Assembly (NCBI GenBank): GCA_030052745.1
Contig: JANBVO010000005.1
Location: 1,116,001-1,180,000 of the forward strand
DNA from: Pleurostoma richardsiae
Lineage: Eukaryota; Ascomycota; Sordariomycetes; Calosphaeriales; Pleurostomataceae
DNA: 64,000 bases
Direction: 5' to 3'
This document shows, piece by piece, positions 1 through 64,000 of this stretch. The notes beneath the pieces are model-generated. The model had not been told where the DNA came from. It worked only from the letters and a program-made list of their open reading frames with translations, and did not search any database. The translations under genes were made by a program, and so were the position numbers. Each line of letters opens with the position of its first letter. Position 1 is the stretch's first letter.

Positions 1-558
1 GGCGCAGTAAGTTTTGGTAGTATAGTTGTTCGGCTTGGATGCCCTCGTCATAATGTGTGGTCGCTGGTTTCTAGGCAGTTTTGCAATAGCTACGCGCGAG
101 AAACGCCGTAGAATCTGTTCAGTCTGGGTTGAATGATTTACTTGAGGGGCTCTTGCGCCCACGATGGGTTATGGATCATGGCATGACTTGGTTATAAAAA
201 GGGCGAACTACTCTTGCTTGATTTCCCGCTTTTGATAGAGAGAATGAAAGATTTCCTCTAGAGATCATTACTTCGACCTGGAAATGGCTTCTCGTCTTTA
301 CTTCGCGAGACATACCGACTCTGAATGAAAGGGTGCATGGAGGACCAACAAGAGCCTTTTCGGCGAATGCTCTGCTTCTGTTCGTAATAAATTGCTGACA
401 TGTATGCAATTGGGGCTGCGTTTGCTGTATCTATGCTTGCTATGCCTTTCCCGACTGAGCCCATGCACCTCAGAAAACGCCTCGCCAAAACCAACTCCCA
501 GCCAGCCTACTGCCAACCGACCGGGACTCCTCCTCCTTCTCAGAGAACATGCTGCTCA
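1..558. other. 3' flank of the App1 gene, no gene seen
   Basis: No reading frame here has a recognisable domain or a credible start. It is the downstream flank of the minus-strand App1-type gene. Short frames on both strands look random. Confidence 0.5.
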
Positions 559-3426
559 CTACCTCCCCAACGCATCCCTGACTATCCCAACAGCCTCCTC
601 GACCACGTCGTCCCCCCGCCGCCAGGTATACAGCTGCACGCCCTGCGCATCCAGCACGTCGTGCGCGCGCTCCAGCCGCCGCCTCCACAGGTCCACCTTC
701 TTGTTCGCGGCGGCGGCCATCTGCTGCGCCGCGGGGGCGGAAGGCCCACTCGCGGGCACCGCCGTCGCCACGGCCGCCAGACCGGCTACCGCGGACGGCG
801 GGAGGGGATCGAGGCTCTCGAGGTCGGAGCTCGAGTTGGTGCGGCGGTGCGCGAGCAGGCGGGGGCTGAGGGACATGATGGAGGAGGGCGTGCCGCGACG
901 GCGTGGGGGAGGGGGTGGAGGAGGTCCTGGCCTGCCTGAGGCGGGGGCGGAGGCAGAAGTCTTGGACGTGGTCGCGGAGGAGTTGGACGCAGGCGTGGTC
1001 GCGGGTTCCCGTGCGGCCCTGGACAGGCTGGTGTTGCTGCCCAGGGCCTGGTCGGAGGAATTCTGCATCTGCGCGAGGGGATGGGGCATGCCGCCGTGGG
1101 TCTTGGGACCCGACGGCTTCCGGACCGGCAGGGCGGGTGAGGTAGCCTCCGCCACGTCCGAGGCCGGGCTCCTAAGTGCCGCTGGCTTGGCTGGTCGGGG
1201 AGGTGGCACCTTCCGGCCGGTCTTGCCATCCCCTGCTTTGGTCGCGGGCGCGGGCTGTATGGCCGCATTGCCCATGAGCTGGGCCAGATTCTGGGTCTCG
1301 CTGGTGGTCATCTCCTCAGGTTCATCCGAGAAGTCGATTAGAGTGCCCATGGCCGGGCCATCTGCCTTTGGCGGTTCTGACATGATTCTAGGTGGAAGGG
1401 CAGGCCGGTTTGCAGGGTTATTTGACCGGCCCACGGTGTCGCCGGATCCGTGTCTGGACCGACCGCTCTGTTTCGTGCTGCGGCGGCTCGGGGTCGGATC
1501 AAAGGCGGCGTCGAAATAGCCCTTCTGTTCCGGCGTGGTCACATCGCGTATGAAGACCGCCAGGATCCTGCCCGGATGGGCGACCGCGAGCTCAGTGTAG
1601 ACTTCCAGGTCGGCCTCGCCGCTGTCGCCGACGAGGAGGAACCTGCGCTGAGGGAAGTCGCGTAGGATCTTCTCGAGCGTGCCCTTCTTCCTCTCTGCGA
1701 CGGGCTCGAAGATTCCCTGAAGCATCCCGCTATACTGTTTCAGGTGCAGGGATCCTGGAGGCAATGCTGCCATTCGGAAAAAAGTCGCGATTACGGGAAA
1801 CAGCTGCCACGGGCTGTTGGAGCAGTAATGTACAGCGACTCCCATCTCATGTAGAGTGTTGTACCACTCGCTGACACCCTCAATCGTCAAGCCGTCGAGA
1901 TCTCGGATGAATGTGTTTCGGAAGATCTCCCTGGCACCCATCGAGATGCTAGACTTCTTGATGGTGTCATCGATATCGCTTATGAGGCTGACACCCCGAT
2001 CTTCGATGATGCGGACCGGTTCTGTGGCCGACAGCGTCTCGTTGGCAAGGACACGAACATGGGTCGGGACAAAATCCAGGGCGGCGCGTATCGAGAAGTG
2101 GCCAGCATCGTTGGTCATGACGGTTCGAGACTGCGATGTCTCGTCATTGTAGAAGAAGAGCGTGATAGGGATCTGAACGAGAGGATTGGTCAGGAACGGT
2201 CCCAGCCGTGCCATTAGGTTCGCATTCGCTACTGCCAGTTCCGCCTCTGTCAGATCCGTTGTCGCATTGGAAGAAGGCCTTCCCGTCAGTTTTGGTGACG
2301 ACGGCGCCGACACGGGCGTCCGACCTCCACTTCGAGATCTGACACGCCCTATGCTTCCCCCAACTTCGGCGTCAGAGTCATCTTCTCTAGGAGTCTCGCT
2401 ATAACCGCCTCTGTATGCGGCTTCCTTCTCTGCCTGGCCCCGTCTTTCGATCTCTTCAGCTTCCCTGGCGATCTTCTGCTGCTCACGCATCGACTCGCGG
2501 TCCTCGTGGAGTGTTGACATGTTTAACTGGTCAGAAGCCTGCGTTGTAGGAGCAGGTATTCCGCTGAGTCTCCTGGCCAACCCAATGAGAACACGGTTTC
2601 TTCTCGTCATCGGGCCCTTATGTGGAGAGTAGACCCAGCCGCGGACGTCGACGTCGACGATGGCCTTCTGATCCTCCATCCTAGCCCATTCCTGCCGCCA
2701 GTAGTCCTCGTCGTTCATGTTGGCCTGGGCAGTCGATAGGCCGGCCTCCCGGCCGTTGTCTTTGAACTGCCTGATATGCCGCTTCGCATACGACGGGAAC
2801 AACACCATCTGGTCGTCTCCCTGCACTACAATTGCAGCATCTGGGAATGAGCCGGGGATGCTTATCTGGTTGTCGTCCATGTCCGCGACACCCCGGAGCC
2901 GGGTGTTGCTATATTGATCCCGTATTTCCGACGCAGCTGCCACGCCAGCCCTGTACACACTGCCGGCCATGGCAGCTAGCTTCCGGCGCCTCGATCCGCG
3001 CTCGTATGGCATGGGCGAAGCGGTGGCCGACTCGGAATCGTATCCCCCGCCATAAGCGCCACTACGGTAACCCCATTGCGACATCTTCTGCTCTTCGGCA
3101 AGTCTTAGCCTTTTCACATTCTCGGCTTTCCCTCGTCTCTGCTGTCCGAGCCGCGAGGGAGACTTGGGCGGCGGCAGCAGCCGGCGGGTATGGCGGGCTA
3201 TTAGGTCGACTAGTCTTGTCTTGCTGCGGCGGCGGCGCTGACGTTCGACGAGGTAGCGATAGACGCCTGACTGGAGACTGTGCTTGTAGTAGGGGACGGT
3301 TTCGAGCTGGAAGTCGAGGAGTTTCTCTCGGTATCGCTCACGGACTGCGCGCGGGAACAGATAGCGGAGCAGGCTCTGTTTGTGGTGCGGATGACCGTGG
3401 CGCCAGAAGGGTCGGAAGGGAGCCAC
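559..3426 (-). CDS. APP1: App1-type phosphatidate phosphatase (actin patch protein 1)
   Basis: Members of this family (DUF2183/App1) dephosphorylate phosphatidate at cortical actin patches and link lipid turnover to endocytosis. The frame is 955 codons. Around residue 484 it carries SDIDDTIKKSS, the DxDxT-type catalytic motif of this haloacid-dehalogenase-like group, and later FLLVGDSGEADLEVY, the second conserved motif. The C-terminal third is low-complexity and proline-rich (KVPPPRPAKP, PGPPPPPPPRRRG), as expected for SH3-domain ligands. The start is unsettled. The open frame begins at a GTG at 3426 and the first in-frame ATG is at 3084 (MSQWGYRSG, giving 841 residues). The intervening 114 codons look coding (basic, with a YLFPRAVRERYREKLLDFQ segment), so an upstream exon supplying the ATG is likely. 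I could not find its splice donor. Codons are strongly GC-biased, which creates long antisense frames. Confidence 0.85.
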   Translation of the reverse strand: MAPFRPFWRHGHPHHKQSLLRYLFPRAVRERYREKLLDFQLETVPYYKHSLQSGVYRYLVERQRRRRSKTRLVDLIARHTRRLLPPPKSPSRLGQQRRGKAENVKRLRLAEEQKMSQWGYRSGAYGGGYDSESATASPMPYERGSRRRKLAAMAGSVYRAGVAAASEIRDQYSNTRLRGVADMDDNQISIPGSFPDAAIVVQGDDQMVLFPSYAKRHIRQFKDNGREAGLSTAQANMNDEDYWRQEWARMEDQKAIVDVDVRGWVYSPHKGPMTRRNRVLIGLARRLSGIPAPTTQASDQLNMSTLHEDRESMREQQKIAREAEEIERRGQAEKEAAYRGGYSETPREDDSDAEVGGSIGRVRSRSGGRTPVSAPSSPKLTGRPSSNATTDLTEAELAVANANLMARLGPFLTNPLVQIPITLFFYNDETSQSRTVMTNDAGHFSIRAALDFVPTHVRVLANETLSATEPVRIIEDRGVSLISDIDDTIKKSSISMGAREIFRNTFIRDLDGLTIEGVSEWYNTLHEMGVAVHYCSNSPWQLFPVIATFFRMAALPPGSLHLKQYSGMLQGIFEPVAERKKGTLEKILRDFPQRRFLLVGDSGEADLEVYTELAVAHPGRILAVFIRDVTTPEQKGYFDAAFDPTPSRRSTKQSGRSRHGSGDTVGRSNNPANRPALPPRIMSEPPKADGPAMGTLIDFSDEPEEMTTSETQNLAQLMGNAAIQPAPATKAGDGKTGRKVPPPRPAKPAALRSPASDVAEATSPALPVRKPSGPKTHGGMPHPLAQMQNSSDQALGSNTSLSRAAREPATTPASNSSATTSKTSASAPASGRPGPPPPPPPRRRGTPSSIMSLSPRLLAHRRTNSSSDLESLDPLPPSAVAGLAAVATAVPASGPSAPAAQQMAAAANKKVDLWRRRLERAHDVLDAQGVQLYTWRRGDDVVEEAVGIVRDALGR

Positions 3427-4405
3427 CTTGACTGCGTCTGCGGCACAGCAGATTCTTCAGGCGACTCAAGGCCTCAGTAATCTGGGCGGCAGCGGTATTG
3501 ACTCTTATATTGGAGGCTCCAGAATGGAATTCGAGCCTTAGGGCAGGGCGGAACGGCGCCGATGTCAAGGCGCAGGACGAGGCAGAAGGCAGAAACAGGC
3601 GGACAGGCCCTGTGACTGCCGCTCTTGCGCTGATAAACGAGCAGGTCACCGGCAGTGACGCATGATCTGGCCGCCGGGTCTTCAAGGGTCTCAGGTCGCC
3701 GTCCGCTGCTAGCCGGCGTCAGACAGTCGGCGTCTTGGGCGGGAGTACAGGCCCGAGGGTCGGTAGGTGGTCGAGGGAGTCGATTTGTTCGCGGTGATGC
3801 TCGTGGTACCGGACGGGAATCTGTTTGGCTGTGACTGGCTCATGGGAAAGCTCCCAGGCGGCCGCTCTGTAGCAGCTACGTCACCTAAGCTCCCCCCCAC
3901 AGGAGCCTTGTCTCGGCCAAGAACCCTCGCCAAGCAGCGTCAACTGACAATGCAAACACTATAAGTGGCCCCCTTTCGACGCTACAGCGTGGAAGATCAC
4001 AGACCACAGACAGATATTCAGGTACTTAGCCTCATTTCTCTCTGACTCGCCAGCAGCGAACATGGATGGAAAAGGCGTTGAGGAAGCTGCTAGCCGAATA
4101 CATGCAAAAGCTGGTCCACAGCGGCCACACCCGCTCTTTTGGTGCCTACGCCGAGAACTCCTTATGACACCTTATCTCAACTACGATCGAGTTCACGAGG
4201 TTAGTGAATTAAAAGTGCGTTAGCTGAGGATAAAGCTGTTCAAAGGGTCGGTCGTGCTGTATCAATCCGGAAGCCTTCCACGCTGCCCTCTGAAGCTTGT
4301 GGAGACTTGAGAACATATCGGTTCTCAGCCTAAGATGCAAAGCGTCTTATATACAGCAAAACGGTCGAGTACACCAACCAACGAACCAACCAGCAATTGG
4401 TAAAT
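3427..4405. other. Upstream region of the App1 gene, no complete gene
   Basis: Probable promoter and 5' leader of the minus-strand App1-type gene, possibly including its missing first exon. A minus-strand frame starting with ATG at 3843 (MSQSQPNRF) runs 44 codons and could be that exon, but no clear GTRAGT donor follows it. Nothing else is recognisable. Confidence 0.35.
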
Positions 4406-4511
4406 GGGTTTGTGGCGCAATAGGTAGCGCGTTGGTCTCATAATCAATCCTTATGACAGCGTCTCAGACACTGACATCCAAAGGTCGTGAGTTCGATCCT
4501 CACCAAGCCCA
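4406..4511 (+). tRNA. tRNA-Met (elongator, anticodon CAT) with a 33-base intron
   Basis: The cloverleaf folds fully. The acceptor stem GGGTTTG pairs with CAAGCCC. The D arm is GCGC-AATAGGTA-GCGC and the T arm is GTGAG-TTCGATC-CTCAC. The anticodon loop CTCATAA carries CAT. The intron lies at 4443-4475, one base 3' of the anticodon, the canonical nuclear position. The T31/T39 non-pair in the anticodon stem is, as I recall, also usual in eukaryotic elongator tRNA-Met. A73 is at 4511. The structure argues for elongator rather than initiator tRNA. Confidence 0.95.
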
Positions 4512-4515
4512 TTCC

Positions 4516-4522
4516 TTTTTTT
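4516..4522 (+). terminator. Pol III T-run terminator after tRNA-Met
   Basis: Seven consecutive T residues begin five bases after the tRNA 3' end, the usual RNA polymerase III stop. Confidence 0.8.
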
Positions 4523-4963
4523 GCTCGTGACAATGCATGCATCTTGTATATGCCAGTGAATTTAATTTTTGTGATGTTCAAAATGCTTTGATCTTATGTG
4601 TGTGATTATCCTCAAAGGAGCAAGACGGCCAGACGGTAAGATTGAAATGAATTGCCGTGTTAGTCCTCCTTGGACTAATCATCTACGGTAAGGACTGTGA
4701 TCCATTCTGGCCCCCTGCTATACTCGGCTGTAGGATCTTGAGTTGGTGCAGTAGAGCATCATTACTTTCTCAGTTCAGAGACATAACTCTTTCTAGGGTA
4801 ATCGCCATAGGCAGGTAGAGAGCATCTTTCAAGAAGGATAGTTGAGCTCCATGTCACGGCGGCTGCACAGATCTAGCGCAAGGGCCAGGCGGTTACAAGC
4901 CTGCTTAGAGTTGGCGAACGTGAGCCTCTGAATGTCATACGCTCCTCATTGTCTAACGAACTA
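4523..4963. other. Spacer between tRNA-Met and the DRS1 stop, no gene
   Basis: A/T-richer than the flanking genes. It probably contains the 3' untranslated region of the minus-strand helicase gene. No frame looks coding. Confidence 0.5.
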
Positions 4964-7339
4964 TCACCTCCTCTTGCCAGTAGCAGGCTTGCCTGCCTTG
5001 GGGCTCTTGCCTCCAGGGCCAGGTTTCTTCCCCTTCTTGTCCTTCTTCATGTTGAGCACGGCACCCTTGCCGGCCCTCTCCGCGCTGCCCTTCTTCCACG
5101 CCCTCCCGTGGCTCCTCTCCACCTTGGCGTCGAGCTTTTTCTTGTCCTTGTTGCTCAGCTTGCCGTCATTCTTCTTCTTGAGCGACTCCCTGACGCCGTT
5201 GAGCTCCGCCCGGCCGGCCTCTCTGGCCTTCTTCTTGTCCTGCTCCGTCTCGAACCAGGTCCGCTTTGGCCGCGACTTGATCTCGTCTTCGTGCGCCAGC
5301 AGGTTCTCACCCTTGCGCACCTGCATGTCCACCTGCGCCATCTGCCTCTCCTCCTTCTCCTCCTGCATCACCATCTCCACTTCGTCTTCCAGCTCGTCCA
5401 CCTTGGCCTGCCACTTGTCTGCCTCGGCGGGCTCGATCACCCGGCTGATGATCTTCGCGCCCTGCGCCTTGCCCGCCTTGACCGCAGCCTTGACAACCTT
5501 GCGGTCCGGCTCCGCAGCGAGGGTCACGGCGACACCGCTGCGGCCAGCTCGAGCGGTACGTCCGACACGGTGGACGTAGATCTCGGGCGTCTGAGGCGCC
5601 TCGTAGTTGATGACGGTGTCGACGCCCTTGATGTCGAGACCACGGGAGGCCAGGTCCGTGGCGAGAAGGTAGGACACTTTGCCGTCGCGGAACGTCTCCA
5701 CGCTGGCAATGCGCTGCGCCTGGTTCATGCTGCCGTGGAGTTCGGCACAAGACAATCCGAGCAGACCGAAGATGATGCGTGTGGTGTGGGCGACCTTCTT
5801 CTGCCTGAAGAAGATGATGACGCGCTGCGTGTACAAGTTCTTGCACAGGTAAAGCAGATATCCCATGCGCTTCTCTTCGCGGCCCGGCCGCAGACGTACG
5901 AACTCTTGGGTGAGTGTGACGTTGGTTTTCTTCTGAGAGTCCACCATTATCCTGACAGGCTTGTTGAGACCAACGCGGATGAGGTTATCAACCGACGAGG
6001 TCATGGTAGCGGAGAAGAGCATCGTCTGCCTAGACTTGGGCAGCGTCGTAAGAATCTCGTTCAGCTCGTCGGCGAATCCATCTTCCAACATTCGGTCCGC
6101 CTCGTCCAAGACAAGAATCTCGATGGTCTCGACGGCAAAGCTGGCCGAGTTGCGCATGTGATCGATGAATCGACCCGGAGTGCCGATGATGACGTCCGGC
6201 CTTAAGCGGAGCTCCGCCTCCTGGACTTTGAGACTCAAACCTCCAACAGCCAGGCAAAACTTGATGTCTGTGTAACTAGCCAATTTGGTAGCGACTGCAT
6301 GACATTGTATTGCCAGTTCTCGGGTAGGGGTGAGTATGACAACGCGGCTGGTCGGCACCTTCTTCGGCCGATAAAGGAGACGCTCAATGATTGGGACGAT
6401 GAACGCTGCAGTTTTGCCAGATCCAGTGACAGCACCGCCCACAACGTCTTTGCCCATCAGAGCAATCGGGATAGTCTTTGCCTGGATAGGCGTAGGTTTC
6501 GCAAATCCAACCGCCGCGAGGCCGCGCAGGATCGGCCGCGACAGCGACATAGCTTGGAACGAACCGCTGCTGTCCTTCTTGCCAGGCTTCGCTGGCTCCT
6601 CCGGGGCAAAAAATGCTTCCCTCTTTGCAGCTTCTTCCTCATCATCGTCGTCATCGTCCGAGCCAGAGGCTCCCCCATGGTCGTCGGGGTGGGCGACCGG
6701 AGTAGCGACAGAATCGTCGTCTGAAGCAGCTTCCTCGTCATCCTCGGGATCTTGTTCCGAGCCAGCGTCGTCACCAGACTCTTCAACATCTGATCCCACA
6801 GCCATACCGAAAGCATCTTCAGCAAGAACCTCGTCATCATCGTCGTCAAGGTCCAAGCTGGCTTCGTCTCCATCCTCGCCTCCATCATCCGACGCTTTCC
6901 CCTCCTTGGCTTCCGCTTCGGGACCTGCACTTGGCTTCTTGCTACCATTGACTTTGCCTTCTTTCTTCTCTCTCCTCCGCCGTATTATTTCGTCCAGGTC
7001 GACGCCAGTCTTCTCGTTCATGGCCTTCTTGGCACCCTCGAAGCCCCATCCGTCGAATTCGCCTGCACCGATGTCGACGGTGCCATCGGCCATGAACTCA
7101 AAATCGGAGTCCATGGCACCATCGTCCTCTTCATTCTGGCCCCATATTCCCTCGGCTTGCCCTTCCTCCGCGGAATCGTCGCCTTTCTGGGACTTTTTCG
7201 CTTTCTTGCTTGTCTTCGCCTTCTTTTTCGGAGGTGCAGGCGTGGGCAAGACCTCTTCCTCGATGGTCATAGCTTCATTGTCTGACAGCGTGAGAATGAA
7301 GTCATCCTCCGCCGCTTTTCTCTTCTGAGAGGGAGCCAT
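4964..7339 (-). CDS. DRS1: ATP-dependent DEAD-box RNA helicase Drs1 (60S ribosome assembly)
   Basis: Drs1/DDX27 is a nucleolar helicase needed for 27S pre-rRNA processing and large-subunit assembly. The 791-residue protein has a lysine-rich then very acidic N-terminal region (D/E/S tracts, residues about 40-250), followed by the helicase core. The core shows the Q-motif region ([10 protein letters not shown]), motif I (TGSGKT, about residue 306), [15 protein letters not shown], motif II VLDEADR (about 413), motif III SAT, and the C-terminal motifs [11 protein letters not shown] and [11 protein letters not shown]. The tail is basic ([11 protein letters not shown]-type repeats), as in nucleolar proteins. 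I start it at the ATG at 7339 ([14 protein letters not shown]). The frame stays open 82 codons further upstream, but that part looks non-coding and lacks family similarity. No introns are needed. Confidence 0.95.
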
Positions 7340-8222
7340 TGTGCTGCGTTTGTTTTGTATGCTCCTCCTCAACAAAGAGCGAAATGTCGCCTTCTTGGCT
7401 GCCAAAGAACGGATTTCCGCTTGTCTACGGAGTACGCCGCTACTTGCTGGAAACTTTTTTTTCTGCCAGTCCCCTGAGAGCGGGCTACCTAACGCCCGGG
7501 CGGTGAGTACTCGACCCCACCTTCTCCGCTTGACGGACACAAGACGGCACGGAACTCTCCGTGGACTTCGGACCAGTCCCTGCACTGCAGTCTTGTCTTG
7601 ATGACATAATGTGTTCTCAGTGCAGAGCTATGATGTTCGGCGGGAGATTATACGAAGCCATCTACATTATGTTACTATTACGTAGAAATGTAAGACTCTG
7701 TGAAGGCGCCTTTAGCCGGTTGAACGTAGTCGTAGAGAGAACGACCGAGCGGAGCTGTACACGTGCAAGCCGAGTACGGAACGAACGGCAGTACACATCA
7801 GCTTGAGTCACACCGAGTCGGTACCTTCGGGGATGACTTATCGGCGACGAGCAAGCTACCTGAGGTACCTTGGTAATTGTAAGTTAGCACTTTGGACAGT
7901 GAAAGTAAACACACAAGTGGCCACACCGGGGCAACAACGACCCGGCCCGACCCTGCTCCGGCAACCCCACCACCGTTGATTGGGCGACAAGCGGTCCATT
8001 GAATTCGATGCCTTGCAATGATTCTGGAAGCACGACAACCACCAGGGGCGAGCCGCTGAACGAATAATTTCTCTCCAAAACTTCGTTTCGTCGCAGCCTG
8101 GTGTTTGCTCTCTGTCGCCTCTCCATTTCTCTTCGCGATACCCATCTTGTCGCGTTTCTCTCCCAGCCTCGAAACCCGTTTGTATTCATTCGCGTCCATC
8201 TCCACACGGACACACTTCCAAA
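7340..8222. other. Divergent promoter region between DRS1 and the EB1 gene
   Basis: The helicase (-) and EB1 (+) genes are transcribed away from each other from this 883-base interval. No coding frame is credible. The part nearest 8223 is pyrimidine-rich (TCTCTCTCC-like), as in many fungal leaders. Confidence 0.5.
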
Positions 8223-9204
8223 ATGGGTGAATCAAGGTTAGTAATGGACTTCGTCGCGAGCTGTCGCGAGCCCACCAGCCAGCGCCTTCTAATAGAACAT
8301 AACCTGACAATCGCTTCTTTGCAGACAGGAGCTCATCCAATGGCTCAACAGCCTGCTCCAACTCAACATCACCAAAGTAGAGCAATGTGGAACCGGGTAA
8401 GGATGCGCTACCCCTCCCCCGCTTCGAGGCGCCGATTTCAACGACGGTACCTGACGATAAATACCAGAGCTGCCCTCTGCCAGGTCTTTGACAGCATCTT
8501 CATGGACGTGCCCATGTCCAAGGTGAAGTTCAACGTCAATACCGAATATGCGTACATTCAGAACTTCAAGGTGTTGCAGAGTAAGTCATTCCCCTCTCAG
8601 CTCTCAGCCCCGGCCAGCCCTTCACCGCAGCGACATGATCCGTCGGACCCTGGTGCTGACTCGATCGCGTCCAGACACATTCGCGAAGCACCAGATTGAC
8701 AAGCCTATCCACGTCGAGTCCCTGGTGAAATGCAAGATGCAGGACAACCTCGAGTTCCTGCAGTGGACGAAACGCTTCTGGGATCAGTACTACCCTGGCG
8801 GTGACTACGATGCTCTTGCTAGACGGAAGGGTGGCTCTATGCCTTCTAGCGGAGGCCCCCGTGCTACGACCGGCAGTGCTGCCGCACGACGGGGTGGTAC
8901 TACTCCCACGACCGGTCCTCGCGTTGGCGCCAGGGCTGGTGCTGGACCGGCCACGGCCGCCCTGCAGCAGGAGAACGCAACGTTGAAGGAGACTGTCGTC
9001 GGCTTAGAGCGCGAGCGTGACTTCTATTTCAGCAAGCTCCGCGATATTGAACTTCTCGTCCAGCAAGCCTGCGAAGAGGACCCAGAGCTGGAGAAGCAGG
9101 AGGATGGCCTCATCAAACAGATCCAGACTATTCTCTACTCAACAGAGGAGGGCTTCGAGATCCCCGCGGAAGGAGAAGGCTTGGATGACCAGGAGACGTT
9201 CTAG
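8223..9204 (+). CDS. EB1/Bim1/Mal3 microtubule plus-end-binding protein
   Basis: EB1 proteins bind growing microtubule ends and recruit other tip proteins. I infer four exons: 8223-8236, 8325-8396, 8468-8580 and 8675-9204 (729 bases, 242 residues). Introns have GTTAGT, GTAAGG and GTAAGT donors and end in TTGCAG, ACCAG and TCCAG. The phases fit exactly. The N-terminal calponin-homology domain reads QELIQWLNSLLQLN, then ALCQVFDSIF, NFKVLQNTFAKH and LEFLQWTKRFWDQYYPG. A G/A/T-rich basic linker follows. The C-terminal EBH coiled coil (ERDFYFSKLRDIELLVQQ, about residues 175-205) ends in an acidic tail DDQETF. The first exon codes for fewer than five residues, so single-frame gene calls miss the true start. 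Confidence 0.93.
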
Positions 9205-10195
9205 AGGCCACGAGATCTTCTTGACTGTGTACTACTTGGCAAGGAGTCTAAAACATGGGGCAGTCTGAGGAGGATATTTGCAAGAAAGTGGGCGGGCACA
9301 TACCAGCATTGGAGGCCTGAATGTGGGCTGGGAAGCCACGATGCTTGACGATAGAGGGAGCAACTGCATAACCAGGGCATCTCCTTGCGGAAGATGGGAC
9401 ATTGGTTGTGCAAGCAGCGGAGGTCACGGTCTATGCTTTCATAGTCAGGAGAATGACTGTCTACGGCTCCTTTCGACATGCTCTAGCTCACTAGAAGGGA
9501 ACGAGGGCACTCTGGCTAGACGCTTCCCCAGGGGACAACGGCAATGCCAAATAGAATATGGCCTATAAATCCAAGTCTCTCAGGACAACTTTCTCCATGA
9601 AAGACAAGTTATGCCAAGTGTAACAGGACCTTGTATGCCTTAGCAGACCTGTCCACACCGCCGGTATTAACATTACAATGCATCTGTGAAGATTCACCCA
9701 CAAGAAGCAGCAGAATGGAGAATGGGAGGTGGAGACTGGCCGTTCCCAGTGGTCTGGGCTGAGACACAGGACCATGCATAAACCGTTCTGGCTTAGCGGC
9801 AGCTAGGCTCCGCGCCACAGCTGTCGATGGGGCTGCCTGGAGTCCCGTTGGATGACGCCTGAGGAGGCTGCAGCTTGAACCTTCAATACCCTCCAGTTCG
9901 CCCATCTGAACCCTTTCACCATCTCGCCTTCTTGCAGATACGCAGGTACCTGAAGTTTTGTCTTTCAACCACAGCTCGACTGCAGGAGAGCTGCGTGGCG
10001 AAGGCTCTCCTCTGCTCAATTCCATCTGCGGCTACGTCACCAACTGCGTCCGCGGCCTCAAAGACCCCGACCGGACTAAGCTGGCAGCTCAATCGCCACC
10101 AGATCATCCCACTCGACGTCCGTAGACGGCATCCCACTCGACGTCCGTAGACGATCCCGACCTACAGCGGCCTCAGCCTCGCAAAACCGGACACC
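9205..10195. other. Interval between the EB1 and Vam7-like genes
   Basis: Contains the EB1 3' flank and the leader of the PX-SNARE gene, including a 25-base tandem duplication (listed separately). No frame on either strand has a recognisable domain. Confidence 0.5.
10105..10153. repeat. 25-base direct tandem duplication in the Vam7-like leader
   Basis: Two adjacent copies of a unit beginning CATCCCACTCGACGTCCGTA, differing only at the last position, end about 42 bases before the ATG at 10196. It would lie in the 5' untranslated region or core promoter. It looks like a recent slip duplication. Confidence 0.9.
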
Positions 10196-11353
10196 ATGGC
10201 GCCTCCTGCCGAGATATCGATCCCAACGACGTCAATGTCCACGCCGTCGGACTCCAAGCCCTTCACGCTCTACAATATCACCCTCCGCCTCCCGCTCCGC
10301 TCCTTCGTCGTCCAGAAGCGCTACTCCGATTTCGCTGCTCTTCACCAGACCCTCACCAGCCTCGTCGGCAGCCCTCCTCCCGCCCCCCTCCCCAGCAAGT
10401 CCTGGTTCAAGTCGACACTCAACTCCCCGGAGCTGACCGAGGAGCGCCGCCTCGGCCTCGAGCGCTACCTGCGCGCCATCGCTGAGAGCCCCGACCGCCG
10501 CTGGCGCGACACACCCGCCTGGCGGGCCTTCCTCAATCTCCCGGGGGGCTCGTCGGCTGCCAACTCGGCCGCCAGCGCCAGCGGCATTGGGATCGACGGC
10601 CGCGTCCCCGCGATAGGGCACGCGGCTGCCAATGCTGCGGCGGCGTCCGACCCGAGCACGTGGCTCGACCTGCACCGGGAGCTGAAGGGGGCGCTACACG
10701 AGGCGAGGCTGTGCCTGGCGAGGAGGGATGCCGCGGCGTCGGAGGGCGCCGGCAAGGTCGGGAGCGCGGCGGTGGAGGCAGGGGCGGCCGCGAAGAGGGC
10801 GCTGGTCCGGGCGGGGAGCCTGCTGATTGCGCTGAACGAGGGCCTGAAGACAATGGGAGAGAAGAGCAGGCTGGGCGAGGGCGAGATGAGGAGGAGGCGT
10901 GACCTCGTGGCAGCCGCACGAGCGGAAAGGGACGGGCTGGAGAAGCTGTCCGCGTCGCTTGCGAGCTCTAGGGGAAGTAGCCTCGCAGCCAGTAGCATTA
11001 GCAGGGAAGGCACACCAGGCGTCGGGGACAGAGCGGCGCTGCTGAGCGGGGGCTCGTCATCTGGGGGTGCTCGGGCGGGCGGTCGGGTCCTCGGAGCGCC
11101 GCTGCCCGAGACGGAGCGGACGCGGGAGCTGGACAACGACGGGGTGTTGCTGCTGCAGCGGCAGCAGATGGCGGACCAGGACCAGGACGTGGACGCACTG
11201 GCCAAGATTGTGCGGCGCCAGAAGGAGATGGGGCTTGCGATCAAGGAGGAGGTCGACCGCCACACGGAGATGCTGGACCGCCTCAACGACGACGCCGACC
11301 GCGTCGCCGGCAAGGTCAGGGTCGCCAAGGAGCGCACGCGCCGCCTCGGCTGA
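10196..11353 (+). CDS. VAM7: Vam7-like PX-domain Qc-SNARE (vacuolar fusion)
   Basis: Vam7 is the soluble Qc-SNARE of homotypic vacuole fusion, held at the membrane by a PX domain that binds phosphatidylinositol 3-phosphate. The 385-residue single-exon frame starts in good context (CACCATGGC). Residues about 8-118 form the PX domain: FTLYNITLRLPLRSFVVQKRYSDF, with the RYSDF core, then PSKSWF, a PPxxP-type loop and ERRLGLERYLRAI. An alanine-rich middle with a helical stretch follows. Residues about 320-385 form the SNARE motif (VDALAKIVRRQKEMGLAIK..VDRHTEMLDRLNDDADRV). There is no transmembrane segment, as expected. By my reading the zero-layer position, normally Gln, is His at residue 356. Confidence 0.9.
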   Translation: MAPPAEISIPTTSMSTPSDSKPFTLYNITLRLPLRSFVVQKRYSDFAALHQTLTSLVGSPPPAPLPSKSWFKSTLNSPELTEERRLGLERYLRAIAESPDRRWRDTPAWRAFLNLPGGSSAANSAASASGIGIDGRVPAIGHAAANAAAASDPSTWLDLHRELKGALHEARLCLARRDAAASEGAGKVGSAAVEAGAAAKRALVRAGSLLIALNEGLKTMGEKSRLGEGEMRRRRDLVAAARAERDGLEKLSASLASSRGSSLAASSISREGTPGVGDRAALLSGGSSSGGARAGGRVLGAPLPETERTRELDNDGVLLLQRQQMADQDQDVDALAKIVRRQKEMGLAIKEEVDRHTEMLDRLNDDADRVAGKVRVAKERTRRLG

Positions 11354-14186
11354 CTTGTTTTGTGGTGGCGGTCCAGCGAGGAGCAGGAGCAGTGGCGGCC
11401 GGAACCTCAGCAGCAGCAGCAGCAGCAGCAGCCGCAACGTCGACAGCATCAGCTGCGGCAAAGACCAGCCAGGAGGGTTACGGATGCCGTCCTCTTCCTC
11501 CTTGTGAGATGCATCTTGCGGGCGGTCGAGCTGCTCGTGCTCGTCAGGTGGATAGGCGGCAGGATCTGGGCTGCCTTCGCCTGGAGCGTCGAGCTTGCTT
11601 TGCTCCTGCTCATGCCTCCTCCCTCACCGTAACCACATACGCACACGGATGAGAAGGTCAAGCGGCGAGGACTCTTACCAGCGTTCGCCGGTTGACCAAT
11701 TGTACATAACACATCCCTACATCGGATGGCGCATCATTTGGGGTATCTGGACTTCTATAGCCTTGCTTTTTTTGCATGGGAAGCAAGCAGGCATGGAAAC
11801 TTGGGACTTGTACTGAGATTGACTACGCAGCTGTATATCCAGGATATTATTCATTCTATGGTAGCGGGAACAATTCGTACCTACACAGTTGCTACTGCTG
11901 TGATTTGAGCAAGCCTTGAACATCCCTCACCTTTGCCTTGGTTAGGATGGAAATGAGTGCAGAACAGTTGGTCACTCATAGCCCTGAGTGCCTCCGGAAA
12001 GGTCATCGAGATTATGGAGCAAGGCCCCCCAGCGTTTGGCGTGTTGGGAGATCGTCGCTGCGCATGACACCCAGACCCTCGGAAACTTGCTGCAAGCCGC
12101 CGACCGCCCCCCCTGCTCTATTGTCAGTGCGCAATTCCAATTTAACACAATTTTTCTTGAGCGGCGAGGCGTTTGGAGCGTGGCACAACCGGTGAAGATT
12201 TGATCCCTCCAAGTGGCAGGGGGGTCTCTGCCTCTGTGGTTACAGAGGGCGCGCCGTCAGCGTCAGTGACAGGTCAGATGGCCCGCAAGCTGTGACGCCT
12301 GCCCTAGCGTTTGTGTCCGCCTGGTGCTCGTTCTCCAGCTGGCCTGCTCGTGACTGAAAGGCAGCGAGCTGCATGTGCCCCGCGTGCCGGTGATAGGGCT
12401 ACGTCACCCGCCGGGATGGGTGGAGTGGAGAAGAAGGGACGGGACGAGCTGCAGTCAAAAGTCAATGGTTGCTAGGTCAACCGGCCACGCAGACTGCTCG
12501 CTAGCGCGGGCCGACCTTCGGGCAGAGCCAGGCCAGGCCAGCCATGCTAGCCGTTTTCACTCTCGGTTAAAGCCCAACGGCCGCTCTCGAGGGCCAGCTT
12601 CTGGAAGGGAGAAGCTGTTCTTTGGACGACAGTTGCGACTGCAACCCCTTCGTGACACAAACTTGCTCTCAGAACGTCAGGACCGGTGAGAATCTGGACG
12701 CCCAGCGGCTGGCGCGGAGGGATCCTGTCACATCCGCGATTCGCTGCACCCTCGCTAGGATGCTGGGTGGGTGGGCCAGTTCTCGTCGACAAGGGCATCC
12801 GGTCAGCCTGTCACAGCGACGAGATTGAGCAATTTCGTCGTATTGGACGCCAGGGCGTGATGAGGGGGATCCTTCCTGAGCGGCGTGGTTTTCTTTTTCC
12901 CCCGCGACACTGTGCCAAGTTGTGCTACGCACCTGGGCATCGAGAGCCATTGTTTTGAGCTTCGCCAGCGCCAATTCGTTGTCCGGTGCGTCGAAGCGGT
13001 CTGTATGGAGAGAGCGTACATCATAGTAGAGGAGCAGCTACTGCAGAGTCGTGTCGTTCGCTGCTGCACCGTCTGCAGATGGAGACGCGACTTGCAGCGG
13101 AAAAGCGGAGGCGGAGGGAGACGAGCAGGAAAAACAGAGACGACTCGGAGTAGACGCAGGAAAAAAAACGTCAAGACTCGCTCGCCTGAGTCCATTCGAG
13201 TCGCCCAGCCAAGCAGGGGGGTTTTGCTGGTGGTGTGCGGTCATGACGACCAGGGCCCTGTCCTTCGAATCACAACGGTGTGATGGGAGTTTCTTAAGAG
13301 CGATCAGAGCAGATATATATGAGCTCAGATGACGATCAGAGAGGCGAATTGGCCTTGTAACGTCAAGCATATTGAAGAATTGTCTTTTGAGCGCGGGTTT
13401 CCCGGTTGTTTGTGCGTGCGGGGGGAGCGGGAAGGTTGCAGCATCGGTGACAGCGGCCGGCCCGGCGGCGGACTGCAAGGATGTACCCAGCAGGCCACCT
13501 GCCTAGTGGAGGTACCTACGCAACCGAAATCGAAAGTGGTTGCGTCTGTCTGTCAACCCCCCTCCCGCCAAAGTTTGGGAAAGTAAACAGACCAGCTCAG
13601 ACCCCCCTGCTCACCCTCTCGACCGTTGAGATGCCCACACCACACTCCCTCCCACAGGGGCCCTGGTACCGAGTACTTGACCGTCGCGATAAAATCTTGC
13701 CTGCTTCCTGCTCGACCCTCCTTTTTGTACATATCCACATAATTCTCTCTACGACACGACACAAAAATTCGCCGTTGGCAGCCTGTAAGATCTCGATCCC
13801 CGATAATCCCGCCTACTGGATCGCCTCTCTGACGAATATCAGGACTTGTCTCTCCCTCTCAGCGGTCTTTTCCCTTTCCCTGCATTTGCATTGGCCTGGC
13901 GTTTGTGTGCTTCTTTTCCCCGTCTCTGGTGAGTCGTGCTCTCTCTCCTATGCCGCGAGTCCCGAATTACGGCACTATCTCATCCAGCGAGAAGGACTAT
14001 CTCGCTGACAATGCATAGCTTCCCTCACGACTTCATGACTTCCTCGATGGCCTTTGCGAGATACCAATAGACTTCCCTTCGTTGATGACTTCATAACCTG
14101 CCCAATTCACAGTCAACGTTTCTCTACGCTCCGAAGACTGCTAGTCAACCTGTCCGAGCCGTACCCCTCGGGTGCCCCGACCGAAC
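11354..14186. other. 2.8-kb interval without a recognised gene
   Basis: Begins with the Vam7-like 3' flank and its CAG run. The part from about 13600 to 14186 is pyrimidine-rich and is probably the promoter and long leader of the next gene. Frames in between are short or made of random-looking residues, and none carries a domain. A non-coding RNA cannot be excluded. Confidence 0.4.
11408..11431 (+). repeat. (CAG)8 microsatellite
   Basis: Eight perfect CAG units lie 55 bases after the stop codon of the PX-SNARE gene, so probably in its 3' untranslated region. Confidence 0.95.
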
Positions 14187-16220
14187 ATGAGCGGGCCCCC
14201 GCCGCCACCTCCGCCGCCCCATGGCGAATCACCCAAGACGACGGGGCTGCCGCCTGGGAAGTACGATGTCTTCATCATACCAGAGCATTCCGCCGGCGCG
14301 GGATTCCTGTACCTGCCCTCCTTACGGACAAATACAAACAGCTTCGTGGCCGGCTTCGCAAGTGCTCTGGTCCTCGTCGTACTATTTCAGAGCATGGCAC
14401 CTGCGTTTCAGGCCTGGTGGGCGAATTTCCAAGGAATGGGGAACATGGGCATGATGATGCTCGTTATAGCCGTGGGGCTGGGGGCTTGGTCGTTAGGAAG
14501 ACAACAGCAGGATGGGACAGGACCGCCTCCTCCGCCACCACCACACGGCCACGGCGGCCATGGTAATTCTGGAGGAGGGTTCGCCGGCATGGGATCCGGA
14601 ACCGGCACCAACCCCGGCACCAACCAACCGCCGCCTAACTCGGGACCGCCACCAAACCCACCTCCGCCGCAACCTGGGTCAACGCCTAACACCGAGAAAC
14701 CCAAGCCATCCTGGCAGCAGAGAGCACCGCCCCAGCCGGGTACAGCGAGGGCAGAGACTCCAAAGAATTCGTGGGAGAAGGCTAGAGAAGAAACAAGGAA
14801 AAGGGAAGAAGAACGCAAGGCCAGAGAGGAAGAGCAGAAACGCAAGGAAGAGATAGCCCGCCGGCTGAGAGAGCTAAGGGAAAAAGAAGCTCGGGAGAGA
14901 GAGCAACGAGAGAAGGACGCAAAGGAACGGCAAGCTAGAGAACAAGAAGCGAAAGAGCGGAAAGAGCGAGAGGCCCGAGAACGGGAACAGCGGGAGCGGC
15001 TGCAGAGGGAAAAGGAGCGACTGGAGAAGGAGGTGAGAGAACGGGTGGAGAGAGAAGCAAAAGTGCGGGAGGAGAAGCGACGCCAAGAGGAAGACGAGAG
15101 GAAGAGCAGAAAGGCAAGTACTTACGCCTACTCTGGGGTTGGAGAACGGACGAACCCCTGGCCAAACGGGAAGCCTCCGGCAGCAACATCGCCGCAGCCA
15201 ACTCCGCCTCGACCTGCGGCCAGACCCGCGGCTGCATCACCCAATCCCTCCCCTACTAAGAAGCCTCCTCCTGCTCCGACCGCGAAGACGTTTGTGGACG
15301 AAGATGACGCCTACTCTTACCGTCCGTACGACAAGCCGAAACGACCGATGCATAGGAAGTCCAACTCAGACTTATCCGAATCCTCCTGGGCTCCGTCCCA
15401 GTCGACAGCGCGCACGACGCCGCCCCCGTCCGTCCGGGGACCCTACACGACGAAGGATCCCGACAAGATCGTGATCAGAGCCGTCTACTCCTTCATGAAC
15501 CAGTTCGCCAAGACACCCGCGTCACAGCTCATCTCAGGCGTCGGATCGGTGACAGACGGCCTCATCCTGCGGATCACCACGGAGGGCCTCTTCATCGACG
15601 ACGACGTGCGTGGCGTGGCGCAGCGCGAGTGGGACGTGAAGGCGTGGACGCTCAAGCTGGTTGAGGTATGGTGCCCCTCGCACTTTTTGGCTTCTGCGAC
15701 TGCTTCGAGTAATTCTTCCCCCGGTGCGGCTGCGAAACCCAGTAGCAACATCAATACTGCTTTCTTCGTCCGGGCGATGGGCGGCACGCGCTTGCGCGCA
15801 GCAGAGAGAGGTGCGCCGAAGACGCTGACCGGCGAAGGCGCCGACGCGTACCTCACCGACATGCTGCGCGCCTGCAAGGACTGCTGTCGCCTGGGCCTTT
15901 GCGCTTCGACTTTTGCGGGTGATGATCACCATCATGGCGAGAGCGGCGGCGGCGGCGGCAGCACCACTAGCGGTCATACTAACCAGACCTCATCTCAGAC
16001 CGGAGACTGGAAGGCCAGGGGCCTCCACCTCCTGCGCGCGACGATCCGCGACCAGGAGGGCAAGCGGTACCTCTTCGTCATCAGCGAGGAGGAGAGCTGG
16101 AAGGTCGCCGTCGGCCTGCAGCGTCTGAGGCGCGGCACCCAGGTCCGCGCCCTCGGCGTCGCGGGCATGAGCGGCCTCGAGGCCAAGAGCACCCTGGAGA
16201 TGCTCGGATGGGGGGCTTGA
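14187..16220 (+). CDS. Proline-rich, membrane-anchored coiled-coil protein of unknown function
   Basis: I do not recognise a named family. The first ATG of the frame is at 14187, giving 677 residues. The order of parts is: a short polyproline N-terminus (MSGPPPPPPPPHG); a conserved-looking segment KYDVFIIPEHSAGAGFLYLPS; two hydrophobic helices (about residues 55-70 and 88-105); a Gly/Pro-rich linker with a second polyproline run; a long charged coiled coil rich in R/E/K (about residues 190-310); a Pro/Ser-rich basic linker; and a globular C-terminal region (about 430-677) beginning KIVIRAVYSFMNQFAK and ending SGLEAKSTLEMLGWGA. The layout suggests an organelle or ER membrane anchor with a long cytosolic arm. 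No catalytic motif is visible. A 600-base pyrimidine-rich leader precedes it. Confidence 0.75.
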   Translation: MSGPPPPPPPPHGESPKTTGLPPGKYDVFIIPEHSAGAGFLYLPSLRTNTNSFVAGFASALVLVVLFQSMAPAFQAWWANFQGMGNMGMMMLVIAVGLGAWSLGRQQQDGTGPPPPPPPHGHGGHGNSGGGFAGMGSGTGTNPGTNQPPPNSGPPPNPPPPQPGSTPNTEKPKPSWQQRAPPQPGTARAETPKNSWEKAREETRKREEERKAREEEQKRKEEIARRLRELREKEAREREQREKDAKERQAREQEAKERKEREAREREQRERLQREKERLEKEVRERVEREAKVREEKRRQEEDERKSRKASTYAYSGVGERTNPWPNGKPPAATSPQPTPPRPAARPAAASPNPSPTKKPPPAPTAKTFVDEDDAYSYRPYDKPKRPMHRKSNSDLSESSWAPSQSTARTTPPPSVRGPYTTKDPDKIVIRAVYSFMNQFAKTPASQLISGVGSVTDGLILRITTEGLFIDDDVRGVAQREWDVKAWTLKLVEVWCPSHFLASATASSNSSPGAAAKPSSNINTAFFVRAMGGTRLRAAERGAPKTLTGEGADAYLTDMLRACKDCCRLGLCASTFAGDDHHHGESGGGGGSTTSGHTNQTSSQTGDWKARGLHLLRATIRDQEGKRYLFVISEEESWKVAVGLQRLRRGTQVRALGVAGMSGLEAKSTLEMLGWGA

Positions 16221-19200
16221 GCTGCGACTTTCTCGGCCTTCCTTCGCCTGGATGTTCGGCATTGCTGGACCGATTATGTCGACATTACTGGCAAGCATGG
16301 CGACGCCGGTCCTAATTCAATTCGGTACATATCTTCTCAACGACGGCGGAACAGAACGTCCCGTGGACGGAGCGGCGGCGGTGGTTCGTCTGCGGCGTGT
16401 CGGAGTGAGCGATGCAGGGGGGGTTTGCGGTCTCCTTTAAATACCAAAATCTCGCCGCTGTGGTTTGTTGACGGCGACGTCCTTTTGCATACGGGGGGAG
16501 AGGAAGAATGGAATGGACGGAAAATTGGTCATCTCCTCCACCACATGGAATGGGGGACGGATTAGACTGTCATTTCCCTACAATGCCCACGCCGGCCCAC
16601 TGTCTGCATTCCAGGTCAATGGAAGCCCCTTACGCACATATAAACTATAAATGCACACAATTTCTAGAACCTCGCGTGCATTATGGAGTTAATAGTGTTG
16701 CGTCCAGTCGGCTTTGTCTCCTCTTCGTGACGGACCCACAGGAACGCCGGCGTCAACGGCAGATCCGCCCGGGGCTAGACGGTGTCGGCTCCGAGATGAC
16801 TCTGAAGTGTCCCGATTCGGAGACCTCATAACCCTTGAGTTACAAGTTGAATGCGGACAGACATCAAACTCTCCATAGAACCTCGCGGAGGAGACCATGA
16901 AACTCGATTCCAACTAGGTGCGTACGGGTAGGGCGCGAAGTAGGTATATCGAGAAACTGATAGCATGCCATTCAGGGCATCACTGGGGTCTTCTGTTTCC
17001 GTGCCATGTACGAAGCAGACGAGTGATTTTAGTTGAAGTGACTATTGCAGAGCCTAGTCACGCTCGTGGGAGTAACTCAAAATACAACGGTTTATAATCT
17101 AGCACGGTCTATTAGGCTCGAAAAAATACCATACCCCTAAACGCCTTTCCTCGACGAGGTCCCGGTTTACAAGACCGTTCATAATCAACTGGATAAACAC
17201 TTAGATATGTCGAGAAACACAATGCAAACCCTCTAATACCAAGGGGGCCGGCTATGGACTAACGTCGCGATAGTGCTAACCTACCTACTTTAGCATTTCC
17301 TAAACCTCTGCTATAGCGGGTTTCCATGTGAACTATAACTGACTATCCATAGCAACTCCGCACTGGATCTGCCAGTTCAAGGTGTCCCACTTCATAACCA
17401 CAGCCCGTGAGTACTCTCGTATCCCGACACACTCTAGGTAGTAAATCCCACAACTCTTACCCTTATGTGTATCTGCTTAAACAGAATATATGGATCTTTA
17501 GAACTCCCATCATATATAGGCAAATTCTAGCAAGGTCGAAGTTTCTACTTGGCTATAGAAGAGGCAGCTCGGCCTCAGCTGAACCTGTCCAGGCACCACA
17601 GTCGTCGACCATTGATGGCACTTATATCTTTCTGGGCCTTCATTAATGGTTAGTGATCATCTTAGACTGTACCCTGGATCCTAGCAATGGTAGATATGTT
17701 ACTAGCCGCCATCTAGGAACATATAGTCGGGGAGCTCGAGCTTATAACCTCGTAGTCAACCCACCCCACTATTTTCGGTAAGGTGCTTTACCATCCGTTC
17801 TATGCTGACAGTGCCAACCTAGCTCGACGGAGGAGACACGCCGTCGACGCTGGCTGTAGGCGTTACATTTATGTATTGATAACTTGCTCGACTAGAACTT
17901 TAGCATGAGCTTATTGCTATCCATTGCCACGGTTTCTACGTTGCTCTCTATCATGGGACCGACAGCAGGTCCTTTGGCACAGCTGCACCGTGCATGCAGT
18001 GAACTAACCTTTCATATAGTTGTGGAGGTTTGTCGAAGGGCGGCATTGGCATATAACCCCGACATCGTCTTCCTATGGACGTTATTTGCGACGTTCGAGA
18101 GCCGATCTGAAACGTGTCTTCCACGATGTTCTATCTTGTCATGCACTCTATCAAACCCGCCAAGTCATCCTGGCAAATATGGGAGCCGTACAAACTGGAC
18201 ACTTACAGCAAGCTCACGAGCGGAATAAACTGTAGTGTATGACTATATTGGAAGGTATTCATTGCACTGCAAGGCCATCCTGAGCCACCTCTCCATTCGT
18301 GACGAGCCCTAACCACGGGTTACACATCTGCCTACACGTGCGTCATAGCTGGATCTTAGTTGCTTGGTAGCTGTAGCTGTATGGTTCGCAATTCGGATCT
18401 GGTAGCCCAGCTCGACGGATAAATACAACACACAAGTCAACGTTACCTCCAGAGAGGGGTAGGCCGGGACTGGTGCCGCCAACGCCGCTCCAGTCGCCCC
18501 GGTGTACCCTCCGGCCGAGGACGGGGAATGCATCCACTAGGTCCGGCTCGTTGCTGACATCAGATCCTAAACGGTCACTCGACCACGCCAGTAGTACGGG
18601 CCTTGGGAGCTTTCCTCGCGAGGGCTTAGAAACGGTCCGAAGCTAAAGTGCCCAGCCTGTGCAGGTGACCGCCGGCCGGGTTGGCTAGGCGGTTGGAAGC
18701 TTCCAACTCTGCGGCGCTTGCAGCTGATTTAGGCCCCCGCCTCGGCAGCGCTCGGCGGAATTTCGCATCGGATCGCTGTGTCCTGGGGCCCCGGCCGATG
18801 GAACTGTGGGGTAGAGAGCTAGCGGCGCCGCCAGACCGCATAAGCGTTGAAGGAAGAAGGCAAGAAGGGTGCGCCTCCCGGCTGATGATGATGGCTTGGC
18901 TCCTCCGAATTGGAGGAGAGAGAGGAGTGGCGGTGCGGGGAAGACGATGGGTGTGGTGACGAAGAGGGGACGAAGGAACTGGAGGAACCCGACGAACCTG
19001 AGGAGATGGACAGTAGGTATCATGCCCTGATGTCGTGACTTGCCCTGCCTACCTTGCCTCTTTTGTGTGACTGTCAGTGATTTCAAGAGAGATGAGTGCA
19101 AAGGCCGGAGAAGAAGCGGAAAAGGAGAGGGCGATTGCTTTGTAATTATATTGAGACCTTGGGTCGGAAGCAGGCAAGTGCCGAGGGCCCTTTGCAGGGC

Positions 19201-20460
19201 TGTACCGTCGTAAATTCTGATCTGCCCTCCCTCATCTCCCGAAAGACGCCACAAGTTACTAACTGTGGTACAACAGGAGGCCGACAGAGAGACAGAAGAA
19301 CAGGGAAAGGGTCATAATGACTACACGGTCCTTGTTGCTGCACGACATGAGGCGTTTTGCTACACACCCCGTACGTAAATACATGACAAAAGTACGATGC
19401 AGAAGAAGCGGCAGATTTGGAGAAACGAAGCCTGCGAAGACCGGGAGAACACCGGCTGGCCTTGGTGTGAGACGGGCAGAAGGGGAAGGAGGATGAAGTC
19501 ATCTCGCAGCACTCACAGCATTTGCTGCCTGTCACTGGCCCGGCTGCAAATTCTGGTTCCTGGGGACGCACAGCATTACTCCTCACTCACAGCATTAAGC
19601 AGCATTTAACAGCATCTGAGCCCACAGTCCGACCCCAAATCAGGCAATGCCTTAGCGCCACCCGTTTGGCTTGCGACTTGCCGAGTACTTGTTTCTCGGC
19701 ACTTGTCTTAGCTACTAGCAAGGTCTCCGCCGAGTCCCATCTCCCGTCCCCCGCCCTGCCGTCCCGCCTCGTCCCCCGTTGCTGAGCCCCTCCCGCCTCT
19801 CCACAGACGCCAAATTTCCTGCTCCGGACTGCAACCCTGTCACCGGCAGCAGAAGCACGAAGGCACTGATCGGCCCTTTTCTGATGGCATCGTCGCCTTC
19901 CCCGACCCTCGGGTCCCCTGTGCCTCGCTCCTGCTAGGCCACTCCTGCTCTAGCCGAGCAGAGCCTCCCGCTCACTCGCCGGAGCTGCAGCATCGATGCA
20001 TCATCAGGTCCACCGCTCCTCCAGTCCCGCGATGGACACGGGGAGCTGCTGCCCCGCCCGCCCTGTTTGCTCCCCTCCTCCCCTCCCTCTCTCTCCACCA
20101 GGCTCTTCTCCACCGAGACCCATGGGAGCGACGATGGCAGTTCCGGGGAACGTGGTGCGGAGACGCCGCAAGGGTTGAAGTGGCACCCTCCTGGACTGGC
20201 GAGCATGGGAACCACATGCTCCCTCTGCGCGACGCGGAAGAAGCAGGGCACGGCCGATCGCGGCAATATAGGGTTTGCATATAATTAGGTAGGCAGGCCG
20301 CGACTGTTCCAGATTCCAGAAGCTTTCTCACGGTTGCCTGCAGCTTCCCCACGAGCCTTGTGTGAGCTTCCTTTCTGCCTGGGATTGTCTGGCGCTGCGT
20401 ATCACTTCCTACCCGCAGCAAGCGAAACACCAATTTGCACGCATTGCGGCGTCACACGCC
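16221..20460. other. 4.2-kb gene-free block, partly A/T- and stop-rich
   Basis: No frame shows a domain, a signal peptide followed by a plausible protein, or splice-joined exons. From about 16900 to 18600 the sequence is visibly richer in A/T and in TAG/TAA/CTA triplets than the genes on either side. That would fit a decayed repeat, but I see no terminal repeats or transposase/polymerase motifs. From about 19700 the sequence is C/T-rich and probably belongs to the promoter of the beta-glucosidase gene. Confidence 0.4.
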
Positions 20461-23400
20461 ATGAAGCGCGTCTCCGTCGTCCTGGCCCTCCTGGCGGGCT
20501 GCAGTTCTGCAGCCGCGAGCGCCATTGGCCTCCATGCTCGTGACCATGTAGGTCTACTACCCCGAGATACATGTTGTACAACGTGAATGACGCCTTTGCC
20601 CGCCCCTGACGCTGGCGAGAAGCCGGACGTGCCAATCGCACGATTCCGCCTATCTTACGCCACATTCCCGGGCCTCCCCCATGCTGCAGCCTTCTCTTCT
20701 GCAGGCGACGCCCTATCCGCCGCCACAATGCAGCTAGAGCTCGCTCTCTACTACGTGTCGACGTTCATTGAGCTCGCAGAAGCTGACGCAAATTTACAGC
20801 TACAGCGCAGAGACCTCGCGTCTTCCGAGCCGTTCTACCCTTCACCATGGGCGGACCCGAACGCCAATGGCTGGGAAGACGCCTACGCCAAAGCTGCGGC
20901 ATTCGTTTCCCAGCTGACCCTGATGGAGAAGGTCAACCTGACCACGGGCGTGGGGTGAGTCTGAATAACCACACGGCAGCTCTTAACTGCTTCGTTGCTT
21001 CAGATACAGACTGACGTCTTGATGCAGCTGGGAAGGCGAACAGTGCGTTGGCCAAGTCGGCTCCATCCCGCGGCTTGGTTTCCGCAGTTTGTGTATGCAG
21101 GATTCTCCCGTCGGTGTTCGGGACACAGACTACAACTCCGTGTTTCCGTCCGGACAGACAGCTGCTGCCACATTCGACCGCACCCTATTCTACCAGAGAG
21201 GTCTGGGAATGGGCCAAGAACATAAAGACAAGGGTGTCACTGTCATGCTTGGCCCCGTTGCCGGCCCCCTCGGGCGCACCCCTGAGGGAGGCCGCAACTG
21301 GGAAGGCTTTGCCCCTGACCCGGTGCTTACCGGAATCGCTATTGCGGAGACGATCAAGGGCGTCCAAGATGCTGGAGTTATCGCGTGCGCGAAGCATTAC
21401 ATTGGCAACGAGCAGGGTAAGCTCACCACAACTGTTCTCTACTGCACACAGCTGATACGACTTCCAGAGCATTTCAGACAAGTTGGCGAGTCTCAGGGGC
21501 GTGGTTACAACATATCGGCGACGATTTCCTCCAACATTGACGACAAGACGATGCACGAGCTCTATCTCTGGCCGTTCGCCGATGCTGTCCGTGCCGGAGT
21601 CGGTTCCGTGATGTGCTCGTACAACCAGGTCAACAATTCGTATGCCTGCCAGAACTCTAAGCTACTGAATGACCTGCTTAAGAACGAGCTCGGTTTCCAA
21701 GGATTCGTCATGAGCGATTGGCAGGCCCAGCACTCCGGCGCTTCGAGCGCCACCGCCGGCCTCGACATGACCATGCCGGGAGATACTGAGTTCAACACTG
21801 GACTTAGCTTCTGGGGCACTAACCTCACTCTTGCCGTCATCAACGGCACCGTCCCGGCCTGGCGCGTCGATGACATGGCCTTGAGAATCATGGCTGCCTT
21901 TTTCAAGGTCGGACTGACTGTCGATCAGCCTCCCATCAACTTCGACTCATGGACACTCGACACGTACGGCCCAATTCACATGGCCGCCAGTCAGGGCTAC
22001 CAGCAGATCAACTGGCATGTTGATGTTCGTCGTGACCACGCTGACATTATTCGTGAGGTTGCCGCAAAGGGAACCGTTCTCCTAAAGAACACCGGCTCGC
22101 TCCCTTTGAACAAGCCCAAGTTTCTTGCCGTCATTGGGGAGGACGCTGGACCCAACCTGGCTGGCCCCAATGGCTGCTCTGACCGAGGATGCGACAACGG
22201 AACGCTGGGTATGGCCTGGGGTTCCGGCACCGCCAACTTCCCATACCTCATCACACCCGACTCCGCTCTCCAAGCACAAGCGCTTAACGACGGCACCCGT
22301 TACGAGAGCATCCTCGACAACTATCAGACCTCTGCGATCGAGGCCCTCGTTAGCCAAGCTGATGCCACGGCTATCGTCTTCGTCAACGCAGATTCCGGCG
22401 AGGGCTACATTGACGTTGACGGGAATGAGGGTGATCGCAAGAATCTGACCCTTTGGCATGACGGTGATGCCTTGGTGAAGAATGTATCCAGCTGGTGCAA
22501 TAACACCATCGTGGTCATCCACTCCACAGGCCCTACTCTGGTCACTGAGTGGTATGATAGTCCAAACATCACTGCTATCCTTTGGGCCGGTGTGCCGGGA
22601 CAGGAGTCCGGCAATTCCATTACCGACATTCTCTACGGCAAGACAAACCCCTCCGGCCGCACGCCTTTCACTTGGGGTGCTACTCGCGAGGATTACGGTA
22701 CCGATGTCTTGTACGAGCCCAATAACGGTAATGGTGCGCCTCAACAAGACTTCAGCGAGGGCATCCTCATCGACTACCGGTACTTCGACACGAAGAACAT
22801 CACTCCAATTTATGAGTTTGGATACGGCCTGAGCTACACCACGTTTGAATACTCTAATATCCAAGTTTCAAAATCCAACGCGGGGGATTACCAGCCGACC
22901 ACTGGCACCACTGCCGCCGCGCCGACTTTCGGCAACTATAGCACAGATCTGAACGACTACTTGTTCCCGAGCGACGAGTTCCCTCACATCTGGCAGTACA
23001 TCTACCCCTACGTCAACACGTCCGAGTCTGGAGCAGCCGCATCCGCCGATCCCGAGTATGGTCAGACGGCCGAGGAGTTCCTGCCACCAGGCGCCACAGA
23101 CGGCAGCCCGCAACCGCTGCTCCGTGCCTCAGGCAAGTCATACCCCGGCGGCAACCGCGAGCTATACGACCACTTGTACACGGTGACAGCGTCGATCACG
23201 AACACGGGCGCCATCACCGGCAACGAGGTGCCGCAGCTGTACGTCTCTCTCGGTGGTCCCTCCGACCCGCCTGTCGTACTGCGCGGCTTTGACCGTATCC
23301 GCATCGATCCTGGCCAGACGGCGACCTTCACCGCGACCCTAACGCGGAGGGACCTGAGCAACTGGGACACGGTATCGCAGGACTGGGTCATTAGTCAGTG

Positions 23401-23464
23401 CCCTAAGAAGGTGTTCGTCGGCCGCAGCAGCAGGAAGCTGGACCTGAGCGCCGACCTTTATTGA
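20461..23464 (+). CDS. Secreted GH3 beta-glucosidase
   Basis: This extracellular enzyme releases glucose from cellobiose and other beta-glucosides, completing cellulose breakdown. I infer exons 20461-20547, 20800-20954, 21028-21416 and 21468-23464 (875 residues). Donors are GTAGGT, GTGAGT and GTAAGC; acceptors are TTACAG, ATGCAG and TTCCAG. Intron 3 (51 bases) keeps the frame open, so it is easily missed; removing it restores IGNEQEHFRQVGES. A signal peptide (MKRVSVVLALLAGCSSAAASA) precedes FYPSPWADPNANGWEDAY. The GH3 core shows MQDSPVGVR, LGRTPEGGRNWEGF, ACAKHYIGNEQ and FVMSDWQAQH with the nucleophile Asp. The second domain shows DSGEGYIDVDGNEGDR and the C-terminal fibronectin-III-like region ends in PVVLRGFDRI. 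Intron 1 (252 bases) is long for this genome and could hide a small exon. Confidence 0.95.
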
Positions 23465-24472
23465 TCTCCCTGCGTGACCCGGCTGGGAGGTTCATGGGAT
23501 TGGATATGGGTGTGGACACGGAAAATTGGGAGCATGTTATTGTATATGAACCAGAACGTAATGATAAAGTCTAGTTCTTCTAACTTCTTATTTGCTCTTA
23601 CGTGTGAGTGCTTAGGCCGGATGATTTTGGGCTGCAGTTTGAGACCTTGGTAGCCTGTCATTTGCAAATTGTCCTGCGGTTGAAGGAGAGTGAGGCGTTC
23701 TTTGTATCAAAAAGTGTTGTTGTGCTTGGCTCTGAGTATGCATTCAAGACTTCATAAGCCTTCATATCCTCTATCAACGTTGGCAAGCTAGACAAGGGTA
23801 GGTAAAAGTCTTGAGCGATGGGACAGTCGTATAATGGGGGTTGTCAACAACAGCTCCTATTAGCACGCTTTAACGATGTCCTCTCGTGCTAGATGTATGC
23901 AGCACTGACATCAAGAATTGGCAGTTAGTTAGAGGGTCAAAGATATGCTCCCTTGAAGTGGTAGAGATAAAGTGAAATTGATCTGGTAGACTTGTGAGGC
24001 GAGGTTGCTGTGAGACCTTTCAGACGGAGACACGAGTAGAACCTGATTTCGGACGAGAAAATTTTCTTGCCGACTTGAAAGATAATTGCGCGTAAATCGT
24101 CGCCTCAGACAATACCAAAGTACGTACTTTCCCTAGGTATTCATCGCAAAACATAAGAACTGGCAACCTGAAGCCAAGCTAAGGTTTCCACCCGAGCACA
24201 GATATCTACAGAAGGTACTCCAATTCCTCGTGCAGCGTCCAGACACAACTCGTCTCTCTACAAACCGTCTCGCTAATCTCTCACGAAGCACACTGCTTCA
24301 ACCTCTACATCAACTCTGGACAAAGAAACAACACCCGAGCGACGGATACGGCAGCACCAAATACGTCTCCTCTTGCCTTTGCCCATCTAAGCCCAACACC
24401 TAATCAACAACGCGTGAAGCGCAACTGAACCTGTGACGCACATCTCCTCTCCTCATACCAACAGCTACGACA
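23465..24472. other. Interval after the GH3 gene, no gene
   Basis: 3' flank of the beta-glucosidase gene and promoter of the small membrane-protein frame. The last 250 bases are C/A-rich, like a fungal leader. No other frame is credible. Confidence 0.5.
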
Positions 24473-24784
24473 ATGGGAATCATCTCCTCAAAGCTGGTCG
24501 GCGCCGGCCCTGCCGCCGCTCCCAATACCATCCGTCTCAGCGCCACCCCAGCTGTCGATGACAACTTCGCAAGCCTTCTGAGCCCACAAGTCACGACGTA
24601 CCTTCTGCTAGTCCTCACGGCGGTTCTGGCCATTCTCCTCCTCACTCTGATCATAGTCGGCCTGATCGCCCTGGTGGGCGTTGTGTGGGGCCTTCACCGC
24701 GACCTCCGGATGTTGGAGACCACAGTTCACCGGGAGCTGGACGTCAATGCGCAGATTCGCCGGGAGATTCATGGGGATTTCTAA
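24473..24784 (+). CDS. Small N-myristoylation-type single-pass membrane protein, hypothetical
   Basis: The frame of 103 residues starts at an ATG in good context (ACAATGGG). Its N-terminus MGIISSK fits the consensus for N-myristoylation (Gly2, Ser6). A strong hydrophobic helix spans about residues 43-70 (TYLLLVLTAVLAILLLTLII). The C-terminus is amphipathic and charged (HRDLRMLETTVHRELDVNAQIRREI) and may form a short coiled coil. I know no family for it. The regular layout and the C-rich leader argue that it is real, but the small size leaves doubt. Confidence 0.5.
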   Translation: MGIISSKLVGAGPAAAPNTIRLSATPAVDDNFASLLSPQVTTYLLLVLTAVLAILLLTLIIVGLIALVGVVWGLHRDLRMLETTVHRELDVNAQIRREIHGDF

Positions 24785-25332
24785 CTTTTGCAGCCGGGTG
24801 GTTGCTAGGAGCGCCGCGTATGAATCATAAGCTCGGGGCTGGAGAATCATGCGCAGTAAGGCGGAAGGGTGGACACGGACAACAGCCAGACAGGGAAGTC
24901 ATTCTGAGAACAACATGGCTGCGGGTCTTTACGATCAGGAAGTCGGATGGAGTCTTCTCTGGCGCATCCTCAACTTGGTGACACTGACTCGCATCCCTCA
25001 GGATTCTCTCGAGATGGGCAAGGTTCAATAAAACATATTTGCTAGTGATGATGAGCCTGTGGTTTTGCGTGAGTCAGAAGAGCGGAAGACATGCCACGGA
25101 CAAATGCGGAACCGTAGCGGAGTAACACCAGCGTTCCCTTGAAGTCTCGAATATTTGTTCTAGCCAGTGAAGCCTGTCGAGGATGCTTCTTTTATCATCG
25201 ACATGACCCAACACGCATCGAATCCCTTATGCCACACCCCATGTTTGTGGCCACTGGCATGAATGAACTCCCTCAAGTATCCCGGCCAAGCCTGCGGCGT
25301 CTGATCCCACAAAACTACCAACCAGGCCATGG
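24785..25332. other. Interval before the ERG24 stop, no gene
   Basis: Convergent 3' flanks of the small membrane-protein gene (+) and ERG24 (-). Nothing recognisable. Confidence 0.5.
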
Positions 25333-26912
25333 CTAGTAGATGCCCGGCACAATCCGGTACTTGACCTGCCTCTTGTACTTCTCCCAGTCCTCGCCGTACT
25401 TGCGCGAGCACTTCTCGTCGTCCCTGCCGTCGCGGTGGATCAGCAGTATTGCGAAGTAGACGATATAGAAGTAAGTGAAGACCATGCCCCAGCCCTTAGC
25501 AGGTCCCTGGACGACCTCTCTGCCGTCCTGCATCTTGCACGAGCCTTCGGCGTCCGCGCCGGCGGACAGGATGACGTAGCCGGCCATGCCGGTAGGCAAG
25601 CTGTAGGGCCAAGACTGCAGCCAGTCGCCAAAGTAGTTGATGTGCCGGGCGATTCCCCACCAGCCGGAGGTGATGAGCTTTGAACCGGTCCTGGTCTCGA
25701 TGTACGTGAGATGCGCGACGCTAGGGTCGTTGGGGTTCGTCCGGAAGGTGTTTTTCTGCATGTTCGCCAGACGGAAGATGGAGAAGCCAGTGACGAGGAT
25801 AGCCGCCACAACTGAGAGGCCAAGCCAGCCTAGCGAGTTCGGATACGTGGACAAGTACTTCGTCTGGAGTGAGTAGAGGAACGGTACCCAGACCAGGTCT
25901 CCAAAGGCGAGCATGCAGCCAAAGCCGTCTGTGGTTATGTCCATCGTCGTCAGGATGGCAGGCTCCATGATCCAGCTGTCGATGCAGTATGCCGCCTGGA
26001 CGACGGTGATGAAGACGATGCTATCCGTAACGAAGCCAAAGGTACGGTACTGCTTGGCAACGAAGGCGCAGTTCATTAATATCCAGCCCAAGAGGCCTGG
26101 GCGAACCTCCATGAACTCCTTGATGTCGATCTCGCCGATGAGCGGGAGTGCCACGCGGGGGTTGAGCTCCCGGCCGATGAACCAGTCGTACATGAGGTTG
26201 CCCGAGTGACCACCGGCTGCTAGCTCGCGGAATTGGGCGTTTCCGGGCTTGACGCTGAAGCTGCGCACATAGACGAATGTGGCCAGTGCGTATGAGATCA
26301 GTATATTGGCGGTCAGGAGCTGTAGGTAGTTGTCGCTGATGAAGGTCCACACCGGGAAGTCAGCGCCTTGCGCGACCGTGCCCGCGGCGCACAGGACGAG
26401 GGTGAAGATGGAGGAAGCCAGAGCTGGGATAGATGTTAGCGTATGCATGCCAGACACAGCGCATTTTGGTGAGGAGCGCACTGTTGAACTTGTACTTCAG
26501 CCGGCCTCCGCCCGAGAGCTGCGTCCCCTCGACTTCCGCGCCCGGAAGCACACGGTACAGGACGGCGCTGAAGAGGTAATATGCCAGCGACCAGCCCGTC
26601 ACCCTCCAGCTGAACAATCCTGAGATGCCACCTTCCGGCCATCCCACTTCTTGCTTGAGGGTGTCGAGGTTCAGTGTCTTCGGGCTCAGTAGGGACGGGG
26701 CGGGGCAACCGGAGACATCGTTGCAGGCGAAAGTGAATACGTAGAGCAGGATCGGAAGGCCAAAAGAAACACCCGCGGCCCCAAGACTAAGGTAGCAGCG
26801 GTAAGCAAGTGTCTTCCCACGCGGTCAACAGGTGCAATAATCAGACTTACGGCCCGCCGAACTCGTAGCCGTGCTTCTCCGGCGTTGAAGCAGCTTTTGT
26901 ATTTGGCGCCAT
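25333..26912 (-). CDS. ERG24: C-14 sterol reductase Erg24 (ergosterol synthesis)
   Basis: The enzyme reduces the C14-C15 double bond of sterol intermediates after C14 demethylation, with NADPH, in the ER. It is a morpholine fungicide target. I infer exons (5' to 3' on the minus strand) 26912-26851, 26786-26482 and 26423-25333, giving 485 residues, the usual family length. Introns have GTAAGT and GTGCGC donors, TTAG and CCCAG acceptors and consistent phases. The protein starts MAPNTKAASTPEKHGYEFGGP and is multi-pass throughout. Family signatures include LLTANILISYALATFVYV, GWWGIARHINYFGDWLQSW and the ending YKRQVKYRIVPGIY with KYGEDW before it. The gene diverges from the MRH receptor gene. It could be confused with Erg4 (C-24(28) reductase), but the length and C-terminus fit Erg24 better. 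Confidence 0.93.
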
Positions 26913-27777
26913 GTTGCTGTTCTGGAGCTGCTAGAAGACGACAGGCAAGCCGAGAAAGACGCGAAGAATAGAGGAACGCGCTCGGTATTTATCCCAATTG
27001 CTTCAATCCCTCATCATGCATCGGTGTCCCTCTCGTTGCGAAGTTTCTCTGAGCTCGAGGTTTCCAAGACGGATGTCTAGCTCCCGTCACAGCTGATGTT
27101 GGCTTTGGCAAACATATCTCTTGCTCGTTTAGGAAGAGCTTCAAGGTTTCGGAGGAACTGTGGGCCCGGGCCCATGCTCGGGCCAGGGACAGCCGGCATC
27201 GTACGAGGAGGGCGGGACAATTGAGCTCTGTAACGACATGATTTCTACTTGTTGAGCAGCTCAGAGAAGGGCACGGGAACGCACAAACACGTAATGTAGG
27301 AGGCTGTGCAATACTATCAGAAACCAAGGAGATGAAGCTTCCTTGCACCTTGCGTCAGGTCGGAGCAAGGGGTGGGTGAAGTCAGTGCTCACCGAGCTTC
27401 ACCGCAGATAGCCCTGGTTATGTCAGCATCCCTTGGGTGTCACAACCCCACCACATCCGCCACACGGGCCAATGAATGTGCGCCCACGTGCAGCAGCGGG
27501 AGGCTTACGTCGGTACGGTACAGGAGCTTATTGTTCCTGAATAGAGGATTAGGTGTTCCCAGGCGGAGGCGTGCTCGAAGAGTAGCCAATTTCTACCTTG
27601 TACACCATTAAAGACATCGCAGGACGACGTTCTTTTCTCATTGTGCTCACTCGTTTTGACACTCCCCTTTGATGAGGAGCTGATTGCCCAACCTTCTCGA
27701 CGCGCGTCCCTGCGACGCAAGCAACGACACACCTAGACGCCTGAAAGACCGTGGGACACCCCGTCTCGTCCGCCACG
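26913..27777. other. Divergent promoter region, ERG24 and MRH receptor
   Basis: 865 bases between two divergent start codons. No coding frame is credible and I recognise no specific regulator sites. Confidence 0.5.
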
Positions 27778-28805
27778 ATGCTCTTGCGATGCTCTCGACT
27801 TTGTCTCCTCCTCGGAGCGCTCCTTGGCAGGTCCTTGGCAGACACCGAGCCTGATCCAACGACGACGACAGCACCATGCACAGCTTCCTCGACGAGTGGC
27901 GCATTCTATGACTTGCGGCCGGATATTGCCGCGGTGCCGGAAGAGGGATCGAAGCTGCACAGAGGCGTTCGGACAACGGACTACTTTGCAAAAGGATACG
28001 ACTACAATGCAAATTTCACGCTGAATATATGTGACGCCGTTGTCGAGCCACCGGAGAACGTAGAAGGCCTCGCCGAGTACGCTTGGAAGAATGTCAGCGC
28101 CTACTACGAGTACAAGGGGAAGGTCTACTCGATCGGGTAAGGAGTCTGTACGTCTGGGTATCCCGAATTAAGGCTGACATTCTGTGTAGACAGCAATCGT
28201 CAGCGCTCCACACTCGGGGTAGTCAGCTAGTCCTCCAGTACACGGGTGGATCGCCATGTGGACTCGACAAAGAGAAGCGAGGCGCCTCGTCTTCACTTCA
28301 TGACGGTGCAAGATATAAGGGCTACTCTGAAGAGGGACAAGATTCGGACGGCGACACCTGGAGCGGTGGAGCAAAAGAGGATGACCGCACCGAGGTCTCG
28401 AAGGTCGGGAATGTTGTGTCGACAGCGAAGGAGGATTCTATCCAGCGGCGCAAGTCAACGACATTTGTTTTCATCTGCGATCAGGACCCGCTGAACACGG
28501 AGGCTGCTGTGTCATACATTGCAACCGATCCGGACGAATGCTCCTACGTCTTCAAAGTGCGCTCGCATCATGCCTGTGCGGGAGCCCAGCCCCATAAGCC
28601 GGGGAGCGTGGGCCCGGGAAGCGTCTTCGCCATCATCTTTTTCATCGCCGTGCTGGTATACCTCGTTGGCGGTGTCTTCTACCAGCGGACCGTTGCGCAC
28701 GCCAGGGGATGGAGGCAGCTGCCAAACTACAGTCTCTGGCTGGGGATCTGGAACTTCCTCAAGGTGATACCACCTCTCGTGTTCCTGAGGCACTGGCGAT
28801 GCTAA
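27778..28805 (+). CDS. MRH-domain transmembrane sorting receptor (Mrl1/mannose-6-phosphate-receptor-like)
   Basis: Proteins with a mannose-6-phosphate-receptor homology domain ferry glycoproteins between Golgi and endosome/vacuole. Exons are 27778-28136 and 28190-28805, joined over a GTAAGG...GTGTAG intron of 53 bases with a GCTGAC branch site (324 residues). Residues 1-21 are a signal peptide. The lumenal MRH region carries paired cysteines and motifs such as LNICDAVV, AWKNVSAYYEYKGKVYSIG, GSQLVLQYTGGSPC, FVFICDQDPL, DPDECSYVFKVRSHHAC. One membrane helix (SVFAIIFFIAVLVYLVGGVFY) lies near residue 275, followed by a short cytosolic tail HARGWRQLPNYSLW. Atg27 has the same fold, so an autophagy role is the main alternative. 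Confidence 0.85.
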
Positions 28806-29426
28806 ATTCTCGAGCAGGACATGTTCGTTATCCTGACATCCTCTTGTGCCCGCTGCATTCCCGCCCCAAGAGGCTATCGCGCGCTCTCCGTGTCACCGAA
28901 TGGGAGGGGGCGGAACCGCGATGATGAAAATCGGCTAATTGATCAGCTGGATGAGGAATGGGACGACTAGATCCCTGCTGTATTTCATGTAACATGTACT
29001 TCTCACACGCCGAGACAGGTTCTGCAGACTCCAGATCTTGGGCGAGCAATGACTGTTTTCAGGGGATTACCATCACAGGCTGGCGTTTGAGGTAGACAGA
29101 TCGCTTCCTTCTCTCTGTAGATATTCCAGGGTTTGGAGATCACGAATGCGATGTTTATTTATTCTCCAGGCCGGCTCTGCCTAGCCATTAAGCCAATGGA
29201 AGCCCAGCATGTGTTGGGACGCCATGCATGGATGCCTGTCGACTGCTGGTGCTTAGCCCGCAGATGCCCCAGGCATCCCGGAGCCTGGTCCCCTTCAGCC
29301 ACTTGGACATGGAATCTCAACCCACTTGTTTGAGCTTCATCCTCCCTTCATTGTAGGAAGATTGCCACATCTATAAGGGTTTCCATCAGTGCCCTTGAGC
29401 TACCCTCCTGGAACTGTCTCCGCCCC
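28806..29426. other. Interval between the MRH receptor and NACHT genes
   Basis: 3' flank and promoter only. No credible frame. Confidence 0.5.
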
Positions 29427-31587
29427 ATGGCTCACGCAGGGTCTGCAGCAGCACCTGTCAAGGTGAGTGCTGCTGGCCTTACCGTTCTGACCGAGCCGGA
29501 AGCACCGTCGCTTGAGTGCGTACACAGTTGTCCGTACCCTCCTTTTGCCGTTGACTAATTTCGCAAGCATTGTTTTCGTCCACGGCTTCACTGGTCATCC
29601 GGAGAGGACATGGACCTCGCCCAGTGTGGCCGCGACGTCGAGTGCGACGTCCACAAGCAGCACCGACGAGCGACCATCCAAGTTCAGGAGGATTCTAGGC
29701 CCAAGGAAGAGTTCCGCTCAACAGCTTTCCGGTCCGACTGGCGTCTACTGGCCTCATGCTCTGCTTCCGCAGACTCTGCCGGACGCTCGCGTCCTGACGT
29801 ACGGCTATGACACAAACGTACGCCACGCTTTCGTCGGACCAGTAAGCAAGAACTCGCTGTACGACCATGCCGGTGACTTCCTTGTCTCTTTGGAAGCAGA
29901 GAGGCGAGCGGATCCGCAGCGACGGCTGATATTAGTCGCCCATAGCCTTGGAGGCCTTCTCGTGAAGGAGATGCTGCGACGCTCTCGGGGCTATGAAAAG
30001 CAGCCCGACTTCCGGACCGTCTTCGAATCTACCGTGGGAATCATCTTCTTCGGGACCCCTCATCAAGGTGCTGACCCGCGTACACTCGCGCACCACGTTG
30101 TCATCTCCCTCGCGAAAGCTGTCGGGTTCAGAGTCAACGAACAGGTTATGGAAGCCTTGTTCCCAGCGGCAGAGTACTTGAAGCAATTGAGGGATGAGTT
30201 CAACCACATGATTGATGAAAGGGGCTGGATTATCCACTCCTTTCAGGAGCAATACGCGCTTCCTGGGCTTTTCGGCAAGAAGGTGCGGCATGTCTATCCT
30301 GGCGAGTGGATCGATTCTAGCTGATCTAAGTTTCTGTTGAAGGTTGTCGAGGACGATTCATCCTGCATCTGGAACTCGGCCGCCGAAATTGTTCAGCACA
30401 TTGGCAGCAACCACAAGGACATGTGCCGCTTTCCCGGTCTACAGGATCTGGAGTATCGGAAGGTTGCTTCGGCCCTTCAACGTATTGCAAACGCTCAAGT
30501 CCCAGAAATTACACCATTGAATCACCAAGCCAAACGCCGGGCATCTGGGCATGCCAGTGGCCATCGCGAAAGCCTAATGGAGTCCTTGAGATTCTACCTG
30601 ATTGACTCTCGATTCTCGTCAGTGGCTCGAGCTCATACTCGCACATGCCAGTGGCTGCTCAAAAACTCTGTATACGAAACGTGGCTGAGTGGAGATGTTT
30701 CTGAAGCACATGGGTTTCTCTGGATCAAAGGCAAACCCGGTGTAGGCAAATCGACTATCATGAAGTTTGCTCTTGACCATGCCAAGAGTATGATGGGAAA
30801 GACGCTTATCCTCCATTTCTTCTTCAATGCAAGGGGCTCGGAGCTGGAAAAGTCCACTCTAGGCCTCTATAGATCACTCCTTTATCAGCTGCTCCAGCTT
30901 GTCCCGGAGATCCAACATGTTCTCGACAGCATTCCCGAAAGTTATGCCGGTTCCGGATCAGATGTATGGGCTCTCAACTTCGTTAAAGACCTCTTCGAGG
31001 CTGCGATAAAAAGACTTGACAATCGGTCACTGGTGTGCTACATAGACGCGTTGGATGAGTGCGACGAGGACGAGATTCGAGATATGGTCTCATTCTTGCA
31101 AGATCTCTGTGATCGTGCCATGTCAGAGCACTTAAAACTACGCATTTGCTTGTCAAGTCGTCACTATCCATACATTAGCATCGACAGGGGCTTGTCCATT
31201 GTCCTGGAAAAGGAGGAACACCATGACGACGACATTGCGAACTACATTGCCAGTGAGCTCAGGATCGGCAACGGCGAGTACGTCCGGGCAGTCAGGAGAG
31301 ATATTCAGGAGAAGTCCTCGGGGATCTTCATGTGGGTCGTGCTCGTCGTTCGGATACTGAACAAGGAGTATGACCGCGGCTTCGTTCCTGCGCTCCGCAA
31401 GCGGCTGGAAGAAATACCCCGAGGTCTTCATGAGCTGTTTGAGAATATTTTGACCCGCGACAGCGACAATCTCGAACATATGTGGCTTTGCATCCAGTGG
31501 GTTCTGTTTGCACGCCGCCCTTTTGCCGTTGACGAGCTTTACTTCGCCATTCTTGCCGGAATTCCAGGCTCAAACCTAGGCCCATAG
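29427..31587 (+). CDS. SesB-like hydrolase + NACHT NLR-type protein, ended by an in-frame TAG
   Basis: Fungal NLR-like proteins of this build act in allorecognition and programmed cell death. I infer exons 29427-29515, 29568-30282 and 30343 onward. The introns (GTGCGT...CGCAAG and GTGCGG...TTGAAG) are 52 and 60 bases. Joined, they restore DIVFVHGFTGHPERTWT and GKKVVEDDSS. Residues about 30-268 form an alpha/beta-hydrolase (lipase-like, SesB type) domain with nucleophile motif VAHSLGG near residue 152 and GIIFFGTPHQGAD. The NACHT P-loop GKPGVGKST lies near residue 398 and Walker B YIDALDECDED near residue 500. The frame stops at codon 683 (TAG, 31585-31587). The same frame then continues without interruption into the ankyrin part listed next. 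A truncated 682-residue protein with hydrolase and NACHT domains could still be made. Confidence 0.85.
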
Positions 31588-33624
31588 GATCGCAAGCAAC
31601 TCAGTGTCGCGGACATGAAACGCTTCATCCTCAGTTGCTCCAAAGGATTTACGGAGGTGACGAAAGGGACAGACACGCATGTCGTCCAGTTCATTCATGA
31701 ATCTGTCAGAGACTTCCTCCTCAAGGAACATGGACTAGGCAAATTGTGGCCACAGTTTCGCCACAAATTTGAGGGAGAGAGCCATGAGACACTGAAGAGG
31801 TGCTGCGAGACATATATGCTGTCCAGTCCTGGCTGCGATGACTCCAACTCACGTCGTTCTGTGCCTCTGGATACGATTCGACGAAAGCACCCGTTCCTCA
31901 GTTATACCATTCGCAACATATTTTACCACGCCGACGCAGCACAGAGTCTGGGAGTCAGTCAGGACACGTTCCTTGGGTCATTTGCCCTGGACAAATGGCT
32001 ACTGCTGAGCCAGAAATTGGAACGATACCCCGTACGGCGTCATACGACCAACGCCCATCTGCTTTACGTCCTCGCAGAATATGACGCCTCGCATCTCGTC
32101 CAGATACATCCTGATGTTTCGTCTCATCTGAAAATCCGCGGGGAAAGATGTGGACTTCCCCTTTTTGTCGCCCTTGCTCTTGGACACCACGAGACGGTGA
32201 AAGCCTTTGTGTCCCGATCGCTGGCACACATGGCCTGCCGTTGCAACACCCCCACATCAGGAGACATCAAATATCATGTCTATGGTCGGGATTTTGGATC
32301 TCGTTCTGACCTGGATACGGCTGTTGATCTGATTATGGCGGGCGACTCGATTATAATGCATGTTCTTCTTACAGCAGGCGTCCTTGACCTAGGTCCTGAC
32401 GACGCAGTCCTGAACGCTCTGCCAGCCGCCTGTACATATGCGCTGTTTGAGGATGATGCTATGCTTCAAGTCTTCTTGGCGCATATTAAGGCAGGCCGGG
32501 AGTGGATTGTCGGACATCGATATACTCTGCTGTGCTGCACCGCTAGAGTAGGACGAGTAGGAGCGTTTAAGAAGATGCTCGAATTTCCAGATACAGCGCA
32601 GAGGGTGCAGAATAGAAACAGGAGACGTAGCTGGGAAAAGCCAGACACCACGCTTCCCTGCCATTCATTCTCCGCTTCTCCGCCAGCATTTGACGCCCAC
32701 CAACCCGATGACTCGACTTCTCTCCTCACCATCGCTGTGCGAGGAGGGTCCGCCGAAATCGTGAAACTGCTTTTGTATAACTCACGGACCGACTCCAGCT
32801 TCGACATAAACGCACGAGATCGCACAGGCCATACGGCTCTGTACTGGGCTGTCAGAGACGGCTATCAGCCTAACTCTCACCAGCTCCTTAGAGTGCTTCT
32901 AGACGTTCCTCGCCTCGACGTCAACATAGTAGATTTCAGCCATGGTATGACAGCCATATGCTACGCTCTCCAACATGGCATGAACGAAGTGGCCAAAATG
33001 CTCCTTCTTGCCCCGCGGATCAACGTGAACTTGACCGACAGTGAGGACTTTCCGCCGCTCTATTATGCCGTGGTACGTCCGCCTGCATTCTCAAGAGGAG
33101 ACCTTCCAGATAACTTAATGGATGACGCCCTTGGTAGACTCGCGGAAGCCTATTGCAAGTGCAAGGGATGTCGAGATGGCGGGATAGACGAGACCAGTGA
33201 GATTGCACTTCGCCTTCTGGAAGACCCGCGAACTGAACTTGCCTGGGAAACTTCCGAGGGAGAGACGGTTCTGCACTTAGCCATCCAGAGGAGACGGAAG
33301 TCAAATAGACGGACTTTATTCGAAAAGCTACTGCACACTCCTGGGATCTACGTTGACCAGAGAAAAAAAGATGGCCGTACGCCTCTATCACTCGCCGCGG
33401 GTGACGGTATGGACTGCGTCGTCAAGCAGCTTCTTCAAACTGGATCCGTCGACGTGAACTCTGAAGACAAACAGGAGAACACACCTCTGACTTACGCCAG
33501 AAGATGGGGCCATGATAGCACTGCAAGGATTTTGCTCGAGGCTGGAGCACGTACCGGCCCTGCCGCAATGAAATTGATCGACGGGACTGAGGCGAGCGTG
33601 GCTCAACAAGAATTTGAGAAATGA
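31588..33624 (+). pseudogene. Ankyrin-repeat 3' part of the NACHT gene, cut off by the in-frame stop
   Basis: This is the same reading frame as the upstream NACHT exon, uninterrupted for a further 678 codons. It begins DRKQLSVADMKRFILSC, then FIHESVRDFLL, which in relatives follows the NACHT module directly. Ankyrin-like repeats follow (SLLTIAVRGGSAEIVKLLL, GHTALYWAVRDG, GMTAICYALQHGMNEVAKMLL, GETVLHLAIQRR, GRTPLSLAAGDGMDCVVKQLL, ENTPLTYARRWGHDSTARILL). No splice pair removes the TAG without deleting the conserved VDELYFAIL segment. A conserved Trp is expected at the stop position (GPWDR), which suggests TGG became TAG. It could instead be a sequencing error or an allele. Confidence 0.7.
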
Positions 33625-33694
33625 CATCCCGACCGACACCTGACTAACATTGTCCATCTACGATGTGCATATTTGGTCTCCTAACAGCCATTTC

Positions 33695-34615
33695 CTAGAC
33701 GATAACGCCGAACGTCTCCAGATACTGCTGCTGCTCACCCGCATTCTCTGCGGCGTCCTTCGCGGCACGGTCTGCGAGGGTATTGAACCTTCTCGGCACG
33801 GTCCAGAACGACACCTCGCATCCGCTCTGTGCTAGCAGGCCCATTCGCTCGGACAGCTTCTCCCACAGATCACGGTTCTTCACCGGCCGCCCGGCGGCCG
33901 TGTGCCATCCTCGCTCGGCCCACGTACGCATCCAACCCGTGGCATAGTTCGCCACGTACTCGGAGTCGGTGATGACGACGAGGTGCTCCCACCCCTCGCC
34001 CCACCAGACGCGGAATGAAAGAGCCCCGATGACGGCGCGCAGCTCCGCGCGGTTATTGGTGTGCGCATAGTCTACCCCGTCCGGACCTCGGTTTTCCAGG
34101 GCGAAGGAGACCGTGCCGGCCGGTCCCGGCTTGAAAACAAAAGCGCAGCCTCCCCGCGGCGTGGCGGCGGTGGATCCGTTGGAGAGGCACGCGCCGTCCG
34201 TGAAGATGGCCATGGTCTTCAAACCGCACACGTCAGGGACGTGGCGGCGGCGGATGCAGAAGCGCTCCATAGGCACGTTGGCGGTGGCGATGTAGCGGGG
34301 CGCGAAGAAGTGGTCCGGTGGGTGGTCTCCGGAGGCGTGAGTGAAGGCAGTGCCTGTCCAGATGCCGTGCTCGCCGTTGCCCATCAGCTGCTTGGCACGG
34401 TGGACGGCGGTGGGTAGGGGGATCGGCCGGATGGGGAGCAGGCCTTCGAAAGGAACGAGGCGCCCGTCTTGCAGCTTCACTTGGGGATTGAAGTCCCGGA
34501 GCTTGAATTTCAAGTTGGGACGGTCTTTGAGAGTAAAGTCCCCCTTCATGTCTAAGATCACGCGAGCGGGACGGTCCTCGACCTCGGAGTCGTAGCCTTG
34601 CGGGAGAGTAGACAT
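33695..34615 (-). CDS. Ribonuclease H1-type protein
   Basis: RNase HI cleaves RNA in RNA:DNA hybrids (R-loops, primers). The protein is 306 residues from the ATG at 34615 (MSTLPQGYDSEVEDRP). The frame is open 77 codons further upstream, but that stretch has no family character. The C-terminal catalytic domain (about residues 140-295) shows the four acidic residues in order: MAIFTDGACLSNGS, NNRAELRAVIGAL, LVVITDSEYVANYATGW and LADRAAKDAAEN. The basic handle region reads RPVKNRDLWEKL. The N-terminal 130 residues are a fungus-type extension without a visible hybrid-binding domain. It converges with the NACHT gene at 70 bases. Confidence 0.9.
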   Translation of the reverse strand: MSTLPQGYDSEVEDRPARVILDMKGDFTLKDRPNLKFKLRDFNPQVKLQDGRLVPFEGLLPIRPIPLPTAVHRAKQLMGNGEHGIWTGTAFTHASGDHPPDHFFAPRYIATANVPMERFCIRRRHVPDVCGLKTMAIFTDGACLSNGSTAATPRGGCAFVFKPGPAGTVSFALENRGPDGVDYAHTNNRAELRAVIGALSFRVWWGEGWEHLVVITDSEYVANYATGWMRTWAERGWHTAAGRPVKNRDLWEKLSERMGLLAQSGCEVSFWTVPRRFNTLADRAAKDAAENAGEQQQYLETFGVIV

Positions 34616-35407
34616 GGTCTCCGTATTTAGATGCCTCGGTGTTGAGCGAAGGATGATAGGCCCAGTTCTGGTGTGAGCACCTCTTGTGCAGAAGAGCGAC
34701 TGAGAAAGGAAGAGGTTCAGAATGTCTGAGGACACCGTGGAGGTCGAGAACTCGGAGAATTTGTATGCCAGGCAGATCAGTCGTTTGAGCAGACTGTCGT
34801 ATAATGGCATCGTCACCGTGGTCATAGACCTGAGGCAGGAACGCAAACAGAGATAGCGACTCGGCGATAAATGCCTGACTCCTTCCTACTTAGAGCGGTA
34901 CAGGCTCACGGAACTCAGAGAATCTCAGGCATTGTAAGGTACCTAGGTACCTTCGTGTACCTGTCCGCATGCGCCTTTCTGCTACTAGGGAGGTCTAACA
35001 CAATGTACATCGCGATATCCTACCTTGGTTGCTTGTCCTCAACTTGCCCACGCACGTAACTTAGGTAGGCAGGCAGGCAGGCAGGTTGCAAACGTGCGCA
35101 AATTTCAACACGCGGGTCACGATCTGAGCAGCACAAATCTATGAGGAAGACACTTGATGAACCGTGGATTAAAACGAATACCTATTTCATATCTCAATTT
35201 GTCTGCACAGCTAAGGTGTCTGCTTGACGTAGACACGACCTCGGGACTTTATCAGCGTTTGCAGAACCATGCCGCATCAACTGCCACCCTCTTCCCTATC
35301 CACAGCTCGCATACCAGTCACATGTTACCACCATCCCGCGGATATGCCCAGGAATTGTGCCAAGTTTGTTACTCACGAGAGCAATCCTGCCAGAAAGGGT
35401 AAAGACC
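34616..35407. other. Spacer with palindromic GGTACC/CCTAGG motifs and an AGGC microsatellite
   Basis: Promoter of the RNase H gene and 3' flank of the aspartic protease gene. It contains a palindromic AGGTACCTAGGTACCT segment around 34938-34954 and an AGGC run at 35067-35085. No gene is seen. Confidence 0.5.
35067..35085. repeat. (AGGC)n microsatellite
   Basis: Four complete AGGC units plus a partial fifth, without interruption. Confidence 0.9.
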
Positions 35408-36751
35408 TCAGGCTTTCTGCGCCCACCCCAGCCTGTTGCTTCCGGCGTCGAAGACGACATACGCCGCCTTCAGCGCGACGTCGCCGAAGATGTTCATGCC
35501 CAGGTCTGAGCTGTCCTGCAGGCCGCCCAGGCACATCGTGCTGCAGCTGCCGCCGCACAGGGAGTTGCACGTGGCCGCCGACGCCGTGCACTCGACGGTG
35601 TCGTAGCGCAGGTACTCGCCGGGGATCGTGACCCGCCCCGTGCCGACGCCGAAGGTCAGGTCCGGCAGCGAGGCGGCGCACGGGAAGATGTACGTCGACT
35701 CGACGAAGCGCGCGCCGGCCACCTTGTCGTAGTAGGCCTGCCCGACCGTCGCCCGCGGCAGGAAGAGCAGCGAGGTGCCCGTGTCGGCGATGCCCTGGAT
35801 GCTGCGGGAGGTGAAAGAACCGGATCCGACCTGATAGCCGGAGGAGGTGAAGCCCCAGTAGCCATTCCGTGAGTCGACGGGGACGTAGGTCATAGTGCCT
35901 TTGTACTTCGTCGTGTCGATGTATCCGAAGTCATAGGAACCAGCTTTGGCATCGTCAACAACAGTCATCGCAACCATGGTGACCAGAAGAGGGCTCTTAC
36001 TAGTGAGGTGCTTGAGGTCGACCGAGAAGACCGGCTGGTCCAGTGATGTCCTGATGTTATCAAACCACGTGTTCTGCGCCGCCGGCCGCACCTGGTTGAT
36101 GCTCTTGAAGCCGAGGCCTAGCAATCCATCGGTCGCCGTCCTGCTGGTGAATGAGTTTGACACCTGGCTGGCCGCCTCTACCGCTTGCCTGGGCACCGTT
36201 AGGTTGCCGAGGGTGACGGCATCAGTGTACACGACGCCGCTGGAGCTGCTCCCGTCGCCGTAGCTGATTCTCCAGGTGGAGCTACCTAGCCGGGCCGATG
36301 TCGAGCTCCTGGAGGCGTCATAGAGGGCCTGGCCGGTGGTCTGCGATATGGGCAGGCCGGTGCTGAACACCCAGAGGTCGGATGAGCCCGTGTCGAAGTC
36401 TAGATTTAGCTCCTGCGGCGGTGTGCCAATGCGAACCGGCGTCAGGTACTCTACATCACCGAATCCGGACGGCGTCGCATCTGAAAGAGCCGCGGCGGAG
36501 CCGGTGGCTCTCTTCGAGACGAAGACACCATTGTTGAAGGCGGCTTCCAGGTGCTTGGGCAGAGGGACGCCATACTTAAGGTAGGTCCGGACGATGGCGT
36601 CTTCAAAACTTCCCTTCCTGAAGGACGGATTACTGACCTGCTCGATGCTGAATGTTGTCCCTCTTCGAGGACCGGATGGTGCTGCAAATCCCACGCTGTA
36701 GCAGGCGAGGCCGGCCACGGTGAATGAGAGGAAGAGGCGCCGTATAAACAT
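35408..36751 (-). CDS. Secreted pepsin-type (A1) aspartic protease
   Basis: An acid endopeptidase of the aspergillopepsin/endothiapepsin group. Residues 1-23 are a signal peptide. The propeptide ends near the KR at 80-81. The first active-site motif is DFDTGSSDLWVF (Asp120), the flap region is RISYGDGSSSSG and the second motif is GIADTGTSLLFLP. The frame is open for 447 residues, but it very probably contains a 57-base in-frame intron at 36000-35944 (donor GTAAGA, acceptor CAAAG, branch GTTGACG). Removing it yields DLKHLTTGSYDFGYID, the usual family spacing, and 428 residues. The C-terminus carries four closely spaced Cys (TASAATCNSLCGGSCSTMC), unlike the simple two-Cys loop of most relatives. 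Confidence 0.92.
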   Translation of the reverse strand: MFIRRLFLSFTVAGLACYSVGFAAPSGPRRGTTFSIEQVSNPSFRKGSFEDAIVRTYLKYGVPLPKHLEAAFNNGVFVSKRATGSAAALSDATPSGFGDVEYLTPVRIGTPPQELNLDFDTGSSDLWVFSTGLPISQTTGQALYDASRSSTSARLGSSTWRISYGDGSSSSGVVYTDAVTLGNLTVPRQAVEAASQVSNSFTSRTATDGLLGLGFKSINQVRPAAQNTWFDNIRTSLDQPVFSVDLKHLTSKSPLLVTMVAMTVVDDAKAGSYDFGYIDTTKYKGTMTYVPVDSRNGYWGFTSSGYQVGSGSFTSRSIQGIADTGTSLLFLPRATVGQAYYDKVAGARFVESTYIFPCAASLPDLTFGVGTGRVTIPGEYLRYDTVECTASAATCNSLCGGSCSTMCLGGLQDSSDLGMNIFGDVALKAAYVVFDAGSNRLGWAQKA

Positions 36752-37748
36752 TTTCGCCGACCACAGCTATCATGAAGGCAAACACCAGAGTCTCAAGTGG
36801 GACTTGCGCGGAGTCTCAAGGAACTACATGTCGGAAACTGCGTCAATGGTTTGAGATCACAAGGACAAACCTCTTTAAATATGTATACGTGGTAAATGAG
36901 TGAGATCAACGGGCCGCCGTATGCCAAGCCAGATCTTCGACGAAGATGTTACATCATCTGGACCTTGAAGCTGGATATATAGGACTGATCTTGGCGAGGA
37001 TCACGTCCCGTGCGGTTCTACGGTGCTGCTGGTGAGGGTGGTGTATGTCTCATTCTTCCGACCCACGGAGCGACAAAGACTGACAGAACTTCAAGAGAAT
37101 AGCTTTACAGGAGCGATTTGCACCGAGATGAGCACAAGACGATCAGACGGCCGAAAGTGTGGCGAATGATAACAGCTCTTGAACTCTGGAACGACCGACC
37201 GTCAAAGTTATAGGAACAATATATTGCTGCAGGTGAAGAGTCACTATCAGTGAGACCTAGAAAGGCAAGAGAGCTGGAAGCGGTGGCGCTCGGTTGATCT
37301 ACCGTATCTCAGGTAAAGTGCGGCGATAAAGAACAGCAAATCCGGAACGAGAACGAGACTTGCGGGACCGGCAGATGTTTGCTACATATTACCCTATTGG
37401 CGGTGATTTAATGTGTCTGCCGGAACCGCACCTGTCGATGATAACCTCACCCATCACATTTCTCACGTCACTTCCACTGGAATGTGCTACTTCAAACGCG
37501 CAATATCAACCACCAAGGGATCTCCAATCACAGCGGGCCACACCGTGTGGACATTACTGTTTCTCTTCAGCAGCTGGTCCTCGAGACGGTAATGGATGCC
37601 GGCAATTCCTTATCTGCCGTCAACATCTCGGTAGAGTACTCTCGAGTGGCCTTCGTCATAGCTGCGTAATCTAACTTGTCTCACTACCTGTTATGAACAA
37701 ACTTTCGTCTGAAAGCTACCGCGTCCTCTGCTCCAAGATACCTCGCTG
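36752..37748. other. Interval between aspartic protease and PP1-fusion genes, no gene
   Basis: Promoter of the protease gene plus the 3' flank of the phosphatase gene. Nothing recognisable. Confidence 0.5.
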
Positions 37749-40700
37749 CTAACGAAGCTCCGCTAGGCTGGCGGCTGCTTTCTTCTTCGGGAGGCTGGAG
37801 TTGAGTGGTTTGATTATGTGAAAGCTGCAAAGCAGATCCGAGGTGACCGACATAACGGCTCCCGAGTTATCAAACTCGCCGCAATACTATCTCTTGTCAG
37901 CCGTCTATAGACTCATGAGCTGGAGGAGTAGAAATTGGAAGCACTGACATTCGGGGCACTGAAAATTGTGACTAATTGCCTGTCGTAAGAGAACTCGTAC
38001 CCGTCCTCAACAACTTGATGCGCTCGACAGATGAGGTCAAAGTCGTGCTTGGCAAGGAAGCTGCTGACGATGCCCTTTCCAAAGGTGTAGCTGACACCCC
38101 GGTCGTTTTCGCCCCAATCTGTAGCCGCGTTGTCGGGTTCATTGCACGGATCGGACCAAAGAAGGTCAGCTAGAAGCCCGGAATCTGAAACGTCGGTCGG
38201 GCGAGCAATATTGCGAATGTCGTTCATGTCTCGAAGATCTGGAGACAGGCCGCCATGAACGCAGAAAATCTTGTCCGCGACTATAGCTGCCATTGGCAGG
38301 GTGTTGAACACGTCAATGAAAACCTTCCACATTTTGATGGAACTTCTTCGTTTGCATTCATCGTAGAACCCATATATTCTACTGATGTTCGCGGACTCGT
38401 GGTTGCCTCGTAGGAGGAAGAAAGTGTCTGGGAATTTCAGTTTGTAGCACAAGAGGAGGAGTATAGTCTCAAGGGACTGTCGACCGCGATCCACGTAGTC
38501 GCCGAGGAACAGATAGTTGGTGGAGGGAGGGAATCCGCAGGTCTCGAAGATCCGTATGAGGTCGTGACATTGGCCGTGGATGTCGCCAACTATGGTCAAA
38601 GGTGACTCTAACTCTAAGAGCACTGGCTGGGAGAGGAAGAGCTCCCACGAAAGACGGCAGATCGTGGCGATCTCGTCATGCCCCAAACAAAACAGTTTAG
38701 GAAGCCCGCTCATCCTGGCAGCGACTAGTAGCCGGTCAATACAGTCGTCGAGGTTGATGTCTTGGAGCCCGGTCGCGGCCATAGCTCCACCAATGCCCGA
38801 GGTGCCTATGGAGGAGTAGCTAGGAGATGCCGCGGTGGGAGGAGCGGATTGTATTTGGTCCAAGATGGCTCCAACTGTGGGCTGCGGCTTGTAATGCTGC
38901 GGACCCCACGCGGCATTTTCCGGACTGCGAGTAACTAGGGAGATATCCTTGAGAGCGTCTGGCCTGTTCTGGCTGCTCTGTCCACTCTGAGCGGGAATCA
39001 AACTGGATGGAGGCGCAAACCCCAGGAAACGCGAGTGGCTTGCGGGTTCGGTCAGTCGCGTAACTAGTTGGATTGATCTAATGTCAGGAGCAGCCGCCAA
39101 GATGTGATGTACAATTCTGAGCGAAGAGACCATGTGGGCATATGGCTCATTTTCGTATGCTGCGATAATCATGCCATATAGGACCTGGCCCCGAACGACC
39201 CAGGCACCTGAACAACCCTTAGCTGTCGATATCATTACCGGTTAGTGAGGTGATTCTGAATAGAGCTAGTGACTGAGGTGACATGCCTAGTATTCCGGGT
39301 ATCCTGATCTTCGAGGTTTCAAAGTTGACTCCTCGGAGACTGAAAAGAGCCTTTCCCGGTAGAAGGTAACTCTCGACTGCTTCATCAGGTCCAAGGATTA
39401 GTTGGACTGCGCCTTCCGGCATCTCGGTACTATTCGGAATTGACGTGACATTGCCTGGCTCTTCGGAGCTGGCCTTGAATGTATTCTGCAATGGATGCCA
39501 TAGCTCCCACAGTGTAAAATCGGAATCTGGTATCCCGTGTCTAGATGATGCGGTCGAGTGGTCCCGTGTCTCTATGCTCTTCGGTTTCGGAGAGGTCAAT
39601 GACTCGGAATCGGTTCCACTGCGAGTACGATTGCTTGCCCTTCCGTCAGTCTGGCGTAGCAGCTCGATCAAGGAGGCCGAGTCGGTAGCGCTGTCTCCTA
39701 GGAAGCTGGTCGGACCAACTCCTGCAATGGGCGCCCATTGATGGCCATAGCAGAAATTTACCTGTCCTAGGGGCTTTTCCCACGGTTCAAGCTCCAAGAC
39801 CCTGAAGCTTTCTTCAGAAGTCTCCGAGGCGCTATCGGATTCATCATCGATTTCCGAGTCCGAGGTACCCTCTTCGAAATCGTCCGGAATAGCCGAGACT
39901 GCCGCTATATGCTCAAACATGGCATGAGCGGTTGTGATTCCGAGAGACTTTCCATCCACAGACACAAGCCCTCCGATTCTTGAGATTCGTTGTGATATGA
40001 CGACACCCTTTTGACTAACTGTAGCACAAGAAAGCAGCCCGCAAGCTGAAAGACTATTATGTGCTGGTTGCTCCACATGCAGGTATAGAGAAGTATCCTC
40101 TCCTATCGGGAGACCCATGCCTGGATAGAATCTTAAGTCCTGAATGACTTGAACGTCTTCGAAAGCGCAGAGTTGGGGGCATCCCTTTCTGATCTCGACT
40201 CCCCCAAATCCTTCTCCCTTGAGCCAGTCTATCTCCTCAATGAAGCGTTCGATATCGCTCTTCCATCGAGTCTTGTCATAAAGAATCCAGATGCATGGAG
40301 ATAATGCGACTTTCTTTGAGTCCTTTGCGGCGTGACCAGACATCCGAAGCTGGGCTGACAAGCTGGGACCGACCCCACGTCCCTTCTTGCTCTTCTTCAT
40401 CTTGTTTTGGAACTCCTGAAGATCAGTCCAGAGTCTCGAGGCCACGTAATCCTGCCATTTCTTCCATTGCGCGTCCGGCGGTCTAACTTTGTCTTCGAGT
40501 CCGAGGTAGAGGCCCGAGATACCTTTGAATGGGTATATGTAATCTGGGGACGGTATGTCATAAACATGAGTGTCGGTGACTGAATTCGCCTTGGCAGGTT
40601 CCGAAGCTGGTCTAGTCGAGTTTGGTGAAATTGACGAAGAAGAAGAAAAAAAAGAGGTTTGGATAGTCGAGTCATCGGGAGTATTGGTGGTGGAAGGCTG

Positions 40701-41357
40701 ATCGTTGGGCCGGAATTGCGAGAATTTGGCCGGCGATTTTCCCTTCTCCAGGTCTGTAGAAGCACCCAAAGTCTCGCAGTCATCACCTCCTGGATGAGAT
40801 AATCCGCGCGATGTCTCTGTTTGTCTAGACGAGCCGATTGAAGGCTCATAGCCTTCCGCCTCGTGTTCGGTATTGATGCTACTGGAACAACCCGACGCAT
40901 CTGCGCGAATTTCAACATCGTCGTGATTCAACCAAGACTTTAATCGGCTCAATCTGCTGGCGCGGGGAAGACAGCTGCTGCTTGCAGCACAATGCGAGCG
41001 CTTGGCGAGTTCGTCATCCTGAATGCTAGCTGAGGGGCCTTGTGACTGAGATAAGCTCCCATTTTCGAAAGCGGTGGACCGGTCGAAATTCGACGTTGCA
41101 GGCGCTGTTCGCCCGTGCAAGTCTTTGCTATCCGTCTTGGTCCTTGTCTGTTCCGCGTGATGGGAAGGATCCGCGAGTAGTACCCTACTGTCCTCCGCGA
41201 CCTCAACCAGCGTAGTCGATTGCTCCGTCCTCATCCTTCCATGAGGTTTCGAAGTTGTAACTATCAAATGCTGACAAGCGAGGCAACGAGGCGAGGCAAG
41301 TCTATTATGCGGGCATCGGATTAAGTACAAGACGCTTGCGATCCCACGCCGCAGCAT
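37749..41357 (-). CDS. Chymotrypsin-like domain fused to a PP1-type Ser/Thr phosphatase
   Basis: I infer exons (5' to 3', minus strand) 41357-39287, 39222-37949 and 37886-37749: 1160 residues, all phases consistent. Intron 1 (64 bases) is a GC-AG intron (AG|GCATGT...CGACAG) with a CACTAAC branch site. Intron 2 (62 bases, GTCAGT...GATAG) restores SAPNYCGEFDN. Residues 1-420 are Ser-rich and disordered. About 420-740 resembles fungal trypsin-like domains: [11 protein letters not shown] at the His position, and [10 protein letters not shown] plus [16 protein letters not shown] at the Ser position after splicing. Residues about 850-1150 are a complete PP1 catalytic core: [67 protein letters not shown] and [13 protein letters not shown]. 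No stop separates the parts. An in-frame ATG at 38782 ([13 protein letters not shown]) could start a separate PP1, so two genes remain possible. The start could also be the ATG at 41234. Confidence 0.78.
39223..39286 (-). other. Inferred GC-AG intron in the PP1-fusion gene
   Basis: The two long frames on either side are offset by one base. Removing these 64 bases, bounded by AG|GCATGT and CGACAG with CTAAC 18 bases before the acceptor, joins them in phase and produces [13 protein letters not shown]. No GT donor nearby gives an equally good join. Confidence 0.6.
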
Positions 41358-41579
41358 GAGGCGGAGTCACTTGACATGCAGATGACGGGGAACGGAGGGG
41401 GGCGGTGCATTGGGCGAAGACCAATAGGGCCTGCAGCCGACGCACTGAGGATCTAGCTGCAGATCAGCACTTCGCCATCTTTATTCAACTTCGAGTCCGG
41501 ACGAGCCTTCCCTTCTGTTGAGTCTCTTTGAGCCTTAAGAATTCCGGGATCATGAGAGCCTTTGAAGTGGCTCTTGACA
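41358..41579. promoter_or_regulatory. 222-base shared promoter of two divergent genes
   Basis: The PP1-fusion gene (-) and the membrane-protein gene (+) start 222 bases apart, head to head. Such a short interval makes shared control likely. I recognise no specific binding site. Confidence 0.5.
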
Positions 41580-42644
41580 ATGGAGACTCAGGCGTCTATC
41601 AATACAATATGGCCGTCCGTTACCGATGGAGAGATCGAGGCTATGGGGAGTCATTACGCAAACTTGCTAGAATATTTCAATAGCGAGTTGGCGACGATTG
41701 TGGAAAACAGTGACTTGTTTGCTCTCGCCGCTCCGAGTGAGATATTAAGATCGATCCGAGAGCTCAAGTTGCTGGGGTCAGTTCCTAGGCTGGAAGCCAT
41801 CGAAACCCTTCGTCGAGGATTCACGACGCAGACATCATCAGAAGACAGAATCCTGCGATCACTCGATGCTGCTGTTCGTCTGTGGCTCACAGTCAATATC
41901 ACGTCTTCGGGCGTTAGGCGGCCCGGGCTGCTTGTCTGGACGAATGAGCAAACACTGGGGGACTTGATCGCGTTACATTTCAAGCAGCTCTCCAGCTCGC
42001 AAGGCTCCGTCGCTCTCGATGAGCGTGTTCCCCCGGACCTAACAGCCGATTCTCTTGTCAACAACTACGGTTTTACAGTGTCTTGGACGCATAACCTGGC
42101 GGCTCACCTGATCATCGACTGGAAGCACAAGATCATTACCATCTACGAACACAAAGTGTGTCTGCAGAACCACATACGGTTTCCAGGAAACTCTCTGATA
42201 CCGGATGACGTTCTGGGGGAAGCCATAGACACACTGAATCTCCTCTTCCCCTTTCAGGACGATCCGACCAAGAGATTCCTCGCTAAACACAAGAAGCCTT
42301 TCTACGGGCTGGGGTTCTGCAACAGGCCAAGGAAACTCGAGCTCGTTGAGTATCGTTACTGGAGGAACAGAATTGCGGATCTCGTCGACATATTGAAAGG
42401 GCCACCCGTGGGGTTGCAGCAGCTGCGACTGGAGAGAGACGGTCGGAACCTCCTACAGTTTGCAACATTCTGGATAGCTACGGCGGTGGGCATCTTGACT
42501 ATCGTCAGCATTGGGATCGGTGTGGTATCAATTGTCTACAGTGCAAAACAGTATGATCTTGCTGTTAAGCAGTATGAGCTTTCGGTTGTCCAGACATGCC
42601 TAGACCCTTCAGTCAGGACGCAAATACCCCATATCTGTACTTAG
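41580..42644 (+). CDS. Fungal hypothetical protein with one C-terminal membrane helix
   Basis: The protein is 354 residues, from the ATG at 41580 (METQASINTIWPSVTD). The N-terminal 300 residues are soluble and contain regular segments such as DAAVRLWLTVNI, SFTVSWTHN-like strands (GFTVSWTHNLAAHLI) and LNLLFPFQDDPTKRFLAKH. The last fits a family I have seen as uncharacterised in many filamentous fungi, near NLR-like and HET genes. One strong hydrophobic helix (FWIATAVGILTIVSIGIGVVSIVY) lies near residues 305-328, followed by the YSAKQYDLAVKQYEL motif and a short tail. No enzyme motif is visible. A short ATG in another frame at 41552 is unlikely to be used for this protein. Confidence 0.7.
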   Translation: METQASINTIWPSVTDGEIEAMGSHYANLLEYFNSELATIVENSDLFALAAPSEILRSIRELKLLGSVPRLEAIETLRRGFTTQTSSEDRILRSLDAAVRLWLTVNITSSGVRRPGLLVWTNEQTLGDLIALHFKQLSSSQGSVALDERVPPDLTADSLVNNYGFTVSWTHNLAAHLIIDWKHKIITIYEHKVCLQNHIRFPGNSLIPDDVLGEAIDTLNLLFPFQDDPTKRFLAKHKKPFYGLGFCNRPRKLELVEYRYWRNRIADLVDILKGPPVGLQQLRLERDGRNLLQFATFWIATAVGILTIVSIGIGVVSIVYSAKQYDLAVKQYELSVVQTCLDPSVRTQIPHICT

Positions 42645-43551
42645 TACTACAGCCTTCGTTCGAGCCTCATCTCAGCTCCAGAACAGGTGACATGATAGCG
42701 AAGAGCGTTATTACTGAGGCCTTGTTCTCTTGGGTCGTGGTAAAAACTGTCAGTGTGTCCCATTTCCCGAGGATAACTGCCACCTAGTGACCTGAAACAA
42801 GTACGACATAGGTACCCTATAATCCAAGAGAGGCTACTTCTGCTGGTAAATTCGAGAAGGACGAGTATTGTGCTACATAAAATACCTATGTGGTACATAC
42901 CGTGCGAAGGACGCAACTTGCCTTGTTGTGATTTAGGCACAAATAAAAAGATGTGCAAATACGAACACTTAGCAGCATGATATTATATGGAGAGTATGGG
43001 TATTCACGTCTCCTTTAATCGACCTAGTACGTGCTAATATGAGACGATTGTCTAGGAGACACCAGTATGGGTTGCCATCCAAACTATAGCATCTAGCAGT
43101 ACAATAAATGACCTCGACGCATCCTAGCGTTCATCTTCACTATGAATCAGCTCTCCAACTGCAGTTACTAGCCAGCAAACTCACGTTCCACTGGCTAGTC
43201 TGCCAGATATTGGAAAGGCTGTCGTTTTGGGTCCATGCCACCGTGTCCTGGGTAGCCCAGTTACCGAAAAGAAATACCTGCTGTACTCAGGTGCGTTGTC
43301 ACTGGTCCGGCCTGGTAGCATGGTCATGGCCACCTTCAAAATGAGCAGCTCCTCAAGGTACCGATGCGCCGAGATGCATCAAGTTTTACAACGTGTTTCG
43401 GTAACTCGGTAGATATCGAACATTAACTCATGTCTATGAGCTGCGGCTTGGATTCGACAGAGGTTGCCTGGCTCCACGCTGACTGACAGAGGTTGTCAGG
43501 CGGGCGACTTGACGCCTCTGGATCTCCGTGGCCGGCAGGCCACGGACGATC
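42645..43551. other. Gene-free interval left of the tRNA-Phe pair
   Basis: Mixed composition with small GGTACC-type motifs near 42810. No credible frame. Confidence 0.5.
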
Positions 43552-43624
43552 CACACGACCTCCAGATATCAATGTCTGAAGTTAGTTCTTCAGTCTGGCG
43601 CTCTCCCAACTGAGCTAAACCCGC
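43552..43624 (-). pseudogene. Truncated tRNA-Phe copy (3' part missing)
   Basis: Read on the minus strand from 43624, this matches the complete tRNA-Phe at 43859 through the acceptor 5' strand, D arm, GAA anticodon, 20-base intron and variable loop, with one intron difference. After the first strand of the T stem (GTGTG) the match stops. The T loop, the second T-stem strand and the 3' acceptor strand are absent, so no mature tRNA can form. Confidence 0.85.
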
Positions 43625-43931
43625 CGTTGAGCCCAAGCCAGGCGACCAGCGAAGCGCGAGCTGGAGAGTGTAGTATAGTGTCCTCCGTACCACCTTGTAC
43701 AGCGGCGCAAGCCAGACAGAACCCCACATGCTCCACACCCACCTCACAACTTTCAGCCCTAGGGCTCCAGGCGCGCACACCACATAATGCACAACAACGG
43801 AACCGAAACCAACAACGGACCAGCGAGCGATCGCTGGGCGCCTGGCTTGGGCTCAACGGCGGGTTTAGCTCAGTTGGGAGAGCGCCAGACTGAAGAACTA
43901 ACTTCAGACATTGAAATCTGGAGGTCGTGTG
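43552..43931. repeat. Inverted repeat of 100-base arms around tRNA-Phe
   Basis: Arms at 43552-43651 and 43832-43931 are reverse complements with about two mismatches by eye, separated by 180 bases. Each arm holds 27 bases of 5' flank and the tRNA-Phe up to the T stem. Confidence 0.88.
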
Positions 43932-43951
43932 TTCGATCCACACAAACCGCA
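43859..43951 (+). tRNA. tRNA-Phe (anticodon GAA) with a 20-base intron
   Basis: The cloverleaf: acceptor GCGGGTT against AAACCGC; D arm GCTC-AGTTGGGA-GAGC; anticodon stem CCAGA/TCTGG with loop CTGAAGA; T arm GTGTG-TTCGATC-CACAC. The intron is at 43896-43915, one base after the anticodon. The acceptor stem has a G-A mismatch at pair 5:68, unusual for this tRNA. A five-T run follows at 43960. Confidence 0.93.
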
Positions 43952-43959
43952 AGCCTTAA

Positions 43960-43964
43960 TTTTT
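43960..43964 (+). terminator. Pol III T-run after tRNA-Phe
   Basis: Five T residues nine bases after the tRNA end. Confidence 0.65.
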
Positions 43965-44357
43965 GCCAATTTCTCTTATTTCTGCTCAACACATATTCAG
44001 CCATGCAGATACTTCCCTTAATAAGAGCTAGAATTTCCGCACTTTGTCGTCATTTTTAGTAATCATTGTCCAAGGTAGGTACCTACCTACCTTAGGTATG
44101 AAACAAGTCCTGTTTATGAATTGTCGCCGTTGTCTGATGTTCAGAGTTTCGACGAAGTTAAGGTCGGCTTCGGATGGTAACCCAGACATTGAGGGCTAGA
44201 GGAAGGTTCTACTTGAATGATATCTCTGCCTGGCGTGAGGGAGCAACGCTCCCTCACGCCTCGTTCCTGGCAGCCACTTCCGTCAAAGTTATCCCGACAG
44301 CGAAAGCAACAACAATGCCATCCATGCGCTATGCAATGCTTTAAATAGACGCGAGCC
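43965..44357. other. Spacer with a GGTAGGTACCTACC palindrome
   Basis: 3' flank of the CFEM gene. It contains AAGGTAGGTACCTACCTACCTT near 44072-44094. No gene. Confidence 0.5.
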
Positions 44358-45708
44358 TCAGTTCATCCTCGATGACGGCATTTCATACACACCTTGGCTA
44401 TATACCTGGCCGTGCAACTCCTGCACGAATTGCGCGTTCCCTTGCAGCTCCGGTGGCGGCGGTCCCTGCATCTCATACCGCGGCGTCCCGGGTTGCACTA
44501 TGTGGTGTTGCTCTGGGGCGGTATATCCGGGAGATGACGTCTGAGCGGTGATGTACTGCTGAGGCGGCGGCTGGTGCCAGGCCTGGGCATAAAGTTCTGA
44601 AGCACCTGGCGGGGATAGAGGCGTCTGGCCGGTGGGGGAGACCGGCACACCGTGGTGCGGCTGCGAGCTGAGGTTCGAGATGACGCTGGGGTGCCGCAAC
44701 ACTGCCGACTCGGTCGGCGCTGAAGGAATGATCGCTGTCGTCACGGGCTGGACGCTGGGTTTCCCGTCGAGTTCGGGCTGCCCCGGCACGACAACGGCGG
44801 GTGCCACTCCTGGATGCGGCCCGGAGAGTGTGTTTGCAGCTGTCTCTCTGACATCGGTGGGTGAGATGGCGTTGTATGCCGGCTGCTTGCGGAGGCAGAA
44901 TTTGTAGATGAGGAAGAGGACCGCGCAGAGAAGGATAGCGCCGCCGGCGGAGCCGACCGCAATGCCGACGATGGAGCCGGTAGACAGGGAAGACTTGTGG
45001 GAGGAGCCCGACGATGAAGAGCCTGAGGATGAATATTCTCCGCTCGACTCGGAGGAGGAGCCGGTCGGATTAGAGACAAACACAGTCGATGTCGTCAACA
45101 GCCCATCGCCTGCGGTCTCTGTGACGACGACCACGCTGCCCTCCCCGCTGGACGGTGTCACCAACGTCGTCGACGCATCGGAAGCTCCTGTCGCGCTCAA
45201 GTCACCCGCTAGGACACTTGAACACAAGTCCGCAGCCTCAGACCAGACAGCTGTCACCACGTCAATCTTCGAACATCTTTTCGTTGATGCAGCAAAGGAC
45301 AGGGGCGGGAGTCTCACCAGCAGCGACGTAGACGCCGCACGCCTGCATGACGCAGCCGTACGCCTCCGCCTCGATGATCTCCGTATTAGAGCTCTCGCAC
45401 TCGCAGTCGTAGTCCCCGAGCGAGCACAGCGTCGACTTGGTCACCACGGAGGCGATACAGGCCGTCGCGCACGTCTGGAGCCCCGTCGCCCTGGAGTCGA
45501 GCTTGCCCCGCACTCTCAGGCGCAGGTCCAGCGCGTCAGCCGACGGTGCCTCTGTGATGCAGACGTCACTGACTGCTGCTTTGGTTGGAGTCGGCGCGCG
45601 GAACTGGGCGGCTAGTCTGTCTGCTAAAGGGAGGTTCATCGCGGACACGCTCGTTGCTAGCAGGAGCAGCAAGGTCGAGAGGGTCGGGGACGCTCGTGAA
45701 GACGCCAT
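44358..45708 (-). CDS. CFEM-domain single-pass surface protein
   Basis: CFEM domains are fungus-specific eight-Cys modules of cell-surface proteins, some of which bind heme or act in host contact. Exons (minus strand) are 45708-45318 and 45250-44358, joined over a 67-base GTGAGA...TGACAG intron (427 residues). Residues 1-23 are a signal peptide. The CFEM region (about 75-145) has eight cysteines: LQTCATACIA, TLCSLGDYDCECES, YGCVMQACGV and, after the splice, ADLCSSV. It includes the Asp-containing DYDC segment. A Ser/Thr-rich stalk follows (SSSESSGEYSSSGSSSSG), then one membrane helix (IVGIAVGSAGGAILLCAVLFLIY) near residue 235 and a proline-rich cytosolic tail rich in PPPQQY/PPPPE motifs. The membrane helix rather than a GPI signal sets it apart from many CFEM proteins. 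Confidence 0.9.
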
Positions 45709-47020
45709 CGTGCGTCACCGTTGTGAGCAACAGGGAAAGAAGGTGCCAAGGACATCTCCGCCTTGAGCGCCTTGGGATAGGCGCCTGGACTCTCTACTAT
45801 GAAGGAGGGCATAGCAGCGGAGCGTGCACTTCGGGCCCCGACAGCACTAGCAACCAATATTTAAAGAGGGGGGTTGCATCGTGCCTTTACCAAAGGGGCT
45901 GGGACTATCAAGAGGCAAGGCGTTCTGGTTGGGCTCTGGAGGCGAGCTGAGCCAAGCCATGCACTCAACGAGTCCGATTCGGGGTGTAGTGTCGCTCGGT
46001 GATTGGGTGTTCCCTAACTGGATCTGTCCGGGGCCGGTCGGACCTTGGCGACTTGTCTTCAGCCGCAATTTGATCATGCCCCCCGGGAGGGGGGGGCAAA
46101 GAGGATTGTGCTTTGAAACTGGCCGTCGTCGGGCTACCACTGCGAGCGACGTTGCTGCACCAAGAGGTGTCAAGGAGAGACAACCATGGTACATACCAAC
46201 GTCCGTCACTTGGCGGTGTACACATATGCCTAGAAATCTACCCACAAGAGCTTCCCCGCTGACACTGACAGTAGACTGGTCCATCGGGGAGTTTGGCACC
46301 CCAGCAAAGCTAAACGCCGGTCCGGTTTGCCTGCAGCTACTTGGTAGAGTGGAAAGTGTGCAGGTTTGGGCTCGATCTTGCGCATTCAGAGCTCAGAGTT
46401 CCCTCATAATCGTCATCGCCGCCCAGGGGAGCCCGCTGGATCGACCATAAGACAATGTAGGTATATGAGAGATAAACGATGGCGAATCAATTGAATGGCA
46501 GCCGGGCAGGTTCTATACGGCTCTCGCAAGCCTCGGAACAGCAAGCCTTATTTACCTACCTATGCAAGCGTGTGGCTGCAAATGGAGAAGATCTGCGGTG
46601 TGGTTTACTCAGGGGCAAGACGGTCCAGCGAAGCTACGACATCAGGGCAATCGTCGAGTGTCTCTTTTAGTCGTGCCTGCTACCTCTGACTCTTTTCAAG
46701 ATCTCCGAGTTTCCGAATAATGCCCAGGACGTGGCGGGCCTGCTGAAAGAGGAACGACGATGACATCGTCGGCCGAGAGCAAGCATATCTCGATGGAGAT
46801 GCCATAAACAGGCTAGACTTGGTGATAGAGCAGCCTGTAGTCGGGACTGCTGCCTCGAAACCACTCGGTTAAACCTTCACGTAGCAAGGAACAAGGGGCT
46901 CTTGGGTAGGTTGGCGTCTCTCACGGCAAAACAGTCACAGGGACGAGCATGGAAACACGACAGGCGTGACAGCAAACGCTTCGCGACTACCACCTAGGCA
47001 TTTTACACATGATAGACCCC
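45709..47020. other. 1.3-kb interval without a gene
   Basis: Promoter of the CFEM gene and 3' flank of the dehydrogenase gene. The frame at 45881-46450 (+) looks random and has no domain. Confidence 0.5.
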
Positions 47021-48293
47021 TCACGCGCCGAAGACCTTGTCATATCCGGTCATGCAGAACCGGTACCGCACATCGCTCTTCTTCAGCCTCGTCATGGCCT
47101 GCGCGAGCCCCTCCTCGCCGATGGGCAGCTCCTCGACCCACGTCTTGATGCCCTTGTCGGCGGCGAGCTGCAGCATCTCGAGCGTCTCGCGGCGCGAGCC
47201 CAGGTGGCTGGCGCCGATGAAGCAGCCGTTGGTCAGGAAGCTCTGGTTGCGGATCTTGATGCCCTCGCCCTCGGGCAGCCCGACGCTGACCCACTTGCCG
47301 TGCACGTCGAGCAGCGACAGGTAGGCGTCGAGGTCGAAGCCCTCGAAGGAGTTGGCCGTGTTGAGGATCAGGTCGAAGGTCATGACGTGCGGCTTGTTCC
47401 AGTCCTTGTCGGCCGTCGCGATGAAGCCATCCGCGCCCATCTTCTTGCAGTCTGCCTCCTTGGCGTGCGACCGCGAGATCGCCCACACCTCCGCGCCCAG
47501 CGCCTTGGCAAACAGCAGCCCGAAGTGGCCGATGCCGCCCATGCCCACGATGCCGACCTTCTTGCCGGGCCCGCACCCGTTGCGCACGAGCGGCGAGTAC
47601 GCCGTCAGGCCGGCACAGAGCATTGGCGCCGCGATCGTGGACGGTAAGGCGTCAGGAATGGGGAAGACCCTGCCGGTCTGCGTGTTAGAGCGTGGCGTGA
47701 ATTTTCATGCTCGGGCGAATTGCTGCCGAGAGAGACCCCGATAGCGGGAGATAAGCCGGAGAGAAGCGGACTCACCAGTGCTCATGGGTCCTGACGTGCG
47801 ACGAGTAGCCGCCCTGCGAGATGATGCCCGAGTCCGGCCACTTGGCGCCGTACGTATCCAGCTGCTGGAGGCAGTACGTCTCGTTGTCGTTCTTGCACTG
47901 GCGGCACTCCAGGCACGACCAGGACTGGGCGCCGACGCCGACGCGTTGGCCTTCCTTGATGAGCGTGACTTTCGGACCGACCCTGAGTGCCTTTCCCACA
48001 ATTTCTGCAAAAGACAGATGTCAGCATCCCGCTACAGCAGGAGGCGCCAAACTTGCGGGGAGGGGTGGTGGGTGAGAAGCTTGCTTACCGTGGCCGACAG
48101 CCAGAGGCCAGTGCTGCTCGCCCCAGCCGCCGCTGAGGGTGTGGACGTCACTGCCACAGACGCCGCAACACTCGATCTTGATGTCGACATCGTAGTCACC
48201 AAAGGGCTTGGGGTCGAACTCTTGCTTCTTGAAATCCAGCCACCGTTCAGGCCCCAGGATCTGGTATCCCGTGAACTTGTCGGGGTAAGGCAT
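47021..48293 (-). CDS. Zinc-type NADP-dependent alcohol dehydrogenase (Adh6/7-like)
   Basis: Cinnamyl-alcohol-dehydrogenase-type MDR enzymes reduce a broad range of aldehydes with NADPH. Exons (minus strand) are 48293-48089, 48004-47776 and 47669-47021, giving 360 residues, the usual length. Introns have GTAAGC and GTGAGT donors and TTGCAG and GGCAG acceptors, and the phases match. The catalytic-zinc residues appear in CCGVCGSDVHTLSGGWG and, across the first splice, GHE. The structural-zinc loop is CLECRQCKNDNETYC. The nucleotide-binding motif is GIVGMGGIGHFG, and SRSHAKEADCKKMGAD follows, where the Ser-Arg after the second strand suits NADP. The C-terminus is RYRFCMTGYDKVFGA. Confidence 0.94.
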
Positions 48294-49504
48294 GATGGAG
48301 AAGGCAGAGATGTGTGAACGGGAGAAGTGGAAGATTCTGCAGTTCTCAAGCCGAATCTCTCAGAGAAACTGCGTGACTGGAAAGAGCACAGTTCACTGCG
48401 AGGGTTTCAACGGCCTCGAGAGGCAGGATGGAAGCAGAATTGCAGAGGAAGTGAGAGAAGATGTAACCAAGAGAACTCGACAGCTACAGCTCAGGAGCCG
48501 GGGCACCCTACCTTTTATTCCCTTAGTCTGCCCCGACGGAGTCTGGAGATATGACGAGGGGGCGACCAACTCTGGCCGAGGGAGGCTATTGGCCTCTGCG
48601 TGCCATTTTACCCGTCGCCGTCGTATTTGACTGACCCTTGGGCCGTTAGTGAAGGAGATTGACCTGCGTGGAGCTCCTCCATTGCACCTCCCATAACCCC
48701 ACCATGGCGGGGATTTGGTGAGGAGAAGCCTGTACAGGGCAGCCGGAGGCGCCTTGGACGAGGGATCCACGCGCTACCAAAGGGGCTGGAGCTCAGGGCC
48801 CGGTGGTCGGAAGAGTTGGTCGGGGGTGATTATCCGATGCCCGGTGCCGATTTTTCCACCAAAGATGAAGGGTCGCGTGATGTTGACGCTTGGAGAGCCA
48901 AGTCTCGGTGTCTGATGCCGATTCTCATTGGGCTGTTGAGAGAGCGAGTCAACGCTGTCTCCAAGAAAGCTGTGTCAGCAGTAGATAGGAACGCTAATGG
49001 TCGCATTGAGCGTTCAAGCGAACATGTCGGGACCGGCCCCGGGTTCTGCTCGAGTCCTAATCCGAGTACATCTCACATCGAGGCCGGAGGGGCCCGGTCC
49101 CGGCGCTCTTCTCCAATCCTAACATCCTGTTATAGATCTCGAGACTTTGCATAGAGGGCTCAACTGGCCGGATGGAACGCGGATAGCAGATCCAAGCAAT
49201 CAGATGGAGGCCCAGGCGTCGTGCACGGTCAAGTGGATAATCGTGCGATCCGTCGGCCCACCAGAAGTAGAGGCAAGTTGAATTGTCAATTATGATCCTG
49301 GGTCAGGTATTCTGCCCGCGAGGTGTTCGAGGTGAGAGTGGCCTGTAATTACCAAGGCCGTCGTCTCCCGCGGCGGTATAACGCGCCTATGACCGTTCGG
49401 GACGGCCAGGACGACATAGACCGCTGTCTCCGGACATGTACCCCGTCCAACTACATCCGCACTGATCGGGCTTCTGTCCGCCTGTTTGTGTATCTGGACG
49501 TGCT
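48294..49504. other. 1.2-kb interval without a gene
   Basis: Promoter of the dehydrogenase gene and 3' flank of the DUF7704-type gene. No credible frame. Confidence 0.5.
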
Positions 49505-49996
49505 TCAAGGGCCCTGCCTCTTCGTGAGCTTCCGCGACTTGGTCCCCAGCCCGATATCCGCCAAGAACGCGATCCTCATCGTAGCGCCCATGTAGACGAA
49601 CGGGATGTTGCCCCAGTCAATTGCGTTCCATCGTGTGTAGTCCCAGTATATGCTGAGCCCCAGGCCCCTCACGGTATAGAGGTGGCCAAAGTCCGCGACC
49701 AGGAGCACGAAGAGGACAGTCTTCCAGACACGCAGGTCCGACGTCGACCGCAGAACGAGCGCCTCGTTCAGCGCGAAGAGGAGGTAAAGGTTCGCGAGCT
49801 GGTCGAGAACGATCGAGGTACCGAGCGGGAGCGGAGACGAGGAGGAGGGCAGCGACGCGGCATCGGTGAGGGTGAGATATTCGCGCTGCCTGAAGTGTGC
49901 GTAGAAGGCGCCGACGAGGGCGGATAGGGGCTCGATCAGCAGGAAGAAGAGACGGTACGGGATGGGCAGCCGGAAACCCTGTGGTTGAGAAGCCAT
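49505..49996 (-). CDS. DUF7704-type fungal integral membrane protein
   Basis: 163 residues from the ATG at 49996 (MASQPQGFRLPIPYRLFF). There are four probable membrane helices: LFFLLIEPLSALVGAFYAHF, ANLYLLFALNEALVL, VWKTVLFVLLVADFGHLYTV and WGNIPFVYMGATMRIAFL. The motif YWDYTRWNAIDWGN and the early EP (IEPLSAL) are typical of the small uncharacterised family now called DUF7704. Function is unknown. No introns are required. Confidence 0.8.
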   Translation of the reverse strand: MASQPQGFRLPIPYRLFFLLIEPLSALVGAFYAHFRQREYLTLTDAASLPSSSSPLPLGTSIVLDQLANLYLLFALNEALVLRSTSDLRVWKTVLFVLLVADFGHLYTVRGLGLSIYWDYTRWNAIDWGNIPFVYMGATMRIAFLADIGLGTKSRKLTKRQGP

Positions 49997-50381
49997 TGGA
50001 TGGATTCGCCCGTCGGCAAAGGCGAGAAGACAATGGATTGTAGGAAGAGAGACGAGAACTCAGGGGCGGGGGTCTTTGACACTTATGTACGGAAGAGGGA
50101 GTACGGAGTTGGCACGGATGGATGGCGAGAGAGATGCAGGTGGATCTCCAGGGTCAGAGAGGTTCTCGCGTCTCACGCGGAGCTCGCGGGTTAGGGTTAG
50201 CTCAGAGCTCTCCTGGTCGACCCACAGCACGGAGTGCTCCGTGCTCCTCCAGCTTTCAATGGCCCTCTCGAGCCAGCACGCCAAGCGTTGAGCTAAGACG
50301 CCTTGCCTCTCAAGTGAAGTTGATAAGCGCATGCTGTGCGTAGCTGCTCTGTGCGAGGACACGTCAGGACGTGGTGACTAA
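49997..50381. other. Divergent interval, DUF7704 gene and Zn2Cys6 gene
   Basis: 385 bases between divergent starts. No frame is credible. Confidence 0.5.
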
Positions 50382-52511
50382 ATGGCTGAGGCCAACAGGT
50401 ATGCGATCGAGCTTCTCCTGCTTCTACATTAGCCTTCACGACTGACCTCGTTCAGATCTCTATCAGCATGTCTCCGTTGTAGGAGGCAGAAGCTGAGATG
50501 CGGCGGTCCCGGCCAAGTCCCTTGCCAAAGGTGTAGGGCAAGCAGCTCTGAATGCGTCTTCATTCCTCCGAAAGCAAGCCGGACCAGCGGATCTGCTGCT
50601 CCAGCGCTTAGGTACGTTCTAGGCGACACCTAACCCTGTTCGATTGTGTGACTGATAATGCAGGTAGTGACAAGTTGGCCCTTCTGGAGAAGCGACTGGA
50701 TCAGATAGAAGGCCGACATCAGGTGGAATTGCGTGGGATGCAAAAGACCATCTCGCAGCTCACAGCTCGCTTTGGCCTGAGCCCGACCGAAGCAAGGAGT
50801 ACGCCGGCGCAGTCGATTCTCACAGGTGCAGAAAGGCCACCTCCGGCCCAAACCGATGGCCAACGGGACACCCTCGCCGGCGCCATTGTAGAGGATGCTG
50901 AATGGGAACAGCTTTACGCCTTGTAAGCCTGCCGCCTCGCCTCCAGAAGCCATCACTAAAGATTTCGCAGCTTCTACGAGAACTGCAGACATGTTACAGG
51001 ATTCGTGGACGATCAACTGTGCTCTCAGGCCGATGTCTTACGGCAGCATCCGCTTCTTTCTACAGTAATATGCGTCGTCGCAGCTAGAGCCATCAAGCCG
51101 GAGAAATATCAGGAATATGTCTCGCACGCGGACGAACTAATCAAGAACACTTTCAGCGGCCCAAGCCCTGACCTCACTGCTGTCCAGGCAATAATGCTTC
51201 TGACCGCCTGGACAGGCCGCAACCGGCTATGGGGCTATGTAGCCTCGATCGCCGCTGAGATAGGGCTCAACACCGCTGCATTACAGCTTGGAGACGACGC
51301 TGTCGCACACAGTGCACTGCTTGTTGAGCGGGCAAGGACATGGTTCTCTCTCTGCTGCTTCGACTTGGTGTAAGAGCAACCTGCACGACAACCTACGGGT
51401 TGCTGGCTGACTCTTCTCTCAAGGTCAAACCTCAACAAACCATTTGTGATCAACAGAATGAGGGACTATCTCCCTTTCGCGAAGAAACTTCTGTCCTCAC
51501 CTTTTTGCCGTCCCGTAGACCATCGCATCTGCGCTTACATCGATAGCTTCACTATTGCTGGTTCGTAAAAGACATCATGCAGTGGACTTGAGCAGCGGCT
51601 GACAGAAGCCGAGAACAGCCGATGCTAAATCGCAGATACCGAGATCTCGAGTTCAGGAGCAGCCAATGCCGCAAGAGATAGTTGAGCTCTTGGCGTCCTT
51701 CGATCAGAGGGTCGACAGATGGTTCTACGAGATCAATAATAATATCGAGCCGCTGTATCAGACGTTCTCGAGCAAGCAGGACCGGAATCGATTCATGGTA
51801 CCATATGCCGTCATGAAAGTGCACGTTCTCCTCACCCCGTGCTGTTCCTGCACACGCCAAGCTAATCTGCCCTGCTTTGCTTACAGTTATGTCAATGGCT
51901 TTGCACTACACGGGGTAGAGCAAGGGAGTGATATCACGGATCCTAACCGCTTGTCGTGTATTCGTAAAGCCGTGGATGGCGCCTGTCTCTTACTCCGGAC
52001 GCAGTTTGAGTCGCTCGACTTCCGACGTCGGCTCCGATACACGATAGTCTGACTCCCTGCACCCGGTCGAAGGACACCGCATCACAGTCGCTAACGTATG
52101 AGTCTATGCAGGACTACAACGGTGTTACGACTTACTACTCGGTTAACTTCATCATCAACGCTCTGACTGCCGCACACAAGTATCTTGATCATAGGAAGGC
52201 CTTCTTGTCGTTACGGCAGGCAGCCCAGATGTTCGAGGAAGCTGGCGCCGTAGAAGCTGCTAATGAAGTGCGCCGAGAGCAAGACAGGCTGGTGTTACTG
52301 ACCCAGACGGTTCTTTCGCCCGAAGAGAATCAAGGCGTGACCTCACCATCCGGACCTGAGGAGGCCGCACTGTTTGATATCCCGAGCTTCCTCGACGCTG
52401 CCGTGAGTGCCGTTTCGCTGAAAACCCCGCTCATACAAAAGATGCTGACTTAGGCATCAATAGACTTGGGACGAACAATTTCCATCACTTAGTATGTATA
52501 TACTCGACTAG
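50382..52511 (+). CDS. Zn2Cys6 binuclear-cluster transcription factor
   Basis: A fungal regulator with an N-terminal zinc cluster and a middle homology (fungal_trans) region. Inferred early exons are 50382-50398, 50456-50611, 50668-50922, 50971-51369 and 51424-51560 (or a few bases later). The coding sequence then resumes near 51650, with further introns at about 51839-51886 and 52049-52111 and a last intron from 52400 to about 52463. The zinc cluster, created by the first splice, is CLRCRRQKLRC-GGPGQVP-CQRCRASSSEC: C-x2-C-x6-C-x7-C-x2-C-x6-C. A short coiled coil follows (LALLEKRLDQIEGRH), then AIMLLTAWTGRNRLWGYVASIAAEIGLN and NLNKPFVINRMRDYLPFAKKLL, typical of the middle region. The join between 51560 and 51666 is uncertain: no canonical CAG acceptor gives the right phase, only GAG acceptors do. 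A mild pseudogene is possible. Nearby M20 and permease genes are candidate targets. Confidence 0.75.
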
Positions 52512-52778
52512 AATAGCCGAGCGACTGGCAGTCTATGCCTGGACCTCTTCAGAGAGCTGAGAAACAAGGGAAGCCAGACCGTTATGGAGTCGAGTCGAAA
52601 AGTTTTGAAGATCTTGACGAAGAGACCAGACAGTTCTCTTTCTCGATGCGGATTAAGCGCTGAGCCGTCCTTCCACCACTGGTGTTCATGTCTTGCCGGC
52701 TCATTGTTAACTTATATTCTTGATTGGCTACACAAATGTCTAATCTGTGTCTTCCCTGACTTCCCATCCCATGTTTTT

Positions 52779-54284
52779 TCACTCCGTCCATCGGCCAGCC
52801 TCTTTCATCGATTTCACAAACTCGGCTTTCATCTCGGCAGCGAATTCATCGTTCATCAGAACATCTAGGCAGATGAGGGCGTTCGCCTTTCCTGCTCGAA
52901 GTGCTTCCCCGTGAGCGAATTCACCCTCCGCTGCCTCGAGAAATCCGATCGAATGTGGAAGGTCGGCCGCCTTGATTTCGAACATAACTTGGATTCCGGG
53001 GCAGATGTAGGAGCAGCTGCCGAAGTCACTGTCGCAAGTAAGTCAGCTTCGCAGCATATGTTACGGTTCAGTGGGAGAGGGGGCGCCTACGAGCATCCCG
53101 GCTGGTCGTGCGCTATCCTCGCCTCATCCAGCGGCAGCATCTTATTCGGTTCCATTCCTAGGTGTTTCAGCATGTATTGTCTGTATTGCTCCGCCAGCAT
53201 CCCGTTGGACACGACGTCCTCGTAAAGGGCATTCCTAGCGGAGGGTTAGTGCGGCTCCCCTGATACTAGGCCGGTCCTAGTCGACGGATAATCAACTCAC
53301 CAGTCAAGCTCGACCTTGCATCCCGTCGAGTCCGCCGCGGCCTCAAATATCCTTTCAACTCTCGCCCTCAGCGCGTTCGCCCTCTTGATGTCAGGTGCAC
53401 GGACGCTGAACGAACCCTCGGAGAAGTCCGGAATCAGGTTCGACACCTTGCCTGCCTCGAGGATTACCCCCTGGATGCTCTCGCCCTTGGCCAGGTGCTG
53501 TCGCAGCAGCGCAATGCCATTATATGCGTGCACAATGGCGTCACACGCGTTCCTGCCTGTCCAGGGGCCGGTCGCTGCGTGCGCTGTCTTGCCCCTGAAC
53601 CGTGCCTTAAGCTTCCACGAGGCCTTGGTGCAGCACAGCGGCGTACTGAAGTTGGCCATGCCGTGCGACATAACGCACGCATCGAATCCTCGCCAGGCGC
53701 CGTTCTTCGCCATGATCCACTTACCGGCGCAGGACTCTTCCGCCGGCGTGCCCATGACGACGAGGGTGCCTGGCAGGTTCCGCGCCTTCATGACCGCCTC
53801 AACGCCGATGGCTGAGGCTATGGAGGAGGTGGCGATGAGGTTGTGCCCGCAAGCATGGCCCATGCCGGGGAGCGCGTCTAGATGAGTTTAGTAATAACAG
53901 CGTGCGATGCATCAAGGATTGGAGTCACGAGTGACGTACCATACTCGGCGTTGAAGCAGACTGTCCGGCCGCCTTCCTTGACGCTGAATCGTGCTTCGAA
54001 TGCAGTCTCGACACCATAGACGCCGCGGCTGACGCTCCATCCCCTCGCCTCGAACCAGTCCGAGAGAAGCTTACATGCCTCTACCTCCCCAAAGGCAAGT
54101 TCGGGATGATTGAATATCTATGGACAGTCAGCAACGGGACTAATGACTTGCATCGAGCGATGGCAGATGCTCTGACCCCGAGATTCAGGCGCCGAAGCTC
54201 TTTGTTGGCATCATCGATAGCCGTGACGACCTCGTCGATGACTTCGGCGGGTTGGAGATGGCTGTCCTGTACAACTACGGTCAT
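52779..54284 (-). CDS. M20 family amidohydrolase (PM20D2/ACY1L2-like)
   Basis: Zinc-dependent hydrolases of this group cut N-acyl amino acids, dipeptides or carbamoyl/amide compounds. Exons (minus strand) are 54284-54177, 54117-53940, 53877-53301, 53234-53091 and 53028-52779, giving 418 residues with matching phases throughout. The start MTVVVQDSHLQPAEVIDEVV leads to IFNHPELAFGEVEA and, across a splice, DALPGMGHACGHNLIA, which carries the metal-binding His and Asp. GTPAEESC carries the catalytic Glu pair, and MSHGM and GKTAHAATGPWTGRNACDA follow (dimerisation lid). The C-terminal splice restores GCSSDFGSCSYICPGI with a later His-containing SIGFLEAAEG. There is no signal peptide, so it is cytosolic. 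The gene is convergent with the zinc-cluster regulator (267 bases) and divergent from the permease. Confidence 0.92.
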
Positions 54285-54838
54285 CTTGAGTGTCTGCCGT
54301 GCCAAGGCTCCGTCTGCATGTCGTGACGCTCGAAGATGCTGAAAATTGTTTTGATAAGACTATTAAAGCATCTGCACGTGCGTACTTCAGGTCGATGCCG
54401 TCGGAAGAGTGGTTGCCGTTGACACATTTGGATTATCATGCTGCTCCTATCGGCAGTCGGTCGGGCCGAGTGTTCGGTCCTACCGAATGGACGTGCCGGT
54501 GGCCGAACCCACACTGAGGGACGCCACCCCAGACACAAGTTCGAGACAGTAGATAGCGGTCCCCATTGCGTTGCTTCTCCGGCCTCCATAGAGCGAGAGC
54601 GGAGGTGGTGGCGCGATGGAACAGGGTGCCGACATCTCTGCCCGAGATAACATGGTCCTAAGATGCTTGGCTCAGATGGAGTCGAGATAAGCCCGTCAAC
54701 CATACGCAAGCTTTCCAGGGCATAAATATCTTCAATAGGTCCATATCATGTTGCAGAGCCCCGAAAGTCCTCTTAGACGGTAGCCAGACGCTATCCAGCG
54801 CATACCCTTTACAACGCTGCATACCCGCGAAAGCCAAC
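54285..54838. promoter_or_regulatory. Divergent promoter with six HGATAR (AreA/NIT2-type) motifs
   Basis: GATA-factor consensus sites occur at 54352-54357 (TGATAA), 54433-54438 (TTATCA), 54447-54452 (CTATCG), 54551-54556 (AGATAG), 54645-54650 and 54685-54690 (both AGATAA). About 1.6 would be expected in this length at even base use. The last two lie in direct orientation 40 bases apart, close to the permease start. Confidence 0.55.
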
Positions 54839-56854
54839 ATGTCAGACGGGGAAATTGCAAAGGGGCAGCCGCGCCAGTCTGGCGGCGAGGACCATGAGCT
54901 CGGCGAAAAACACCTGGGAGGAGATGACGTCGGGATGGAAGCTCTCAATGGGACAGTAGTTGACGTCGACGTCGACGGTCCGGAGGCGAGGAGAGTACTA
55001 CGGAAGATCGATCTCAACCTCATGCCGCTCCTCTGCGTGACATATCTGATTCAGGTACGAGCCACTATCGCGTCAGACATCAATAGTACCATCCGGCGAA
55101 AGCTTGCTAATCATAACTGTTAGTAGTTTCTGGATAAGTCCTGTGTCTCCTACGCCGCCCTGTGGGGAATGAAGACAGACGCGCACCTCGTGGGCGACCA
55201 GTACTCCTGGCTCACGACCATCTTCTACCTCGGCTACATGGCCAGCGAATTTCCAGCCAATATCCTGTTCCAGAAGTTCAACATCACCCTCACCTGCGGC
55301 ATAGCCATCGTGCTGTGGGGGGTTGTCCTGCTATGCATGACTGGTGCGGACAACTTCCCGGGCCTGCTAGTGGCTCGTATGTTCTTGGGCATGCTCGAGT
55401 CTGGCGTCAGTCCTTGCTTTGTCCTTCTCACCTCCATGTTCTACCGAAGGTAGGTCCCCTTCAGATCCAGCTGCTGTCTTCACAGTTGCGTCCCATACTA
55501 ATAGCCCAATAAGGAACGAGCAGCCTCTTCGGACGGGCATCTGGTTCTCGATGAACGGCCTCGCCAACATCCTCGGAGGCTTGATAGGCTATGGCATAGG
55601 TTTCATCAAGGCGGATATTCCCGCCTGGAAGTTCCCTTTCGTCATCTTCGGGTCTGCGACCATACTATGGGGTTTCCTCTTCCTGTGGCTCGCGCCGTCA
55701 AACCCAACCAAGGCCAGGTGGCTCACTCCAGAGGAGAAGTCTATTGCCGTGTTGAGGCTGGCAGACAACGAGACGGGCATCGACAATAAGCATTTCAAGT
55801 GGTACCAGGTCAAGGAAGCAGTCATGGACCCCGCTTTCTGGCTTCTAAACCTGAACACGATTGCCAACACTATCCCCAACGTACGTTCTGTCAGAATCTT
55901 CTTTCACCTACGTGCTAACTGAAGCTCCGCAGGGTTCAGTTACTGCCTTCGGGCCCCTCATCGTCAACGGTTTCGGCTTTACCAAGTTTCAATCAACGCT
56001 GCTCAACATGCCCAGCGGTGCCTGCCAGATCATGGCTCTCTGGATATCCGGGTAAGATAGCAACACTATCACCGTAGCGCCGAACTCGCTAATGTACCGG
56101 CCCAGCTATATCACCTTGAAAGTGAAGGGCGTTCGCCATTTCGTCATGATAGGCGGCGTTTTCGTCGCCATCATCGGCTCTGCACTCATCTACGCCCTCC
56201 CAGATTCTCACAGAGTCGCTCGGCTAATGTCAGTCTCCTAACAACTCCCTGGCGGCAATGAGTCAGTGCTAACCAGAGTTTTACAGCGGCTATTACCTCC
56301 TTGTTGGGTTCAGTGTCACGTTTGTGCAGGGTCTGAACCTCATCCAAGCCAACGTTGCTGGACGAACCAAGAAGACTGTTTTCACCGCTTCCATATTCGT
56401 CACGTATGTCCCTGTTCTTGTGTGATGTCTGTAAGCGTACTGATTGAGAGCATCAGCTACTGCGTCGGCAATCTTATCGGGCCGCAGCTGTTCTTTGAGC
56501 ACGAGGCACCGCGATATCAATCTGGGTTCGCCTCCATGCTTGTCTGCTTCGGTGTACAAGTGCTGTTTGTCGGGCTGCTCTACGTCGTTTATCTTAGAGA
56601 GAACCGCAAGGTTAGTGAAGTGATTTCGTTTTCATCTCTTATCATCTCATATCATCTCAAGAACAGTCACTGATAAGCTGGCAGCGCGACCGTTTCACTG
56701 CTGGTGCTCCGCCAGCAGAAGAAGGGGATATGATCATGCTGGGTCTTTCTGACAAGACTGATGTAAGCATCCCTGCTACATTGACCGGGCCTTTCGCTAA
56801 TAGTCTTTCGACAATCTACAGAAAGAGAATCTTCATTTCCGTTACGTTCTGTAG
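54839..56854 (+). CDS. MFS permease, allantoate/DAL5-type anion:cation symporter
   Basis: Members of this family take up allantoate, ureidosuccinate, dipeptides, vitamins or similar organic acids across the plasma membrane. I infer nine exons: 54839-55054, 55127-55449, 55514-55880, 55933-56051, 56106-56228, 56287-56403, 56457-56610, 56685-56762 and 56822-56854 (509 residues, all phases consistent). Twelve hydrophobic helices are visible. Family marks are LNLMPLLCVTYLIQ-FLDKS, GDQYSWLTTIFYLGYMASEFPAN, GMLESGVSPCFVLLTSMFYRR-NEQPLRTGIWFSMNG, NVAGRTKKT, SYCVGNLIGPQ-like (TYCVGNLIGPQLF) and the C-terminal DKTDKENLHFRY box. Many small exons make it easy to mis-call. Location beside an amidohydrolase and GATA sites suggests uptake of a nitrogen source. 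Confidence 0.93.
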
Positions 56855-57969
56855 GGGGTCAGGAGCTTGCGGGATCCTCGTCCTGGACATCCAAATGTCA
56901 AGTTCTCAAGGCTTAATACTGTCTACGAAGATATCTGTGCGTGACCTGCGAGCATATATATATATATATATAAATTAGATGCTCTTGCTGCATTTAACTC
57001 ATTCATTGTGCACCGTGTCCCGATTCGGTTCACATGACGGCCAGTCTTATTATTCATTCGCACTGGATGATCCAGGCCTCCGGGCCCGTTTCAGATCATA
57101 AACAAGTTGTCTTGAAGTATTTCTGTCGCATATGCATATCCAACTGCAGGTGAATTCCTCGTAACGGTTCCTATGTTCGCTACCACCCGTTATGCTCCTC
57201 AATTGCTGGAGGGGAGACAGAGTTGATGATAGATCGAGTACTATCAGAGTCTACAACAGTGGATTAAAGCCAATCTTTCCTGCAGTCTATACTTCCCCGG
57301 CTTGCTTCCGGTTACAATGTCGAGTTGTGGCAATGGCCTTAGAAAATTCCGGGATCCGGGAATTATGCCATGGTTGACTGATAATGTGTAGAGATGTCTG
57401 GCTGACGAGACGACCCGCGTTAGATCAGAAGCCACACTTTGACCTCACCCACAGGTGTCACTAGTATCGCAGTGCTTTGGATTCATGACACCATGGAGTG
57501 AGTAAGGGTAAGCATGCCTGCTTCTCGACCGCAAGTAGGGCCGATGGTTGACAGGCAGTGGCCTCCGTAACCGAACAAGTCGGCTTCGGTCGGACCGGTC
57601 ATGACATTGCCGATTCCACTCAGACTGTCGAAGTGACATTGTTCGGACAGTATCCACGAGAAATGACACTATGCTAGTGAAGTGGCTAAAAGAGAGCGAG
57701 ACCGGAGCTTCGATCTGGAGATTTGAAGTGTACCCTGTCGAGATCATGCTAATACGATGAGAAGTGCAGGTGTTGTTGCTAAATCAACCAGGAGCAAACT
57801 CATTTACGTCCGGTCCAGACTCATAGAGCGTGTCAAGTTCCAACGCTTCATGGACGGCAAGAAATGAGACACAGATATGTCAATGATCGTAAGGAGGCTA
57901 AGCGACTTTTGGTATCCAAATTGACGAAAATCTTTTTCTAATGTCTAAGATAGTATATTAGTCGTGGAA
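56855..57969. other. 1.1-kb interval with a (TA)n run, no gene
   Basis: 3' flank of the permease gene and promoter of the MFS gene. It contains a 19-base TA repeat at 56954-56972. No credible frame. Confidence 0.5.
56954..56972. repeat. (TA)n microsatellite
   Basis: Uninterrupted alternating A and T, 19 bases, about 100 bases after the permease stop. Confidence 0.95.
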
Positions 57970-60000
57970 ATGGAAAAGATGTGTGTTGGAGGAGGAAACA
58001 GAATCTCGCAACTTCAAGGTATGCCTAACCGTCAGACTCCGCCCCTTCAACGACTGATCTGGCTGGGTTCTGAAGACTCGACCAAACAACATCACCTATC
58101 AGCATCCAGTCATGTCAATCAGGAAGCATCGGACCCAGGGTACTCCAGGCAAGACAGTGAAGAAAACACGGATGTCGGGGAGGTCGGAATTTCTGCCCGA
58201 TCAAGCATCACACAGGAGACTCGAGTCGCGAATTGGGAAGGCAATGCTCCCGAAAACCCCTACAACTGGCCAACTGTGAGACAAACGAAACAAGATTTCA
58301 GCTCGGCATCACGGAGAAGAGATGACTGATGAACTTGCAGAAGAAGAAGATTTGGATAGTCTTCGTACTCATGTTGCCAATCTTGAACAGCTGTCTGGGG
58401 AGCTCTTTGACGAGCAATGCCATCATCTTCATCACTGCGGATTTCAGCATTGATTCACGCCCGCAGAGGGCTTTGCCAATGTCTGTTTACCTAGTGGGTA
58501 TGCTGCTCCTCAACACTTAGGTGATATCCTTTTCTTACACCTGATAGGCTACGTTTTAGGTGAGAGCCAGGTCTCCCTATCTTCCAAAACGAAGTTTAAT
58601 GTCTGAAGGGCCTTTGGTATGGGCTCCGATGAGCGAACGGATAGGTCGGCGCGACATCACCATTGCCACATCCATCCTCTTTGCGCTTTCAACTATGGCC
58701 TGTGCCCTGTCGCCCAACTGGGCAGCCCTCTTGATTTTCAGGCTTTGTTGCGGCGTGCTCGGAAGTGCGCCTGTGGCTGTCGTCACGGGAGTCCTAGCGG
58801 ATATTTATCGAGATCCCGTTGCTCGAGGACGTGCTGTCGTGATCTATATGGTGGTAAGCTCCAAAGCTCTTGGGCCATCGCAGGGCTGTTTGCAGGGACT
58901 TACAGGACTAGATAACAGCATTCGGACCGTTACTTGCCCCAATCCTGTCAGGATTCGCATCACCTTCCCTCGGTTGGCGCTGGACCTTTTGGATTGCCCT
59001 CATCTTCGCCGGTGTTACACTACTGCCACTCATGACTCTACCGGAGACATATGCACCCGTCCTCCATGCCCGTTGTCAAGGAACCGCTAGCAAGGTGCAT
59101 ATGAGGACCCCTACACTTCCCCATACCAACAGGAGCAACTCCGTACCACTGACTAGCTTCCTACCACGACCATTGTACATGTTGTTCTTCGAACCTATTG
59201 TGGGCACGTCTTCCGCATATCTTGCACTGTGTTACGCCTTGTTCTATATGTCATTTCAAGCATTCCCGATTATCTTTCAGGATTTGTACGGCCTATCACC
59301 AGGGATATGTGGCCTGGCTTACCTACTAGTGGGCGCTGGATGTATTATGTCGTTGCCGGCATTCTGGCTATACGACATCATCTTGTTTCGAGCGCAACGA
59401 AAGCAGAAAAGTTGGGCGGGGCGAGAGGAATCACGTCGGCTGCCCATGGCATGCGTCGGAGGCCCTCTATTTGCTCTCTCGCTCTTTTGGCTCGGCTGGA
59501 CGGCACGCAGCAGCGTGTCGTTCGCGATTCCCATGCTGGCGGGCATTCCGTTCGGGTTTGGATTCATATGCATCTTCATCTCTCTACTGTACAGCTCCTC
59601 CTTCAGCCCTGTTTATCTCCATCTGACTGTTGTATGGGAGCTGACGTTCAACCGTAGGAACTACCTCACGGACGCGTATGGCAGGTTTGCGGCTTCGGCC
59701 AATGCGGCATCGAGCTGCTCTCGGAGTCTGCTGGCGACTGTGCTCCCTCTTGCAACGGCCCCGATGTTCGATACGATGGGAATCGCCGGTGCGTGCAGCC
59801 TCCTGGGCGGCATGGCAGCCTTGATGTGCGTGATCCCGTTCGTTTTTATCTGGCAGGGAGATAGGATTCGGGCGGCTTCTGCATTCTGCAAGCTGCTTGA
59901 AGACAGAGGAGATGACAGGCCGGAGTTAGCTGTCACGGATACCGAGATGAGGTCGTTTCAACGTGAAGAGCTAGCGATGCCTGGCGTAGGTCGAGCCTAA
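57970..60000 (+). CDS. MFS transporter, DHA1 drug/polyamine type
   Basis: A proton-driven exporter of the Qdr/Tpo/Flu1 kind in the plasma membrane. I infer exons 57970-58275, 58341-58497, 58548-58559 (12 bases), 58609-58853, 58912-59588 and 59658-60000, giving 579 residues. A polar N-terminal region of about 90 residues ends in NWEGNAPENPYNWPT, then helix 1 (KKKIWIVFVLMLPILNSC). The microexon restores VYLVGYVLGPLVWAPMSERIGRR, which includes the family's signature loop. Further marks are GVLADIYRDPVARGRA, GWRWTFWIALIFAGVT-type helices, LPETYAPVL and, after the last splice, LLNYLTDAYGRFAASANAA. Without splicing, the region shows stop codons and looks broken. The start could also be the ATG at 57979. 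Substrate is unknown. Confidence 0.85.
58548..58559 (+). other. Inferred 12-base microexon of the MFS gene
   Basis: Between two introns of 50 and 49 bases (GTATGC...GATAG and GTGAGA...TGAAG), the 12 bases GCTACGTTTTAG supply YVL plus parts of the flanking glycines. Skipping it would delete YVLG from the otherwise conserved helix 2 signature. Confidence 0.7.
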
Positions 60001-60669
60001 AGTTTCGTGCGGTTTGGCTGAAGCTCTCGGTGAAAGGAGGCTGTCTTGGATGGGCATAGTTGGCGTGATGCGCGCTAGAAGGCTGAGAATGCTCAAGGAG
60101 CAGGTGTAATATACTCCAGTCTAAAACCGACCAAAGCAACTTGACTAGGCAGCAAGTTCTGATTCTTGGACTCTCGAGGACAAAGCGAAGGGACAGGCCT
60201 CCATCGTTTGTTCCCAAAGAGGCAATCTCGGTAATTATTCCGTGCCAGTGGCTTTGTGACTTTGATTTCCACCATTCAGAAAGCACCGTCAGCACGGCCC
60301 GGTTCTTGCTTCAACCAGTACGACCAAGAGCACTCTCAGGAGGGCCATCCAATGCCATCCGGCTGCAATCCCGCAATTCCTCACTTGTACCGGGAATTGT
60401 CATCGTGACTCCGGCATCTCCTGTTGTTAAATGCGTGGTACGGCTCCGAGATCCCCGGCGTTCCCTTCCGCGTGGAGGACGTGCTTTTTCTACAGGCTAA
60501 ACCCATGGGCCAAGTGTGTTCAGTGAAACCATGCGTAGCGCTACAGGGGTCCTGTGAGCCGGGTTAACCAGGTTGGTGGGATATATATACTGCCGTCTAT
60601 ATCCCCTTCATCTCTCACTTTCCGCCGGGTAGGCCGTAGCATCTCCACACACTATTACTACTCGCCACA
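60001..60669. other. Interval before the GH30 gene
   Basis: 3' flank of the MFS gene and promoter of the galactanase gene. No credible frame. Confidence 0.5.
60495..60590 (+). promoter_or_regulatory. Putative GGCTAAA (XlnR/Xyr1-type) site and TATA box of the GH30 gene
   Basis: GGCTAAA at 60495-60501 matches the binding motif of the xylanolytic regulator XlnR/Xyr1. A TATA box (ATATATATAC, 60581-60590) lies 80 bases before the ATG. A single seven-base match is weak evidence on its own. Confidence 0.4.
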
Positions 60670-62118
60670 ATGCGTCTAACTCAGCTGGCGCTGGCCTTGG
60701 GATTATTAGGCAGAGTCCCCTTTGCGGTTGCGGACACCACCACAACCATCAATGCCAAGTCCAACTGGGGCACATGGGATGGCTGGGGGACATCGCTTGC
60801 CTGGTGGGCTAAGAAGTTTGGTAATCGAGACGACCTTGCGGACATCTTCTTCAGCCTCAACACTACGTCGTTCAACTCCCAATCTGTGCCCGGGCTCGGG
60901 ATGACTATTGCGCGATATAATGCCGGCGCCTGCAGCTGGAATAGCGTCAGCGGCGAGAGCATGGTGACCTCGTCCACCATGATGGCGTCGCGGCAGATGG
61001 AAGGCTTCTGGACTGACTGGAGCAGCACCGACATCTCGTCGTCAAGTTGGGACTGGACCGTGGACGCCAATCAGCGTGCGATGCTGAGCAAGGCACAGTC
61101 CAGGGGGGCGAATCACTTGGAGCTGTTCAGCAACTCTCCGATGTGGTGGATGTGCAACAACCACAACCCGGCTGGGGCCGACGACGGCGGCGACAACTTG
61201 CAGACCTGGAACTACAATCAACATGCGGTCTATCTGGCGGCGATTGCTCAGTACGCCAAGGCCCACTGGGGCATTAGTTTTGAGAGCGTGGAACCGTTCA
61301 ACGAGCCTATCGCAACGTGGTGGAAAGCTTCATCGGGGACGCAGGAGGGCTGCCACTTTGAAGTGAGCACGCAGAAGACCGTCATTAGCAACCTACGCAC
61401 AGAGCTGAATAACCGCGGCTTAAACTCTGCTATTATTGCTGCGTCCGATGAGAACACGTACGACCAGGCAAAGTCAACCTTCTCCTCCCTCGGGGACGCC
61501 GCGGTCGCCGACATCGGCCGCGTCAATGTGCACGGCTACCAGTACGGTAGCGGGAGCCGTGACGGCCTCTACGCCCTTGTGGCCGCCAAGGGAAAGAAGC
61601 TCTGGAACAGCGAATACGGCGAGAGCGACGCGACAGGCGAGAGCCTCGTCAGCAACCTGCTGCTCGACTTCCGGTGGCTGCATCCCACGGGCTGGGTGTA
61701 CTGGCAAGTCCTGGACGGTGGTGGCTGGGGCCTGATCGATGGGGACAACGACTCGGGCACCGTCGGGGCGGTCTCCAACAAGTACTTCACATTGGCACAA
61801 TTCACCCGGCACATCCGCCCAAGCATGCAGATCCTCGACGGGGGGGCCGATAATGTTGTAGCGGCGTACGACGCCGCGAGCCGGAAGTTGGTGATCGTGG
61901 CTGTCAACTGGGGGAGCGCGCAGTATCTCAACTTCGAGCTGTCCGGCTTCTCTCAGCCGCCGGTGAGCGGCACAAAGGTCGCCCGCTGGAGGACGCAGAT
62001 CGGCAGCGGGGACCGGTATGTTGCGTACTCAGACACGACCGTGAGCGGGACAAAGTTCTGGTCGTACTTTGACACGAATACCGTGCAGACGTTTGAAGTC
62101 ACTAATGTCGTCTTGTAA
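60670..62118 (+). CDS. Secreted GH30 endo-beta-1,6-galactanase
   Basis: The enzyme cuts beta-1,6-galactan side chains of plant arabinogalactan proteins. It is a single exon of 482 residues, starting MRLTQLALALGLLGRVPFAVA (signal peptide). The mature part begins TTTTINAKSNWGTWDGWGTSLAWWAK, a hallmark of the fungal beta-1,6-galactanases in GH30. The acid/base Glu is in SVEPFNEP (near residue 219) and the nucleophile Glu in LWNSEYGES (near residue 316). Aromatic-rich loops (NSPMWWMCNNHNP, YWQVLDGGGWG) line the substrate groove. The C-terminal part, about residues 385-482, is the usual beta-sandwich side domain. Residue numbers are approximate. Confidence 0.94.
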   Translation: MRLTQLALALGLLGRVPFAVADTTTTINAKSNWGTWDGWGTSLAWWAKKFGNRDDLADIFFSLNTTSFNSQSVPGLGMTIARYNAGACSWNSVSGESMVTSSTMMASRQMEGFWTDWSSTDISSSSWDWTVDANQRAMLSKAQSRGANHLELFSNSPMWWMCNNHNPAGADDGGDNLQTWNYNQHAVYLAAIAQYAKAHWGISFESVEPFNEPIATWWKASSGTQEGCHFEVSTQKTVISNLRTELNNRGLNSAIIAASDENTYDQAKSTFSSLGDAAVADIGRVNVHGYQYGSGSRDGLYALVAAKGKKLWNSEYGESDATGESLVSNLLLDFRWLHPTGWVYWQVLDGGGWGLIDGDNDSGTVGAVSNKYFTLAQFTRHIRPSMQILDGGADNVVAAYDAASRKLVIVAVNWGSAQYLNFELSGFSQPPVSGTKVARWRTQIGSGDRYVAYSDTTVSGTKFWSYFDTNTVQTFEVTNVVL

Positions 62119-63314
62119 GGGGCGACCGCTTAAAAATAGCTATGTATATAGGGCTTGGGTTGTATAGGTGAGTTATAGCACAGAACTACTGGAATCTCGG
62201 TGACGGTTTTCCGAGTTCGGAAAATGCGTGTAGGCACAACAGCCATAACGGTAGCTATAACCAACAACAATTCCAAGTATTTAAGAATCGCCTTCGAGGC
62301 TTCTCTTAGTCGTAGTGCGGCTACGTAGTAAGCCATTCGGTCTGAATAAACTGGAGATTAAAACAGATTAAGCTCCGTCTCTGATGAGTTTATAGGGATT
62401 CTGTCGTGATATCCAATCATCATACTTCGCGTGCCCACAGAAGAACAATTCTTGAGTGCCCTTTCAAATAAAAATACGACCAGCTGTAGCAAATAGCTCA
62501 TGAACCCTATCGGTTCTTGGCAGAAAATGCCCCGATGAGAAGCCCTGAAAGCTTGACAGTTATAGTAATAATTAGCAGCCGGCGGACTTTGTCGGATCAA
62601 GCAACCTGTCATCCTACCTGCAGCTGATGCATCACAGCGGCTACACAACCTCACGTACTAGCGAATTGATAAGACCGAATGGGGCGAGATGGATGCCGGG
62701 ACATGCACGCCCGGAAAAGGTGCTGACGGTACTGATGGAGCAACGAAATGGAACGATAAGAAGCTTATGGGGTTGTCACCCCACACCGTAGCAGCCCCCA
62801 ACCCATCAGTAATCAACATCACCTACATGAGGAGCTGCAGGTTTGGTCAGACCCGTTCAATGAGAAATATGCATGGACTGGGCCAAGTTGCGGCTAAGTC
62901 TTCAGTGTCTGGATTATGATAGGGCATTGTCATTTTCAGCTTTTAAGTCCAACCTTATTTTTGGCTCCAGCGCAGCCTGCCGAAGTTGGCACGACATTCG
63001 AACCGCAAATATGAAGTCTAATCTGGGCCACGGAAACTCTGGTTCAGTTTGGCCCCCTGCCTGCATCTTTGTAGATTTGATGCGTGATGAGACTACCCTT
63101 TCATCTTGCCATATGCCTTCATCCGCTCTCTCTCCGTTCACACAAAGTCTACCTTCCTGGCACCAAGGCATCATGTCCTGCAGTCTCGTCCTTGGCTATA
63201 TAGCCTTCCAGTTGATACTCAAAGGATTTCACCGTTTCTCAACTTCGTAACTCCAAAGCTGTAGCCAACCGCCAATATTGACAACCATTAGACCCGTCCC
63301 TTCGAAGGCAAGAC
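62119..63314. other. 1.2-kb interval without a gene
   Basis: 3' flank of the galactanase gene and promoter of the edge gene. Frames are short and show no domain. Confidence 0.5.
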
Positions 63315-64000
63315 ATGGCATCTAGCCAAAACGAATTTGCTGTCCATCTAGGGACCTGGACCAACTGGTCTCGGGGCACGGTGCTTGGCGCAACTCTGAC
63401 TTTACGACCAAACGATGCGAATCTTGTGATCGCTTTTATGGCTTTCTTCGTCGGTTACATCGGTATACGTTTCGTAAGTCGTTACCGTCTCCGCCATTCT
63501 CCCAGAAGTGTCTTAAGGCAACCTCTCTGATTCTGGGTGAATACCCCCTCGCTGACACTTTCGCTTACTGATGGCAACCGCTGAATGTTAGTGGAGAATT
63601 GCTTGCCTGGCTTTCCATTTCACATATTCCTCGTCCTCTCCGCAGGACGGTTTGTACCACCAGCGACAGGCCTTGCTCCGTAATGCGGCCAGCCCTGAGG
63701 CTGGACTTGTAGTATTGTTGGATATTGCCTGGGCCTGGCGTCGCATTGCGAAGCGGCCGTTACTCCGGCTTGCCTCCGTTCTGGTTTTCACTGTCATCTG
63801 CGTCTGTGGGTTCACACTCGCAAGCGGCTACTCGTCCAGGATCTCGACGGGGATGGGCAACGAGGTCCTGCTCTCTGGGAAAGACTGCGCGATTCCGGAC
63901 TGGGACAAATACGTGACGTTTCCTGCGGAAGCCAGGCTGAACGTCTTCAACCCCCTTGTCACGCAGCAAATTTCCAGCGCGTCGAACTACGCTCAACAGT
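63315..64000 (+). CDS. Fungal multi-pass membrane protein of unknown function (partial, runs off the window)
   Basis: Exon 1 is 63315-63473. A GTAAGT...TGTTAG intron (63474-63591) follows, and exon 2 runs from 63592 open to the window end. The N-terminus has GTWTNWSRGTVLGATLTL, then a membrane helix (LVIAFMAFFVGYIGIRF). WRIACLAFHFTYSS, GLYHQRQALLRNAASPEAGL and a second helix (LASVLVFTVICVCGFTLAS) come next, then GYSSRISTGMGNEVLLSGKDC. This pattern is common in uncharacterised proteins of Pezizomycotina, often 600-800 residues long with a large extracellular domain. Function is unknown and the 3' end is missing. Confidence 0.8.

Follow-up and report, generated by a model that had tools for sequence, protein, structure and literature searches.

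A gene joining a trypsin-like domain to a PPZ-type phosphatase in Pleurostoma richardsiae, and a divergent membrane-protein gene that may form a conflict module with it

On the minus strand of the 64,000-nucleotide stretch of Pleurostoma richardsiae DNA analyzed here (the window), a gene at 41234-37749, with its coding end at 37749, encodes, or recently encoded, a protein in which a trypsin-like domain is followed by a PPZ-type phosphatase, as judged from its reading frames and motifs (Table 1). The gene is a fusion by descent, and the join between the protease-like part and the phosphatase is largely real. Together with the divergently transcribed gene at 41580-42641 it is tentatively read as a two-gene module for conflict or regulated cell death, which we consider quite possible, short of probable. 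The analysis was made from the sequence of this one genome, a 39.4-Mb assembly of 136 contigs. Several exon joins were set by eye, and the stretches used in the homology tests were likewise picked by eye. A previous sequence-only reading had delimited the gene as 37749..41357, which is correct; a start at ATG 41357 instead of ATG 41234 amounts to 41 extra codons.

Continuity between the GCSGAWVV stretch and the phosphatase, which had been claimed before, was confirmed. The S motif of the trypsin-like domain and the phosphatase core lie in one uninterrupted frame (39241-37949) with no stop between them, and all 153 codons from 39241 to ATG 38782 are open, for which a base-composition estimate gives a chance probability of about 0.003. 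It could be supposed that two neighbouring genes are present, of which one is protease-like and ends near 39218 or is spliced elsewhere and the other is PPZ-like and begins at ATG 38782, since this ATG stands directly before the phosphatase core and the frame is broken upstream of it. However, the S motif of the protease would then sit in the phosphatase frame ahead of ATG 38782, and the genome's own PPZ is still protein upstream of the place that aligns to this ATG, which falls inside the own PPZ, approximately 200 residues from its start and two residues before an internal Met. Two genes are considered very unlikely, and on this alignment and frame evidence a separate phosphatase gene from ATG 38782 is disfavoured. 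The upstream frame of the fused gene gave no Pfam match at E values up to 1.

Table 1 Features of the fusion gene and of the divergent partner gene, in positions of the window
Feature	Position	Strand	Basis or remark
Upstream frame (low-complexity N-terminus and H/D half of the trypsin-like domain)	39219..41234	-	671 open codons from ATG 41234 to the stop at 39219
His codon of [11 protein letters not shown], candidate catalytic His	39924..39926	-	Codon checked
Asp codon of SDFTLWEL, candidate catalytic Asp	39519..39521	-	Codon checked; matched by eye to D[WY]AL of the 4 other members
Frame overlap, 23 nt, +1 change	39219..39241	-	First join
Second frame, from the S-motif half of the trypsin-like domain through the linker into most of the PPZ-type phosphatase	37949..39241	-	Single open frame; the frame itself runs 39241-37913
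Ser codon of GCSGAWVV (KGCSGAWVV near the frame start), candidate nucleophile	39209..39211	-	Codon checked
PPZ-type phosphatase domain, exon part up to SAPN	37949..38782	-	Pfam PF00149 and PF16891, PDB matches, tree, motif places
Phosphatase motif GDIHG	38573-38587	-	Motif place checked
Phosphatase motif GDYVDRG	38483-38503	-	Motif place checked
Phosphatase motif GNHE	38396-38407	-	Motif place checked
62-nt GT-AG intron at SAPN|YCGEF (restores SAPN|YCGEFDN)	37887..37948	-	Place and phase as in the genome's own PPZ gene
Terminal exon with the phosphatase end and the stop codon	37749..37886	-	Coding end 37749
Divergent partner gene, 354 residues, one C-terminal hydrophobic helix	41580..42641	+	Profile of three relatives 47.6 bits, 0/2000 shuffles
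Predicted membrane helix, residues 301-319, 35 residues before the C-terminus	42480..42536	+	Kyte-Doolittle mean 2.36 over 19 residues

The phosphatase had been described as a PP1-type enzyme. By sequence comparison it is of the PPZ type and not PP1. Its best PDB matches are 5jpe and 5jpf, which we take to be Candida albicans Ppz1, and these came ahead of PP1. In a tree of seven rows the window phosphatase, the genome's own PPZ and the 5jpe/5jpf Ppz1 were grouped with a support of 95/97, with the window phosphatase placed outside the pair formed by the own PPZ and Ppz1 (99/97). Branching outside both other PPZ rows implies that the window copy is either old or fast-evolving; its branch length was 0.26 vs 0.1 for the own PPZ. 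Identity was 69.9% (211/302) with the own PPZ and 66.6% (193/290) with the own PP1. At the diagnostic sites, fixed differently in two PPZ rows and two PP1 rows, the window phosphatase is PPZ-type 24 times and PP1-type 9 times, and of the sites invariant in the same four rows it has kept 145/159, with 14/159 changed. Furthermore, the intron at SAPN|YCGEF occurs at the identical place and phase in the own PPZ, and the own PP1 reads through there. The metal-binding and catalytic motifs expected of a phosphatase of this kind are all there in the window protein, in agreement with the complete core reported earlier. A PPZ-type N-terminal extension with a (myristoylated) Gly2 was not found in the window protein, which begins MRTEQ or MLRRG. 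Homology of the linker to the N-terminus of the own PPZ was considered and found unconvincing, as 16 of 500 shuffles reach the score. In a review, diverse fungi are described as usually having one Ppz gene, and the N-terminal half of Ppz as poorly conserved (PMC6506691). A second, fused Ppz copy is therefore unusual.

The sequence-only reading had assumed a single frame by way of two splices. The second of these, the 62-nt GT-AG intron, stands; for the first, in the 23-nt overlap, there is no consensus intron. A total of 79 GT-AG joins (donors 40000-39222, acceptors down to 38950, up to about 500 nt) stay open. The donor has G at +5 in only 4 of these 79, none of which retains both the D and the S motif, and an ordinary consensus intron was rejected as the first join on that account. 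The smallest open GT-AG join is 16 nt and gives 1135 residues from ATG 41234, in place of the 1160 residues stated before. The overlap region contains ACTAAC, which resembles a branch site, and CGACAG 19 nt further on. Scored on the segment profile, introns of 148, 118 and 112 nt reached 15.3, 13.1 and 11.4, the +1 reading 9.5 and the 16-nt join 9.1 (best of 1000 shuffles 6.9); on the whole-domain profile no join variant came above the best shuffle (5.2 vs 7.4). A long intron was the top variant in 3/3 profile sets, above the 95% point and below the maximum of controls with shuffled upstream sequence. The profile scores do not separate the 16-nt join, the +1 reading and introns of 112-208 nt. 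A codon-bias scan was weak, speaking modestly for the expected frames and failing in parts of the N-terminus. The frame change is possibly a weak or non-consensus longer intron, a frameshift or an assembly error. A non-consensus longer intron is possible because of the ACTAAC and CGACAG elements near the overlap and the slightly higher scores of long introns with poor donors on the family profiles, and with such an intron the gene would be ordinary and intact.

The gene may also be broken in this assembly. A decaying copy, in which the fusion is by descent and the frame has since been broken, would yield no working protein, or the phosphatase alone from the inner ATG. Decay would agree with a +1 frame change lacking a consensus intron, with the 14 altered sites and the longer branch of the phosphatase, and with the NACHT-ankyrin frame at least 4 kb away, which as assembled also has two stops. 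However, long frames have stayed open on both sides of the change, the metal and catalytic motifs and the intron are intact, and the long-intron readings score slightly higher on profiles in each of the three sets, within the range of the shuffled-upstream controls. Decay is on balance judged unlikely, and the fusion is treated below as a gene that encodes, or recently encoded, its protein.

Five trypsin-like genes were found in the genome, which is a lower bound: the window gene, two genes on contig C67 (C67a and C67b) and one each on C46 and C18. A degenerate DNA pattern for G[DC]SG[AS]WV led to three places, the window and the two on C67; the C46 and C18 members were added through homology of the membrane partner, a second pattern and a protein search, the C46 place having earlier been a weak match to a trypsin-like query (E 0.28). 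Pattern hits on C1, C49 and C60 were rejected as members. Their frames have 24, 46 and 115 codons and lack the surroundings of the family, and a reversed control pattern also gave three hits, so these are regarded as chance. In all five members the H, D and S-type motifs follow in order, as read by eye: His (TTAH, TVHH or PAHA), D[FWY][AT]L and G[DC][SC]G. In an automatic full-domain alignment the D and S motifs line up and not all of the His motifs do. The nucleophile place is occupied by Ser in the window, C67a and C67b members and by Cys in C46 and C18; the window S motif is GCSG, not GDSG.

Against a profile of the four other members, the H-region of the window protein scored 18.8 bits (0/2000 shuffles; best shuffle 9.0) and its S-region 16.1 bits (0/2000 shuffles; best shuffle 8.9), the tested S-region stretch including residues read across the frame change. 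An N-terminal domain common to some of the relatives was undetected in the window protein (0.6 bits, 129/2000 shuffles). The trypsin-like part had no Pfam match in the lists examined, which for C18 were the best 25 of 57 families. In a PDB profile search the window S motif gave a weak match (E 1.1) to an entry annotated as a possible membrane-associated serine protease, 3k6z. The chymotrypsin-like domain proposed earlier is upheld in the order of its motifs and in the match of its H and S regions to four members, and has no Pfam match. A trypsin-like fold is probable, and the domain is a putative protease. Short-peptide pattern matches in viral contigs (123) and in bacterial or archaeal contigs (127), a weak test, yielded none that was confirmed as a relative.

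No second join of a trypsin-like domain to a phosphatase was found within this genome, where the other trypsin-like domains are followed by different C-terminal parts. In place of the PPZ of the window member, the C18 member has about 24 tandem HEAT units (33-residue/99-nt unit, 77% matches; L040 6190-8584) and the C46 member a DUF7896 domain (L039 1792-6269), each behind a trypsin-like domain of the Cys type. C67b ends in an unannotated Trp-rich tail and C67a in a short acidic tail. The C67a member (L029 1341-5136) also differs at its other end: a HeLo domain (PF14479, E 1.4e-7, above the cut-off) lies upstream of its trypsin-like frame. Its gene model, in which HeLo, a kinase-like stretch and the trypsin-like domain are joined by way of a 52-nt GT-AG intron, has 1244 residues; the kinase-like stretch was identified by eye and had no Pfam match. 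In this single case, and as a gene model, the HeLo and trypsin-like parts appear to be joined.

This diversity bears on the proposal that a real trypsin-like/phosphatase protein acts in ordinary signalling (ion, cell-wall or stress, as Ppz does), with the partner protein as its substrate or anchor. Salt tolerance and cell-wall integrity are among the processes in which Ppz enzymes take part (PMC6506691), and every phosphatase motif has been kept in the window protein. Nevertheless, the same protease-like domain and the same partner occur in other members whose C-terminal parts are unrelated and include a repeat array, and a HeLo domain is found in one member. Ordinary signalling is held to be distinctly unlikely, and the conflict or cell-death module is preferred as the working interpretation.

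The second gene of this module, at 41580-42641, stands head-to-head with the window fusion gene, with 345 bp between the ATGs (starts chosen by eye). Relatives of it were found on C46 and C18 by sequence homology (E 2.9e-4 to 1.3e-3), and once these places were read, both partners proved to be head-to-head with a trypsin-like gene (2/2; 501 and 695 bp). The C67b partner was first noticed as the neighbour of the trypsin-like gene (636 bp) and then tested by homology, giving BLAST E values of 0.002-0.003 with the window partner and 0/500 shuffles against each of the other three; in each of the 6 pairs within the family none of 500 shuffles reached the score. All four partners have one C-terminal hydrophobic helix followed by a tail of 11-35 residues, as in tail-anchored proteins. 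They are probably tail-anchored membrane proteins of one family, a prediction from helix placement and homology. Every partner gene found (4/4) adjoins a trypsin-like gene, and 4/5 of the trypsin-like genes found have a partner, both totals being lower bounds. The exception is C67a: no partner was present in the 10 kb read, and the partner searches gave no match there. No Pfam family came above the cut-off for the partner (for C18, among the best 25 of 57 families), and no gasdermin appeared in a PDB profile search up to E 10. Structure prediction of the partner reached a pLDDT of 37.6, too low for a fold to be assigned.

A NACHT gene had been put forward as the relevant neighbour of the phosphatase gene. 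RNase H and aspartyl-protease genes lie between this NACHT-ankyrin gene and the fusion gene, and the relevant neighbour is instead the divergent membrane-protein gene. The suggested signalling or defence setting agrees with what was found, in that the surroundings look like fungal conflict or cell-death genes. At 29491-33624, alpha/beta-hydrolase-like, NACHT-type (NPHP3_N) and ankyrin segments are found in one frame with in-frame stops at 30322-30324 and 31585-31587; this is a fungal NLR gene with either unusual splicing or a broken frame. On the other side of the fusion gene, in the region 43590-43960, two oppositely oriented occurrences of a tRNA-like stretch were seen by eye, near 43870-43940 and 43580-43640.

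For the two-gene module the following course of events can be envisaged. The trypsin-like protease is probably cytosolic and carries PPZ as its C-terminal part. The variable C-terminal part (PPZ, HEAT repeats, DUF7896 or the unannotated tails) would sense a trigger. The trypsin-like domain would then be released and might act on the tail-anchored partner, leading to membrane damage. In C67a the HeLo domain, present in cis, would take the role of executor. That the only partnerless member has a membrane-attacking HeLo domain in cis fits control of an executor by the protease, in one case. PPZ itself could mimic the cell's own Ppz as an integrated decoy, or serve as a regulatory enzyme part. Action on the partner, cell death and the sensor or decoy role of the C-terminal part are what we infer from this arrangement. 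The further proposal of a new immunity or allorecognition system, in which a Ser/Cys trypsin-like protease with swappable C-terminal parts is paired head-to-head with a tail-anchored executor and has captured a duplicate Ppz as integrated decoy or enzymatic output, is speculative and somewhat doubtful. Neither this pair nor the fusion was recognised in the open-access literature searched, and the NLR effector lists examined in PMC4986451 and PMC9815663 do not include a trypsin-like domain. If the proposal is true, the protease-gasdermin and NLR-HeLo pairs of fungi would be joined by another module triggered by a protease, one that uses a different executor. A conserved signalling phosphatase would rarely be found inside a conflict protein as this captured second Ppz would be, and whether anything targets Ppz in fungi would become directly testable.

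Several known systems share features with this arrangement. Fungal gasdermins are described in a review as adjoining multidomain proteases, in which WD40, ANK, TPR or kinase-like parts are frequently attached to the protease domain; HELL domains are described there as fused to kinase or pseudokinase domains (PMC12881547). C-terminal kinase domains of Sordariales NLRs, close to CHK-2, are proposed to be integrated decoys (PMC12258605). The window gene resembles these NLRs in having a copied signalling-enzyme domain at the C-terminus of a presumed receptor, but no NACHT, NB-ARC or other nucleotide-binding domain was found by Pfam in its two frames. C67a, with its HeLo domain and the kinase-like stretch seen by eye, is comparable to the HeLo/HELL proteins that have a kinase or pseudokinase part (PMC12881547), to which its gene model adds a trypsin-like domain. 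With Ppz1/PZL-1 the window phosphatase shares the catalytic domain of the PPZ clade and, as in the own PPZ, the SAPN|YCGEF intron. Unlike in Ppz1/PZL-1, the usual disordered N-terminus (MGNQPS in the own PPZ) is replaced by a trypsin-like protein, and the window gene is an additional copy in a genome that has its own PPZ. As in the protease-gasdermin clusters (het-Q1/het-Q2 and CHAT-TPR with gasdermin; PMC12881547), a protease with variable fused parts lies beside a membrane-acting or membrane-anchored protein, here in four places and with a predicted membrane role. The protease is trypsin-like here, whereas it is of the S8 or CHAT type in the clusters described there (PMC12881547), and the partner, encoded head-to-head, has one C-terminal hydrophobic helix in place of a gasdermin match. 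The best reading is a conflict module of a protease and a membrane executor that resembles the fungal protease-gasdermin clusters, with PPZ perhaps being one swappable part among others.
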